Assembly: GCA_003565555.1 (NCBI GenBank)
Contig: PXBH01000045.1
Coordinates: 1-46,979 of the forward strand
DNA from: Cryomorphaceae bacterium
GTDB taxonomy: Bacteria; Bacteroidota; Bacteroidia; Flavobacteriales_D; Cryomorphaceae
Length of the DNA: 46,979 nucleotides
Direction of reading: 5' to 3'
Shown here: positions 1-46,979 of the stretch, piece after piece
Position numbering within the stretch: the first letter of the stretch is position 1
How the letters are laid out: each line of letters starts with the position of its first letter
Made by a program: the position numbers and the translations under genes
The notes under the pieces: generated by a model
Database searches by the model: none
Told to the model about the DNA's origin: nothing
Seen by the model: only the letters and a program-made list of their open reading frames with translations

Positions 1-145
1 CTTCACATTGGGTTTTTTTGTACACCATTGATTTCAATACGAGATAGTCACGAGCGGATGAGAACCGCCGGTTCGAACGGCGAAGCCCTCATACGCACCG
101 CTGAAAGCGGACACTCGCGCATAATCCGCCGGAGCCCTCAAAAAC
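1..145. other. Structured non-coding stretch with a T-arm-like GTTCGAAC palindrome
   Basis: I find no convincing gene here. On the plus strand around 75-91 the sequence folds as CGCCG-GTTCGAA-CGGCG, superficially like a tRNA T-arm, but the invariant G53-C61 pair is missing and no acceptor or anticodon arm can be built. A short minus-strand reading frame crosses it and ends in a GGSHPLVTIS-like peptide. From memory, unverified, such peptides recur in Bacteroidota as translations of a dispersed non-coding sequence. It could be the edge of a repeat or of an RNA-like element extending out of the window to the left. Confidence 0.35.
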
Positions 146-176
146 AAAACCCGACGCAGAGGATGCATCGGGTTTT
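146..176 (-). terminator. Intrinsic terminator downstream of the membrane protein gene
   Basis: The inverted repeat pairs AAAACCCGA (146-154) with TCGGGTTTT (168-176), and a further GCA/TGC pairing lies inside after one mismatch. On the minus strand it is followed by TTTTG-TTTTT-like sequence. It lies about 80 bases past the stop codon of the minus-strand gene at 256-897, so it most likely ends that transcript. The A-run on the other side could make it bidirectional. Confidence 0.75.
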
Positions 177-255
177 CATGGTATTGTTGGTTTTGAAAGT
201 AATTTTTCACCGCGGGGCGGTAAATCATTTGCCGGACTTCGCCGTCCGAGGAGGG

Positions 256-897
256 TTACCGGTTCTTCGAAACTTGGCGGAAAGCCGCATAAAGAATACA
301 CTGGATCAGGGGTGTGGCAAATAGGATTCCGATACCCAGAGCCAGAGCGCCCGCCAGTGCGATCAGGATATTCACGATGGCCAGCCCGAAAAAGCTCCAC
401 CAGTTTTGAGTGACCGCCTTCCTGCAGAGCTCCATCGCTTTCCAAAAGCCGATTTCGTGGTAGAAATACACGAAGGGAATAGCGATGAGGTAGGCCACGG
501 CGAGGTAGATGCCCGGAATGACCAACAATATGATACCGACGGCAATCAGAACACCCGACACGATGGAGTACAGCATGAGCGGCAGAAAACGGTCAAATCC
601 CTTGAAAAAGGTGCCGAATTCTATCTCCTCCTTGCTTTGAATCTTGTGGGCCGCGATAATAAAGCCCGCATTCAGCGGTCCCGCCAAAATGACTGTGGCG
701 AGCGGGATCACCGCGGAAGCAATACCGATGATCAATACCACTACCGTGTACCCCACAAAGAGCCACAGCTCCTTCTTAAACATGTCAAAGCCTTCGCTGA
801 CGGCCAGACCGACGTCGAAGTTGTATCCGTTTTCGAGAATTTCCTCGGGCCTGCGCCATGCGTCGGGCTGAGATTCCGGAGTGTCCAGTATTTCCAT
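256..897 (-). CDS. Multi-pass inner-membrane protein of unknown function
   Basis: 213 residues starting at an ATG. About 40 polar N-terminal residues are followed by three long hydrophobic blocks, near residues 45-85, 107-148 and 168-208. Each block is long enough for two membrane crossings, so about six segments with short polar links are expected. The pattern of paired hydrophobic segments with Gly/Pro turns (LLVIPGIYLAVAY in block 2) resembles the membrane domain common in small uncharacterised Bacteroidota proteins (DUF4013 or glycerophosphodiesterase membrane domain-like). No catalytic motif is seen. It stands alone: the upstream gap is over 400 bases and a terminator follows. Function is not assigned. 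Confidence 0.8.
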   Translation of the reverse strand: MEILDTPESQPDAWRRPEEILENGYNFDVGLAVSEGFDMFKKELWLFVGYTVVVLIIGIASAVIPLATVILAGPLNAGFIIAAHKIQSKEEIEFGTFFKGFDRFLPLMLYSIVSGVLIAVGIILLVIPGIYLAVAYLIAIPFVYFYHEIGFWKAMELCRKAVTQNWWSFFGLAIVNILIALAGALALGIGILFATPLIQCILYAAFRQVSKNR

Positions 898-1306
898 GTT
901 GCTGTGCGGTTTAAGTTTTTATGACAAGGTTCACCGTTCACCTGCCTCATTGCGCGGCCCTTCTCGGCTGCTCACCGCAGCGGGCGTGTACTCACGGCCT
1001 TGACCTGAAAGCAGACGCGGCAATTAAGCGAAAATCTGCGAATCCGACGCGGGTTCGGAAATTTTTTCCGAGAGGTAAAGAGCCCATGCCTCAGAAATAC
1101 TGCTTTGAACTAATGATAATCAAGACAATGAAGGAAGGTCAGTGGGTTCGTTGATGCATTCTCTTCGCAAAAGCACTACGGCGCAATAACCGGACAAACA
1201 ACCAAGGCACCCGAGAGGGGCAAAAAAGGCCGGAAATTGAGCAAAGCGGGTACAAGTCCGTAGGCAATAAAAAACCCCTGAAGCATGTACTTCAGGGGTT
1301 TGCCTG
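898..1306. other. Gene-free gap of 409 bases between the membrane protein and tRNA-Arg
   Basis: I see no credible coding frame; the one short plus-strand frame (921-1154) has no family-like features. A small hairpin, CGGAAA (1056-1061) pairing with TTTCCG (1065-1070), lies in the middle. The tRNA terminator occupies the right end. The promoter of the minus-strand membrane protein should lie near 898-960, but no TAnnTTTG box is visible there. No known RNA family was recognised. Confidence 0.5.
1272..1301 (-). terminator. Intrinsic terminator of tRNA-Arg
   Basis: A perfect 12-base-pair stem, AAACCCCTGAAG (1272-1283) with CTTCAGGGGTTT (1290-1301), encloses a six-base loop. Read on the minus strand it runs into a T-rich tail (TTTTTTATT). 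It begins six bases beyond the 3' end of the tRNA, so it is the tRNA's own terminator. Confidence 0.9.
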
Positions 1307-1380
1307 TGACCCGGGAGGGATTCGAACCCCCAACCGTCAGAGCCGAAATCTGATATTCTATCCAGTTGAACTACCGGGCC
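1307..1380 (-). tRNA. tRNA-Arg, anticodon TCG
   Basis: 74 nucleotides. The acceptor stem pairs GGCCCGG (5') with CCGGGTC (3'), including one G-T pair, followed by discriminator A; CCA is not encoded. The anticodon stem TCAGA/TCTGA carries the loop TTTCGGC, giving anticodon TCG, which reads CGA. The T-arm is GGGGG-TTCGAAT-CCCTC with the canonical G53-C61 pair. It is a single tRNA, not part of an rRNA or tRNA cluster, and is bracketed by its own -7 box and terminator. Confidence 0.97.
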
Positions 1381-1393
1381 GCTCGCAGTGCTG

Positions 1394-1401
1394 CAAAGGT
1401 A
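1394..1401 (-). promoter_or_regulatory. Bacteroidota -7 box for tRNA-Arg (TACCTTTG)
   Basis: On the minus strand TACCTTTG matches the Bacteroidota housekeeping consensus TAnnTTTG. The box ends 13 bases before the mature 5' end of the tRNA, which leaves a short 5' leader for RNase P. No clear TTTG -33 element is visible 19-21 bases further upstream. Confidence 0.65.
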
Positions 1402-1549
1402 AAAGGTTTTCCGATACCTGCGTGCTCATATTCGGCTTGTGCAACACCTTTTACAAAAGCCTCGGAAATTTTCAGGGCACCTGTCGCAGTTTTATATCAT
1501 TTCCCGTTATTTTGCGTTAATTCTTCGTCACTACAATTACCCCTATACT

Positions 1550-3850
1550 TTGATCCGCACTTTAGTCTTTGCTCTGCTCGTTTTTTTCGGCGGGGTGCCT
1601 TGTGTCGGGCAGAACGCCTTAGGGTCTTGGACGGCCATGCTCAACTACACGCGTGCGACAGACCTCGCATTGCTCAATGAGGAGGTCTATGTCGCTACCG
1701 AGAGCGGTGTCTTTATTTACGACAAGCGCGACAACAGTACGCGCACCCTCACCAAGGTCAACGGCCTTTCCGACGTAGGTATCGTCTCCGTTACTGCCGC
1801 TCCCGCTCACGGCATCGTCTTGGTGGGGTATCGAAACGGTAACCTCGACATTATTCGCGGCCGTGAGATCACCAATTTCAGAGACATCAGAAACAGCACC
1901 CTTCAGGGTGACAAGGCCATTCGACATGTCGAGCCGGGACCGCAGTTTATATACATTTCTACGGGCTTGGGCATCCATGCTTTCGATCCTGAGCGGAGGG
2001 AAGTGCGCAATACGTACCGAATTACGGCAACCGAAGATGTGTCCGTAAATACCGTCTCGGTGCAAAACGACACCATCTGTGCGGCCACGGATGCCGGCCT
2101 TTATCTGGCATCGCTCAACGATGACCTGACGATTTTTTCCAATTGGCACATCGACCTCAGCACGCCGGATCCCTTCGGCAATGTGCGCCACTGCGTGCTC
2201 TCCGGCGGAAATAAGGTGGGCAACTTCCCTGACGCCTCCCCGCCGGGCCTCTATGCGGGCCGCCCTGACGGCACCTGGGAATCGCTACTTGCCGCCTCCG
2301 ACATCGGCGACTTGCGGCGCACACCGGGCGGGGTGATTCTCAGTACAACGGGTTCCGTGCAGCGCCGCGGGCCGGGAGGGGAGGGAGTCACGGCCAATTT
2401 CACCGCCTACAACGGAATAACTGCACGGCCCAATGCATCCCTCTCCGATGATGCGGGGATTATTTGGTCTGCAGACAATGACAACGGCTTGGTGCGTCGC
2501 GACGAATCCTCGGCATTCGAGTTTATTGCACCGGACGGCCCCGGATCGAACGGTTGCTTTCGGCTTACCCTTGCTCAGGGAGAACTCTGGGTGGCGTCCG
2601 GCGCACCCCAAAGGCCCGGGGTGTGGCGTAACGGCTACCGCAGAGACGGATATTACAAATACAGCGGAGGGCGCTGGACCAACTTTACCCGAGATGTCAT
2701 GCCCATTTTCGACGATGAACTCTTTTTCGACATCCCCGAGGTCTTCCGGTTTCCCGGAAATGAAGAGCGCCTCATGGTGGGCTCGTGGTACAGCGGAGCC
2801 ATCGAGGTGAATGACGGAGAAGTTACAGCGCACTTTAACGAGGAAAACAGCAGCCTTACCGGTTCTGATTACACCAGAAGCGACGGGAAGGAGTGGATCG
2901 CCGCCTCGGGATTCAGCATGGACGACAACGGCGATCTGTGGATGGTCACCGTGCGCTCTGACAATCCGCTCTCCGTGTACCGAAGCGACGGCACTTGGCA
3001 AAACTTCCCGATCAATACCACCCGCAGCGATGCCTGCATCGGCCAAACCATTACCCGCGACGGGAACCATTGGATTGCGGTCAACAGGCAGGGCATCCGT
3101 GTCTTTGACCCGGAAGGCGAAAATACCCGAACCCTGATCGCACAAACGGGCAACGGAGGCCTGCCCTCCAATGAGGTGTATGCCGTAACCGAAGATTTGG
3201 ACGGCACGGTATGGGTGGGCACCGCTGACGGTATCGGGGTATTTTTTTCTCCCTTTGACATTTTCTCCCAAAATCCGAGCGATGCCCGCCCCATCATCGT
3301 AGAGCAAGACGGCATTTTTCAACCCCTTTTCGAGAACCAACTCATCAGCTGTATTACCGTAGACGGCGCCAACAGGAAATGGGTGGGAACCTTCGGCTCG
3401 GGAGTATTTCTGATCTCGGCTGACGGGACAGATGAAATCCACCGCTTCACAGCGTCTAACAGTCCTTTGCTCAGCAATATTATCAACGATGTAGCCGTTG
3501 ATAACGCCACCGGAGAGGTCTACATCGCCACGGAAAACGGACTCATGACATACACTTCGGATGCCACCGCAGGCGGCTTTCAAAATGCGTGCACTACGGT
3601 GTTTCCCAACCCCGTTCGCGAGACCTACAGCGGCCCTGTAACCATACGCGGACTCATGCGCGACACCGAAGTGCGGATCACCGATGTGCGGGGCAACCTG
3701 GTAGCGGCGATCACCTCGGCGGGCGGAACGGCCGTGTGGGACGCCAAGAACCGAAACAATGAGCGCGTGGCTACCGGCGTTTACTTTGCCCTGTCTTCAG
3801 ATCCTGACGGTGAGAGCACCTGTGTCAGCAAAATTTTGGTTATCAAGTAG
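1550..3850 (+). CDS. porZ: Type IX secretion system protein PorZ
   Basis: 766 residues from the TTG chosen here; the frame opens further upstream at 1439. TTG at 1550 gives a classical signal peptide (MIRTLVFALLVFFGGVPC, then VGQ), whereas longer starts bury it. The mature N-terminus (GSW..LNYTRATDLA, then VYVATESGVFIYD) is the PorZ signature, followed by two-component-regulator-like beta-propeller repeats (for example WVGTADGIGVF and WVGTFGSGVFL). The last ~85 residues (VFPNPV...GVYFA...VSKILVIK) are a type A T9SS sorting domain. PorZ is known as a surface protein of the PorU-PorV-PorQ-PorZ attachment complex, which joins T9SS cargo to anionic lipopolysaccharide. recO follows six bases downstream. 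Confidence 0.88.
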   Translation: MIRTLVFALLVFFGGVPCVGQNALGSWTAMLNYTRATDLALLNEEVYVATESGVFIYDKRDNSTRTLTKVNGLSDVGIVSVTAAPAHGIVLVGYRNGNLDIIRGREITNFRDIRNSTLQGDKAIRHVEPGPQFIYISTGLGIHAFDPERREVRNTYRITATEDVSVNTVSVQNDTICAATDAGLYLASLNDDLTIFSNWHIDLSTPDPFGNVRHCVLSGGNKVGNFPDASPPGLYAGRPDGTWESLLAASDIGDLRRTPGGVILSTTGSVQRRGPGGEGVTANFTAYNGITARPNASLSDDAGIIWSADNDNGLVRRDESSAFEFIAPDGPGSNGCFRLTLAQGELWVASGAPQRPGVWRNGYRRDGYYKYSGGRWTNFTRDVMPIFDDELFFDIPEVFRFPGNEERLMVGSWYSGAIEVNDGEVTAHFNEENSSLTGSDYTRSDGKEWIAASGFSMDDNGDLWMVTVRSDNPLSVYRSDGTWQNFPINTTRSDACIGQTITRDGNHWIAVNRQGIRVFDPEGENTRTLIAQTGNGGLPSNEVYAVTEDLDGTVWVGTADGIGVFFSPFDIFSQNPSDARPIIVEQDGIFQPLFENQLISCITVDGANRKWVGTFGSGVFLISADGTDEIHRFTASNSPLLSNIINDVAVDNATGEVYIATENGLMTYTSDATAGGFQNACTTVFPNPVRETYSGPVTIRGLMRDTEVRITDVRGNLVAAITSAGGTAVWDAKNRNNERVATGVYFALSSDPDGESTCVSKILVIK

Positions 3851-3856
3851 CACGAA

Positions 3857-4576
3857 ATGGAGGTCACCACGGAAGGGATTGTCCTTCGCCGCTTGCCTTA
3901 TACCGACAGTGCTTCCATCCTCACGGTGTACACCCGCAAGTTCGGAACTACGGCCTTCATGGCCCGCGGTATTTCCAAAAAAGGCGGTCCCGTGAGCAAA
4001 TCAGCCCTTGCCCCGCTCACGCCGGTGGAGGCGGTCTGCACCTTTAAGGAGAACAGAGAAATGCAAACTTTGCGCGGGCTGCGGGCGCGAAACGGGCTCA
4101 CCTTTTTCGGCGAAAGCCCCCAAAAGGCAGCCGTGGCCATGTTCCTCGCTGAGGTGCTCTTCAAAACACTGCGCGAGGAAGCCCCCGATGAAGAACTCTT
4201 CGACTTCACCGACGGAGCCGTCGCGTACTTCCTCAAGACGCCTTTCGAGGCACATTTTCACTTGGTCTTTCTCATGCACCTCACGCGGTATTTCGGGTTT
4301 TTTCCTTCCGGAAAATACGGGCCCGAATCGCCCTACTTCGACCTCACGGAAGGCAGCTTCACCGATCGGCCGCCGAGGGAAGGAGAGGGGCTCGACCCGG
4401 AACGGGCCGCGGGCTTTTACGGCCTTTGCATGACGCGCTTCGGAGAGAAGCCCTCAGGCTTGGACAATGCCCGTCGCCGCCGACTGCTCGCAGATCTTAT
4501 GCACTACTACCACCTCCATCTCGAGGGTATGGGAAAGATCAAATCCCTGGACGTACTCACCGAAGTGTTTAGCTGA
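3857..4576 (+). CDS. recO: DNA repair protein RecO
   Basis: 239 residues, usual length. RecO loads RecA on SSB-coated single-stranded DNA together with RecR and anneals strands in RecF-pathway repair. The N-terminus (TTEGIVLRRLPYTDSASILTVYT) is the conserved OB-fold start (G-I-V-L...Y-x-E/D-x-S...) and the basic KGG segment fits the DNA-binding loop; the rest is the helical C-terminal domain. The CxxC zinc knuckle of many RecO proteins is absent, as in the E. coli protein. It begins six bases after porZ, so the two are probably co-transcribed, a neighbour pair common in Bacteroidota. Confidence 0.93.
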   Translation: MEVTTEGIVLRRLPYTDSASILTVYTRKFGTTAFMARGISKKGGPVSKSALAPLTPVEAVCTFKENREMQTLRGLRARNGLTFFGESPQKAAVAMFLAEVLFKTLREEAPDEELFDFTDGAVAYFLKTPFEAHFHLVFLMHLTRYFGFFPSGKYGPESPYFDLTEGSFTDRPPREGEGLDPERAAGFYGLCMTRFGEKPSGLDNARRRRLLADLMHYYHLHLEGMGKIKSLDVLTEVFS

Positions 4577-4602
4577 TGCGCGGCGCAAATCCTGCATAAG
4601 GC

Positions 4603-4610
4603 TATCTTTG
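4603..4610 (+). promoter_or_regulatory. -7 box (TATCTTTG) for the S9 peptidase
   Basis: TATCTTTG matches TAnnTTTG exactly and ends 24 bases before the chosen ATG at 4635. Its presence supports that start rather than the longer frame overlapping recO. No -33 TTTG is evident. Confidence 0.6.
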
Positions 4611-4634
4611 CACGAAAACCGAACCCGCACGCTG

Positions 4635-6758
4635 ATGAAGTTCTCCGAAACAATGCCCTTTTTTGCACTGTTTGCGCTTTTCGGCTGCAGCCAAAACACG
4701 GAACCCGACATGCCCCAAACTCCGCAAGCCGCTAAAAAACCCCAAACTTTTGAAAAGCACGGAATCTCGTGGACCGACGATTACTTCTGGCTCAGAGAGC
4801 GTGAGAATGAGGAAGTACTCGACTACCTCCGTGCGGAAAATGACTATACCCGCGCAGCCCTTGCCGATACGGAAGACCTGCAAGATGTGCTCTTCAATGA
4901 AATGAAAGGCCGCATCAAAGAGGATGACGCCTCTGTACCTTATACCTTCAACGGCTACAGCTATTACACGCGATATGAGACCGGAAAAGAATACCCCTTT
5001 CACTGCCGTAAAAAATCGGGAAGCGATGAGGAGGAAATTATGCTCGACGTCAATGAGTTGGCAGCGCCTTATGCCTACTATTCTGCCGCCGGCCTTTCCG
5101 TAAGTGAAAACAACAAGTACCTGGCCTTCGGGGAGGACACCCTGAGCAGACGAATTTACACCCTTCGGTTTAAAGATTTGGAAACAGGTGAGTTTCTTCC
5201 GGACGAAATACCCGGTGTTACGGGGAGCGCCGTCTGGGCGAAGGACCATTCCACGGTATTCTACACCAAAAAGGACCCGGAAACCCTCCGCGCCTTTGAA
5301 ATTTTTCGCCACAAGTTGGGCACACCCGCAGCGTCTGACGTCTCGGTGTACCGAGAAGATGACGACACGTTCTACGCCTATGCCGTGAAATCAAAGTCTC
5401 GGGATATGATCATGATCTCTTGCAAGAGCACCATGACTTCGGAATGGCACTTTTTGCCGGCAGATGAGCCGAACGGCCGATTCAAAGTCATCCAACCGCG
5501 GCTTCGGGGCCTCGAATACGACGCGGAACATTTTGATGACAAATTTTACATTGTGAACAACCGTGACGCACAGAACTTCAAGCTGTCTGCCGCCCCTGTT
5601 TCGGCTCCCGGACTCGAACACTGGAAGGATGTGATTCCGCATCGCACGGACGTGCTTCTGGAGGGGATCGAGGTATTTCGCAACTACCTCGTTACCGATG
5701 AGCGGACCGAGGGCCTCACGCGCATCGTGGTGCGCCCTTGGGATGATGCGGAAGACATCCGTCAAATCATTTTTCCCGACCCGGCATACATGGCCTATAT
5801 TTCGGTAAATCCCGAATTCGACACCGAACTCCTGCGCTACGGCTACACTTCCCTCACTACGCCGAACAGCACCTTCGATTTTAATATGCGCACCCGGGAA
5901 AGCACCTTGCTCAAACAGCAAGAGGTGCTCGGCGGCTTCATTGCCGATGAATATGTATCGGAGCGCATTATGGTGACTGCGCGTGACGGCGCCGAGGTTC
6001 CGGTGAGCCTTGTTTACCGAAAGGGATTTAAAAAAGACGGCACAGGCCCGCTCCTCCTCTACGGATACGGGAGTTACGGAAACTCCATGGACGCATACTT
6101 CAGCGCTGCGCGGCTCAGCCTCCTCGATCGGGGGTTTGCCTTTGCTCTGGCCCATATCCGCGGCGGCGAAGAAATGGGGCGCCACTGGTATGAAGACGGA
6201 AAGCTGCTGAACAAGAAGAAGACCTTCTATGACTTTATCGACTGTGCGGACCACCTCATTGAGCTCGAATACACGAGTCCCGACCGGCTTTTTGCAATGG
6301 GCGGAAGTGCGGGCGGTCTGCTGATGGGTGCCGTGATCAACATGCGTCCCGAACTGTGGAAAGGCGTGGTGGCGCAGGTCCCCTTTGTGGATGTGATCAA
6401 CACCATGCTCGACAAGACCATTCCGCTGACTACGGGCGAATACGACGAGTGGGGAAACCCCGAAGATGAGGTGTATTTCAGGTATATCCAAAGCTACTCG
6501 CCTTATGACAATGTAGGGGAGAAAAACTACCCGAATATGCTGGTGACTACCGGCCTCCACGACTCGCAGGTGCAGTATTGGGAGCCGGCCAAATGGGTGG
6601 CCAAGCTGCGGGATATGAAAACCGATGACAACCTGCTGCTGCTCCACACCGAAATGACTACAGGCCACGGCGGAGCTTCAGGGAGGTTTGCGCGGCTCAA
6701 AGAGGTCGCTATGGAATACGCTTTTCTGCTGATGCTTGCTGAGAAGAGGACAGACTGA
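4635..6758 (+). CDS. Oligopeptidase B-like S9 family serine peptidase, predicted lipoprotein
   Basis: 707 residues. The open frame extends upstream into recO, but the ATG at 4635 lies behind a -7 box and opens with a lipoprotein signal (ALFALFGC, lipid Cys18). The N-terminal WTDDYFWLRERENEEV motif starts the prolyl-oligopeptidase propeller; the C-terminal alpha/beta hydrolase domain carries GGSAGG (nucleophile Ser558), Asp643 in LHDSQVQYWEP and His678 in TGHGG, a complete triad. The QVPFVDVINTML and YDEWGNP stretches are typical of oligopeptidase B, which cleaves short peptides after Lys/Arg. The lipobox suggests a membrane-anchored periplasmic or outer-membrane enzyme. It converges with the next gene, 16 bases away. 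Confidence 0.92.
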   Translation: MKFSETMPFFALFALFGCSQNTEPDMPQTPQAAKKPQTFEKHGISWTDDYFWLRERENEEVLDYLRAENDYTRAALADTEDLQDVLFNEMKGRIKEDDASVPYTFNGYSYYTRYETGKEYPFHCRKKSGSDEEEIMLDVNELAAPYAYYSAAGLSVSENNKYLAFGEDTLSRRIYTLRFKDLETGEFLPDEIPGVTGSAVWAKDHSTVFYTKKDPETLRAFEIFRHKLGTPAASDVSVYREDDDTFYAYAVKSKSRDMIMISCKSTMTSEWHFLPADEPNGRFKVIQPRLRGLEYDAEHFDDKFYIVNNRDAQNFKLSAAPVSAPGLEHWKDVIPHRTDVLLEGIEVFRNYLVTDERTEGLTRIVVRPWDDAEDIRQIIFPDPAYMAYISVNPEFDTELLRYGYTSLTTPNSTFDFNMRTRESTLLKQQEVLGGFIADEYVSERIMVTARDGAEVPVSLVYRKGFKKDGTGPLLLYGYGSYGNSMDAYFSAARLSLLDRGFAFALAHIRGGEEMGRHWYEDGKLLNKKKTFYDFIDCADHLIELEYTSPDRLFAMGGSAGGLLMGAVINMRPELWKGVVAQVPFVDVINTMLDKTIPLTTGEYDEWGNPEDEVYFRYIQSYSPYDNVGEKNYPNMLVTTGLHDSQVQYWEPAKWVAKLRDMKTDDNLLLLHTEMTTGHGGASGRFARLKEVAMEYAFLLMLAEKRTD

Positions 6759-6774
6759 GCGTCCTCAGCCGCGG

Positions 6775-7833
6775 TCAGGAGGTCGGTTTATCCTCGGTAG
6801 TTTCGCTTTCTTGCTCCGCAAAGCGCATATCGTCCAGCACAGCGCGGATTTCACGGATATATTCGCGCTTCTGAAAGTTCGGCGCAAACACGAATCCCGA
6901 TACGCTCACCACGTAGTTTCCGTCGTCGCTTACTGTGGTGAGTGCGGTAAAGGGCCCGCCCATAAAGGCATTTTCAGTGCGCCACAGGCCGTCCGTGAGC
7001 AGGGTATAGCGGTCGTTTTTGTTCACGGCCCGACTGAAGGGCGGGAAGCGGTACTCCGTCGTCATGTATGAGCCCGGGTCGGGGCCCGGAACGTGGGTCC
7101 TGAGCACAGAATCCCGTGCGGCGAGAACCGCGGCCTCGGTCAGGCTTTTTTCCCCTGCATAGGGATAGCGAAACACAAAAAATCCCTGGGTGATGTCGTG
7201 TGCCACATTGCCTTTGTACTTCACGCGCTCCCGTTTGAGCCACACGAAGTTCCGCTTTTCTTTTGCGAGTTCGGTTTCCGTGGGGAAGTTCATTTCCAAT
7301 CCGAATTTCTCACGCACCAAATCATTCATGTCGCGCTCGTTGAATCGGGCGTGCTTCTTTTTCAGCCGGTCGATCTCCGTTTGATCAATGATATCCGCGA
7401 TGCGCGGCAGCTGCGTGCCCACCAACTCAAAAAAGTCTGCGCGGTTGCGGGTCTTCATTGTGAAGACCAATTGATGGCTGCTCCATTTGTCGCGGATTAC
7501 TTTCACCCCTTCTTTCTCCGGGTCGATGTCCTCGCCGATTTCGACCTCCAAGATATTGCGGTGCTGCTTGAGCAGGTCACTCATTTGGTCGAGGCGAAAG
7601 CGCAGAAGGGAAAATCTGGGCTCAGCCTGGGGAAGCAGCGGCACATAGGCCTCTAAAATACTTCGCAGTGTATCGCCTTCAGGGCCGTCCCACAGTTCAT
7701 CGGAGATCACCAGCATTACTTCACCCGAAGCACCGGAGTGGCGCGGCAATCTTCGTTTTTCTTCTTCGTCGCAGCCTCCCGTGAGGATGGTCAGTACCGA
7801 AAAAAGGAAAAAGAGAGCGCTGCGCGAAATCAT
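6775..7833 (-). CDS. DUF4837 family lipoprotein
   Basis: 352 residues from the ATG at 7833, whose first bases overlap the stop of the transglycosylase gene (ATGA), so translation is probably coupled. The N-terminus is a lipoprotein signal (FSVLTILTGGC, lipid Cys21). The body fits DUF4837, a Bacteroidota family: a GEVMLVISDELW start, a charged helical middle (DIDPEKEGVKVIRDKW) and a conserved C-terminal region (YMTTEYRFPPFSRAV; GLWRTENAFMGGPF). The role is unknown; the steady partnership with an MltD-like enzyme suggests an envelope function. A longer upstream frame is only an overlap with the transglycosylase reading frame and is not used. Confidence 0.88.
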   Translation of the reverse strand: MISRSALFFLFSVLTILTGGCDEEEKRRLPRHSGASGEVMLVISDELWDGPEGDTLRSILEAYVPLLPQAEPRFSLLRFRLDQMSDLLKQHRNILEVEIGEDIDPEKEGVKVIRDKWSSHQLVFTMKTRNRADFFELVGTQLPRIADIIDQTEIDRLKKKHARFNERDMNDLVREKFGLEMNFPTETELAKEKRNFVWLKRERVKYKGNVAHDITQGFFVFRYPYAGEKSLTEAAVLAARDSVLRTHVPGPDPGSYMTTEYRFPPFSRAVNKNDRYTLLTDGLWRTENAFMGGPFTALTTVSDDGNYVVSVSGFVFAPNFQKREYIREIRAVLDDMRFAEQESETTEDKPTS

Positions 7834-9368
7834 GAAGCGGGGGGTATAATAAGTTTCTGTCCGGGCTTTAAGGCTTTGCTGCGGAGCCCGCTGTTGTGGT
7901 TGATGATATCGTTGGCGCTCACCCCGGGATACATGCGCGCGATGTCCCAGAGGGTATCGCCCCGTTGCACGGTATGGGTGCGGGTTTCTCCGGGTTCGGC
8001 CCCTGCCGCGGGCTTCGCTTCGGGCACAACCTTTTCGTTTTTTGCGCCCGCATCCGCGGTTGCGGCTTGCGGGGTACGGGTCACGGTTTTCCTGATCTCC
8101 AGGCGCTGGCCCGGATATATTCTGTTGCCGCGAATATTGTTCCACTCCCGCAGCGAGGAGAGGGGTACACCATACCGTTGTGCAATCACGCCGAGAACCT
8201 CTCCGCTGCGCACCACGTGCACTTCCGTGATGTCTTCATAGATTTTGCCGCTCACTAGTTGCGGACCCGGTTCGGGCATTTCATAGAGGCTGTCTGCATT
8301 GGCAAGGAATTTACCCACTGCAGGCACCGGCAGGTATACGGGCACGCAGTCTTCCGTTTCGGGCACGATGTTGCGCTTCAGTGAGGGGTTCAGCACTTCC
8401 AGAGATGCCACGGAGATATCGGTCACGGCGGCAATCTGATTGAACGTCGTTTCCCGACAAATGTGCACGGTATCTGTTTCTGCGTAGAAAAAAGACGGCA
8501 TGGCCGGGTAGATGTTGTGGTCTGAGGCGTAGTTCATCACATAATTCACTGCGATAAATGCAGGCACGTAGCTCCTCGTTTCGCGCGGCATATAGGGCCT
8601 CACCTCCCAATAGTCGCGCTTTCCCCCCGATCTTCTGATGGCTTTATTCACATTGCCCGGCCCCGCGTTGTAAGCGGCGAGCACAAGGTTCCAATCTTCG
8701 TACATGCCGTAGAGGAAGAGCATGTATCGGCATGCCGCCACGGTACTCTTGATCGGGTCGCGTCGCTCGTCGGTATAGGTGTCCACGTGAAGGCCGAACA
8801 TTTTTCCCGTGGGGTACATAAACTGCCAGAGGCCGGTGGCGCCCACCCGGGAGCGTGCATTCGGATTGAGTGCAGACTCCACAACTGCCAGGTGTTTCAG
8901 CTCCAAGGGTATGTCGAACATGTCGAGCTTTTCTTCAAAGAGGGGGTAATAAAAGGCAGCCAGGCCCAATACCCGTGAAGTTACGTCTCGGCGCTGCTCG
9001 GTGTACAGCTTGATAAAGGCTTCCACCGTTTTGTTGTACTGCAGGTCAAAAGGAGTTTGGGCATTGAGGTGTGTAAGTTTCTCGGCCACGGCTGCGGCAT
9101 CATATCCCGGTATGCTGTCCCATCGGAAGCCGTGTACGTTCAAGCATACGGAGTCACCCTCAAATCCCTGCCAATCGAGACGTTCTTCTGCCCACAAGGC
9201 ATCCATGGCGGCAAGCACGGGGTCATCGGGAAGGATGCGGGGTCCCGTAGTGTCTTGCTGAGCGATACGGGAAGAATCTCGGTCTGTCGATGCTTGGAAA
9301 GGTGCGGCGACGGCCGTTGAGCAAAATGTGCTGATAAACAGGATAAGTATTTTCTCGGCGCGGTTCAT
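7830..9368 (-). CDS. MltD-like lytic transglycosylase with two LysM domains
   Basis: 512 residues. The enzyme family cleaves the MurNAc-GlcNAc bond of peptidoglycan, forming 1,6-anhydro ends. A signal peptide covers residues 1-22. The SLT domain lies near 140-290, with catalytic Glu164 in AVVESALNPNARS and the GATGLWQFM motif, then YNAGPGNVNKA. Two LysM domains follow, near 383-427 (VRSGEVLGVIAQRYGV) and 465-509 (VQRGDTLWDIARMYPG), giving glycan binding. No lipid attachment Cys is seen, so it should be periplasmic. Its stop overlaps the DUF4837 start by four bases. Confidence 0.94.
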   Translation of the reverse strand: MNRAEKILILFISTFCSTAVAAPFQASTDRDSSRIAQQDTTGPRILPDDPVLAAMDALWAEERLDWQGFEGDSVCLNVHGFRWDSIPGYDAAAVAEKLTHLNAQTPFDLQYNKTVEAFIKLYTEQRRDVTSRVLGLAAFYYPLFEEKLDMFDIPLELKHLAVVESALNPNARSRVGATGLWQFMYPTGKMFGLHVDTYTDERRDPIKSTVAACRYMLFLYGMYEDWNLVLAAYNAGPGNVNKAIRRSGGKRDYWEVRPYMPRETRSYVPAFIAVNYVMNYASDHNIYPAMPSFFYAETDTVHICRETTFNQIAAVTDISVASLEVLNPSLKRNIVPETEDCVPVYLPVPAVGKFLANADSLYEMPEPGPQLVSGKIYEDITEVHVVRSGEVLGVIAQRYGVPLSSLREWNNIRGNRIYPGQRLEIRKTVTRTPQAATADAGAKNEKVVPEAKPAAGAEPGETRTHTVQRGDTLWDIARMYPGVSANDIINHNSGLRSKALKPGQKLIIPPAS

Positions 9369-9477
9369 TCGGGGGGCTTAAAGGAATCTTCTTCCGTTAC
9401 GCTAATTTCGGCAAAAGGGTTGAAGCGGAGCGAAGATTTAACAAAGGGTTATTCACCCGGGCCTGCTCAAGACTTTT

Positions 9478-10923
9478 CTACCCTTCTTTTTTTGCTAACG
9501 CGCGGCGCTGCATTAAGTTGTGCGCAAAAGATAAAAGGTCTTTCTCATTGAAAGCTTTTGCAGAGAACTGAGCGCCGAAAGGGAGGCCGTTTTCGGGGTG
9601 GGTAAAAAGCGGAAGAGAGACAGCCGGGATCCCGGCGAGGTTGGCGTGAACGGTGAAAATATCTTCGAGGTACATCTTGATAGGATCTTCCGTATTCTCA
9701 CCCAGCTTGAAAGCGGTATGCGGTGTAGTGGGCGAGAGGAGCAGGTCATACTGCTCCAGAAGGGCGTCCGTTTTTTCTTTGAGAATGCGCCGCACCTTTT
9801 GACCTTTGGCGTAGTAGGCGTCATAGTATCCCGAACTGAGCACAAAAGTTCCCAGCATAATCCTTCGCTTTACCTCTTTACCGAACGCTTCGGAGCGGCT
9901 CTTTACGTAAGTCGAATCGATATCGGTGGCTGCTTCACTTCTGTAGCCGTAATGAATACCGTCATAGCGCGACAGGTTAGAAGAGGCCTCTGCCGTGGTC
10001 AGCACATAGTACGCGGGCACAAGATATGCCAGTTCTTCAAGGTGTACGGGTTCTACGGTGTGCCCCGCCCCCCGCAGTTCATCGATCAGTGTAAGGTGTT
10101 GCTTTCTGACTTCGGGGTCCAAGGCGTCGTTGTCGATACATTCCTCGATGTACCCGATTTTCATGGGCGCGGAGTCACGCTCGCCTGCGTAAGCTGTTAC
10201 CGGAGCGGAAGCAGAGGTGGAATCCATCTCGTCTTTTCCGGCAATGACTTCGAGGATGAGTGCCGCATCCGAAACGGAACGCGTGATGGGACCGATTTGA
10301 TCAAATGAGGATGCGAAGGCAATGAGCCCGTGTCGGCTTACCCGTCCGTAGGTCGGTTTGAGCCCCACGGTGCCGCAGAAGGATGCCGGCTGACGAATAG
10401 ACCCGCCTGTGTCACTGCCGAGGGCCGCCAGACAGCAGCCCGCGGCAACAGCTGCAGCACTACCCCCGGAGGAGCCGCCGGGCACATATGCGGGATTGAG
10501 GGGATTTTTTACCGGCCCGAAAGATGAATTCTCGTTGGAGCCGCCCATGGCAAATTCGTCGCAATTCACACGGCCGATGAATACAACATCCTCGTCCAGC
10601 ATGCGCTGCACCGCTGTGGCGCTAAAAAGCGATTGAAAATTTTCGAGAATTTTTGAGGCTGCTGATACTTTACGGCCTGCGTAGCAAATATTGTCTTTGA
10701 GCGCCACAACCATTCCGGCCAGCTTCCCGGCGGTGCCGGCAGCTATTTTTTTCTGAACGGATTCGGCCCTTTCACGCGCCTCCGCTTCGAAAGTTTCAAG
10801 AAAAATGTTGAGTTCGCGTGTCTCTTCGATACGCTTGAGGTAGTGCTCGGTAAGTTCGGGCAGGGTGAACAGCCCCTCGTCAAGTGCGCCCCTGATTTGG
10901 GCCAGGGAAGTGTACTCCTTCAC
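9478..10923 (-). CDS. gatA: Asp/Glu-tRNA amidotransferase subunit A
   Basis: 481 residues from a GTG start, full family length. With GatB and GatC it amidates misacylated Glu-tRNA(Gln) or Asp-tRNA(Asn); GatA releases ammonia from glutamine. The amidase-signature triad is intact: Lys76 in VALKDN, Ser151 in PGGSSGGSA, Ser175 in DTGGSIRQP. The GLKPTYGRVSR and FASSFDQIGP motifs are GatA-typical. gatB and gatC are not in the window. It lies 22 bases after tatA and shares its promoter, an arrangement that recurs in Bacteroidota. Confidence 0.96.
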   Translation of the reverse strand: MKEYTSLAQIRGALDEGLFTLPELTEHYLKRIEETRELNIFLETFEAEARERAESVQKKIAAGTAGKLAGMVVALKDNICYAGRKVSAASKILENFQSLFSATAVQRMLDEDVVFIGRVNCDEFAMGGSNENSSFGPVKNPLNPAYVPGGSSGGSAAAVAAGCCLAALGSDTGGSIRQPASFCGTVGLKPTYGRVSRHGLIAFASSFDQIGPITRSVSDAALILEVIAGKDEMDSTSASAPVTAYAGERDSAPMKIGYIEECIDNDALDPEVRKQHLTLIDELRGAGHTVEPVHLEELAYLVPAYYVLTTAEASSNLSRYDGIHYGYRSEAATDIDSTYVKSRSEAFGKEVKRRIMLGTFVLSSGYYDAYYAKGQKVRRILKEKTDALLEQYDLLLSPTTPHTAFKLGENTEDPIKMYLEDIFTVHANLAGIPAVSLPLFTHPENGLPFGAQFSAKAFNEKDLLSFAHNLMQRRALAKKEG

Positions 10924-10945
10924 GGCTCTGTGGTCTTGAGGGTTT

Positions 10946-11131
10946 TCACTCCTTATTCTTGTCCTCGGGAAGGTTGTCGTCCTTGGTGGCGTCTTTAAAC
11001 TCTTTCATACCGCGACCGAGGCCCCGCATCATCTCGGGAATCTTCTTCCCTCCGAACAGCAGGAGTATGACTACGGCGATCAGCACCACTTGGGGCCATC
11101 CGATCATTCCTAAAATCAATGCAAGCAACAT
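10946..11131 (-). CDS. tatA: Twin-arginine translocase subunit TatA/TatE
   Basis: 61 residues. TatA oligomerises to make the passage for folded proteins selected by TatC through a twin-arginine signal. One transmembrane helix (about 3-24) is followed by the FGGKKIPEMMRGLGRGMKEFKDA hinge and amphipathic helix, then a short acidic/basic tail. The FG motif at the hinge is present. tatC is not in the window. First gene of a two-gene unit with gatA, with a -7 box 14 bases upstream of its ATG. Confidence 0.95.
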   Translation of the reverse strand: MLLALILGMIGWPQVVLIAVVILLLFGGKKIPEMMRGLGRGMKEFKDATKDDNLPEDKNKE

Positions 11132-11145
11132 GCTTTTCTTTTTTG

Positions 11146-11153
11146 CAAAAGTA
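11146..11153 (-). promoter_or_regulatory. -7 box (TACTTTTG) for tatA-gatA
   Basis: The minus-strand TACTTTTG fits TAnnTTTG and ends 14 bases before the tatA ATG. It sits in the 46-base gap after the envC-like gene, so tatA-gatA has its own start of transcription even though the upstream operon reads in the same direction. Confidence 0.6.
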
Positions 11154-11177
11154 CTAAAATAAGCGGAGCCGCCCGCT

Positions 11178-12431
11178 TTACTGCCTGAAGATCCACAGTG
11201 CCGGATCTTGCTTTACAGGACCCGTTTCCGAGACTTTCCAAATCTCGAGGTGGGCTTCGGATTTTCCCGAACTTTCGTCAGTAAGCACCGTTCCCAGCAC
11301 TTGCTTTACGTCCACCTGATCTCCCTTGCTCACGCGCACTTCCTTCAGGTTAGAATAAACGCTGCGGTAGGCGCCGTGGTTGATGATCACATTTTGTCCC
11401 GCTCCGGGAATGCTGAATACGCCCGAAACCGTTCCTTCAAAGACGGCCCGCACATCACTTTCTGCACCCGTGGCAATATCGATTCCGTTGTTGGGTACGG
11501 TGATCCCCGACAGCACAGGGTGGGGGTTGTTTCCGAATTTCGAAGTGATCACCCCGCGCTCCACGGGCCAGGGTAGCTTCCCCTTGTTTTTTTCAAAGTT
11601 TGCGGAAAGTGCGGCAGCCTCCGGTGTGAGGGCGTATATCCCGGCGTTGTCCTTTTTGGATGCGCGTATTTCGGCCTCGATGATGCGTTGTATCTCTTTG
11701 TTGAGTTTTTCACGCTGTCGTTCTTGCTGCTTGAGCTTTCTGAGAAGTGATTTTTCTTCCTGTTTCAATCCGCTTACCGACTGCTCCCGCCGCCGCAGGT
11801 CTTTGCTCAGCCCGTCGCGCTCTGCCTCCTCGTTTTCAATGAGCAGGTCTTTTTCATTGATGATCTTCAGAAGCTCCAGGTTCAGCGCGTTGAGGTATTC
11901 CTGTTTTTCCCTGATCTCGGTTGCTTGTTGTTCTCGGTATTTGGCAATCTGCCGCAGGTGACGAATGCGTTGGCTCGCCTGAAAAAAGTCGCTTGAAGCG
12001 AAGATGTACATCATTTTATCTGACGCGCGATTGCTGCGCTGTGCGTAGCGGATCATTTTCGCATAGTTTTCACGCAAGGCTTCGAGCTCTTTTTCGAGGG
12101 CTGCGTTTCGCTCCTTATTCTCCCTGATCCGCGTATTGTAAAGGCCTATTTCCCGGCGCAGACTTTGGATCAGGTCTTCACGCAGGCTGATTTTTCGGTT
12201 GAGCAGGGAGAGTTCGCCCTCCAGTTTGCTTCGGCTCTCTTGCTTTTCTTTGAGCAGGGCCGCCGTGACTCGAATTTCTTCGCTGATCCGGTCGCGCTCT
12301 TTTTGGAGGGCCGCTTTGTCCTGCCCCGAAGCCGAGATCACGGCCGCCAACAAGCCCGCGATAAGCAAGGCTGTTCTAGCGAAACGGTGTGTACTTCGCC
12401 GGGATTTTGAACGGATAGGTTTGCTGCTCAT
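11178..12431 (-). CDS. EnvC-like murein hydrolase activator with a degenerate M23 (LytM) domain
   Basis: 417 residues from the ATG at 12431, which overlaps the end of the DUF4292 gene by 56 bases; this start supplies the basic n-region and hydrophobic core of a signal peptide (RFARTALLIAGLLAAVIS). Residues ~37-255 are an almost continuous charged coiled coil; ~300-415 are a LytM/M23 fold. The usual zinc ligands are partly lost: HxxxD is NNGID, the YxHL histidine is Asn (YSNL) and HLHFE is EAHLE. EnvC-type proteins with such loss are known to switch on amidases rather than cut peptidoglycan, and I infer the same here. It is the last gene of the seven-gene run. Confidence 0.9.
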   Translation of the reverse strand: MSSKPIRSKSRRSTHRFARTALLIAGLLAAVISASGQDKAALQKERDRISEEIRVTAALLKEKQESRSKLEGELSLLNRKISLREDLIQSLRREIGLYNTRIRENKERNAALEKELEALRENYAKMIRYAQRSNRASDKMMYIFASSDFFQASQRIRHLRQIAKYREQQATEIREKQEYLNALNLELLKIINEKDLLIENEEAERDGLSKDLRRREQSVSGLKQEEKSLLRKLKQQERQREKLNKEIQRIIEAEIRASKKDNAGIYALTPEAAALSANFEKNKGKLPWPVERGVITSKFGNNPHPVLSGITVPNNGIDIATGAESDVRAVFEGTVSGVFSIPGAGQNVIINHGAYRSVYSNLKEVRVSKGDQVDVKQVLGTVLTDESSGKSEAHLEIWKVSETGPVKQDPALWIFRQ

Positions 12432-13281
12432 CGAGTCGAATGCGGGAGTAGGAGAGTTCAAATTTAGCGCTTTGATCGGGAGCGGAAGCGCGAATGGTGA
12501 TTTTCATCGGGAGGAGCCGGCCTTCCGTTTCCCTGAAATCGTCGTAATCTACCTGCAGCGAGCGCCCGAAAGCGATGTCATCCACCTGGGAGCGAACCAC
12601 CTTGAAATCACCCGGGCGGACGGTGTACCGCTTGATTATGAGATCTGAATCGTCGTACTTTTCTTTTGCCTTGCGGTATTTTCGCTGTTTGACTACCCCG
12701 AGCGCCGGAACGCCGTAGAGGTCTTCGGTCACTTCGATGGATTTACGCAGCTTTCTTCCGGTTTTGGTGGTGAGCATGTAGTTCAAACCATCTACGGATG
12801 CAACGTATTTTTCATCGGGATCAATTTGAATGGGATTGCCGGTAAGGATGTTTTGCACAAGGGAGTATTCTGCGTAATAGTTGATCATGCTGTCAAGCAG
12901 GTCGAAACCGCCGCGGTAGTAGGTGTTGTTGAGCTTATCGATGAATTTCAGGGAGTCCGGCCGGAGCAACACACGGGCGGCTTCTATACCGAGAGCCGGG
13001 GTAATGCTCATCCAGATGACCGAATCCGACGCCATGCGGAGATTGATCTTAAAAGAGCCGTTTTGTCCGGGGCTTTGCGCCCGTACAGCCATTTTTCCGT
13101 TTAGGGTGTAAAAGTCGAATGTATGCGCCTGAACCAATTCCATCAGCGCGTTCTCTCCGAGCGGCACCAGCGGGCTTTTCTCCAATACGCGCTTGGTTCT
13201 GCACCCCGAAGCGGCAATGAGTATGGCTGCAAACAACAGCCAAGTGCACCTGAAAGCAAACTTATTCCCCAAGGTCCTCAC
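12376..13281 (-). CDS. DUF4292 family lipoprotein (LolB-like)
   Basis: 301 residues from a GTG start at 13281, overlapping the TPR gene by 20 bases; a TTG at 13272 is an alternative. The signal ends in a lipobox (ILIAASGC, Cys27). DUF4292 proteins are Bacteroidota lipoproteins with a LolB/LppX-type half-barrel: the FYTLNGKMAVRAQSPGQNG strand set, the IWMSITPALGIEAARVLL segment and the FDLLDSMINYY helix are all visible. A part in lipoprotein or lipid handling at the outer membrane is inferred from the fold only. It is followed by the EnvC-like gene and preceded by the TPR lipoprotein in a conserved envelope cluster. Confidence 0.87.
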   Translation of the reverse strand: MRTLGNKFAFRCTWLLFAAILIAASGCRTKRVLEKSPLVPLGENALMELVQAHTFDFYTLNGKMAVRAQSPGQNGSFKINLRMASDSVIWMSITPALGIEAARVLLRPDSLKFIDKLNNTYYRGGFDLLDSMINYYAEYSLVQNILTGNPIQIDPDEKYVASVDGLNYMLTTKTGRKLRKSIEVTEDLYGVPALGVVKQRKYRKAKEKYDDSDLIIKRYTVRPGDFKVVRSQVDDIAFGRSLQVDYDDFRETEGRLLPMKITIRASAPDQSAKFELSYSRIRLDEQQTYPFKIPAKYTPFR

Positions 13282-15052
13282 TGTTTATTTTTCGGAGGAG
13301 GCTTTCGGCAGCTCCGCCTTCGTCAAGCGCTTGCTGCCACCACCTTACAGCTTCAGCGTTTTTGCCCATCGCGCGCAGTACATCCCCGTAGTGCTCCAGC
13401 ACTACCGGGTCGCGGTCTGCCCCGTTTTCGATGGCTTGTTCGATCCAGTACTTGGCATTGTGGTGGTTGCCCCGCATGTGTAATACCCAGCCGTAGGTAT
13501 CTTGAAACGAAGCTTGATCAGGCACGAGGCTGTTGGCTTTTTTGGCCATGGATTCGGCCTTCTCCAGACGCTCGCCGCGCAGGGACAGATAGTAGGCGTA
13601 ATTATTGAGCACCAGCGCATTATTCGGGTCGAATTCCAGGGCTTCCTCGTAGGCCCTGTCCGATTTTTCGTGCATCCCGGCGGCGTGGTAAGCGTCTCCG
13701 AGTGAAGTTTGAAATTGTGCCTCCAGCGCTTCATTGTCCACAATAAGCGCGCGCCCGGTGTTCAGGCGCTCGATGGCAGCATCCGGATCTTTGTTTTGGA
13801 GGTGAGCCGTGCCGTTGTACAGGTAGAATATGGGCTGCATCGGAAAGAGCTCCAAGGCAGCTTCGCTGTTTGCCAAAAGGGAAGGAATGTCGTTGAGGGC
13901 GGCATCAATGGTCAAAATTTGCTGCAAAATCGGAGGTCTGTTTGCATCGAGCTCCACGGCTTGAAGAAACTTCTCCCGTGCTTTTTCCGGATCGTCGAGG
14001 TTGTAGTAGATGTCACCTTGAATGGCATAGGATTTGGCTTCATCGGGATGCGTCCTTTCCATGGCTTCACCGAGCCCGATCACAAAATCACTCCTTTCCT
14101 CGAGGCTGCGCGAGGAGAGGTAATTCAGCAGGATATTCACTTTCACATCAATGCTGAGATCACCTGATTCAAAGGCGCGGAGGAGGTATTCTTCTGACTT
14201 TTCGCGGTTGCCCCGGTCTTCATAAAGCTCGAAGAGAGCCATGAGCACGGGTCCGCTTTCCGGGTCTTCGAAAAGCATGATTTCGTAAAGCTCCAGAGCC
14301 TCTTCGGAACGGCCCATGCGCTGAAGTATTTCGGCCTTCATGCCGTAATAGCGGGTCTCTTCGGGGTTGGCATCGATCAGGGCGATCACTTCTTTTAAGG
14401 CCCTGTCGTAGTCTTCTTTTTCGAGAAAGATGAGTTGCTTCTGAACGGAGATGTCTTCGTTGGGGCCGATTTTTTCGACAAGGTCGGTGTATATTTTCAG
14501 GGCTTCGTCGTACTCACCCTGGGCAGCCAGAAGGTTGGCCAGGTTGAAATAGTTGTCGTACTCCGCCGGTCGGGCATTTATAATTTCTTTGAACACCCGC
14601 ACGCTGCTTGGAAGGTCACCCGTCTCTGCGTAGAGCTGCGCCAGAAAATGGGCATACCATACATTGTCACCGTCACTTTCTCTTGCTTCTTTTGCCAAAC
14701 TAAGGGCCTCTCCGTAGCGACCCCGCTCGGCGAGAAGTTTGGCAATCTCGAACTTTACCGCTCCGCTGTGCGGATCGATACGCAGGGCCTCGTTAAAATA
14801 TTTTTTGGCCTGTCCGTAATCGCCCAAAATTTTGGCTTTGTTGCCGTCAAAAAAGAGCTTCGTAAATTCCATCCGCTCTTTTTCATTGAGCGCTGTGCGT
14901 TCCTTTTCGGCTGAAGACGACTTTCCGCCTCCGGCCAGGGCACAGCCTGACAGCACGAGCGCCGCGAGTGCATAGAGCACGGCAGCAGTCCGGAACGGAC
15001 CTCGGCAATAAACGGATAAAGAAGGGATGAAGGCGTGATTTCGAAAGCTCAT
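13262..15052 (-). CDS. TPR-repeat lipoprotein
   Basis: 596 residues from the ATG at 15052, which shares bases with the stop codon of the nucleotidyltransferase gene (ATGA), indicating coupled translation. A lipoprotein signal (ALVLSGC, lipid Cys37) precedes an array of tetratricopeptide repeats covering almost all of the rest, for example DYGQAKKYFNEALRIDPHSG near the start and EEALEFDPNNALVLNNYAYYLS near the end. TPR arrays are protein-binding scaffolds, so a periplasmic or outer-membrane assembly role is likely, but no partner can be named. The neighbourhood (flippase, nucleotidyltransferase, DUF4292, EnvC) suggests envelope biogenesis. Confidence 0.9.
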   Translation of the reverse strand: MSFRNHAFIPSLSVYCRGPFRTAAVLYALAALVLSGCALAGGGKSSSAEKERTALNEKERMEFTKLFFDGNKAKILGDYGQAKKYFNEALRIDPHSGAVKFEIAKLLAERGRYGEALSLAKEARESDGDNVWYAHFLAQLYAETGDLPSSVRVFKEIINARPAEYDNYFNLANLLAAQGEYDEALKIYTDLVEKIGPNEDISVQKQLIFLEKEDYDRALKEVIALIDANPEETRYYGMKAEILQRMGRSEEALELYEIMLFEDPESGPVLMALFELYEDRGNREKSEEYLLRAFESGDLSIDVKVNILLNYLSSRSLEERSDFVIGLGEAMERTHPDEAKSYAIQGDIYYNLDDPEKAREKFLQAVELDANRPPILQQILTIDAALNDIPSLLANSEAALELFPMQPIFYLYNGTAHLQNKDPDAAIERLNTGRALIVDNEALEAQFQTSLGDAYHAAGMHEKSDRAYEEALEFDPNNALVLNNYAYYLSLRGERLEKAESMAKKANSLVPDQASFQDTYGWVLHMRGNHHNAKYWIEQAIENGADRDPVVLEHYGDVLRAMGKNAEAVRWWQQALDEGGAAESLLRKINSEDLGE

Positions 15053-16050
15053 TCCACGGTATTGTAGTCGCCCACACTTAATTGAAAGCGTGGCTTGCTC
15101 ACTTTGGTGTGGCTTCCGATCATACTGTTTTCTATACACGCTGCGGTGATTTTTGTCTCGTTTTGCACGATGCTGTTGATTAAACGCGCATCGGTCACTG
15201 CACATTTTGTACCGATCGAGACATGGGGGCCTACCACGGAACCTGTGATCTTTGTTCCCGCGCCGATGTAGCAGGGCGGAATCAAGATACTATCCTCTAC
15301 TTCAGCAGTCGGATCAACGGAAGATTGCGGGTATTTCAGGTCCAATACGCGGCCGTTGGTCTCCACTGTCACGGCGGGATTGCCGCAGTCCATCCATGCG
15401 TTTACCTTTCCCGGACCTAATTTTGCTCCCTTCTCCGTCATGCGTTTCAGGGCATCGGGCAGCTGATATTCACCGCCCTTCGTCACATTGTTCTCCAAGA
15501 GGTAGGCAATCTCTTTTGCCAGGTCCTCTCCGTTCTTAAAGTAGTAAATGCCGATCATGGCAAGGTCACTCACAAACACTTCGGGCTTCTCGATAAAGTC
15601 GGTGATGTTCCCCTCATTATCGAGTTTCACCACGCCGAATGCGGATGGATTTTCGATTTGCTTCACCCAGAGTACACCGTCTTTTTTCTCATCCAGACGA
15701 AAATCCGCGGTAAACAAAGTATCCGCAAAAGCGACAATCACTTTGCCCTTGAGGCCTTCCCTCGCGCAGTGCACGGCATGGGCCGTACCCAGTGCTTCGT
15801 CTTGGTAAGCAATATGGCCGCGCGCTCCGAGCTGCTCAGCCACCTGCAGGAGATGGTTTTCCGCCTCTTTGCCGAAGCGACCCGTGATGAAAAAGATGTT
15901 CTTCACCGGCTCGTCCACCATGGCCGCGAGGTCTTCCGCAAGGTGCTGCACGATGGGCTTACCCGCGACAGGTATCAGGGGTTTGGGAACGGTAAGGGTA
16001 TGCGGCCGCAAGCGCTTTCCCATGCCGGCCATCGGGATGATAATGTTCAT
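15049..16050 (-). CDS. Sugar-1-phosphate nucleotidyltransferase with a left-handed beta-helix tail
   Basis: 333 residues from the ATG at 16050 (a TTG two codons earlier is less likely). The Rossmann-type N-terminal domain has the NTP-binding signature PMAGMGKRLRPHT followed by VPKPLIPVAGKP, then DEALGTAHAV and the metal/sugar site FADTLF (Asp-Thr where many family members have Asp-Asn/Asp). Hexapeptide-repeat-like turns start near residue 250 (ILIPPCYIGAGTKITGSVVG). The family makes NDP-sugars for polysaccharide or lipopolysaccharide; the precise sugar (glucose-1-phosphate with dTTP or UTP, or another) cannot be told. Six bases separate it from dut, and it couples to the TPR gene. Confidence 0.9.
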   Translation of the reverse strand: MNIIIPMAGMGKRLRPHTLTVPKPLIPVAGKPIVQHLAEDLAAMVDEPVKNIFFITGRFGKEAENHLLQVAEQLGARGHIAYQDEALGTAHAVHCAREGLKGKVIVAFADTLFTADFRLDEKKDGVLWVKQIENPSAFGVVKLDNEGNITDFIEKPEVFVSDLAMIGIYYFKNGEDLAKEIAYLLENNVTKGGEYQLPDALKRMTEKGAKLGPGKVNAWMDCGNPAVTVETNGRVLDLKYPQSSVDPTAEVEDSILIPPCYIGAGTKITGSVVGPHVSIGTKCAVTDARLINSIVQNETKITAACIENSMIGSHTKVSKPRFQLSVGDYNTVE

Positions 16051-16056
16051 GATCAA

Positions 16057-16497
16057 TCAGACATTTACACCCGTACTGCCGAATCCGCCTTGTCCGCGTT
16101 CGGTATCATCGAGTGTTTCGGTTTCTTTAAAAGTCACCTGCTCACAGCGGGCCGTTACCATTTGAGCAATACGGTCGCCGTCATTTACAATGACTTCCTT
16201 GGCTGACAAATTTATCAATAATACCTTGACCTCACCACGATAGTCGGCGTCGATTGTGCCCGGGGTATTGAGTACTGTGATGCCCTGTTTTAAGGCCAGG
16301 CCGCTTCGCGGGCGGATTTGGGCTTCCGTGCCCTGCGGCAAAGCCATGTAAAGTCCTGTGGGGATAAGCTTGCGTTCGAGGGGCCCCAACCTGACCGGGC
16401 CGTCCAGGTCGGCGTGCAAATCCACACCCGCGCTTCCGGGGGTGGCATAGGAGGGCAGGGGGTGTTTGGACTTGTTTACGATACGTGTTTCCGACAT
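16057..16497 (-). CDS. dut: dUTP diphosphatase
   Basis: 146 residues, typical of the trimeric enzyme. It hydrolyses dUTP to dUMP and pyrophosphate, keeping uracil out of DNA and feeding thymidylate synthesis. All five motifs are present in order: AGVDLHA (23-29), RPRSGLA (62-68), [13 protein letters not shown] (80-92, with the substrate-discriminating Tyr), GDRIAQMV (107-114) and the glycine-rich [10 protein letters not shown] (134-143). It begins one base after the flippase stop codon, so co-transcription is almost certain. The placement inside an envelope cluster is common in Flavobacteriia. Confidence 0.97.
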
Positions 16498-16498
16498 A

Positions 16499-17983
16499 TC
16501 AATTGGTTTTTAAGCGTTTGAGTTTTTTCTCCTTGCTGATCACCAGTGTGGCATACGCAATGACCGCCGCCGCACCGGTGAGGTATTTCAGTGCCGATTC
16601 GAAGCCGATGAGCCGGTGTGCCCCGTAGAGCAGGGCTGCTGTTCCGGCGTATAGCGCAATGTCGCGCATTTCATAAGCGATGGGATTGTGCTTCTGCCCG
16701 AGGTAGTAGGAGAGGAGCATCATGGTGAAATATGCCGCCAAGGTGGCCCAGGCGCAACCGTAGTAGCTGAAATGCGGAATAAGAAGCACATTTCCCGCTA
16801 TCGTTACACCGGCACCGGCGAATGCAATCAATGCGCCGTACTTGGTTTTGTCGTTGAGCTTGTACCAAAAGGAAAGGTTAAACACAGCACCGAAACAGAA
16901 ATATGCCGCCAATAGGATCGGTACCACACCCTGCCCCTCGCGAAGCTTTTCTCCCACCATGAGCATGGCTACATCTAAGAAGCACAGGAGGGTGAGCGTG
17001 ATGAATGACGCGGCAATCACGTAATACTTCATCACTTCGGCACGGGTGTTTTCGCTTTCTTTTTTTGCCAGAGAAAATATAAAAGGCTCTGCGGCAAATC
17101 TATACGCTTGAATGCCTATGCTCAGCAGCATGGCCACCTTATAGCAGGCGCCGTAAATCCCGAGTTGTGCGCGGGCATCCGTTTCAGAAAGGGGTGAAAG
17201 CCGAATGAAAAACACCCGGTCAAAAGTCTCGTTCACAATCCCCGCCAGGCCCAGGAAAAGGAGCGGCAATGCGTAGGGGTAAAGCTTGCGGGCCACATTT
17301 TTGTGAAATCCGAAAAACACATCGCGCATCCAAGGGGTGAGCAGGGCAAATTTGAACCCGCTGCTGATCAAATTTGCAACAAAAACGTAGCCGATGCCGA
17401 AATCGGGGTTGTAATAGGCAGCAATGAAGGAGCTCCCCGGAAGTGTCCCATTTTCAATCGCTTCGGGACAATACATCAGAAAAAAGAGGTTGAGCAGAAT
17501 GTACAGGCCGATGCTGCCCAGGTTTACTGCCACGAAGGCCACGGGCTTATTGAGCAGCCGCAGCCGCGCGAAGGGAATGGTGGTGAGCACATCGAGCCCC
17601 ACAATGATCCCGAAGTACAAGATATAATCGGGATTGTCCTCGTAGTGCAGGGCATCTGCTATGCCCGATACATTGGTGAGGGTGAGCAGGAGGAATACGG
17701 AGGTGGTGACAAAAACCGAGATGAACGCGGTGGAGAACACTTTGCTCCGCACTGCGCCCGGCGCCGCAGCTCCGCCGAAGCGGAAAAACGCCGTTTCCAT
17801 CCCGTAGGTGAGAAGCACGATCAGGAAGGCCACCATCCCGTACAGTTCGGTGATGGCCCCGAATTCACCCGCACCGAATACCCTCGTGTGCAGCGGCACC
17901 AAGAGGTAGTTCAGCAGCCGGCCCGCGATGCTGCTTACGCCGTATACCGCCGTTTGTCCGGCCAGTTTTTTCAGCGGATTCAT
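16499..17983 (-). CDS. Wzx-like polysaccharide flippase
   Basis: 494 residues, almost entirely hydrophobic with about 12-14 transmembrane helices. The N-terminus ([19 protein letters not shown], then [20 protein letters not shown]) is the hallmark of the MOP-superfamily polysaccharide flippase group, which turns lipid-linked sugar units across the inner membrane. No O-antigen polymerase or glycosyltransferase is adjacent, so this is probably the widely conserved Bacteroidota copy associated with dut and the nucleotidyltransferase rather than part of a strain-specific capsule cluster. Substrate unknown. Lies 27 bases downstream of the crotonase gene. Confidence 0.92.
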
Positions 17984-18010
17984 CGCGGTGTCAGGCAGGT
18001 TGAGAAAGGC

Positions 18011-18793
18011 TTATTCGAGGGCAAATTTTGGCTTTCTTTTTTCCAAAAATGCGGAGGTTCCTTCTTTAAAATCTTCGGAATCAAAGCAGGATGCAAAGGC
18101 CTCGATCTCCACGTTTGCGCCTTCCTCCGCGGCGTCTTCATCGCTGTTTACGGCGCGAATGGCGGCAGCCACAGCCGTGGGAGAGTTTACGGCAATGCGC
18201 TTGGCCAAGTCCGTGCAGGCTTCCGTGAGCCTGTCTTGCGGCATTACCCGATTGATCAGCCCTATGCGCAGGGCCTCATTCGCATCAATTTTCTTGGCCG
18301 AAAGGATAATTTCAAAGGCCGGTCCTTTGCCCACGAGCTTCGGAAGGCGCTGCGTGCCGCCGTAACCGGGAATGACGCCCAGACCCGTTTCCGGAAGGCC
18401 CATCACGGCATTTTCCGATGCAATGCGGATATGGCAGCTCATGGCCAGCTCCAGACCGCCGCCCAGGGCATAACCGTTGATGGCGGCAATCACCGGTGTG
18501 CCCATACGCGGGATCATATCGAAAAGCTCACGGTGTCCGGTGGCACTCAGCTCACGCCCTTTTTGTTTAGAAAAGCTCGCAAACTCCGATACATCAGCAC
18601 CGGCCACGAAAGCCTTATCCCCCGCCCCGCTCAGTATTACCACACGTACTTTCGGATCGGCATCGGCCGCTTTCAGCGCGGCAGAAAGCTCGGCAATGGT
18701 CTCGATATTGAGGGCATTGAGTTTTGAAGGACGGTTCACGGTCACGGTGCAGATATTCCTGTCCCGATTCACCAAAATATTTTTATACGACAT
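18011..18793 (-). CDS. Enoyl-CoA hydratase (crotonase family)
   Basis: 260 residues, usual length. Members add water to the double bond of enoyl-CoA in beta-oxidation or related acyl-CoA routes. The oxyanion-hole and active-site features are present: AGADVSEF (62-71 region), NGYALGGGLELAM with Glu115, and GLPETGLGVIPGYGGTQRL with Glu135. Both acid/base glutamates of true hydratases are kept, which argues against a dehalogenase or isomerase variant. Its C-terminus (AFLEKRKPKF) is family-typical. It is the first gene of the run that continues with envelope genes and has a -7 box 16 bases upstream. Confidence 0.94.
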   Translation of the reverse strand: MSYKNILVNRDRNICTVTVNRPSKLNALNIETIAELSAALKAADADPKVRVVILSGAGDKAFVAGADVSEFASFSKQKGRELSATGHRELFDMIPRMGTPVIAAINGYALGGGLELAMSCHIRIASENAVMGLPETGLGVIPGYGGTQRLPKLVGKGPAFEIILSAKKIDANEALRIGLINRVMPQDRLTEACTDLAKRIAVNSPTAVAAAIRAVNSDEDAAEEGANVEIEAFASCFDSEDFKEGTSAFLEKRKPKFALE

Positions 18794-18809
18794 AGCAGGA
18801 GGTTTTATA

Positions 18810-18817
18810 CAAAGGTA
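18810..18817 (-). promoter_or_regulatory. -7 box (TACCTTTG) for the crotonase-to-envC operon
   Basis: The minus-strand TACCTTTG is identical to the tRNA-Arg box and ends 16 bases before the crotonase ATG. As the next six genes follow with gaps of 27 bases or less or with overlaps, this is the likely main promoter of the seven-gene run. Confidence 0.6.
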
Positions 18818-18848
18818 AAGGTATCACCCGAAATTTGCTTCGATGGCG

Positions 18849-18856
18849 TAATTTTG
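18849..18856 (+). promoter_or_regulatory. -7 box (TAATTTTG) for the M6-like metalloprotease
   Basis: The plus-strand TAATTTTG fits TAnnTTTG, 31 bases from the opposing crotonase box. It ends only five bases before the GTG start at 18862, so a transcript starting at the normal distance would have almost no leader. Confidence 0.5.
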
Positions 18857-18861
18857 TCATT

Positions 18862-21018
18862 GTGAGAGCCAAAATTTTGCCTGCCGCATTCCTCCTTGCC
18901 TTTTCGGCAGTCTTTGCCCTTTCGGGAAAAGCGCAGCAAAACAGCGCTTACGGATGGGCCCTGAGTCCGCATGATACCCTGCGGGTGCTTATTTTCTTCG
19001 CGGAGGTGGAATACGACACTTCGGAAGATTCGGACCTCCACCCGGACGGTACTGACCTCTGGGCCGTGGGGGAGCTGCCCGCTTATGCCGATGAGCTCTT
19101 CGATCCCGTGTATCGGGAAAATCCCGAAGGTCGAATGACGCAGTATTACAGCGAAACATCCTTGGGAAATCTCGTTGTTTTGGGGGACTATTACCCGGAG
19201 TTGATTCGAATCAGGCACTCCGAGATCGGCAGTTCTCCCCACATTTTTATGCGCGAGTTGTCAAATCGGTTCGGGAACGATTCGGCATTTGTCACCCAAA
19301 GTGGACTCACCCCCAAGGATTTCGATTTTTGGCTTCCCTCGCCGGGAATAGGCAAGAAAAAAATTCCCGCTGCCGAAGGCTATGAGGGGGTGGACCATAT
19401 CATGATCATTTTCAGAAACTATCACCGCATGCGCACCGACCACGGGCAGGCGGGCTCTACCTCGAATATCCGCATCGCGGGAAAGAGCGCTGACACCTAT
19501 TCGATGTTCGGCGGGGGGCGGCGCTGGCCTTTCGGGGTCATGCGGCATGAGATCAACCACCTCTTCCTCGGCGGCAATAATTTCCACACGGGGGGAGGCA
19601 ACAGTGCACGCTTCAGCAGCTATCAGCTCCATGTGCAGGGCGGATGGGCCATGATGGGCGCTGCCAACAGCAGCCTGCTGACCTGCTCGGGCTGGGACCG
19701 CCACCGCTTGGGGTGGAAGGCAGGGGAAAATGAATTTGCCGTGAGCGCCCGCGACGAAACGGGAAGGGAAGTCAACGGTGACCTCGATCCCGAAACAGAC
19801 CCGGGCGGCATCTATATTCTCAGAGACTTTGTGACAAGCGGCGATGCCCTGCGCATTAAGCTGCCCTTCATCCCGAAGGAAGAGTTTTCGCAATGGCTCT
19901 GGATCGAAAACCACACCACGCAAAGGCTGAATGGTTCGCCGTTTGACGTGTTTCAATTCGAACACCACGACTGCGTGTCCAAAGCAGCCCCCGGGCTCTA
20001 CGCGCTCATTCAGATCGATGCCGACCAAAAGACGGGGAGCAATATCTTCAATTCGGTGATGGCGGATTACCTCCGCCCCGTGCCGGCCAACGGGAATTAC
20101 GACATCATCTGGGAAGACGAGCCCGTCCAAACGGAGGAGTACTGTGTGAACGGAGTGGCGTACAGGCCCTACATACTTCGAGAAGAGCGCGAAAACCCCC
20201 TGACGGGAAATCACGAGCAGGAATTTTCCTTTCGCGATGACGCGCCTCCTTTCGGGCTGATCACTTCCGAAGAAATGCTCGTGCCGATGACGCGGAGAAC
20301 AGAGACGGGTTTCGCCCGAATGAATTTTTCGGGAAGCAGTGACCATGCCTTTTTCGAGGGCGGAGCGGAGCGGTTCGGAATCGGTACCAACCCTTCCTCA
20401 GCCAATGTACTGACCATGGTGAACAGCCGCCGCCCGCGAAAGCCCGATCCGAGAGACAACCGCACGGTATACCTCAACGGGATCTCATTCCGCATTTTGC
20501 AGACCTTTCCCGACGGGACGATCAAACTGGAGGTGCGCTTTGACGACACTGAGATCGATGCGCGCCGCAGGTGGTGCGCGCCGCACATTGTATTGAGCAA
20601 CCATTGCGAACACGGCGCCGACCTTACGGTATCGGGAGAATTGGTTTTGGACCGCGGTGAAACGCCCGTTCGCCTCGACCGCCCGGACACCCTTTCGGAC
20701 AGAACCCTGTCCTTCACAGATGCCACCTTGCTCCGTGTGAGCGCCGGTGCAGAGGCGGAAACCGAAGGCACCGTTGAACTGCGCGCAGACAGCCGCGCAG
20801 TATTCGAAGCCGGCAGCCGCTACACCATGCTGCGCGGTGCCCGTACGGTGCTCAGAGACAGCAGTACCGTACACTTTAAAAGGGGTGCGGTGTTTTCGGG
20901 CAAGGGCCGGTTCAGGATCGGTCGGGGTGCGCGGATATACTGCGAAGATGAAGAAACATACGTGGCTGTGCGTCGCCGCACATGCCACAAGCGCAGGGTG
21001 ATTTCAGGCCTGCGGTAA
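18862..21018 (+). CDS. Secreted M6-like zinc metalloprotease
   Basis: 718 residues from the GTG at 18862, chosen because it gives a proper signal peptide (MRAKILPAAFLLAFSAVFAL, cleaved after SGKA). The mature protein opens with LRVLIFFAEVEYD and has an M6 (immune inhibitor A-like) zinc site, HEINH at residues 229-233, followed by LFLGGNNFH, then SYQLHVQGGWAMMG, as in M6 proteins where the domain ends at a G-W-x-M turn. The C-terminal third looks beta-rich (LDRGETPVRLDR; VLRDSSTVHFKRGAVF). No T9SS sorting domain is seen; the tail is unusually basic (AVRRRTCHKRRV). Its stop lies within the end of the convergent kinase gene (15-base overlap). Substrate unknown. Confidence 0.75.
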   Translation: MRAKILPAAFLLAFSAVFALSGKAQQNSAYGWALSPHDTLRVLIFFAEVEYDTSEDSDLHPDGTDLWAVGELPAYADELFDPVYRENPEGRMTQYYSETSLGNLVVLGDYYPELIRIRHSEIGSSPHIFMRELSNRFGNDSAFVTQSGLTPKDFDFWLPSPGIGKKKIPAAEGYEGVDHIMIIFRNYHRMRTDHGQAGSTSNIRIAGKSADTYSMFGGGRRWPFGVMRHEINHLFLGGNNFHTGGGNSARFSSYQLHVQGGWAMMGAANSSLLTCSGWDRHRLGWKAGENEFAVSARDETGREVNGDLDPETDPGGIYILRDFVTSGDALRIKLPFIPKEEFSQWLWIENHTTQRLNGSPFDVFQFEHHDCVSKAAPGLYALIQIDADQKTGSNIFNSVMADYLRPVPANGNYDIIWEDEPVQTEEYCVNGVAYRPYILREERENPLTGNHEQEFSFRDDAPPFGLITSEEMLVPMTRRTETGFARMNFSGSSDHAFFEGGAERFGIGTNPSSANVLTMVNSRRPRKPDPRDNRTVYLNGISFRILQTFPDGTIKLEVRFDDTEIDARRRWCAPHIVLSNHCEHGADLTVSGELVLDRGETPVRLDRPDTLSDRTLSFTDATLLRVSAGAEAETEGTVELRADSRAVFEAGSRYTMLRGARTVLRDSSTVHFKRGAVFSGKGRFRIGRGARIYCEDEETYVAVRRRTCHKRRVISGLR

Positions 21019-24000
21019 CCACACGAAGAATCTGCTGCCTTCTCCGGGAGTGCTTTCAAAACGAATGGTACCGCCGCTGCTTTCGGCAATGTTTTTGGCC
21101 ATGGCAAGACCGAGGCCCATACCGCGGGATTTCGTGGTGAAGTTGGGCATAAAAATGCGCTCTCCGGCTTCGGGATCAATTCCGGTGCCGTTGTCGCTGA
21201 CCGTAACCAGATATCCTTTGCCTTCCTTTCGGAGGCTCACTTCTACCCATCCGCGCCTCGTCTCGGGAATGGCCTGAACAGCATTTTTTATGAGGTTGTT
21301 GAATACGCGCATCAGTTGATCTTTGTCGGCGGTGACCGGAGCGGGTCCCTCCGTTTCGGTCTTGAGTGCTATTTTGACCCGCTCGAAGTTTGAAAACAGG
21401 GCCACGGTATTTTCCAATATTTTACGCAGTGAGACCGTCTCTTGCTTGGTGCTCGGCATTTTTGCGAAGTTTGAGAAAGCACCTGCGATTTCTGCAAGGG
21501 AGTCGATTTGCTCGATCAGGTTTTCGGCCAATTCTCGGATGCGTCCGGGGTCTACCTCTTCGCCCATGCTTGTGGTGCGTTGCAAGTGCTGAATGTTGAG
21601 CTTCATAGGGGTGAGCGGATTTTTGATTTCGTGGGCCACCTGTTTCGCCATTTCGCGCCAGGCGGATTCGCGCTCCGAGCGGGCCAGGAGCTCCGCCTTG
21701 TGTTCAAGTTCGGCTACCTTGTTGTTGTACTCTGCGATCAGCAGTCCTATTTCGTCATTTCCGGAGTATCCCAGAATGCGGTTGGCCTTGCCGAGTTCGA
21801 TGGCCGCGAGGTTTTCACGGACCACGCGGAGCGGAGCCGTAATCCATTGTGAGGCCAGAAGTCCCGTGATAATGGAGACGATAAAAAGGAGAACGAAAAT
21901 ATTGACTACCGTTTCTAAGAAAGCGGAGATTTCGTTTTCGAGCTCAGCCTGTCGACCGAAGTAAGGCAGGTTGAGGTAGCCGAGCAATTCCCCTTTTTTG
22001 TTGTAAAAGGGCGTATAGGCCGAGATATAGGCCATTTTTCCGATGCGCTCCTCGTGCAGGAAGTCCGTGCGTCCGGCGTAGGCGAGGTTCGCAAAGGCCT
22101 CGGGGTTCATTTGCCGCGAAAGCAAACCCTCATTGAACATCCGCATGCTGCTGGAGCCGATCAGCTCCCCCTGCGGATTGTAGAGGTGCATGTCCGTGTA
22201 GAAGTAAAAGGAAAGTTGAGAAAAGAGCCGGTTTACCTGATCGGAGGTGCGGTAGTCGAGGTACTCTTCTTCACCGAGTTGATCGGCTGTTTCACGGAGT
22301 ACGGATTGGAGTTTTTCTTTTACCACTCCGCTGTTTTTGCGCGCATAGTTCTCTTCGATGTAGAAGCGCGTGGCCCAGGCAAAAACCACCATGGAGGTGA
22401 GGATGAGCAGGGTTATGAGAAGTTGAATCTTTTGGTTGAGGTTGAACTCCAAAAGGCTCCGCCCCGAGGCAAGCCGCCTGAATCCGTAAATCAACACGAG
22501 GATCAATCCGAAGAATGCGCATAGATAGCTGAAGACTGTCGCTTTATCAACCCAAGTGCGCACCGGTGCGGAAATGACGATAACGGTATTTTCATCCGCG
22601 GCACTCACCAAGTGTTCATAGCCGTTTTTGATCAGTTTAAACGGAAATTCATCAGAACGGGTGAAGGCCGCTGAATTGTTCCGGTAAACGAAGTCTCCGC
22701 TGCTGCTTCTCAGCTGTCCGTTCACGTATTTCGCCGTGGCATATCGTTCCGTCTCTTCTGCCGATGTGGCTGTTTTTCCGTCTACGAGCAGGGAGGGAAA
22801 TCCTGCTTGCTGACCGAAGGGTCGGGCCTTCATGAGCACCACAAAGAAGCCGTCGGGTTTTTCCGCGAGGTTGTAATGCAGCGGGATGATCGCCATATAG
22901 CTCGTGAGATCCCGGCTTTCGTAGAGATAGTACAGGCCCGGATCGGTGGAGACAGGTTCGCCGTCTTTAGCGGCGCGGCGCAGAAATTCCTGAAAAGAAA
23001 CGGGCTTTACGGGGGGCAGTTTTCCCCATACGGAACTGTCTGCGGAAAAGGGAAAAATGTCGATGTTGTAATTGCTCCAATACCCTGTGAAGTACCGTTG
23101 AATAATGTATCCCTCCAGTACCTGACGGGTGTGTAAGTCCTGCTCTTCAAAAACTTTACGCACGTTCCTGTCGCGCACGAGGTTTTCCCGGAGGTCGCTG
23201 AAAAGTAATTCCGCAACGGGGTCGTCATTCAGCGAGAGCTTGCCCACCAGGGCACTGCGCTGATATCGCTCTCTGGACTGGGTGTACTTCAAGAAGTTTT
23301 GGGCTGCAACCACGGCAAACAGGCCTACGATGATGACGGCTTGTGAAAGCCCGGGTGTTTTGCGGTCGTGAAAAAGGCGTATATAGAGCATCGCTCCGGT
23401 CACCGCTGCCGGCCATAGCACGAGAATCATATCGCGGATACCGAAATAATGGCTGAGGGCTGTGTGGATAAGGGTGACAATAATCAAGACCAATGCAGCG
23501 TAATACCGGTCGATACCTAAGCCCCGGATTTTACCCAAGGCCGCATCTGCGATCAGAAAAAAGGACAGCCAAAGGACAGCCCCGCCGGCGAGCCCTGCAA
23601 TGCTGTAGATATTCAGCTTGGTGATGAGGTGAATGTCAAAAGGAATGTTTGAATTCACCACCAGGCCCTTCATCAGGTGATTGATCCATACGGAAAATGC
23701 GAAAAGCGCCGCAAAGAGAATTCCCGCCGAGACGGGCGCCGGAAAAATGCGGGACTTGCGCCGCCGGAAAAAGTATCGAAGCGATAAGGCGAGGCCGAGA
23801 ACGATAAACGCGTTTATGATGAAGTCTGCCAGAGAGGGAAACCATAGTGAGGATGCGTAAAGCGAAGGGCTGAACCACGCACCTTCAGCGACGTAACCCG
23901 GCCACCCGCCCTTCAGTGAAAGCGCCCTCAAGCCTATGCTTAGGGCTGCGAGCAGAGGGAAGGCAAGGGGAAGGCGGATGACCCGATCTGCCGAAACCAG

Positions 24001-24687
24001 AAGCTGCACCAAACCTGCAAAAATGAATAGTCCGCCGATGAGGATAATGAGAACGAACACGGCGGGAGCATGCTTTTTGCCCTTTTCATCCGTGTCAAAA
24101 AGCAGGTAAAAGTATTGGTGATCAGCCCGCATTTTTACCCCGCCTCTTACGGGGCTCGTGGAGATATCCCTGATTCCGCGCACGTCGAGGCCCGGAGCAA
24201 AGCCCTCGTCGAGGTATTGGTTTTGGTACGGGTAGGCATTTTTCAGCCGGATGGCCGCCACGTATTCTTCGATGCCGTCCGTCAGATAATGCAGCCTGTA
24301 CCATCCGTTCTCAAAGCGGTAGATCTCCGTACCCCCGGCAGCAGCCCGCAAAGCGGACAGGGGGGAAACGGCGTTGTGCGACCAATAGATCAATACGTCA
24401 TTGCGAAAGGCAAAAATGATGATGCCGTGGTCTTCGAAAAGCCTTTCCCGACGGAGGTCTTGTTTGAAAAGCGCACGTTCTGCACCTTTTTGTGAAATTT
24501 CGCTCCGCACAAAGCCGATGGCATTGACTGCCCGCCGGCTCCGCTCGTCGAGTACCCGCGCGAAGGTCTCGGCATTTCGCATTACGTCAATATCCCCCTT
24601 GGCCAAATCCGCCGCGGGATCTGCAACGGCAAACAGGAGCGTGCCGAGCAAGAGCGTGATCAGGCCTCGAATGACGTGCTTATTCAT
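21004..24687 (-). CDS. Large NtrY-like membrane sensor histidine kinase
   Basis: 1227 residues from the ATG at 24687; two upstream in-frame starts (24705 ATG, 24714 GTG) are possible. Order: N-terminal membrane helix and a ~200-residue extracytoplasmic region; a block of about eight membrane helices (~215-480); a second extracytoplasmic region (~480-700); further helices around a third sensor-like region (~790-910); HAMP-like segment; HisKA with His1019 in VAHEIKNPLTPMKL; HATPase_c with NNLIKNA (N box), DNGTGID (G1) and GMGLGLAM (G2). The AHEIKNPLTP box is NtrY-like. No response regulator is adjacent, so it is an orphan kinase. Conserved large kinases of this build are known in Bacteroidota; the signal is unknown. 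Confidence 0.88.
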   Translation of the reverse strand: MNKHVIRGLITLLLGTLLFAVADPAADLAKGDIDVMRNAETFARVLDERSRRAVNAIGFVRSEISQKGAERALFKQDLRRERLFEDHGIIIFAFRNDVLIYWSHNAVSPLSALRAAAGGTEIYRFENGWYRLHYLTDGIEEYVAAIRLKNAYPYQNQYLDEGFAPGLDVRGIRDISTSPVRGGVKMRADHQYFYLLFDTDEKGKKHAPAVFVLIILIGGLFIFAGLVQLLVSADRVIRLPLAFPLLAALSIGLRALSLKGGWPGYVAEGAWFSPSLYASSLWFPSLADFIINAFIVLGLALSLRYFFRRRKSRIFPAPVSAGILFAALFAFSVWINHLMKGLVVNSNIPFDIHLITKLNIYSIAGLAGGAVLWLSFFLIADAALGKIRGLGIDRYYAALVLIIVTLIHTALSHYFGIRDMILVLWPAAVTGAMLYIRLFHDRKTPGLSQAVIIVGLFAVVAAQNFLKYTQSRERYQRSALVGKLSLNDDPVAELLFSDLRENLVRDRNVRKVFEEQDLHTRQVLEGYIIQRYFTGYWSNYNIDIFPFSADSSVWGKLPPVKPVSFQEFLRRAAKDGEPVSTDPGLYYLYESRDLTSYMAIIPLHYNLAEKPDGFFVVLMKARPFGQQAGFPSLLVDGKTATSAEETERYATAKYVNGQLRSSSGDFVYRNNSAAFTRSDEFPFKLIKNGYEHLVSAADENTVIVISAPVRTWVDKATVFSYLCAFFGLILVLIYGFRRLASGRSLLEFNLNQKIQLLITLLILTSMVVFAWATRFYIEENYARKNSGVVKEKLQSVLRETADQLGEEEYLDYRTSDQVNRLFSQLSFYFYTDMHLYNPQGELIGSSSMRMFNEGLLSRQMNPEAFANLAYAGRTDFLHEERIGKMAYISAYTPFYNKKGELLGYLNLPYFGRQAELENEISAFLETVVNIFVLLFIVSIITGLLASQWITAPLRVVRENLAAIELGKANRILGYSGNDEIGLLIAEYNNKVAELEHKAELLARSERESAWREMAKQVAHEIKNPLTPMKLNIQHLQRTTSMGEEVDPGRIRELAENLIEQIDSLAEIAGAFSNFAKMPSTKQETVSLRKILENTVALFSNFERVKIALKTETEGPAPVTADKDQLMRVFNNLIKNAVQAIPETRRGWVEVSLRKEGKGYLVTVSDNGTGIDPEAGERIFMPNFTTKSRGMGLGLAMAKNIAESSGGTIRFESTPGEGSRFFVWLPQA

Positions 24688-24724
24688 GGTGTTGCGCAGG
24701 GGCATTTCTTCCACAAATTAGGCC

Positions 24725-24754
24725 AAAAAAAAGGCCCCGCCGGAAGGCGGGGCC
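24725..24754 (-). terminator. Intrinsic terminator at the end of the ATP synthase operon
   Basis: A perfect nine-base-pair GC stem, GGCCCCGCC (24733-24741) with GGCGGGGCC (24746-24754), closes a GGAA tetraloop. On the minus strand it is followed by eight T residues (24732-24725). It lies 22 bases past the atpG stop and separates the atp genes from the kinase gene. Confidence 0.95.
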
Positions 24755-24776
24755 GAAAACTTTTCAGCAATACGGA

Positions 24777-25661
24777 TCAGCCGTTCAGTGCTTCGGCTCC
24801 CGAAACGATTTCGAGGATCTCGTTGGTAATCGATGCTTGTCTGGCTTTGTTGTACACCAGATTCAGCTCTTTTACCAGCTCTGTCGCATTGTCTGTGGCT
24901 TGGTGCATGCTGGTCATGCGCGCTCCGTGTTCCGCGGCATTGGAGTCGAGCAGGGCCTTGTAAAACTGAATTTTCAGTGTTTTGGGCACCAGTGCTTCCA
25001 CGATTTCCTCCTTGTTGGGCTCAAAGATAAACTCCGTTTGTCCGGAATTGTCTCCGTTCTCTTCATCACTTTTCGGCGGCTCTACAGGGAGAAAATTCTC
25101 TACGGTAGTATGCTGTACGGCAGCATTCTTGAAGGAATTGTAAACAAGGTAAACTTTGTCCAGGCGCTTTTCGGCGAATTTATCCATCACCGATTCCGCG
25201 ATTTCTGAAGCGTTCTCGAAATTGAGGTCGTTAAAGATCTCGTAGGGAAGCTCGGGATATCCCGCGCCGGCGAGCTCGTCGGTTTTTTTGAAGGTATCAT
25301 AAGCTTTCTTACCTACGCCCAGCACCTTCACTTTGGCGCCTTTGTGCCGATCGATAAGTTCGCGCACCTTTCTGTTCACATTGTTGTTGAATGCGCCGCA
25401 CAAACCGCGGTTCGAATTGATCGCGATGATCAAGACCCTTTCCGCCTCGCGTTGGACGCCGTACACATTTTCCGATACATCGAGGGAATCTGACAGGTTG
25501 CGCAGGATTTCCTGCATTTTCTCTGCGTAAGGGCGCATACGCGTGATTGCAGATTGGGCGCGGTGCAGCTTGGCTGCGGAAACCATCTTCATCGCGGAGG
25601 TAATTTGCTTGGTAGAGTTTACCGAGACAATTCTGCTGCGTATTTCTTTAAGATTCGCCAT
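24777..25661 (-). CDS. atpG: ATP synthase F1 subunit gamma
   Basis: 294 residues. Gamma is the central rotor shaft linking the c-ring to the alpha/beta hexamer. The N-terminal helix signature (IRSRIVSVNSTKQITSAMKMVSA) and the C-terminal helix (SMHQATDNATELVKELNLVYNKARQASITNEI) are intact. The middle has a slightly enlarged acidic loop (PPKSDEENGDNSG, about 195-207), a region that varies in the family. It is the last atp gene; atpD and atpC are not downstream, as is usual in Bacteroidota, where they sit elsewhere. Confidence 0.97.
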   Translation of the reverse strand: MANLKEIRSRIVSVNSTKQITSAMKMVSAAKLHRAQSAITRMRPYAEKMQEILRNLSDSLDVSENVYGVQREAERVLIIAINSNRGLCGAFNNNVNRKVRELIDRHKGAKVKVLGVGKKAYDTFKKTDELAGAGYPELPYEIFNDLNFENASEIAESVMDKFAEKRLDKVYLVYNSFKNAAVQHTTVENFLPVEPPKSDEENGDNSGQTEFIFEPNKEEIVEALVPKTLKIQFYKALLDSNAAEHGARMTSMHQATDNATELVKELNLVYNKARQASITNEILEIVSGAEALNG

Positions 25662-25702
25662 TGTTTCACTTTACGTTTGGGCGCTCGCGGGACCGATCCC
25701 TC

Positions 25703-27286
25703 TTAAGCGGTGCGGTACTTATCCGTGAGTTCGGCGCAGGCTTTCCTCAGGGTACCCGTTACCTCGTCGTTGATCACACCGCTGCGGAGCGTTTCCAAGA
25801 CGTCGTTGTGTTTGCTTTCCATGTAAGACAGAAATTCTTCCTCGAAGTCTTTCACTTTCTCTACGGGCACATCATTGATCAATCCGTTTGTTCCGAGATA
25901 GATAATGGCGACTTGCTTTTCGACAGACATCGGGGAGTTTTCGGCCTGCTTCAGGATCTCTACATTGCGGCGTCCCTTACCCAATACGGCCATGGTAGCG
26001 GCATCTAGGTCTGAACCGAATTTGGAGAAGGCTTCCAATTCGCGGAATTGGGCCTGGTCGATCTTGAGGGTACCCGCCACTTTTTTCATGGACTTGATTT
26101 GGGCATTACCCCCTACGCGCGATACCGAGATACCTACGTTGATCGCGGGACGAACGCCCGAAAGAAAGAGGTTAGACTCCAAGAAGATCTGTCCGTCTGT
26201 AATCGAAATTACGTTGGTCGGAATGTAGGCAGATACGTCACCCGATTGCGTTTCGATGATGGGCAGGGCCGTGAGTGAACCGCCGCCTTTTACTTTTCCT
26301 TTGAGGGATTCCGGCAGGTCATTCATTTGAGCGGCAATTTCATCGGAGTTGATGATCTTGGCTGCGCGCTCTAAGAGGCGGCTGTGCAGGTAGAATACAT
26401 CGCCAGGGTATGCCTCACGTCCGGGAGGACGGCGGAGAAGCAGCGACACTTCGCGGTAGGCCACGGCTTGCTTCGACAAATCATCATAAACGATCAGTGC
26501 GGGGCGACCGGTGTCCCGGAAAAATTCGCCGACTGCGGCACCTGCAAAGGGAGCGAGGTACTGCATGGGTGCGGGGTCAGAGGCGTTGGCCGCTACTACT
26601 ACGGTGTAAGCCATAGCGCCGGCATCCTCGAGTTTTTTCACCAACTGCGCAACCGTAGAGCCTTTCTGGCCGATGGCTACATAAATGCAGAATACAGGTT
26701 CACCGCGGTCGTAAAATTCGCGTTGGTTGATGATGGTATCAACGGCCACGGCTGATTTTCCCGTTTGGCGGTCACCGATGATGAGCTCGCGCTGACCTCG
26801 CCCTACCGGGATCATGGCATCGACAGCCTTTATCCCTGTTTGAAGGGGCTCGTTTACAGGCTGACGGTAGATTACCCCCGGTGCTTTGCGCTCCAGCGGC
26901 ATTTCAAAAAGCTCCCCGCTGATGGGGCCCTTTCCGTCGATGGGTTCGCCCAGTGTGTTCACCACGCGGCCTACCATACCTTCACCTACCTGAATCGAAG
27001 AAATTCGTCCGGTACGCTTCACCGATGCGCCCTCTTTAATATCATCGGAGGAGCCGAGGAGCACTACCCCTACATTGTCCTCTTCGAGGTTGAGTACCGT
27101 GCCTTTCAGGCCGGTCTCAAATTCTACGAGCTCACCCGCCTGTACTGCGGTAAGGCCGTAAATGCGTGCGATACCGTCACCCACTTGGAGCACGGTGCCG
27201 ACCTCTTCAAGCTCGGTTTCGGTTTTGAAACCGGCGAGTTGCTCTCGCAAGATTGCTGAAACTTCAGCCGGATTTACTTCCGCCAT
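25703..27286 (-). CDS. atpA: ATP synthase F1 subunit alpha
   Basis: 527 residues, normal length. Alpha forms the non-catalytic nucleotide sites of the F1 hexamer with beta. Visible: the beta-barrel start ([14 protein letters not shown]), the P-loop GDRQTGKSA at 171-179, [16 protein letters not shown], the [33 protein letters not shown] segment split over ~270-300, and the arginine-finger region SVSRVGG. Nothing is degenerate. Ten bases separate it from atpH and 41 bases from atpG. Confidence 0.98.
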
Positions 27287-27296
27287 TTTATTTGTT

Positions 27297-27854
27297 TTAA
27301 AATTGTGAAACGTATGGATTGCTCTGTTGCAGACGTTTGATTTCTGCGATGCGGCTCAAGATGCTGTCGTCGTATTGTGCGTCACCGATCTTGATAACGA
27401 TACCTCCGATGATGTCCGGATTTACGTGTTCTTTCAGTTCGACTTTATCGTGCGTATTCTTAACCAAAGCGTTTATTTTCGCGCGCAAAGCCTCATCGAG
27501 GGCTATTGCCGTGGTCACCTCGGCCAATACAATGCCCTGTTGCTCCCTGTAAAGGGCTTCGAAGGCTGCGGCGATTTCGGGGAGGATGATTTCCCGTCTT
27601 TTTCGCACGATGATTTTCAAGAACTTCTCGGTCACCTTTCCGATTTTACCGCTGAAAATTTTGTCCAGCACAGCGGTCTTTTTGTCTGCTTTGATCAGCG
27701 GACTTTTCAGGAATTTGACCAGGTCGGCATTTTCTCTGCACGAAGCCTGAACGACCTGCATATCAGCCGCCACTTCCGCGAGGATTTTTTCGCTTTCGGC
27801 AAAATCCAATAAAGATTTGGCGTAGCGCCGGGCGGCCTTAAGGTTTTTGTGCAT
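27297..27854 (-). CDS. atpH: ATP synthase F1 subunit delta
   Basis: 185 residues, full length. Delta caps the F1 hexamer and holds the peripheral b stalk. The N-terminal helical domain ([21 protein letters not shown]) and the C-terminal signature ([14 protein letters not shown]-like; here [21 protein letters not shown]) are clear. The atpF stop lies one base upstream of its ATG, so the genes are tightly linked. Confidence 0.96.
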
Positions 27855-27855
27855 A

Positions 27856-28344
27856 TCAGTTCAGTTTTGCTTCGCTGATGTATTGGTCGATGAGTTTCTT
27901 CTGCTCCTCGCTTGATTCGAGTTTTTGCCGCACGAGTTTCTCGGCGATTTCAAGGCTCAATTCGGAGACTTGGTTTTTGATCTCGGTGAGGGCTGCCATT
28001 TTTTCGTTTCGGATGGCGCCTTTGGCTTCCTTGACGATCTCATCGTATTTCGAATCGGCCTTTTCTTTGGCTTCAGCGATGATTTTGTCTTTCATGTCGC
28101 GCGCTTCCTTCAGCATGGCATCCCGCTCCAGACGGGCTTCCTTCAGCAGGGCCTCATTGTCCGATTGGAGCTGCGACATTTCTTTGCGGGCTTGTTCAGC
28201 CGCTTTCAGCGATGACTCTATGGAGTCTTCGCGCTCTTTGATAGAGGCTAAAATGGGCTTCCACGCAAACTTGGCGAGGATGAAAGCCACCGCCAAAAAT
28301 GCGATGGTCGACCAAAATACGGTACCTATACTGACGTCGAGCAT
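27856..28344 (-). CDS. atpF: ATP synthase F0 subunit b
   Basis: 162 residues. One N-terminal membrane helix (about 5-27, GTVFWSTIAFLAVAFILAKF) is followed by a long charged helix that dimerises as the peripheral stalk (WKPILASIKEREDSIESSL onward). The length and layout are standard. A stem-loop lies in the 77-base gap between atpE and this gene. Confidence 0.97.
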   Translation of the reverse strand: MLDVSIGTVFWSTIAFLAVAFILAKFAWKPILASIKEREDSIESSLKAAEQARKEMSQLQSDNEALLKEARLERDAMLKEARDMKDKIIAEAKEKADSKYDEIVKEAKGAIRNEKMAALTEIKNQVSELSLEIAEKLVRQKLESSEEQKKLIDQYISEAKLN

Positions 28345-28385
28345 ATGATTGAGTTTTTAAAAAGCTTCTCGATGAAAAGAAAGGG

Positions 28386-28406
28386 GTCCCGGCCAACCGC
28401 CGGGAC
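28386..28406 (-). other. GC-rich stem-loop between atpE and atpF
   Basis: GTCCCGGC (28386-28393) pairs perfectly with GCCGGGAC (28399-28406) around a five-base loop. On the minus strand it lies 15 bases past the atpE stop and is followed by CCCTTTCTTTTC, a weak T-rich tract. It could protect the 3' end of an atpE mRNA or act as a leaky terminator, either of which would raise c-subunit output over the genes downstream. Function is inferred from position only. Confidence 0.6.
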
Positions 28407-28421
28407 ACGCCTTTCAGATCT

Positions 28422-28670
28422 TTACTTTGTGAGGACTACGAGGAGGCATACGATTACGCCGAAAAGCGCAACACCCTCGATGAGGGCCGCAGCAACAATC
28501 ATGTTGGCGCGGATGTCTCCGGTAGCTTCGGGCTGACGTGCCATAGATTCAAGTGCGGACCCGCCGATACGGCCGATACCTACACCTGCGCCTACTGCGG
28601 CAACGCCGGCGCCGATTCCTGCCAAACCGTAATTGGCGGCAGCCTCTAAGAGAATTGTGAGTAATTCCAT
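28422..28670 (-). CDS. atpE: ATP synthase F0 subunit c
   Basis: 82 residues forming a two-helix hairpin. The glycine-rich first helix (GIGAGVAAVGAGVGIGRIG) packs the c-ring, the ARQPE loop (44-48) contacts gamma and epsilon, and Glu65 in ALIEGVALFG is the ion-carrying carboxylate. The first helix lacks the Gln and the second lacks the Ser/Thr-Tyr ligands of Na+-type rings, so proton coupling is expected. Confidence 0.97.
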   Translation of the reverse strand: MELLTILLEAAANYGLAGIGAGVAAVGAGVGIGRIGGSALESMARQPEATGDIRANMIVAAALIEGVALFGVIVCLLVVLTK

Positions 28671-28716
28671 GAGAATTTGGGTTTATTTGGTTTGCTTATT
28701 GCCTGGGGTGAAAAAA

Positions 28717-29862
28717 TCAATGGTGGGCTTCTTGCGTGGCATCGCCGAAGTAAAGCGCAGCCAAAAGCGTGAAAACATAAGCCTGAAGAAAGGCCACCAA
28801 AAGTTCGATGAAAAACATGAAAATCATGAAGAGGGTACTCCCGATACCTACCCCGATCTCTGCCCCTACACCCGCTTCACTGAAGATCAGTACGAGCGAT
28901 ACAAAGGACAAAATGATGATGTGACCGGCGGTGATGTTTGCCGTGAGACGAATCATGAGTACAGTCGGCTTGATAAAAATACCGAGGACTTCGATCGGGA
29001 CCAAGATAAACTTGATGGGGAGGGGCACACCGGGAGGCCAAAAAAGGTGACCCCAGTAGTGCTTGTTTCCGTTTACCGTGGTGATAATAAATACGATGGC
29101 TGCCAATACCAAAGTCACGGAGAGCGTGCCCGTTACATTGAACCCGCCAATGAATGGGATGAGTCCCAACATATTGGCAATCCAAATAAAGAAAAACACG
29201 GTAAGGAGAAAGGGCATGAAGCGGTCTGCCTTGTGCGCCCCGATGGAGGGGACGGCGACTTCATCGCGAATAAAGAGGATGAGCGGCTCCATAAAAGACT
29301 GCACGCCTTTAGGTGCTTGTCCTTTGCGCTTTTTGTATCCGCGCGCCGAAGTAATAAAAAGGTAGAGCAGCAATCCGCAAGTCAGGAAAATGCCGAATAC
29401 GCTCTTGGTGATCGAAAAATCCATTACCGCTGTATTGAGCACTTCACCCGATTCGGGGTCGAAGGAAATGCTTCCGTCAGCATCCGCGAGGTAGATGTGC
29501 TCGTGGTACATTGCGTAATCCGCGTAACGGTAGTAATGCTCGCGAGACACCTTTCCGTCGGGAGCGGTGTGCTCAAAGTGACGCTTATCTCCTTTGTAAA
29601 GGCGCTTGCTGCTGAAAATGTCGAGACCTTTTTCGCTGTACACGATCACGGGAAGGTAGACTACCAGATCGCCGATGAGGTGTATTTCGTGGGCGTCGGC
29701 AATGTGATGCATGATCATTTTTCCGGCGTCGAAGGCTTCCTCTCTGCCATCAACTTCGCGTGTGGCGTCTTGTGCTGTCAAAGAACTGAGGCAGCCGGCC
29801 GTGAGAATCAACGCCGAAAACAGGCGTATAAATCTTTGAGCAGTAGGATTTTTTGCGAGCAT
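28717..29862 (-). CDS. atpB: ATP synthase F0 subunit a with long N-terminal extension
   Basis: 381 residues, much longer than the ~270 of E. coli. The C-terminal ~230 residues are the normal a-subunit: essential Arg305 in LMIRLTANITAGH and the FFIELLVAFLQAYVFTLL end. In front lie a signal-like helix with a possible lipobox (ILTAGC) and ~130 soluble residues rich in His and Tyr (HFEHTAPDG, EHYYRYADYAMYHEH), expected outside the cytoplasm. Such extensions are usual in Bacteroidota. It has its own -7 box upstream and is followed by atpE after 46 bases. Confidence 0.96.
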   Translation of the reverse strand: MLAKNPTAQRFIRLFSALILTAGCLSSLTAQDATREVDGREEAFDAGKMIMHHIADAHEIHLIGDLVVYLPVIVYSEKGLDIFSSKRLYKGDKRHFEHTAPDGKVSREHYYRYADYAMYHEHIYLADADGSISFDPESGEVLNTAVMDFSITKSVFGIFLTCGLLLYLFITSARGYKKRKGQAPKGVQSFMEPLILFIRDEVAVPSIGAHKADRFMPFLLTVFFFIWIANMLGLIPFIGGFNVTGTLSVTLVLAAIVFIITTVNGNKHYWGHLFWPPGVPLPIKFILVPIEVLGIFIKPTVLMIRLTANITAGHIIILSFVSLVLIFSEAGVGAEIGVGIGSTLFMIFMFFIELLVAFLQAYVFTLLAALYFGDATQEAHH

Positions 29863-29907
29863 TCAGGGCTTTATTGCGGGCCTGAGAAGGGCCCCGAAAA
29901 TCAGCTG

Positions 29908-29915
29908 CAAAGCTA
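29908..29915 (-). promoter_or_regulatory. -7 box (TAGCTTTG) upstream of atpB
   Basis: The minus-strand TAGCTTTG matches TAnnTTTG and ends 45 bases before the atpB ATG, in the 130-base gap after the small membrane protein gene. A TTTG occurs 23 bases further upstream, slightly beyond the usual 19-21 spacing. It suggests an internal promoter for atpB-E-F-H-A-G apart from any read-through from porW. Confidence 0.6.
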
Positions 29916-29992
29916 TGTATTTTATCTGCAACGAAAAACAAATGAAAGTCTTTTTTACCGGGACTTTTCAGGAGGGCGACGGAAGTGCTTTT

Positions 29993-30367
29993 TCACCTTT
30001 CATTTTTCATCCGCGGGAGCAAGTCTTTGACCTCGGCAGCGGTGAACAGGGCGTAGGCAATCATATAGCCTACGGCAGTGAATGCCAGCTCCTCTTTTGC
30101 CGTAAGGCCGATGGCTACCAAGAGGATCACAGAAAGGAAAAGCTTGACGGTAAGGGCCCCCATGAAATAGGTTACGAAGAGCTGAGCACGCTTTTCATTG
30201 GCAGCGATGAGCTGTCTGTGTACGATGTAGGTAAGAGCGGCGATAAAAATCAGGGAAATCCAATATGAAAACGGTACCTCGCCGCGGTCTGAGAGGGCTG
30301 CCGCAGCAATTGCTCCCGCAGCGTTGAGCGCCAAAATAAGTACAAGGGTGAGGGCGAATTTTTTCAT
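29993..30367 (-). CDS. Small membrane protein in the AtpI position
   Basis: 124 residues with four hydrophobic stretches (about 3-25, 34-50, 65-88, 93-110) and a short basic C-terminus (LPRMKNER). There is no diagnostic motif, but its place between atpZ and atpB is that of atpI in other bacteria, where AtpI helps c-ring assembly or ion handling. I infer an accessory role in F0 biogenesis from topology and position alone. It starts nine bases after atpZ ends. Confidence 0.75.
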   Translation of the reverse strand: MKKFALTLVLILALNAAGAIAAAALSDRGEVPFSYWISLIFIAALTYIVHRQLIAANEKRAQLFVTYFMGALTVKLFLSVILLVAIGLTAKEELAFTAVGYMIAYALFTAAEVKDLLPRMKNER

Positions 30368-30376
30368 GCTGCGGAT

Positions 30377-30616
30377 TTAGAGCGAGTAGACGTCTTTGAT
30401 CACAAAATATACGGCCAGAGCCACACCGAAGAGGGCCCCTGCCAATGTGAACCAGGGAACCTCATATGGCGTGCGCGCATCAGCGCGCTGACCGAGATAG
30501 ATGCCCAACCAAATCACCACCCCCATTTTCACAGCCGTTCCGGTGAGCTTGTAGACAGCGTGGGGGCGGTCTTTTTTACCGTGTGGCTTCTCGGAGCTTT
30601 TCCTTTTCTCCGTCAA
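30377..30616 (-). CDS. atpZ: AtpZ/AtpI family F0F1-ATPase accessory protein
   Basis: 79 residues. A basic, Lys-rich N-terminus precedes two membrane helices: VKMGVVIWLGIYLGQRAD and WFTLAGALFGVALAVYFVI, the G-x-x-x-G pattern typical of AtpZ, which in other bacteria joins AtpI in ion uptake or ATP synthase assembly. No ATG precedes the conserved part, so the TTG at 30616 is the best start; it overlaps the bactofilin gene by 41 bases. A shorter start would remove the conserved YKLTGTAVKM region. Confidence 0.85.
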   Translation of the reverse strand: MTEKRKSSEKPHGKKDRPHAVYKLTGTAVKMGVVIWLGIYLGQRADARTPYEVPWFTLAGALFGVALAVYFVIKDVYSL

Positions 30617-31019
30617 TTTCGGTCTTCTGTTTAAAGTCCTTGACTACACCGCCGCCCATTTCACATTTTCCCGTGAAGACGGCTCCGGGCTCTATGGCCA
30701 GCTTTTTGGTTACAATGTCGCAGTCCAACTTGGCCGTAGATTTCAACGACAGCAAGCCGTTTACCGTAATTTTACCTTTTACGGAGCCTTCCACATCGGC
30801 GTTTTCGCAGGTAACCTCTCCGCGAATGGTTCCTGTAGAACCCACGACCAAGCGGCCTTTGACCTTAATATCTCCTTTGACATTTCCGTCGATGCGGATG
30901 TTGCTGTCAGACACTACAACTCCTTCGATATCTGTTCCCGAAACGATTCTGTTCAATTTTTCCGGTGAGTGGGCTTCGCCTGTTTTTGACATATCTTTCT
31001 GGTTTGTGCTTTTGAACAT
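30576..31019 (-). CDS. Bactofilin (polymer-forming cytoskeletal protein)
   Basis: 147 residues. The core (about 25-130) is a repetitive beta-helix with regularly spaced Gly-Val strands: GVVVSDSNIRIDGNVKGDIK, then GTIRGEVTCENADVEGSVKG. Proline-free charged tails flank it. Bactofilins polymerise without nucleotides and organise cell shape, stalks or envelope enzymes. The gene lies 20 bases after porW and runs into atpZ. A functional link with the M23 enzyme encoded divergently across porW is possible, since bactofilin-M23 pairs are known in other bacteria. Confidence 0.94.
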   Translation of the reverse strand: MFKSTNQKDMSKTGEAHSPEKLNRIVSGTDIEGVVVSDSNIRIDGNVKGDIKVKGRLVVGSTGTIRGEVTCENADVEGSVKGKITVNGLLSLKSTAKLDCDIVTKKLAIEPGAVFTGKCEMGGGVVKDFKQKTEIDGEKEKLREATR

Positions 31020-31039
31020 GGGGGTGGTATTGAAAGCGT

Positions 31040-33700
31040 TTACAAGTAATTCTCCCGAAAGAACACATCGTACACTTCGGGGTTTTTGTTGCGAAACAGC
31101 ACGGTGAAATTCTTTGTTGTGATGGTAAAGGTAGGGTAATTCTTCTCAACCAATTCCTTGACCAATCCTTTGTTCTTGATGAAAGTATTGTAGTATTCCT
31201 GAGCGGTCTCTTTGCTCTTGAAGCTGCGCACGATTACAATCTGATGGCTTTTGTCGATGAAACTGTTCGTGACACGCAGTGAAGCGTTTTTGTAATATTC
31301 GGCATTGAACTGCGCCATGAGCTCCTTGATTTCCGTCGCATTTTCTTCCTCTTTCGGGAAAATCAATGCGAAAAAATGCTCACTTTCGTGATCGACCTTA
31401 AACATAGATGTGTTGACGTCTTTGTCGGCCAAATCATCATCATCGTCGCTGTCGCGTGTTTGTTTCATGTCTTTACGCGCTTGCCGTGCCTTGGCATCAT
31501 TGAGGTCACCGAGCAGCTCTGCGGCTTTGTCACCTTCTTCCGTATCGGGAAATTTTGCGATGATTTCTTTCAGGATATTTTCGAAGGAATTAGGATCACT
31601 TTTTGAGCCGATGGTCAATGCTTTGATGAGGTAGTACTTCCGCAAAAAATTATTGTCGGGCTCACCGGTAATGACGTTGTTGCAGGTGAGCAATACCTCG
31701 TTGTACCTGCGCTGGGTGAATTTGTCGAAGGTTTCCTCGTAAAGGATTTTTTCAGCTTCGTAATTTTCATTTTTATCGGCGAGGTAATCGGGGTTGAGGA
31801 TGAGCTTGGCATAATCAGTCTCGGGATGGTCTTCCAGGAGGATGTCTTTCCAGTAATCCGAATTGTCCATAAAGCCTGTTCCCACAAATCCTCCCGACCG
31901 CTCTTTCTCGTAATAGATGCGGTAGAGCTGATAGTACGCGCTGGGCGCTGTGGCACTGGTGTCGTACTGGTTGGCAATACGAAGGAAGGATTCGATGGCC
32001 ATATCATCATCTTTGAGCCGCTCTTTATACAGCAGACCGATATCGTACAGCGCCTCAATAATTTCGAAGTGTTTTGCGCCCTGTGCGGAATCACTCATGG
32101 GAAGGAGATCGATGTATTCTTCGAGGGTGAGAATGCCGGTGTCGGCCTCTTCGCCCATGGGAGCATCCTCATCATCATCATCCGAACCGCGATTTACGGA
32201 GGCTTTGGTACTCCTCCGCCAGTCGTCTTCCAAAGTTCTGGTGCCCCACCTCCGCCTGAATTCTTGCAGGCCGCTGCCGAGCGCCGAGGGATTGTAGAAA
32301 TACCAGTTTTTCCCCGAGCCGTATGATTTTTCACCGCCGCCGGCTCCCCCCATAAATTGAAGGCGCTCGAGGGCCTCTTGCTCTTCCTTCTTTTTGCGTT
32401 CGTACTCCGCTTCCAGATCGGCAATCATTTTCAGGATGAATTTGTCGCGCTCATCCTCATCCATATTCGCCACGGTGAGCAGGCTGTCATTTTCCTCCAC
32501 AATGTCCAGATTGCGCACGAGATCACCGAGCGAGGTCGCCTTGGCAAGGATATCCCGGTAGCCGGGAAAGTCTTCCGTGATCAGCGTGGAGGTGCTGTCG
32601 TAGTATAGTTTTGCCGTGAGGTATTCGCGGTCTTCAAAATACAGGTCTGCAATCCGGAGGTAACTTTTGGCTTTCTGATTCGGATTGTTCACGCTTGACC
32701 TCACTGAGAGTTTCAGCAGCCTGACGCCCTCCTCGATATTGCGCTCTTCCAGCTCAATCTCTGCCCACGCATAATAAATTTGGTCCCGAAAGTCGCGGTA
32801 TTTTTCTTCTTTGGACATTTCGAGAAGCATGGTCTTGATCCTCCCGGAGTCCAGCTTTCGGTCGAAGGAAAGGGCCTGACTTATTTTCGCATAAAACTCC
32901 ATTTCATATCCCGGTTTCAGCTCGACCACACGCTCAAAATAGCCGATCGCCTGCTTCGAACGCCCCTCTTCTTTGTGTGCCTGCCCCGCAATGTAAGTGA
33001 GCCGGGCCTTCATTTTTCGGTCTTCGGTGAGTCGGGCGGCTTCTTCGAGATAGGGAATGGCTTCGGCGTACTTTTCCTGCTGCATGTACATGTCGGCAAG
33101 TACAGTATTCATCCGTGCCTCGAAGTTTTTCGGGCGGTCGCTGCTCATGTCTTTTTCCAGGACGGAGAGCACCGTTTTTGCTTTGCTGTACTTTTCCTCT
33201 TTGAAATACGTTCGCGCCAGCCAGAGCCCGGCATCGTATCGCGAAGATTGGCCTTTGTACTTTTTCGCTACGTAGGCAAACATTTCCTGAGCCGTGCTGT
33301 AGCGACCCTTGTAGTAATTCGCGATACCGATCATTAAATACCCGTCATCGATCCACTTGTTTTTCTCCTTCTTGCTGATCTCCATGCTGTGCCTGTCGAT
33401 CATGGTGCCGCACTTTTCGATGATGGCATCCATTTGGGGAAAAAGGTTCTTCTGCTGCTCCTCATTGGGCTCGACAAAAACAGGCAATACACTGAGGTAA
33501 TCTTCCTCTTTCGAAGCCCATAGCTGGTTCTCCGTCTGCATGAGCAGCTCATTGGCATTGAAATACCAATTGTACTGAGAAGTCATCTGGTGGTAAAACC
33601 TGCTCGTAAATTTGTCCTTTTTTCTGGAGCAGCCGGAAACGGCCACAACGGTAATTAGCACCGAAGAGACGATGGCAGCGTATGAAAAGCATTTTTTCAC
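31040..33700 (-). CDS. porW: T9SS/gliding lipoprotein PorW (SprE)
   Basis: 886 residues from a GTG start. The lipoprotein signal ends in VVAVSGC (Cys24). The YHQMTSQYNWYFNANELL segment is the conserved PorW/SprE start, followed by TPR repeats (about 120-400), a low-complexity charged and glycine-rich linker, the family signature NWYFYNPSALGSGLQEFRRRWG near 460-485, more TPR-like helices and a C-terminal globular domain. PorW is an outer-membrane lipoprotein needed for T9SS function and, in gliding species, for gliding, where it is thought to join the PorK/N ring to the translocon. A -7 box lies 33 bases upstream. Confidence 0.93.
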   Translation of the reverse strand: MKKCFSYAAIVSSVLITVVAVSGCSRKKDKFTSRFYHQMTSQYNWYFNANELLMQTENQLWASKEEDYLSVLPVFVEPNEEQQKNLFPQMDAIIEKCGTMIDRHSMEISKKEKNKWIDDGYLMIGIANYYKGRYSTAQEMFAYVAKKYKGQSSRYDAGLWLARTYFKEEKYSKAKTVLSVLEKDMSSDRPKNFEARMNTVLADMYMQQEKYAEAIPYLEEAARLTEDRKMKARLTYIAGQAHKEEGRSKQAIGYFERVVELKPGYEMEFYAKISQALSFDRKLDSGRIKTMLLEMSKEEKYRDFRDQIYYAWAEIELEERNIEEGVRLLKLSVRSSVNNPNQKAKSYLRIADLYFEDREYLTAKLYYDSTSTLITEDFPGYRDILAKATSLGDLVRNLDIVEENDSLLTVANMDEDERDKFILKMIADLEAEYERKKKEEQEALERLQFMGGAGGGEKSYGSGKNWYFYNPSALGSGLQEFRRRWGTRTLEDDWRRSTKASVNRGSDDDDEDAPMGEEADTGILTLEEYIDLLPMSDSAQGAKHFEIIEALYDIGLLYKERLKDDDMAIESFLRIANQYDTSATAPSAYYQLYRIYYEKERSGGFVGTGFMDNSDYWKDILLEDHPETDYAKLILNPDYLADKNENYEAEKILYEETFDKFTQRRYNEVLLTCNNVITGEPDNNFLRKYYLIKALTIGSKSDPNSFENILKEIIAKFPDTEEGDKAAELLGDLNDAKARQARKDMKQTRDSDDDDDLADKDVNTSMFKVDHESEHFFALIFPKEEENATEIKELMAQFNAEYYKNASLRVTNSFIDKSHQIVIVRSFKSKETAQEYYNTFIKNKGLVKELVEKNYPTFTITTKNFTVLFRNKNPEVYDVFFRENYL

Positions 33701-33733
33701 GTAGGACGGGTTACCGCATTAACTTGTAATTTA

Positions 33734-33741
33734 CAAAATTA
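33734..33741 (-). promoter_or_regulatory. -7 box (TAATTTTG) for porW
   Basis: The minus-strand TAATTTTG fits TAnnTTTG and ends 33 bases before the GTG start of porW, in the 123-base gap shared with the divergent M23 gene. It would drive porW, bactofilin, atpZ and the small membrane protein, with possible read-through into atpB. Confidence 0.55.
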
Positions 33742-33823
33742 TTGCATTTTTCCGATTCGCCGATTTTTCACTTGTTCAGGGGCGGCTAAATTATTCAGAT
33801 ATTTACCCCTTCGCAAAGTTTGC

Positions 33824-34711
33824 ATGACGGAAAAGGACAGAAAAGATAAAAAGCTGATCAATAAGCTGAAGGACAGGTATAGACTTGTCTTGGTCAATGA
33901 AACCACTTTTGACGAACGGTTTTCTGCCTACCTCACCCCGCTCAATGTAATCGCGGGAGTGGCAGCTGTGGTCATCGTCATTTCTGTTTTCGTGGTCTCG
34001 GTCATTATATTGACGCCGCTGAAAGAATACATCCCGGGATACAGCGATGCCGAAACCCGGATCGCGGCCCTCCGCGCTGCTGTAAAGGCAGATTCACTTG
34101 CCGAGGCACAGCGGATTTACGACCGCTACTTCGAGCAGCTCGCCGGTGTGCTCAGGGGCGAATTGCCCGATGACACCCTCGCGGAGGAAACCGCCGGCGA
34201 CAGACGCATAACTTATGAGGACTTGAGCTTTGCCGTATCGCGGGAGGACTCTCTGCTGCGCAAGGAGATCGAGTCGGAAGAGCGGTTTGCTCTGAATCCG
34301 GGCGCGGGATTTGCCGGCGAAGCTACGGGGCTTCCCGGCGTCTTCTTCTTTACGCCGCTCAGAGGGCCGGTTTCGGCCTCCTTCGACCCCACCATCGGTC
34401 ACTACGGTGTTGATATAGCTGCAGATGAAGGCGCCGCGGTCAGCGCGGTGTTCGACGGCACCATCGTGATGGCCTCATTTACCTCCGACGGCGGTTACGT
34501 GATCCAAATCCAACACCCGAACAACCTGATTTCCGTGTACAAGCACAATGCGGCCCTGCTCAAGAAAACGGGCGACAGGGTGGAGGCCGGCGATATCATT
34601 GCTGTGGCAGGCAATACCGGTGAATACACCGACGGCCCCCACCTTCACTTCGAGCTGTGGTACAACGGCAACCCGCTGGATCCACAGGCCTTTATCGCTT
34701 TTTCACCTTGA
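33824..34711 (+). CDS. Membrane-anchored M23 peptidoglycan endopeptidase
   Basis: 295 residues. A basic cytoplasmic N-terminus (about 1-40) leads to one membrane helix (about 45-67), a helical stalk and a C-terminal LytM/M23 domain (about 180-293). All zinc and catalytic residues are kept: HYGVD, the YKH histidine and HLHFELW. It should hydrolyse peptide cross-links in the periplasm, in contrast to the degenerate EnvC-like protein at 11178. It is divergent from porW, and in many Bacteroidota this enzyme, porW and bactofilin are neighbours. Confidence 0.93.
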   Translation: MTEKDRKDKKLINKLKDRYRLVLVNETTFDERFSAYLTPLNVIAGVAAVVIVISVFVVSVIILTPLKEYIPGYSDAETRIAALRAAVKADSLAEAQRIYDRYFEQLAGVLRGELPDDTLAEETAGDRRITYEDLSFAVSREDSLLRKEIESEERFALNPGAGFAGEATGLPGVFFFTPLRGPVSASFDPTIGHYGVDIAADEGAAVSAVFDGTIVMASFTSDGGYVIQIQHPNNLISVYKHNAALLKKTGDRVEAGDIIAVAGNTGEYTDGPHLHFELWYNGNPLDPQAFIAFSP

Positions 34712-34787
34712 TTTCGGCGGCAGAGAAATAACATCCCGAAGGGCACGCCGTTAAGAATAATCTCGGAACGCAAGGCCGAAGAACGGA

Positions 34788-36134
34788 ATGACACGACTGA
34801 TTATATTTATACTCGCAGTGCCTGCGGTGCTCTGTTTTTCCCCCTCTTGCGGTCAGCTCGTTTTGGGGTCCGCATCTAAGGATTTCGGGGACCTCGGTGC
34901 ATTCGACGAGCGATTTGCCGATTTCGAGATCACCAATACGGGCACGCGCGATGAAATCATTTTTCGCGTAGAGGTCGACAAGCATACATCGGTGCGCATG
35001 AGCGCAAAAACAATAGCCCCGGGCAAGACGGAGACCGTGCGCCTGCAGTACAACCCGCCGCAAGAAGGCCCCTTCCGTACGGAAGCAAAAATCTTCGCGA
35101 GCGCATGGCAATCACCGCGTTCCCTCACTCTCACGGGCAATGCCCTTTTTGCCGAAACCGGCCTGCCTTGTCCCGACTTCTCAGATGTGCCCTCCGGGGC
35201 CTTGCGCACCTTCACATTGGCCCTGCGCGATGCGCAACTCAGACCGCTGAGCGGAGTTGATGTACAATTTTACAAAAACGGCAAGCGCGGCCCGCAGCTT
35301 ACCGCCGACAGCAGGGGTGAGCTCCGCACCGAACTTCAGCCCGGCCGGTGGCTGATCGCATTGCGCGGCAAGGGTATAGCGGCAGATACGGCGGTGTACA
35401 CTTCTGCCGCTCTCGACCGGCTGCTCTGGGTGATCAAAACGGAAATAACCCCTGAGGAAGGCACGGAACCGATGCCGGAAGAAGTCCGTACCGCAGAAAT
35501 CCGTCCTGAGGTGCGGCCATCCGACAGCCGCTCGGCTGAAACGCAACCGCAAGCGGGCGACAGCGAAATTATGCCCTTGTCCCGCTTCAAGCAGAGCAAT
35601 GTGGTCTTTCTTGTGGATGTCTCCACTTCCATGAAGCAGCGCGGCCGCATGGATTTGCTCAAAGTAGCCATGATTGATTTGCTGGAAGTGCTCAGGGATG
35701 CAGACCGCTTATCGCTCATCACCTATGCCTCAGAGACGCACACGCTGATTCGAGCTTCGGAATCCCTCGACAGGGAGGCCTGTGCAGCGGCCATCTCCGC
35801 GCTGCAGCCGGGAGGAAGCACAGCGGGTGCAAAAGCGGTGGATAAAGCAGGCAAAACGGCCCGCAAACATTTTTTGCCGGAAGGCAACAACCAAATCATT
35901 CTGGCCACCGACGGTGCCTTTAACGAAGGCGCGAAACAGGCGCGACGCCTCGCGCGAAAGCACCTCCGCAAGGGGGTAAACCTTTCCGTACTCTGCATTC
36001 GTTGCGGCAGCTTTACCGAAAAGGAAATGCGGGGACTCGCCGAGGCGGGAAACGGGGAGTTCATTGCCGTAGACGAGATCGACGATGCCGGGGCTCGCCT
36101 TATATCAGAGGTGAAGCGGAGTGCGTTACGCTGA
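34788..36134 (+). CDS. Secreted VWA protein with an N-terminal DUF1573-like domain
   Basis: 448 residues. A signal peptide (LIIFILAVPAVLCFSPSCG; the Cys could be a lipid site) precedes a DUF1573/ASH-like Ig fold (about 27-120: KDFGDLGAFDERFADFEITN). A middle carboxypeptidase-regulatory-like stretch (about 140-210) and a Pro/Glu-rich linker (PEEVRTAEIRPEVRPSD) lead to a von Willebrand A domain (about 270-445). The MIDAS motif is complete: DVSTS (Asp277, Ser279, Ser281) and ATDG (Asp375). VWA domains bind protein ligands through a metal; no partner gene (MoxR, BatA/B) is next to it. Its function is unknown. No clear promoter box lies in the 76-base gap before it. Confidence 0.85.
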   Translation: MTRLIIFILAVPAVLCFSPSCGQLVLGSASKDFGDLGAFDERFADFEITNTGTRDEIIFRVEVDKHTSVRMSAKTIAPGKTETVRLQYNPPQEGPFRTEAKIFASAWQSPRSLTLTGNALFAETGLPCPDFSDVPSGALRTFTLALRDAQLRPLSGVDVQFYKNGKRGPQLTADSRGELRTELQPGRWLIALRGKGIAADTAVYTSAALDRLLWVIKTEITPEEGTEPMPEEVRTAEIRPEVRPSDSRSAETQPQAGDSEIMPLSRFKQSNVVFLVDVSTSMKQRGRMDLLKVAMIDLLEVLRDADRLSLITYASETHTLIRASESLDREACAAAISALQPGGSTAGAKAVDKAGKTARKHFLPEGNNQIILATDGAFNEGAKQARRLARKHLRKGVNLSVLCIRCGSFTEKEMRGLAEAGNGEFIAVDEIDDAGARLISEVKRSALR

Positions 36135-36158
36135 GGCTCATTCCTTCGGCCTTTGTCG

Positions 36159-36166
36159 TATCTTTG
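36159..36166 (+). promoter_or_regulatory. -7 box (TATCTTTG) for dxr-rseP
   Basis: TATCTTTG matches TAnnTTTG and ends eight bases before the dxr ATG at 36175, which makes a very short or absent leader likely. It overlies the end of the VWA gene region and gives dxr-rseP independent transcription. Confidence 0.6.
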
Positions 36167-36174
36167 TCCGCGTT

Positions 36175-37362
36175 ATGAATGAAAAATCCCTCAGGCACAT
36201 CGCTGTGCTGGGCTCTACCGGCTCCATCGGTACGCAAACGCTGGATGTGATCCGGGCCAATCCCGACGCTTTCCGTGTCGAAGTATTGACTGCCGCACGC
36301 AATGCAGACCTCCTAAAGGCACAGGCCCTCGAATTTCGGCCCAATGCTGTGGTCATCGGTGATCCGGATCAGTATGCCGGACTTAAAGATGCCCTGTTTG
36401 CGGAAGGAATTAAGGTGTATTGCGGTGAGGATGCCCTTTGCGAAGTGACTGAAATGGAAGACATCGACATTGTGCTGACGGCACTTGTCGGATTTGCCGG
36501 GCTCAAGCCCACCATGCGTGCCATCGCCGCCGGAAAGCACATCGCTTTGGCAAATAAAGAGACTCTCGTGGTGGCCGGCGACCTCGTGACGCGCGCAGCC
36601 AAGGAAAAAGGGGTCAACATCTACCCGGTGGATTCCGAACACTCCGCCATTTTTCAATGCCTCGCGGGGGAATTTCACAATCCTATCGAAAAAATATACC
36701 TCACTGCCTCGGGCGGGCCCTTTCGCGGGAAATCCAAAAATGAGGTATACCACGCCAAACGCGAAGATGCCCTCAAGCACCCCAACTGGGACATGGGAGC
36801 AAAAATCACCATCGACTCGGCCTCTATGATGAATAAAGGCTTAGAGATGATCGAAGCCAAGTGGCTCTTCGGCCTTAGGCCCGAGCAGATCGATGTGATT
36901 GTACACCCGCAGTCTATCGTGCACAGCATCGTACAGTTTTGTGACGGCAGTATGAAGGCGCAAATGGGCCTTCCCGATATGAAGCTGCCCATACAGTACG
37001 CCCTGGCATACCCTGACCGCCTCAAATCAGATTTTCCGCGCTTTGATTTTAAAGACTTTGCCGCACTCACCTTTGAACAGCCTGACAGGGAAGCCTTTCC
37101 CAACCTGGTACTTGCGCATGATGCCATGTGCCGCGGCGGCAATGCACCTTGCATTCTGAATGCCGCCAATGAAGTGGCCGTAGCGGCTTTCCTCAACGGG
37201 TCGATCCCTTTCGGTAAAATGCCGGAAATTACAGAAGACGCACTGGCCCATGTCAGCTTTGTGAAAGAACCCGCCCAAGAAGATTATTTTGAAACAGACC
37301 GCGAGACGCGCAGGTACTGCGAGGCCCGCATCGGATTAACGCCCCAAACGGCCAAACCCTGA
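36175..37362 (+). CDS. dxr: 1-deoxy-D-xylulose 5-phosphate reductoisomerase
   Basis: 395 residues from the ATG at 36175 (the longer frame from 36121 lies before the promoter box). Dxr converts DXP to 2-C-methylerythritol 4-phosphate with NADPH, the committed step of non-mevalonate isoprenoid synthesis. The NADPH motif GSTGSIGTQTLDV, the metal-site region VDSEHSAIFQC, the flexible loop TASGGPFRG and HPNWDMGAKITIDSASMMNKGLE (divided around 205-227) are all present. rseP follows after eight bases, the usual dxr-rseP order. Confidence 0.98.
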   Translation: MNEKSLRHIAVLGSTGSIGTQTLDVIRANPDAFRVEVLTAARNADLLKAQALEFRPNAVVIGDPDQYAGLKDALFAEGIKVYCGEDALCEVTEMEDIDIVLTALVGFAGLKPTMRAIAAGKHIALANKETLVVAGDLVTRAAKEKGVNIYPVDSEHSAIFQCLAGEFHNPIEKIYLTASGGPFRGKSKNEVYHAKREDALKHPNWDMGAKITIDSASMMNKGLEMIEAKWLFGLRPEQIDVIVHPQSIVHSIVQFCDGSMKAQMGLPDMKLPIQYALAYPDRLKSDFPRFDFKDFAALTFEQPDREAFPNLVLAHDAMCRGGNAPCILNAANEVAVAAFLNGSIPFGKMPEITEDALAHVSFVKEPAQEDYFETDRETRRYCEARIGLTPQTAKP

Positions 37363-37370
37363 TCCTTCGG

Positions 37371-38699
37371 ATGGAGATTCTTATTAAAGTCAGTCAGTTT
37401 TTTCTCAGCCTTTCCCTGCTCATCGTTCTGCACGAGTTGGGTCATTTTATCCCGGCCAAGATTTTCAAAACCAAAGTGGAGAAATTTTATCTCTTCTTCG
37501 ACCCTTGGTTTTCACTCTTCAAAAAGAAGGTGGGCCAAACAGAATACGGCGTGGGGTGGCTGCCCCTGGGCGGATATGTGAAAATCTCCGGAATGATCGA
37601 TGAATCCATGGACACAGATCAGATGAAGAAGCCGCCGCAGCCGTGGGAATTTCGGTCGAAACCGGCATGGCAACGCCTGATTATCATGATCGGGGGTGTG
37701 ACGGTCAATGTTATTTTGGCCTTTGTCATCTACTCCATGATGCTTTTTACCTGGGGCAAGCAATACATTCCCAATGACAACCTCACCTATGGCGTGTACG
37801 CGGATAGCCTCATGCTCAAACACGGCTTTCAACATGGCGATAGGATCGTCAGTGCGGGAGGAAAGCCCCTGAAAATTCTCGGTGAGGTAAACCAACGGAT
37901 CCTTTTCGAAGGCGTCCGCGATATTGAAATCACCCGCGACGGAAGGTTGATGACCATTGCTCTGCCCGAAGACATTGAGCAGGACATCATGCGTGAAGGA
38001 AGTAAAAGCGGGAAGCCCCTTTTCACCGAGCGCTTCCCGGCAGTGGTCGACACCGTATTGCCCGGCACGGCTGCGGAAGCTTCCGGGTTGAAGAAGGGCG
38101 ATCGCTTTGTGAGCATTGAAGATACACCCGCAGAATCTTTTCAAGAGACAGTGGCTGCCTTGCAAAGCAGAAAGGGTCAAGAAATCACCTTTCAAGTCGA
38201 ACGCGGCCCTGACCTGATCTCCCTTTCTGCACAGGTGAGTGATGAGGGCATGCTCGGCTTCGGCCCGAAGTCCGCCTTGGAATTTATCGAGACAGAAACG
38301 GTGCGGTACTCTTTTGCCGAAAGCATTCCCGCCGGTATAGAAGAAGGAGTCGGCAACCTTGTTAACTACGTTCGTTCGCTGAAACTTTTATTCAGCCAAG
38401 AGGGGGCAAAACAAGTGGGCGGATTTATCACCATCGGAAACCTCTTTGACAATACTTGGGACTGGTATCGCTTCTGGAATATGACGGCCCTGCTTTCCAT
38501 AATTCTCGCCGTGATGAACATACTTCCCATTCCCGCGTTAGACGGGGGGCACGTAATGTTTTTGCTCTATGAGATGATCGCGGGTAAGCAGCCGCCGCCT
38601 AAGTTTACCGAGTATGCTCAGTTGGTCGGCTTGGCGATTTTGCTCACTTTAATTTTGTATGCCAACGGGATGGATATATTCAGACTCTTCTCAAATTGA
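37371..38699 (+). CDS. rseP: RIP metalloprotease RseP
   Basis: 442 residues. A site-2 zinc protease that cleaves within the membrane, releasing anti-sigma factors or signal peptide remnants. The first helix carries the zinc motif HELGH (residues 21-25); the third ligand region is NILPIPALDGGHVMF near the C-terminus. Two PDZ domains in the middle are marked by KHGFQHGDRIVSAGGKP and ASGLKKGDRFVSIEDTP. Four membrane helices are expected. No sigma or anti-sigma gene is adjacent. Confidence 0.97.
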   Translation: MEILIKVSQFFLSLSLLIVLHELGHFIPAKIFKTKVEKFYLFFDPWFSLFKKKVGQTEYGVGWLPLGGYVKISGMIDESMDTDQMKKPPQPWEFRSKPAWQRLIIMIGGVTVNVILAFVIYSMMLFTWGKQYIPNDNLTYGVYADSLMLKHGFQHGDRIVSAGGKPLKILGEVNQRILFEGVRDIEITRDGRLMTIALPEDIEQDIMREGSKSGKPLFTERFPAVVDTVLPGTAAEASGLKKGDRFVSIEDTPAESFQETVAALQSRKGQEITFQVERGPDLISLSAQVSDEGMLGFGPKSALEFIETETVRYSFAESIPAGIEEGVGNLVNYVRSLKLLFSQEGAKQVGGFITIGNLFDNTWDWYRFWNMTALLSIILAVMNILPIPALDGGHVMFLLYEMIAGKQPPPKFTEYAQLVGLAILLTLILYANGMDIFRLFSN

Positions 38700-38760
38700 T
38701 GGTGCACATTGAAACTAAGGGCACGAGAATTGCGTATTCGGAAGCAAAATTCCCCGAATC

Positions 38761-39108
38761 ATGAGTATGGAAGTCATCGATATTGACGGATTAAAAAGGC
38801 TGTCGGGAAACGACAGCGGTTTCGTTTCTGAAATTCTGAAGCTCTACACGGAGCGAACAGCCAAAGACCTCTTTGAACTGAATACAGCCCGAAATCTCGG
38901 GGATTGGAACGGGGTACGCTTTGTCGTACACCGCATGCGTTCTGCTGCCGTACCGCTGGGACTTAAAGAGCTTGTGGTATTGCTCAGAAAAGTGGAGAAT
39001 CAACTCCGCGAAGAAGACATTGAAGGCGCCCGCCCGCACCTGGACGAAATCAGTTCCATCGCCTCGCACGCGCTGGAAGACGCTCAGTTAAAGCTCGCAT
39101 CAGTCTGA
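38761..39108 (+). CDS. HPt (histidine phosphotransfer) domain protein
   Basis: 115 residues, all helical. The phosphotransfer motif is FVVHRMRSAAVPLGLKEL, with His57 as acceptor; the common HxLKG is HRMRS here, so the usual Lys-Gly is replaced while the helix pattern and the downstream G-L are kept. It would relay phosphate between a hybrid kinase and a response regulator. A stand-alone receiver follows 33 bases later, the natural partner, but no hybrid kinase is in the window. HPt families diverge strongly, so assignment rests on this motif and on the neighbour. Confidence 0.8.
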   Translation: MSMEVIDIDGLKRLSGNDSGFVSEILKLYTERTAKDLFELNTARNLGDWNGVRFVVHRMRSAAVPLGLKELVVLLRKVENQLREEDIEGARPHLDEISSIASHALEDAQLKLASV

Positions 39109-39141
39109 TCGGTGCACCAAACTTATCTATATTAGCGCGCC

Positions 39142-39519
39142 GTGACTGCCCCTAAAAAAGAGAAAATTCTTCTGGTGGATGATGAAATCATCACCTTGAA
39201 GATCACAAGAAAGCTGCTTGCAGAAAGCGGCTATGACGTCGATATCGCTTCCGGATCATCCGATGCCATGAAGTTACTCGCATCGATGAGGTATGATCTG
39301 GTGATTGTGGATATCACCATGCCCTCGATCAGCGGATTCGACCTGATTCAGCTCATGCAAAGCTTTGACTACAATGCACCCGTCATTTTCCTCAGCAACA
39401 ATGACAACGAATGGACCATTGAGGAGGCATACAACATCGGGGCAAAACGCTTTGTAAGCAAAGAAAAGGAGTTCAATTTCCTGCCTGCCATAGTGAGAGA
39501 AATACTGGCAGAAGTTTGA
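39142..39519 (+). CDS. Single-domain response regulator (CheY-like receiver)
   Basis: 125 residues from a GTG start. The receiver fold is complete: acidic pair Asp13-Asp14 (LLVDDE), phospho-acceptor Asp57 (VIVDITMP), the switch Ser in VIFLSNN and the conserved Lys in RFVSKEKEF. There is no output domain, so it must act by binding another protein or by phosphate relay. Lies directly behind the HPt gene, suggesting a phosphorelay pair. Not a CheY with an adjacent chemotaxis cluster; its target is unknown. Confidence 0.93.
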   Translation: MTAPKKEKILLVDDEIITLKITRKLLAESGYDVDIASGSSDAMKLLASMRYDLVIVDITMPSISGFDLIQLMQSFDYNAPVIFLSNNDNEWTIEEAYNIGAKRFVSKEKEFNFLPAIVREILAEV

Positions 39520-39566
39520 AGCATTGATCGGAATCGCTACTTTAACGGGCGAAACTTTTTGTCCCG

Positions 39567-40643
39567 TTGAAAAACGCACCTCATCCGCAATGCTTGAATT
39601 GCCGTCACCAATTTGATGTGCCTTGTGAATATTGTCCCCGTTGCGGACAGAAGGTGCGTGACCCCCCCCTGCCGATCAAGGCCTTTTTCGAAGATTTCAT
39701 TCAAGATTATTTTACGGTCGATGCAAAGTTCTTTAACAGCATCGGCCACTTATTTTTCCGGCCGGGAGAGCTTACCGTGCAGTTCAATCTCGGCAAGCGC
39801 AAATCATTCATCGCGCCCTTCAGGTTTTACATCTTTACAAGTGTGATCTATTTCACCCTCCTGGCTTTGTCGGGAGCAGGTGAAGGAATGATCAATCTCA
39901 ATCCGCACGAAGACAAAGCAGCACAGCTCGCTTCGATCGACAGCTTAATGGCTGACTCCTCCTTGGCGGGCAACCCCGAAGCCTTGAAGGCGGCATACCT
40001 CGAGGCGCGAAGCAATGCCGAAGGCACGAACCAAACCGCTTCAGAGGAGGACATGAACTTTTTCAAAAAGCGCGCCAAGAGAATAGAGGAAAACCCCGAG
40101 CGATTCGGACAGGCCCTTTTTCGCGCGGCTTCGTTTGGCGCCTTTTTCCTCCTCCCGGTATTTGCTTTGATCTTGATGGCGGTGAATTACAGGAAGTCCC
40201 GATATTATGTGAATCACCTGGTGTTCAGCGTACACTTTCACACCTTCATCTTCGCTTCATTCACCTTGGCCCTGCTTTTATCCCGTATTTCCGAAGCCCT
40301 CACCTCCGCGTTCTTTACGGTGATCGCCGGGGTATACACTTTTGCTGTCGGGCGGAGAGCATGGCGCATGTCTTCGAAAAATAAGTTTCGTGCCTTCGCG
40401 AAGTGGTTTCTCTACGCCGCCTTTGCGGCTTTACTGACTTCCGCTGCCCTTTTCGGAGAATCCGGTGAATACCTCATGGTTTTCTTTGCGGCGACAGCTT
40501 ATATGACGCTGGCCATGACAAACGCTTACGGACAGGGGGTCGGCATCACAATCGTCAAGTCTTTAATAGTGTTGCCTGTCTATGGTTTTGCTCTTTTGGC
40601 TGCTTTGCTTGTAACGGCCTTTTTCGGCGTGGTATTATTTTAG
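39567..40643 (+). CDS. DUF3667 family membrane protein with N-terminal zinc ribbon
   Basis: 358 residues from a TTG start; no ATG precedes the conserved region. The N-terminus has CLNC (Cys9, Cys12), then CEYCPRCG (Cys20, Cys23, Cys26), a zinc-ribbon arrangement, followed by the DUF3667 hallmark (IKAFFEDFIQDYFTVDAKFF and the FRPGELTVQFNLGKRKSFIAPF stretch, about 38-85). Then come a membrane helix, a charged segment (about 115-180) and four to five more helices. DUF3667 is common in Bacteroidota and has no known function. The zinc ribbon may bind a membrane or secretion partner, which is only a guess. Confidence 0.86.
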   Translation: MKNAPHPQCLNCRHQFDVPCEYCPRCGQKVRDPPLPIKAFFEDFIQDYFTVDAKFFNSIGHLFFRPGELTVQFNLGKRKSFIAPFRFYIFTSVIYFTLLALSGAGEGMINLNPHEDKAAQLASIDSLMADSSLAGNPEALKAAYLEARSNAEGTNQTASEEDMNFFKKRAKRIEENPERFGQALFRAASFGAFFLLPVFALILMAVNYRKSRYYVNHLVFSVHFHTFIFASFTLALLLSRISEALTSAFFTVIAGVYTFAVGRRAWRMSSKNKFRAFAKWFLYAAFAALLTSAALFGESGEYLMVFFAATAYMTLAMTNAYGQGVGITIVKSLIVLPVYGFALLAALLVTAFFGVVLF

Positions 40644-40648
40644 CGGCG

Positions 40649-40656
40649 TATCTTTG
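40649..40656 (+). promoter_or_regulatory. -7 box (TATCTTTG) for the FAD oxidoreductase
   Basis: TATCTTTG, identical to the boxes before the S9 peptidase and dxr, ends five bases before the GTG start at 40662. A transcript started at the normal distance would be leaderless or nearly so. Confidence 0.6.
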
Positions 40657-40661
40657 TTCAC

Positions 40662-41756
40662 GTGAATATAATAGCGGGACAAGGCCTTGCGGGAACAGTG
40701 CTTGCGCTGACCTTGCTGGAGCGCGGAGAAGAAGTGCGGGTAATCGATAACGGTCACCGCTCATCGAGTTCGATGGTGGCGGCAGGATTGTGGAATCCTA
40801 TTGTTTTCAGGAGGATCAATAAGAGCTGGCTGGCCGATGAGGTCATTGCTGAGCTGGAATCTTTTTACCCCGCCGCCGAGCCCTTGTTGAATGCCCGTTT
40901 TTTCCATCCGATGCGCATTTTCAGAAAGCACGGAAACGCGCTCGAGGCCAGACTTTGGGCGGAAAAAAAGCCCACAAAAGAGTTTTCGCCTTACCTCGCC
41001 AATGATGGGCGCAATCCCGATCCGGCCGTGTATAAATCCTTTGAATTCGGTCACGGTACGGTAAACCGTGCGGGATACGTAGACTTGCCGGTATTTCTGG
41101 CAGCTGCCCGGAAGTACTTTGCCGGAAAGGGCATCCTTGCGGAGGCTGAATTTGCCCTTCCGGATAATGCCGATGCGCTCAACAACTTCCGTTTTGAGGG
41201 AAAGTCCGTGAAGCGAATCATTGACTGCCGGGGTTACAAAACCGCCGAGTCACCTTGGTTCAGATACCTTCCTTTCGGGCTTACCAAAGGAGAGGTGCTC
41301 ACCGTGCGGTGCAAGGACCTCAACCTCGATGAGGTCTTCAATGCAGGTTTCTTTCTGCAGCCGCTCGGCAATGACCTTTACCGCATGGGCGCCACCTTCA
41401 ATTGGAGCGACAGAGACGAAGAACCCACTGCAGAGGCCCGCGCGGAACTGATGGCCAAATTCCGAAAACACCTGAATGCCGAGGTTGAAATCATATCGCA
41501 AAAAGCAGGCGTTCGCCCTACGGTGCAGGACCGTCGCCCTTTGATCGGCTGCCACCCCGAAGCGGAAAAGCTCTGCATTTTTAACGGACTCGGAACAAAA
41601 GGGGTCATGTTGGCACCCCTGTTTGCGAAAGTTTTTTGCGCTTGGCTCTTCGAGGGTATCCCGCTACCTGATGAAGTGAATATCGACAGGTTTCGCTCCT
41701 TCCTCGGGCAAGAAAGCCCGGTAGTCGACTATCCCGCGCCCCGAAAGCGAAAATAA
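40662..41756 (+). CDS. FAD-dependent amino acid oxidase-like (DAO family) oxidoreductase
   Basis: 364 residues from a GTG start. The first strand-helix is an ADP-binding Rossmann motif with GQGLAG (a GxGxxG variant) and the Asp at VRVID that holds the ribose. The C-terminus has the DAO-family GVRPTVQDRRPLIG and FNGLGTKGVMLAPLFAK motifs, as in glycine/D-amino-acid oxidases and NAD(P)/FAD-dependent dehydrogenases. The substrate cannot be told; thiO- or solA-like activities are options. It lies 18 bases after the DUF3667 gene but has its own promoter box. Basic C-terminal tail (APRKRK). Confidence 0.88.
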   Translation: MNIIAGQGLAGTVLALTLLERGEEVRVIDNGHRSSSSMVAAGLWNPIVFRRINKSWLADEVIAELESFYPAAEPLLNARFFHPMRIFRKHGNALEARLWAEKKPTKEFSPYLANDGRNPDPAVYKSFEFGHGTVNRAGYVDLPVFLAAARKYFAGKGILAEAEFALPDNADALNNFRFEGKSVKRIIDCRGYKTAESPWFRYLPFGLTKGEVLTVRCKDLNLDEVFNAGFFLQPLGNDLYRMGATFNWSDRDEEPTAEARAELMAKFRKHLNAEVEIISQKAGVRPTVQDRRPLIGCHPEAEKLCIFNGLGTKGVMLAPLFAKVFCAWLFEGIPLPDEVNIDRFRSFLGQESPVVDYPAPRKRK

Positions 41757-41823
41757 GATCCGTGCAGGGCAAAAAACAAACGCCGACCTGTTAGCATCTA
41801 TCCGGCCCGGTCACGAGTATTCC

Positions 41824-41848
41824 CGCCGTTCACCATAAATTAACGGCG
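41824..41848 (+). other. Inverted repeat upstream of the secreted repeat protein
   Basis: CGCCGTT (41824-41830) pairs with AACGGCG (41842-41848) across an 11-base AT-rich loop, 21 bases before the ATG at 41870. There is no T-tail, so it is not a terminator. It may be a leader hairpin or a protein-binding site. No TAnnTTTG box was found in the 113-base gap (41757-41869). Confidence 0.4.
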
Positions 41849-41869
41849 CAATAGTCTCGGTCTGCTCTT

Positions 41870-43201
41870 ATGATGAAAGTCTTCATACACCCGTTTTTAT
41901 CGTTTGCGACCCTTTTCGCCTTCCTCAGCTTCCTTCCGGAAGCGGAAGCCCAGTCACCGCCCGGGTTGATCAATTACCAAGCCGTAGCGCGTGACGTGAC
42001 CACGGGCGCCGAACTCACCGACCGGGAAGTTTTCTTGCGCGCGCTGGTGCGGAGGGGAGGGCCTTCGGGTACGATCGTGTACCAAGAGTCTCACGCTGAT
42101 GTGGAGACCGACCTCTTCGGCCTGTTCAATGTGCAGATCGGAGCGGGGGAGGTGTTGATGGGCAGCCTCTTGGGCGTAGACTGGGCTGCAGACAGCTATT
42201 GGCTTGAGATAGAATTGGACGCCGGCGAAGGCCCCGAATCGGCAGGGGTCATGCAGCTTGTAGCCGTACCGTACGCTTTTCATGCAGAGACAGCCACCAA
42301 TGTGGACGATGCCGATGCTGACCCGGACAATGAGCGCATCACCGAAGTGAGCTACAATGCTGCCGAAAATTCCGTCACCATTACAGAGGGCGGATTTGAA
42401 TACACTACGGGATTGGGGCCTGTAGACTTGGATATTGATCCGACAAACGAACTGATCACCGAAGTATCCTACAACGCTGCTGCAAATGCGATTACTATTA
42501 CCGAGGCGGGCTCGACTTTTTCGACCGGATTGGGTCCGATCGATCTGGATACCGACCCTACCAACGAGTTGATTGACACCGTTCAGCTCCTTGACAACAA
42601 CATCCTGCAAATTACAGAAGCCGGGATCGACCACGAAGTAGACCTCAGCCCCCTTACGGAGTCGGCCCTTTGGCAGTTGAACCCCGAGTCAGAGGCGGTA
42701 ATTAATACCGAAAATCAGATCGGAATGGGCACCGAAACACCCGGTGCAAGGCTGGGTATACGGGGGGATGCGGGCGAGCAGCTGCTTCGGCTTTCTTCTC
42801 AGGAGACTTCTGTTTTGACGGTGACCGGGAGCGAAATTCGCTCCGAGGAGGGAAGTATTTTTTCCGTAGAAGGACAGATGCGTTACGGTGTTACACTGCT
42901 GAACAATTCGGAAAATCAGGTGTATACGGTTGCCGAAAGTGATACCCATATCATTGTCCGAATCACGCCCGGCAATACCCAAAACGTGACGATCCAAATG
43001 CCCGATGCCGTTGTTCATCCGGGGCGTGTGATCACCGTGAGGCGGACGGGGGAATCGCCCATTTCCACGCTTACTTTGGTTACGCTGGAATTTAATGACC
43101 CGGTTGATTTCGGTGCTGCCGAGGAGGTCCTTCTGGGGCCTGTTCCCGATACACGCATCTATATCAGCATGGGTGAAACAGGCTGGACAAGAATACAATA
43201 G
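41870..43201 (+). CDS. Secreted repeat protein, tail-fibre/collar-like Bacteroidota family
   Basis: 443 residues. A signal peptide (about 1-27, ending AEAQ) precedes a Bacteroidota exported-protein module: GLINYQAVARD, VYQESHADVETDLFGLFNVQIGAG and QLVAVPYAFHAETA. Three tandem units of 39 residues follow (from residues 149, 188 and 227), then a GMGTETPGARLGIRG (GIGT-x-x-P-x-x-L-x-V) turn and a beta-rich end. No T9SS sorting domain is visible. The repeat and GIGT modules occur in many surface and fibre-like proteins of the phylum, but no function is proven. It is the first gene of a four-gene run, seven bases ahead of the type B cargo. Confidence 0.8.
   Translation: MMKVFIHPFLSFATLFAFLSFLPEAEAQSPPGLINYQAVARDVTTGAELTDREVFLRALVRRGGPSGTIVYQESHADVETDLFGLFNVQIGAGEVLMGSLLGVDWAADSYWLEIELDAGEGPESAGVMQLVAVPYAFHAETATNVDDADADPDNERITEVSYNAAENSVTITEGGFEYTTGLGPVDLDIDPTNELITEVSYNAAANAITITEAGSTFSTGLGPIDLDTDPTNELIDTVQLLDNNILQITEAGIDHEVDLSPLTESALWQLNPESEAVINTENQIGMGTETPGARLGIRGDAGEQLLRLSSQETSVLTVTGSEIRSEEGSIFSVEGQMRYGVTLLNNSENQVYTVAESDTHIIVRITPGNTQNVTIQMPDAVVHPGRVITVRRTGESPISTLTLVTLEFNDPVDFGAAEEVLLGPVPDTRIYISMGETGWTRIQ
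42314..42655 (+). repeat. Three tandem 117-base (39-residue) repeats within the secreted protein
   Basis: Units begin at 42314, 42431 and 42548, exactly 117 bases apart; the last is slightly short (36 residues). Each starts D-x-D-P-x-N-E and carries an N-x-(I/V)-x-I-T-E-(A/G)-G core followed by a (T/D)-L-(G/S)-P turn. Units 1 and 2 share ITEVSYNAA and TGLGP; unit 3 has drifted. The DNA differs more than the protein, so the duplication is not recent. Confidence 0.9.
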
Positions 43202-43208
43202 ATTTTTT

Positions 43209-43952
43209 ATGAGGCGGATTACGGCAGCGGTTCTTTTCCTTACGGCTTTTTGCTTTATCGCAGAAAATGTCCTCGGACAGGTCACTGCGGGCCGTCAGGT
43301 CTTGGGCTGCTTCGGCAAGTCGGTGCCTCCCGCTTCCGGGATCGCCGTGAGCTCCACTGCGGGGGAGGCCCTCATCGGTACCGCTGTCGGGACAAACTAT
43401 GCCGTGACCTCGGGATTTCATCAGCCGTCTTCGGCGGGCGGACTTTTTTTTGACATCATTACCGGCCCCTCATCTTGCCCCACATCCACCGACGGAACTG
43501 CGGCCGTGATCGGCATACGCGGCTGCACGCCGCCCTATTCCGTGACTTGGAGCAACGGGGTTACGGGCCATCAAAACGAGCGCCTGGCCCCGGGATTTCA
43601 CACGGTTACAGTGACGACTTCAGATTGTGAGCGCACATTCGGGTTTGAAATATCGGCAGATCCCGAGGGGACTTGCGTCCTTCGTTTTTTCAATGCCTTT
43701 TCACCCAACGGTGACGGGCGCAATGACCGCTGGGAAATCGAAAACATCGACCTGCCGGAATTTGCGGAAAACAGGGTGGAAATCTTTAACCGTTGGGGAA
43801 CCACAGTATGGAGCGGAGCGAATTATGACAACCGAGATGTGGTATGGTCGGGTGAGACGAGCGGCGGAAACGCCCTTCCGGACGGGACTTACTTTTTTGT
43901 GGCCGTAGTAGGGGGAATCACCCACAAAGGCTATGTGGAACTGACCAAATGA
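43209..43952 (+). CDS. Small T9SS type B cargo with a SprB-repeat-like domain
   Basis: 247 residues from the ATG at 43209. Signal peptide (about 1-23). The mature N-terminus has the SSTAGEALIGTAV...VTSGFHQP module frequent in T9SS-exported proteins; residues ~87-140 resemble one SprB repeat (C-x-TSTDGTAAV...GCTPPYSVTWSNGVTG...GFHTVTVTTSDC). The last ~90 residues are the gliding-motility-type C-terminal domain: NAFSPNGDGRNDRWEI, VEIFNRWGTTVW, LPDGTYFFVA, type B sorting. Such cargo needs a PorP/SprF partner, which starts within its stop codon (ATGA). It is tiny compared with SprB itself (thousands of residues). Confidence 0.88.
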   Translation: MRRITAAVLFLTAFCFIAENVLGQVTAGRQVLGCFGKSVPPASGIAVSSTAGEALIGTAVGTNYAVTSGFHQPSSAGGLFFDIITGPSSCPTSTDGTAAVIGIRGCTPPYSVTWSNGVTGHQNERLAPGFHTVTVTTSDCERTFGFEISADPEGTCVLRFFNAFSPNGDGRNDRWEIENIDLPEFAENRVEIFNRWGTTVWSGANYDNRDVVWSGETSGGNALPDGTYFFVAVVGGITHKGYVELTK

Positions 43953-44872
43953 AGCGGTGTATTTTCATAGCGACCGTTTTGCTCACCGCACTCTCCTCGG
44001 GAGTGTCGGCCCAGCAGCAGCCCGTGTACAGCCAGTATATTTTTAACCTTTTTGCCGTAAATCCCGCATATGCCGGCGCCCGCGACGCCCTCTCGGCCAA
44101 TGCGGGTTACCGCACGCAGTGGGTGGGTTTTGACGGTGCACCCGTTACGGGGAGCTTTAACCTTCACGCCCCGCTCAAAAACAAGAATATGGGCCTCGGA
44201 CTTGAGGTGGTCAATGATGCCGTAGGTGCGCGAAATGCCACTTTTGCGGGCGCGGCCTATGCGTACTATCTCAGGCTCGACGAGGCGGGAACGCAAAAGA
44301 TATCCCTCGGTGTAAGGGCGGGCGCTGTGAATTATCGGTTTGATTGGGACGCTCTGGAATACCAAAATCCCGGCGATCCCGTGGCTTTCAGCACCAACGG
44401 AAATATTTGGGCACCCAACGTGGACTTCGGCGTCATGTACCTGGCTCCGAAAACGTATGCAGGAGTGAGCGTGAGCAGTCTCAGGCAATCCCGAATCACT
44501 GAAGTTGCCGCGGGTGACGCACGCCTCAGCACTGCTCTGAATGTGCAGGCGGGCCACATTTTCACCCTTTCGGAAAATTTACAGCTCAAGCCGTTTACTT
44601 TTCTCCGCTACGACCTGTCGGGACCGGCACAGTTTGATCTGGGTGCCTCTGCGCTCCTGATGAACAAGGTTTGGCTCGGAGCCGCATACAGACATGATTT
44701 CGGCGCTGTGTTCAGTATGCAACTGGTGACCGGAAAAAATTTGGTGATCGGATATGCCTATGATTGGGCCCTGAATAACCTCGTAGCCGTGCAAAGCGGC
44801 ACACATGAAATATTTCTGGGCATTGACTTCACCGTATTGGGTCAGCCGCGAAACAATGTGCGCTACTATTGA
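43949..44872 (+). CDS. PorP/SprF family T9SS outer-membrane protein
   Basis: 307 residues. Signal peptide ends near SAQQQ. The family signature is exact: PVYSQYIFNLFAVNPAYAGA, then YRTQWVGFDGAPVTGSFNLHAPL; the remainder is alternating beta-strands of a transmembrane barrel ending in Tyr-Tyr. SprF is known to be required for export of SprB through T9SS, and family members pair with type B-sorted cargo encoded next to them, as here. Its ATG overlaps the cargo stop (ATGA) and its TGA overlaps the TTG of the OmpA gene. Confidence 0.95.
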   Translation: MKRCIFIATVLLTALSSGVSAQQQPVYSQYIFNLFAVNPAYAGARDALSANAGYRTQWVGFDGAPVTGSFNLHAPLKNKNMGLGLEVVNDAVGARNATFAGAAYAYYLRLDEAGTQKISLGVRAGAVNYRFDWDALEYQNPGDPVAFSTNGNIWAPNVDFGVMYLAPKTYAGVSVSSLRQSRITEVAAGDARLSTALNVQAGHIFTLSENLQLKPFTFLRYDLSGPAQFDLGASALLMNKVWLGAAYRHDFGAVFSMQLVTGKNLVIGYAYDWALNNLVAVQSGTHEIFLGIDFTVLGQPRNNVRYY

Positions 44873-46979
44873 GAAGGCTTGCCCACATAGCCATCGTTTT
44901 TATGTCGGTAGCTGCTCAAGTCACCGCACAAAGTGATTTTTGCACACAATTTACTGAATTGGCATACAGGGCCGAATACCGCTGTGCCTACAGCTTATTA
45001 ATGCGCGGGATGACGAACGGCTGCACCGGCCCGGACTATCGGGCCGCTGCGGCCGAGGTCCTTGCCGCGCACGGGAATTACGATGAGGCTTACGCTCTCG
45101 CTGAGGCGCTCCGCGATGAAAACCCGGATGACGAAGCTGCGGAATGGCTCTTCCGCCGCATGGCTTATATCAGGCACGAGGCGGTGCCCGTGCTGCCGGC
45201 GGAAGTCTTACGCCTACATGCGGACGGTCCTGCCGGCGACCTGCTGCTTGCCGCTGCAGACGCAAGCGGCCCGGTACTCTTGCTGCGTCCTCCGCCCGAT
45301 ACCGTCTATTTTCCCGCAATGCGTGTGCAGGAAAGCGGATACCGGCTGCTTCGGGAAGATTCCCTTTCGGCCGCTTCTGCCTACGCGGTGTGTACGAACG
45401 CCAAAAATTTCCTTGAAACGGGCCCCGCCGTAATGCTGCCCGACAGCACGTGGGTTTTTACCGCGCGCAGCGCCGGAGGCTCGGGTATGAAGGCGCGCCG
45501 CCTCAAGCTCTACCGATGTGACCTCAGCGGGGAAAAGCCCGAGCTGAGCTTGCTGCCTTTCTGCAAGGGAAATGCCGATTATTTTCACCCTGCATTTGAG
45601 CCGCAAGAAGGATCTTTGGTGTTTGCTTCCGACAGGGCGGGCGGACACGGAGGAAGCGATTTATGGAAAAGCCCTTTAAGCCCTGACGGGTGGGGTGAAC
45701 CTGAAAATTTGGGGACTGTGGTCAACTCCGCTTTCAACGAGACCTATCCGCATGTGGTCGGCGACAGCCTTTTCTTTTCCTCTGACCGACCCGACCGCGG
45801 ATACGGAGGCGCAGATATCTATCTCTATAAAAGCACGGAGGCCGATGCCGAAAACCTCGGCCTTCCCGTTAATTCGCCCTACAATGATTTTGCGCTTACG
45901 GAGGATGGCGGCGGGGTGTATTACTTTGCATCGGACAGGCCCGTAAACGGATACGGAGACGCAGTCTTTTCTTTTCGAATTGAGAAACCCTCGCTCTTTT
46001 TCACAGATTTGAAGGGCATCATTTCAGGACCCGAAAATATGGAAGGCTCGGAAATTCACCTGCTGGGTGCAGAAGGCGATACCTTACAAACCTCCGTCCT
46101 CGGCAGGAGCGGGCGCTTTTCCTTTCGTGCGGTGCGCGGATTGCGAAGCTACGAGGTGGTGCCCGATGTAGAGGTCCCCGATGGTGTGCGTCCCGAAATC
46201 GCCTTTCTCGACGAAAATGACCAGATCTTTAAAAAAGTTCGGGCCGACAAAGGCGGACGTTTCATCTTTCAGCTGCTCACCCCCGAGGATTATTACCTCG
46301 AACGCATGGAGACGGAAGATAAAAGCATATTGGACATCAGTATATTCGGGCAGTACGTGGCGAAGGGAAAAGAAGCCTCCGGTGTGCAAATCATCTTGCA
46401 AGACAGCGAAGGAGAGGCTTTTGCCAAGGTATTTACCGAAGAAGACGGGTTTTTTCATTTCGAATCCGTGAAGCCCGACGGTGCTTACACCATTTCCGCC
46501 GAGGGTGTGACCGCCGATGATGTGATTCACTTGCTTGACGACAAGGGGTTTGTAATCGAAACAATAGAGCCGAACAGTGCGGGTGAATTCGTCTATGTAA
46601 GACTGGATCCCGACGTGAAATCGGTAACCCTGACCAACGAACTTCGGCAGCAGGTTCGCGTGGCTGCGGGCGATGAGATCAAACTCCCCGACGTCTACTT
46701 TGACCTGGATAAAAGTGACTTGACTGCAAGGAGCTTGCGTTCGTTGAACAAGCTTGTCACCCTCTTGCGAACCAACCCCGACATTCGTGTGGAGCTGGCA
46801 GGTCACACAGACTCGCGCGGCTCTGCCGAATACAATGCAAAGCTCTCTCAGAAGCGTATAGATGCTGTGGTAACTTATCTCATCAAGCAGGGCGTCAGCG
46901 CAGACCGAATTTCCGGAAAGGGATACGGGGAAGACAAACTGCGCAATCACTGCCGCGACGGAGTCCCTTGCACGGAAGA
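44869..46979 (+). CDS. PorE-like PD40/OmpA peptidoglycan-anchoring protein (cut by the window end)
   Basis: At least 703 residues, open to the last base. The TTG at 44869 overlaps the PorP stop as TTGA and gives a real signal peptide (MRRLAHIAIVFMSVAAQVTA); the next ATG (44902) would destroy it. Order: a TPR-like N-terminus (about 20-110), PD40/WD-like strands from about 238 (FHPAFEPQEGSLVFASDRAG; LFFSSDRPDRGYGGADIY; YFASDRPVNGYGDA), two carboxypeptidase-regulatory-like domains, and an OmpA-C domain from Val609 (VYFDLDKSDL) with AGHTDSRGSAEYN at 644-656, which binds peptidoglycan. This matches PorE, proposed to anchor T9SS to the cell wall. Only the end of OmpA-C is missing. Confidence 0.92.
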   Translation, partial: MRRLAHIAIVFMSVAAQVTAQSDFCTQFTELAYRAEYRCAYSLLMRGMTNGCTGPDYRAAAAEVLAAHGNYDEAYALAEALRDENPDDEAAEWLFRRMAYIRHEAVPVLPAEVLRLHADGPAGDLLLAAADASGPVLLLRPPPDTVYFPAMRVQESGYRLLREDSLSAASAYAVCTNAKNFLETGPAVMLPDSTWVFTARSAGGSGMKARRLKLYRCDLSGEKPELSLLPFCKGNADYFHPAFEPQEGSLVFASDRAGGHGGSDLWKSPLSPDGWGEPENLGTVVNSAFNETYPHVVGDSLFFSSDRPDRGYGGADIYLYKSTEADAENLGLPVNSPYNDFALTEDGGGVYYFASDRPVNGYGDAVFSFRIEKPSLFFTDLKGIISGPENMEGSEIHLLGAEGDTLQTSVLGRSGRFSFRAVRGLRSYEVVPDVEVPDGVRPEIAFLDENDQIFKKVRADKGGRFIFQLLTPEDYYLERMETEDKSILDISIFGQYVAKGKEASGVQIILQDSEGEAFAKVFTEEDGFFHFESVKPDGAYTISAEGVTADDVIHLLDDKGFVIETIEPNSAGEFVYVRLDPDVKSVTLTNELRQQVRVAAGDEIKLPDVYFDLDKSDLTARSLRSLNKLVTLLRTNPDIRVELAGHTDSRGSAEYNAKLSQKRIDAVVTYLIKQGVSADRISGKGYGEDKLRNHCRDGVPCTE

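Follow-up and report, generated by a model that had tools for sequence, protein, structure and literature searches.

An operon encoding a candidate MAT-like surface fibre and its proposed T9SS-exported adaptor in a Cryomorphaceae bacterium

Gene order and the barrel and anchor genes

The window, the whole stretch of 46,979 nucleotides that was analysed, is an entire contig, and its last gene is therefore cut by the contig end. Four genes lie on its forward strand at 41870–43201 (443 aa), 43209–43952 (247 aa), 43949–44872 (307 aa) and from 44869 onward, where the gene runs into the contig end without a stop codon (703 aa). The gene calls and the sequence bear out the spacing given in a preliminary description: as read off the sequence, the first two genes are separated by a gap of 7 bases (TAG attttttATG), and the cargo and PorP genes and the PorP and PorE-like genes overlap by 4 bases each (ATGA and TTGA, respectively). 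Across 14 module loci, the 4-base overlap of cargo and PorP genes was possible in 11, the PorP and anchor genes touched or overlapped in most, and a TTG start at −4 was seen again in three. Because it recurs in this way, the tight spacing is not a matter of chance. That the overlaps fix the output ratio of the genes, as was also proposed, does not follow. Scans for promoters and terminators showed no meaningful excess. The same genome contains a second complete module, a paralogous copy, and also encodes SprA.

The third gene (43949–44872, + strand) encodes an outer-membrane barrel of the PorP/SprF family, as judged by its profile matches to PF11751 (PorP_SprF, E = 2.7e-68) and TIGR03519 (239.9 bits, cut-off 90.55), and lies adjacent to the cargo gene. 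We propose that it acts as adaptor shuttle and anchor. No cysteines are found in this PorP after the signal peptide, and C-tail cysteines (Cys-X-Cys) are absent from every listed module PorP. The fourth gene (44869–46979, + strand), cut by the contig end, encodes a putative peptidoglycan anchor with the Pfam domain order of PorE (TPR, PD40 propeller, CarboxypepD_reg, OmpA), where the TPR match is weak and the PD40 match is weak and just above the whole-protein cut-off. We keep the name PorE-like because the contig-cut protein reached 194.4 bits against NCBIfam NF052230, below the curated 600; its orthologues extend ~15–20 residues beyond the cut. PorE is a lipoprotein; the predicted signal peptide of the PorE-like protein, whose start codon is TTG, shows no lipobox by eye. 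The data support a single operon with a cargo, a dedicated PorP/SprF protein and a PorE-like anchor. Of the families assigned earlier, type B sorting, PorP/SprF and PD40-OmpA stood up to profile searches, whereas the SprB-like repeat found no Pfam match in the cargo.

A probable MAT-like fibre protein without a sorting signal

The first gene (41870–43201, + strand) encodes a 443-aa protein with a signal peptide that had no match in Pfam and, in agreement with the preliminary description, no T9SS sorting domain detectable by Pfam or NCBIfam. Its residues ~31–137 (41960–42280, + strand) form a predicted beta-sandwich (AlphaFold pLDDT ~80–93 over most of the domain) that matches NF053851, Bdello_MAT_N. 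The match is weak but real (E = 2.1e-7, over the first half of the model), and its 30.9 bits, like the 46 bits of the paralogue, fall below the curated cut-off of 60: the protein is related to this Bdellovibrio subfamily and is not a member of it. All 25 diverse MAT-N relatives matched NF053851 and no other family (25/25, best E = 2.7e-13), and the conserved beta-rich domain of ~130 aa directly after the signal peptide, a feature of the MAT superfamily, is present, as a beta-sandwich at residues 31–130. On sequence grounds, the N-terminus is thus a distant homologue of the N-domain of the mosaic adhesive trimer (MAT) of Bdellovibrio. By sequence, no solved structure for the MAT-N domain was found at E ≤ 1, and fold matches of residues 28–143 were set aside because their Z of 7 or less is the level of common beta-sandwiches.

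Beyond this domain, three repeats of ~39 residues with the pattern D.D.DP.NE.I, starting at residues 147, 186 and 225, make up a putative fibre shaft (42308–42655, + strand). The putative tip domain (residues 337–443; 42878–43198, + strand) has a phage tailspike/baseplate-like fold by structure comparison, with VIA Z of 9.2–11.6 to TSP4, Solidus gp83, KP1 and T4 baseplate chains in alignments of 87–97 residues at an rmsd of 2.1–2.5. The MAT-N family includes members with S74, collagen, C1q or Lcl_C domains, and the first three of these are typically found in trimeric proteins. Such relatives and the tailspike-like tip point, indirectly, to a homotrimer exposed at the surface. We consider the protein most likely to be a trimeric, phage-tailspike-like MAT fibre and the adhesin of the locus, and, in view of its MAT-N terminus and tailspike/baseplate-like C-terminus, not an accessory. 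The fibre might instead remain periplasmic, serving as a spacer or scaffold, while the cargo alone is displayed, as its lack of a T9SS sorting signal would allow; given that the folds of the tips and the terminal domains belong to binding or fibre types and that relatives are displayed on the surface of Bdellovibrio (PMC10769870), this seems highly improbable.

The small cargo and its linkage to fibre genes

The second gene (43209–43952, + strand) encodes a small T9SS type B cargo of 247 aa, our proposed fibre adaptor. It consists of a conserved segment of ~50 residues, termed GFQQP (residues 24–75; 43278–43433, + strand), which we propose docks the fibre and which adjoins MAT-N genes, a single SprB-repeat-like, Ig-like spacer domain that is missing from short adaptors (residues 77–152; 43437–43664, + strand), and a type B C-terminal sorting domain (residues 155–247; 43671–43949, + strand). 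The sorting domain is identified by PF13585 (CHU_C, E = 4.6e-23, 81.6 bits with a cut-off of 27) and TIGR04131 (49 bits, cut-off 35), and its predicted fold matches the T9SS-bound CTD of NucA (8glk_D, Z 9.1). AlphaFold placed most of the Ig-like domain and CTD at pLDDT >90 and left GFQQP alone unfolded at pLDDT ~40–46, a low value that may reflect the shallow alignment of 17 sequences.

Genes for GFQQP and MAT-N are closely linked. Among 60 related genomes, 51 of 61 GFQQP matches adjoin a MAT-N fibre gene, as do 33 of 36 in 148 Bacteroidota genomes, against a rough expectation of ~0.3–0.5% per gene under random placement. A cargo-seeded scan that was blind to the fibre gave the same picture: each of the six small cargos with GFQQP lies directly behind a fibre gene (6/6; five fibres by HMM, the sixth being a contig-cut fibre tip), and GFQQP occurred in none of 87 large cargos. 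The preliminary description had staked its reading on the 443-aa protein and this cargo occurring together, and this is borne out in many related genomes and by the second full copy.

Adaptors bear a T9SS signal of type A or type B, with the exception of truncated ones and one dockerin case. The type B version, to which both this locus and its paralogous copy belong, is mostly downstream of the fibre gene and mostly has its own PorP and PorE-like anchor; the type A version (~140–190 aa) is mostly upstream of the fibre gene and has no PorP. GFQQP and MAT-N also co-diverge beyond the species signal (Mantel r 0.58, with all 2000 within-genome partner swaps giving a lower r). Inheritance as a unit can also give rise to linkage and co-divergence.

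We asked if fibre and cargo could be two independent adhesins, co-regulated neighbors that never touch. Co-transcription would suffice for the conserved order, and of 96 MAT-N genes inspected, 28 lack a visible neighboring adaptor, some of them lying where a contig ends or coming first in a tandem pair. Such independence appears improbable, since the two adaptor types share GFQQP and adjoin one fibre family in differing gene orders, partner swaps break the co-divergence, and type A adaptors consist of hardly more than the segment plus the signal and therefore have no obvious adhesin part.

The earlier reading, in which the cargo is a minimal SprB-like adhesin served by its own exporter and the upstream protein a partner of unspecified kind, draws on the type B signal, the neighboring PorP and the one Ig-like domain of SprB type. 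In the SprB–SprF gliding pair, where a type B cargo likewise has its cognate PorP/SprF barrel (PMC12635249), SprF needs its C-tail cysteines (Cys-X-Cys) for gliding (PMC12635249). Here the PorP lacks these twin cysteines, the cargo is far smaller, and a PorE-like gene is present. The Pfam SprB repeat had no match in the cargo at E ≤ 0.1 and a weak match, below the cut-off, in the paralogous cargo. With a single Ig-like domain, this PorP tail and an N-terminal segment that tracks fibre genes and is absent from large cargos of the same class, we reject the minimal adhesin, to which we attach very little probability. The cargo is most likely the adaptor of the MAT-like fibre.

A proposed anchored fibre and its relation to known systems

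We propose that the four genes together produce a single surface fibre with its anchorage, in which a MAT fibre is held by a T9SS-exported GFQQP adaptor on PorP and pinned by the PorE-like protein, and give this reading a probability of roughly 0.58. The fibre would be a homotrimer with its MAT domain at the cell, its repeat shaft in between and its tailspike-like tip outwards, and would reach the periplasm via Sec without a T9SS signal. The type B CTD would carry the adaptor across the SprA translocon of the T9SS and seat it on the co-encoded PorP barrel. The GFQQP segment, unfolded alone, may fold onto the MAT base of the fibre, and the PorE-like protein may tie PorP to peptidoglycan, giving a static fibre. 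The fibre itself could pass the translocon as the bound partner of the adaptor, or arrive separately and dock at the surface.

The adaptor might instead serve mainly for transport, dragging a fibre bound in the periplasm through SprA, with surface holding incidental. This is a less likely but credible alternative: the fibre has a signal peptide and no sorting domain, and the adaptors, with the exceptions given above, carry the T9SS signal. We know of no T9SS in Bdellovibrio. The surface display of Bdellovibrio MATs (PMC10769870) suggests, against such transport, that a T9SS-independent route for these fibres may exist, and we found no precedent for T9SS co-export in the open-access literature.

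Under the anchored-fibre reading, we infer that GFQQP is a T9SS-exported docking segment that holds a trimeric fibre lacking a sorting signal. A more general version, which we rate just short of an even chance, is that the Bacteroidota T9SS places GFQQP sockets on the surface for signal-less trimeric MAT fibres with the MAT-N base as plug, the type A socket sitting on surface glycolipid and the type B socket on a peptidoglycan-pinned PorP. A type A adaptor without its signal peptide and CTD would be little beyond a socket of ~60 residues on surface glycolipid.

Parts of this arrangement have precedents. In Porphyromonas gingivalis, PorE and PorP form a complex with the type B cargo PG1035 (PMC9143113), and in Flavobacterium johnsoniae a PorE-linked cargo appears static (PMC12618676). 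PorE–PorP–PG1035 and Fjoh_3952–3951–3950 share with our locus a type B cargo, a cognate PorP-like barrel and a PorE-like protein (PMC9143113, PMC12618676), and in the Fjoh set these are neighboring genes, as here. Our locus differs from both in its small cargo with GFQQP, the fibre gene without a sorting signal upstream, and a PorE-like protein without a lipobox by eye.

Bdellovibrio is a predator that uses MAT fibres for touching prey, and we know of no counterpart of the T9SS adaptor there. The MATs of Bdellovibrio bacteriovorus are displayed at the surface, where their base reportedly binds an element of unknown identity (PMC10769870). They share with our fibre a conserved beta-rich domain that immediately follows the signal peptide, and a variable shaft and tip with phage tailspike-like or S74 ends (PMC10769870), whereas our fibre is distant (below the NF053851 cut-off) and paired with a T9SS adaptor.

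Type B cargo–PorP–PorE complexes and the surface display of Bdellovibrio MATs are thus already in the literature for homologues; the gene families, the conserved operon, the linkage of GFQQP with MAT-N, their co-divergence, and the fold predictions were computed here. No description of a T9SS adaptor paired with a tail fibre, MAT or endosialidase was found in the open-access literature, and the occurrence of fibre and adaptor genes together across Bacteroidota suggests that these bacteria mount fibres in a way not yet described. If true, this would join T9SS type B anchoring with mosaic trimeric fibres, two fields that have not been linked in the open-access papers searched, and would explain the surface retention of fibres that lack a T9SS signal. 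The two-gene pairs would be amenable to direct modelling and testing, and Bacteroidota would offer a candidate for the binding partner of the MAT base, a question that is open for Bdellovibrio (PMC10769870).

Gene layout and a paralogous module

The window is one entire contig, G000:C205, from the draft genome of a member of the Bacteroidota (3.72 Mb, 96.7% complete). The gene layout reported in the preliminary description was confirmed: on the forward strand, the gene for a 443-aa protein, the putative fibre (41870-43201), is followed after a 7-base gap by the gene for a 247-aa cargo (43209-43952), which overlaps at ATGA with that for a 307-aa PorP/SprF protein (43949-44872), and this in turn overlaps at TTGA with a fourth, PorE-like gene (44869-46979) that encodes 703 residues before the contig ends. 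Domain searches of the locus gave clear matches for a type B sorting domain, PorP/SprF and OmpA; in the fourth gene, TPR and PD40 matched weakly. A single full SprA is encoded in the genome. Since the genome also contains 14 PorP/SprF genes, with 39 matches to the type B sorting domain (CHU_C) and 136 to that of type A (TIGR04183), the locus is one of many for T9SS cargo.

Using the 443-aa protein as query, we found one other relative in this genome, on contig C7, where the same four genes occur in identical order with the fibre gene first. The C7 module encodes a 673-aa fibre, a 242-aa cargo (51% identical to that of the window), a PorP (48%) and a PorE-like protein (37%). At the other PorP loci of this genome that we laid out, cargos had 356 to >2700 residues or none directly adjoined PorP, and no fibre gene resembling the mosaic adhesive trimer (MAT) of Bdellovibrio was found.

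A putative MAT-like fibre protein

The N-terminal domain of the 443-aa protein (MAT-N) matched the NCBIfam model for the N-domain of Bdellovibrio MAT fibres, NF053851, with an E-value of 2e-7 (5e-12 for the C7 paralogue), both below the curated cut-off of 60 bits. All 25 diverse family members from the surveyed genomes matched NF053851 and no other family (best E-value 2.7e-13). Together, these sequence matches indicate that the protein is a distant MAT homologue outside the Bdellovibrio subfamily. A Pfam scan found peptidase S74, collagen, C1q and Lcl_C domains among 10 fibre-family members; the first three are typical of trimers.

In an AlphaFold model based on an alignment of 13 sequences, the N-terminal beta-sandwich and the C-terminal domain were predicted confidently and the shaft, with its three 39-residue repeats, poorly. 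As whole-model confidence was low (pTM 0.31), we relied on individual domains only. In the fold search, the predicted C-terminal domain (aa 337-443) matched chains from phage tailspikes and baseplates with Z-scores of 9.2-11.6 across 87-97 residues, well above the next rows; matches of the N-domain (Z <=7) were uninformative.

Linkage of fibre and proposed adaptor genes

In relatives, the cargo consists of a signal peptide, a conserved segment of ~50 residues whose C-terminal end reads LTQGFQQP (the GFQQP segment, aa 24-75 here) and the type B domain, which in longer cargos is preceded by an Ig-like domain; in make-up, the cargo looks like an adaptor. The Ig-like domain and CTD of the cargo model mostly had pLDDT >90, and the GFQQP segment only ~40-46 despite its conservation. 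This low value fits folding upon a partner, although a shallow alignment could also produce it.

Profiles of both regions were made from relatives of this locus and may have missed distant members. MAT-N matched in 48 of 60 related genomes, whose loci we extracted and read, and GFQQP gave 61 matches in the same 60 genomes, 51 of which adjoin a MAT-N gene on the same strand (31 precede that gene and 20 follow it). A small neighbour gene with a T9SS sorting domain accompanies 65 of the 96 distinct fibre genes (upstream, 47 of type A and 1 of type B; downstream, 16 of type B and 1 of type A), where type A calls rest on a profile made from such adaptors. When ten adaptors were checked singly, nine matched TIGR04183 (eight above cut-off and one slightly below) and one was dockerin-like. 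Three further fibre genes have a GFQQP neighbour without a recognised sorting domain, and for 28 neither kind of neighbour was visible, some of these lying at contig ends or first in a tandem pair. At one locus, the adaptor-like gene with GFQQP that precedes a MAT-N fibre gene (L113:9927-10385) has a dockerin-like C-terminus instead of a T9SS sorting domain, and two loci (L073 and L076) carry two MAT-N fibre genes in tandem ahead of one adaptor-PorP-PorE-like set.

In an even, phylum-wide sample of 148 genomes, MAT-N was found in 44 and GFQQP in 26, and 33 of 36 GFQQP matches adjoin a MAT-N gene; binomial probabilities for this linkage assume random independent placement and are not taken as p-values because shared ancestry leaves the matches non-independent. 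In a third sample, with loci picked by cargo alone, six small cargos had GFQQP, of which five come after a MAT-N gene and the sixth after a contig-truncated fibre tip; among 87 larger cargos, none had GFQQP and two come after a MAT-N gene. MAT-N distances correlated with those of the partner GFQQP segments (Mantel r 0.58, 49 pairs). The correlation fell in 2000 of 2000 trials in which partners were exchanged between modules of one genome. At the sequence level, this shows that MAT-N and GFQQP co-diverge module by module; contact is not thereby proven.

Barrel, anchor and proposed working of the module

The tail of SprF has a Cys-X-Cys motif required for gliding (PMC12635249), whereas the C-terminal tails of the module PorP proteins are without cysteine. 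Among other PorP/SprF paralogues of the window's genome (G000: L004, L006, L007, L010 and L013), C-tail cysteines are present in some and absent in others, which may split track-linked from static barrels. Cargo-PorP-PorE complexes are already known (PMC9143113), and in F. johnsoniae a cargo with an adjoining PorE-like gene seems static (PMC12618676). Two Saprospiraceae loci carry a natural fusion of a PorP/SprF barrel with an OmpA domain (L167:7598-9400 and L168:7620-9422), which supports joint action of the two; upstream of the fusion gene lie a MAT-N gene and a larger (~410-aa) type B cargo. A second, larger PorE-like gene directly follows the first in five orthologous loci (L068, L070, L071, L073 and L076), and the window contig ends ahead of any position for it.

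The module most likely works as follows, with contact between its parts, the trimeric state, exposure at the surface and anchoring all inferred. The type B signal would direct export of the adaptor via SprA, and the adaptor would seat on its own co-encoded PorP, which the PorE-like protein would tie to peptidoglycan, and the GFQQP segment would hold the MAT base of the fibre. The fibre would cross the outer membrane either together with the adaptor or separately. In modules without PorP, known T9SS biology suggests that a type A adaptor would play the same role via the general PorV/PorU route.

The genes, spacing and families of the preliminary description thus stand, and its reading as a minimal adhesin with a dedicated exporter holds only in part, being revised to a fibre-mounting adaptor module. 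We found no earlier description of the fibre-adaptor pairing in the open-access literature. On this evidence, the locus is an anchoring module of T9SS type B in which a docking adaptor would mount a MAT-like fibre, and the two-gene fibre-adaptor pairing extends more widely in Bacteroidota.
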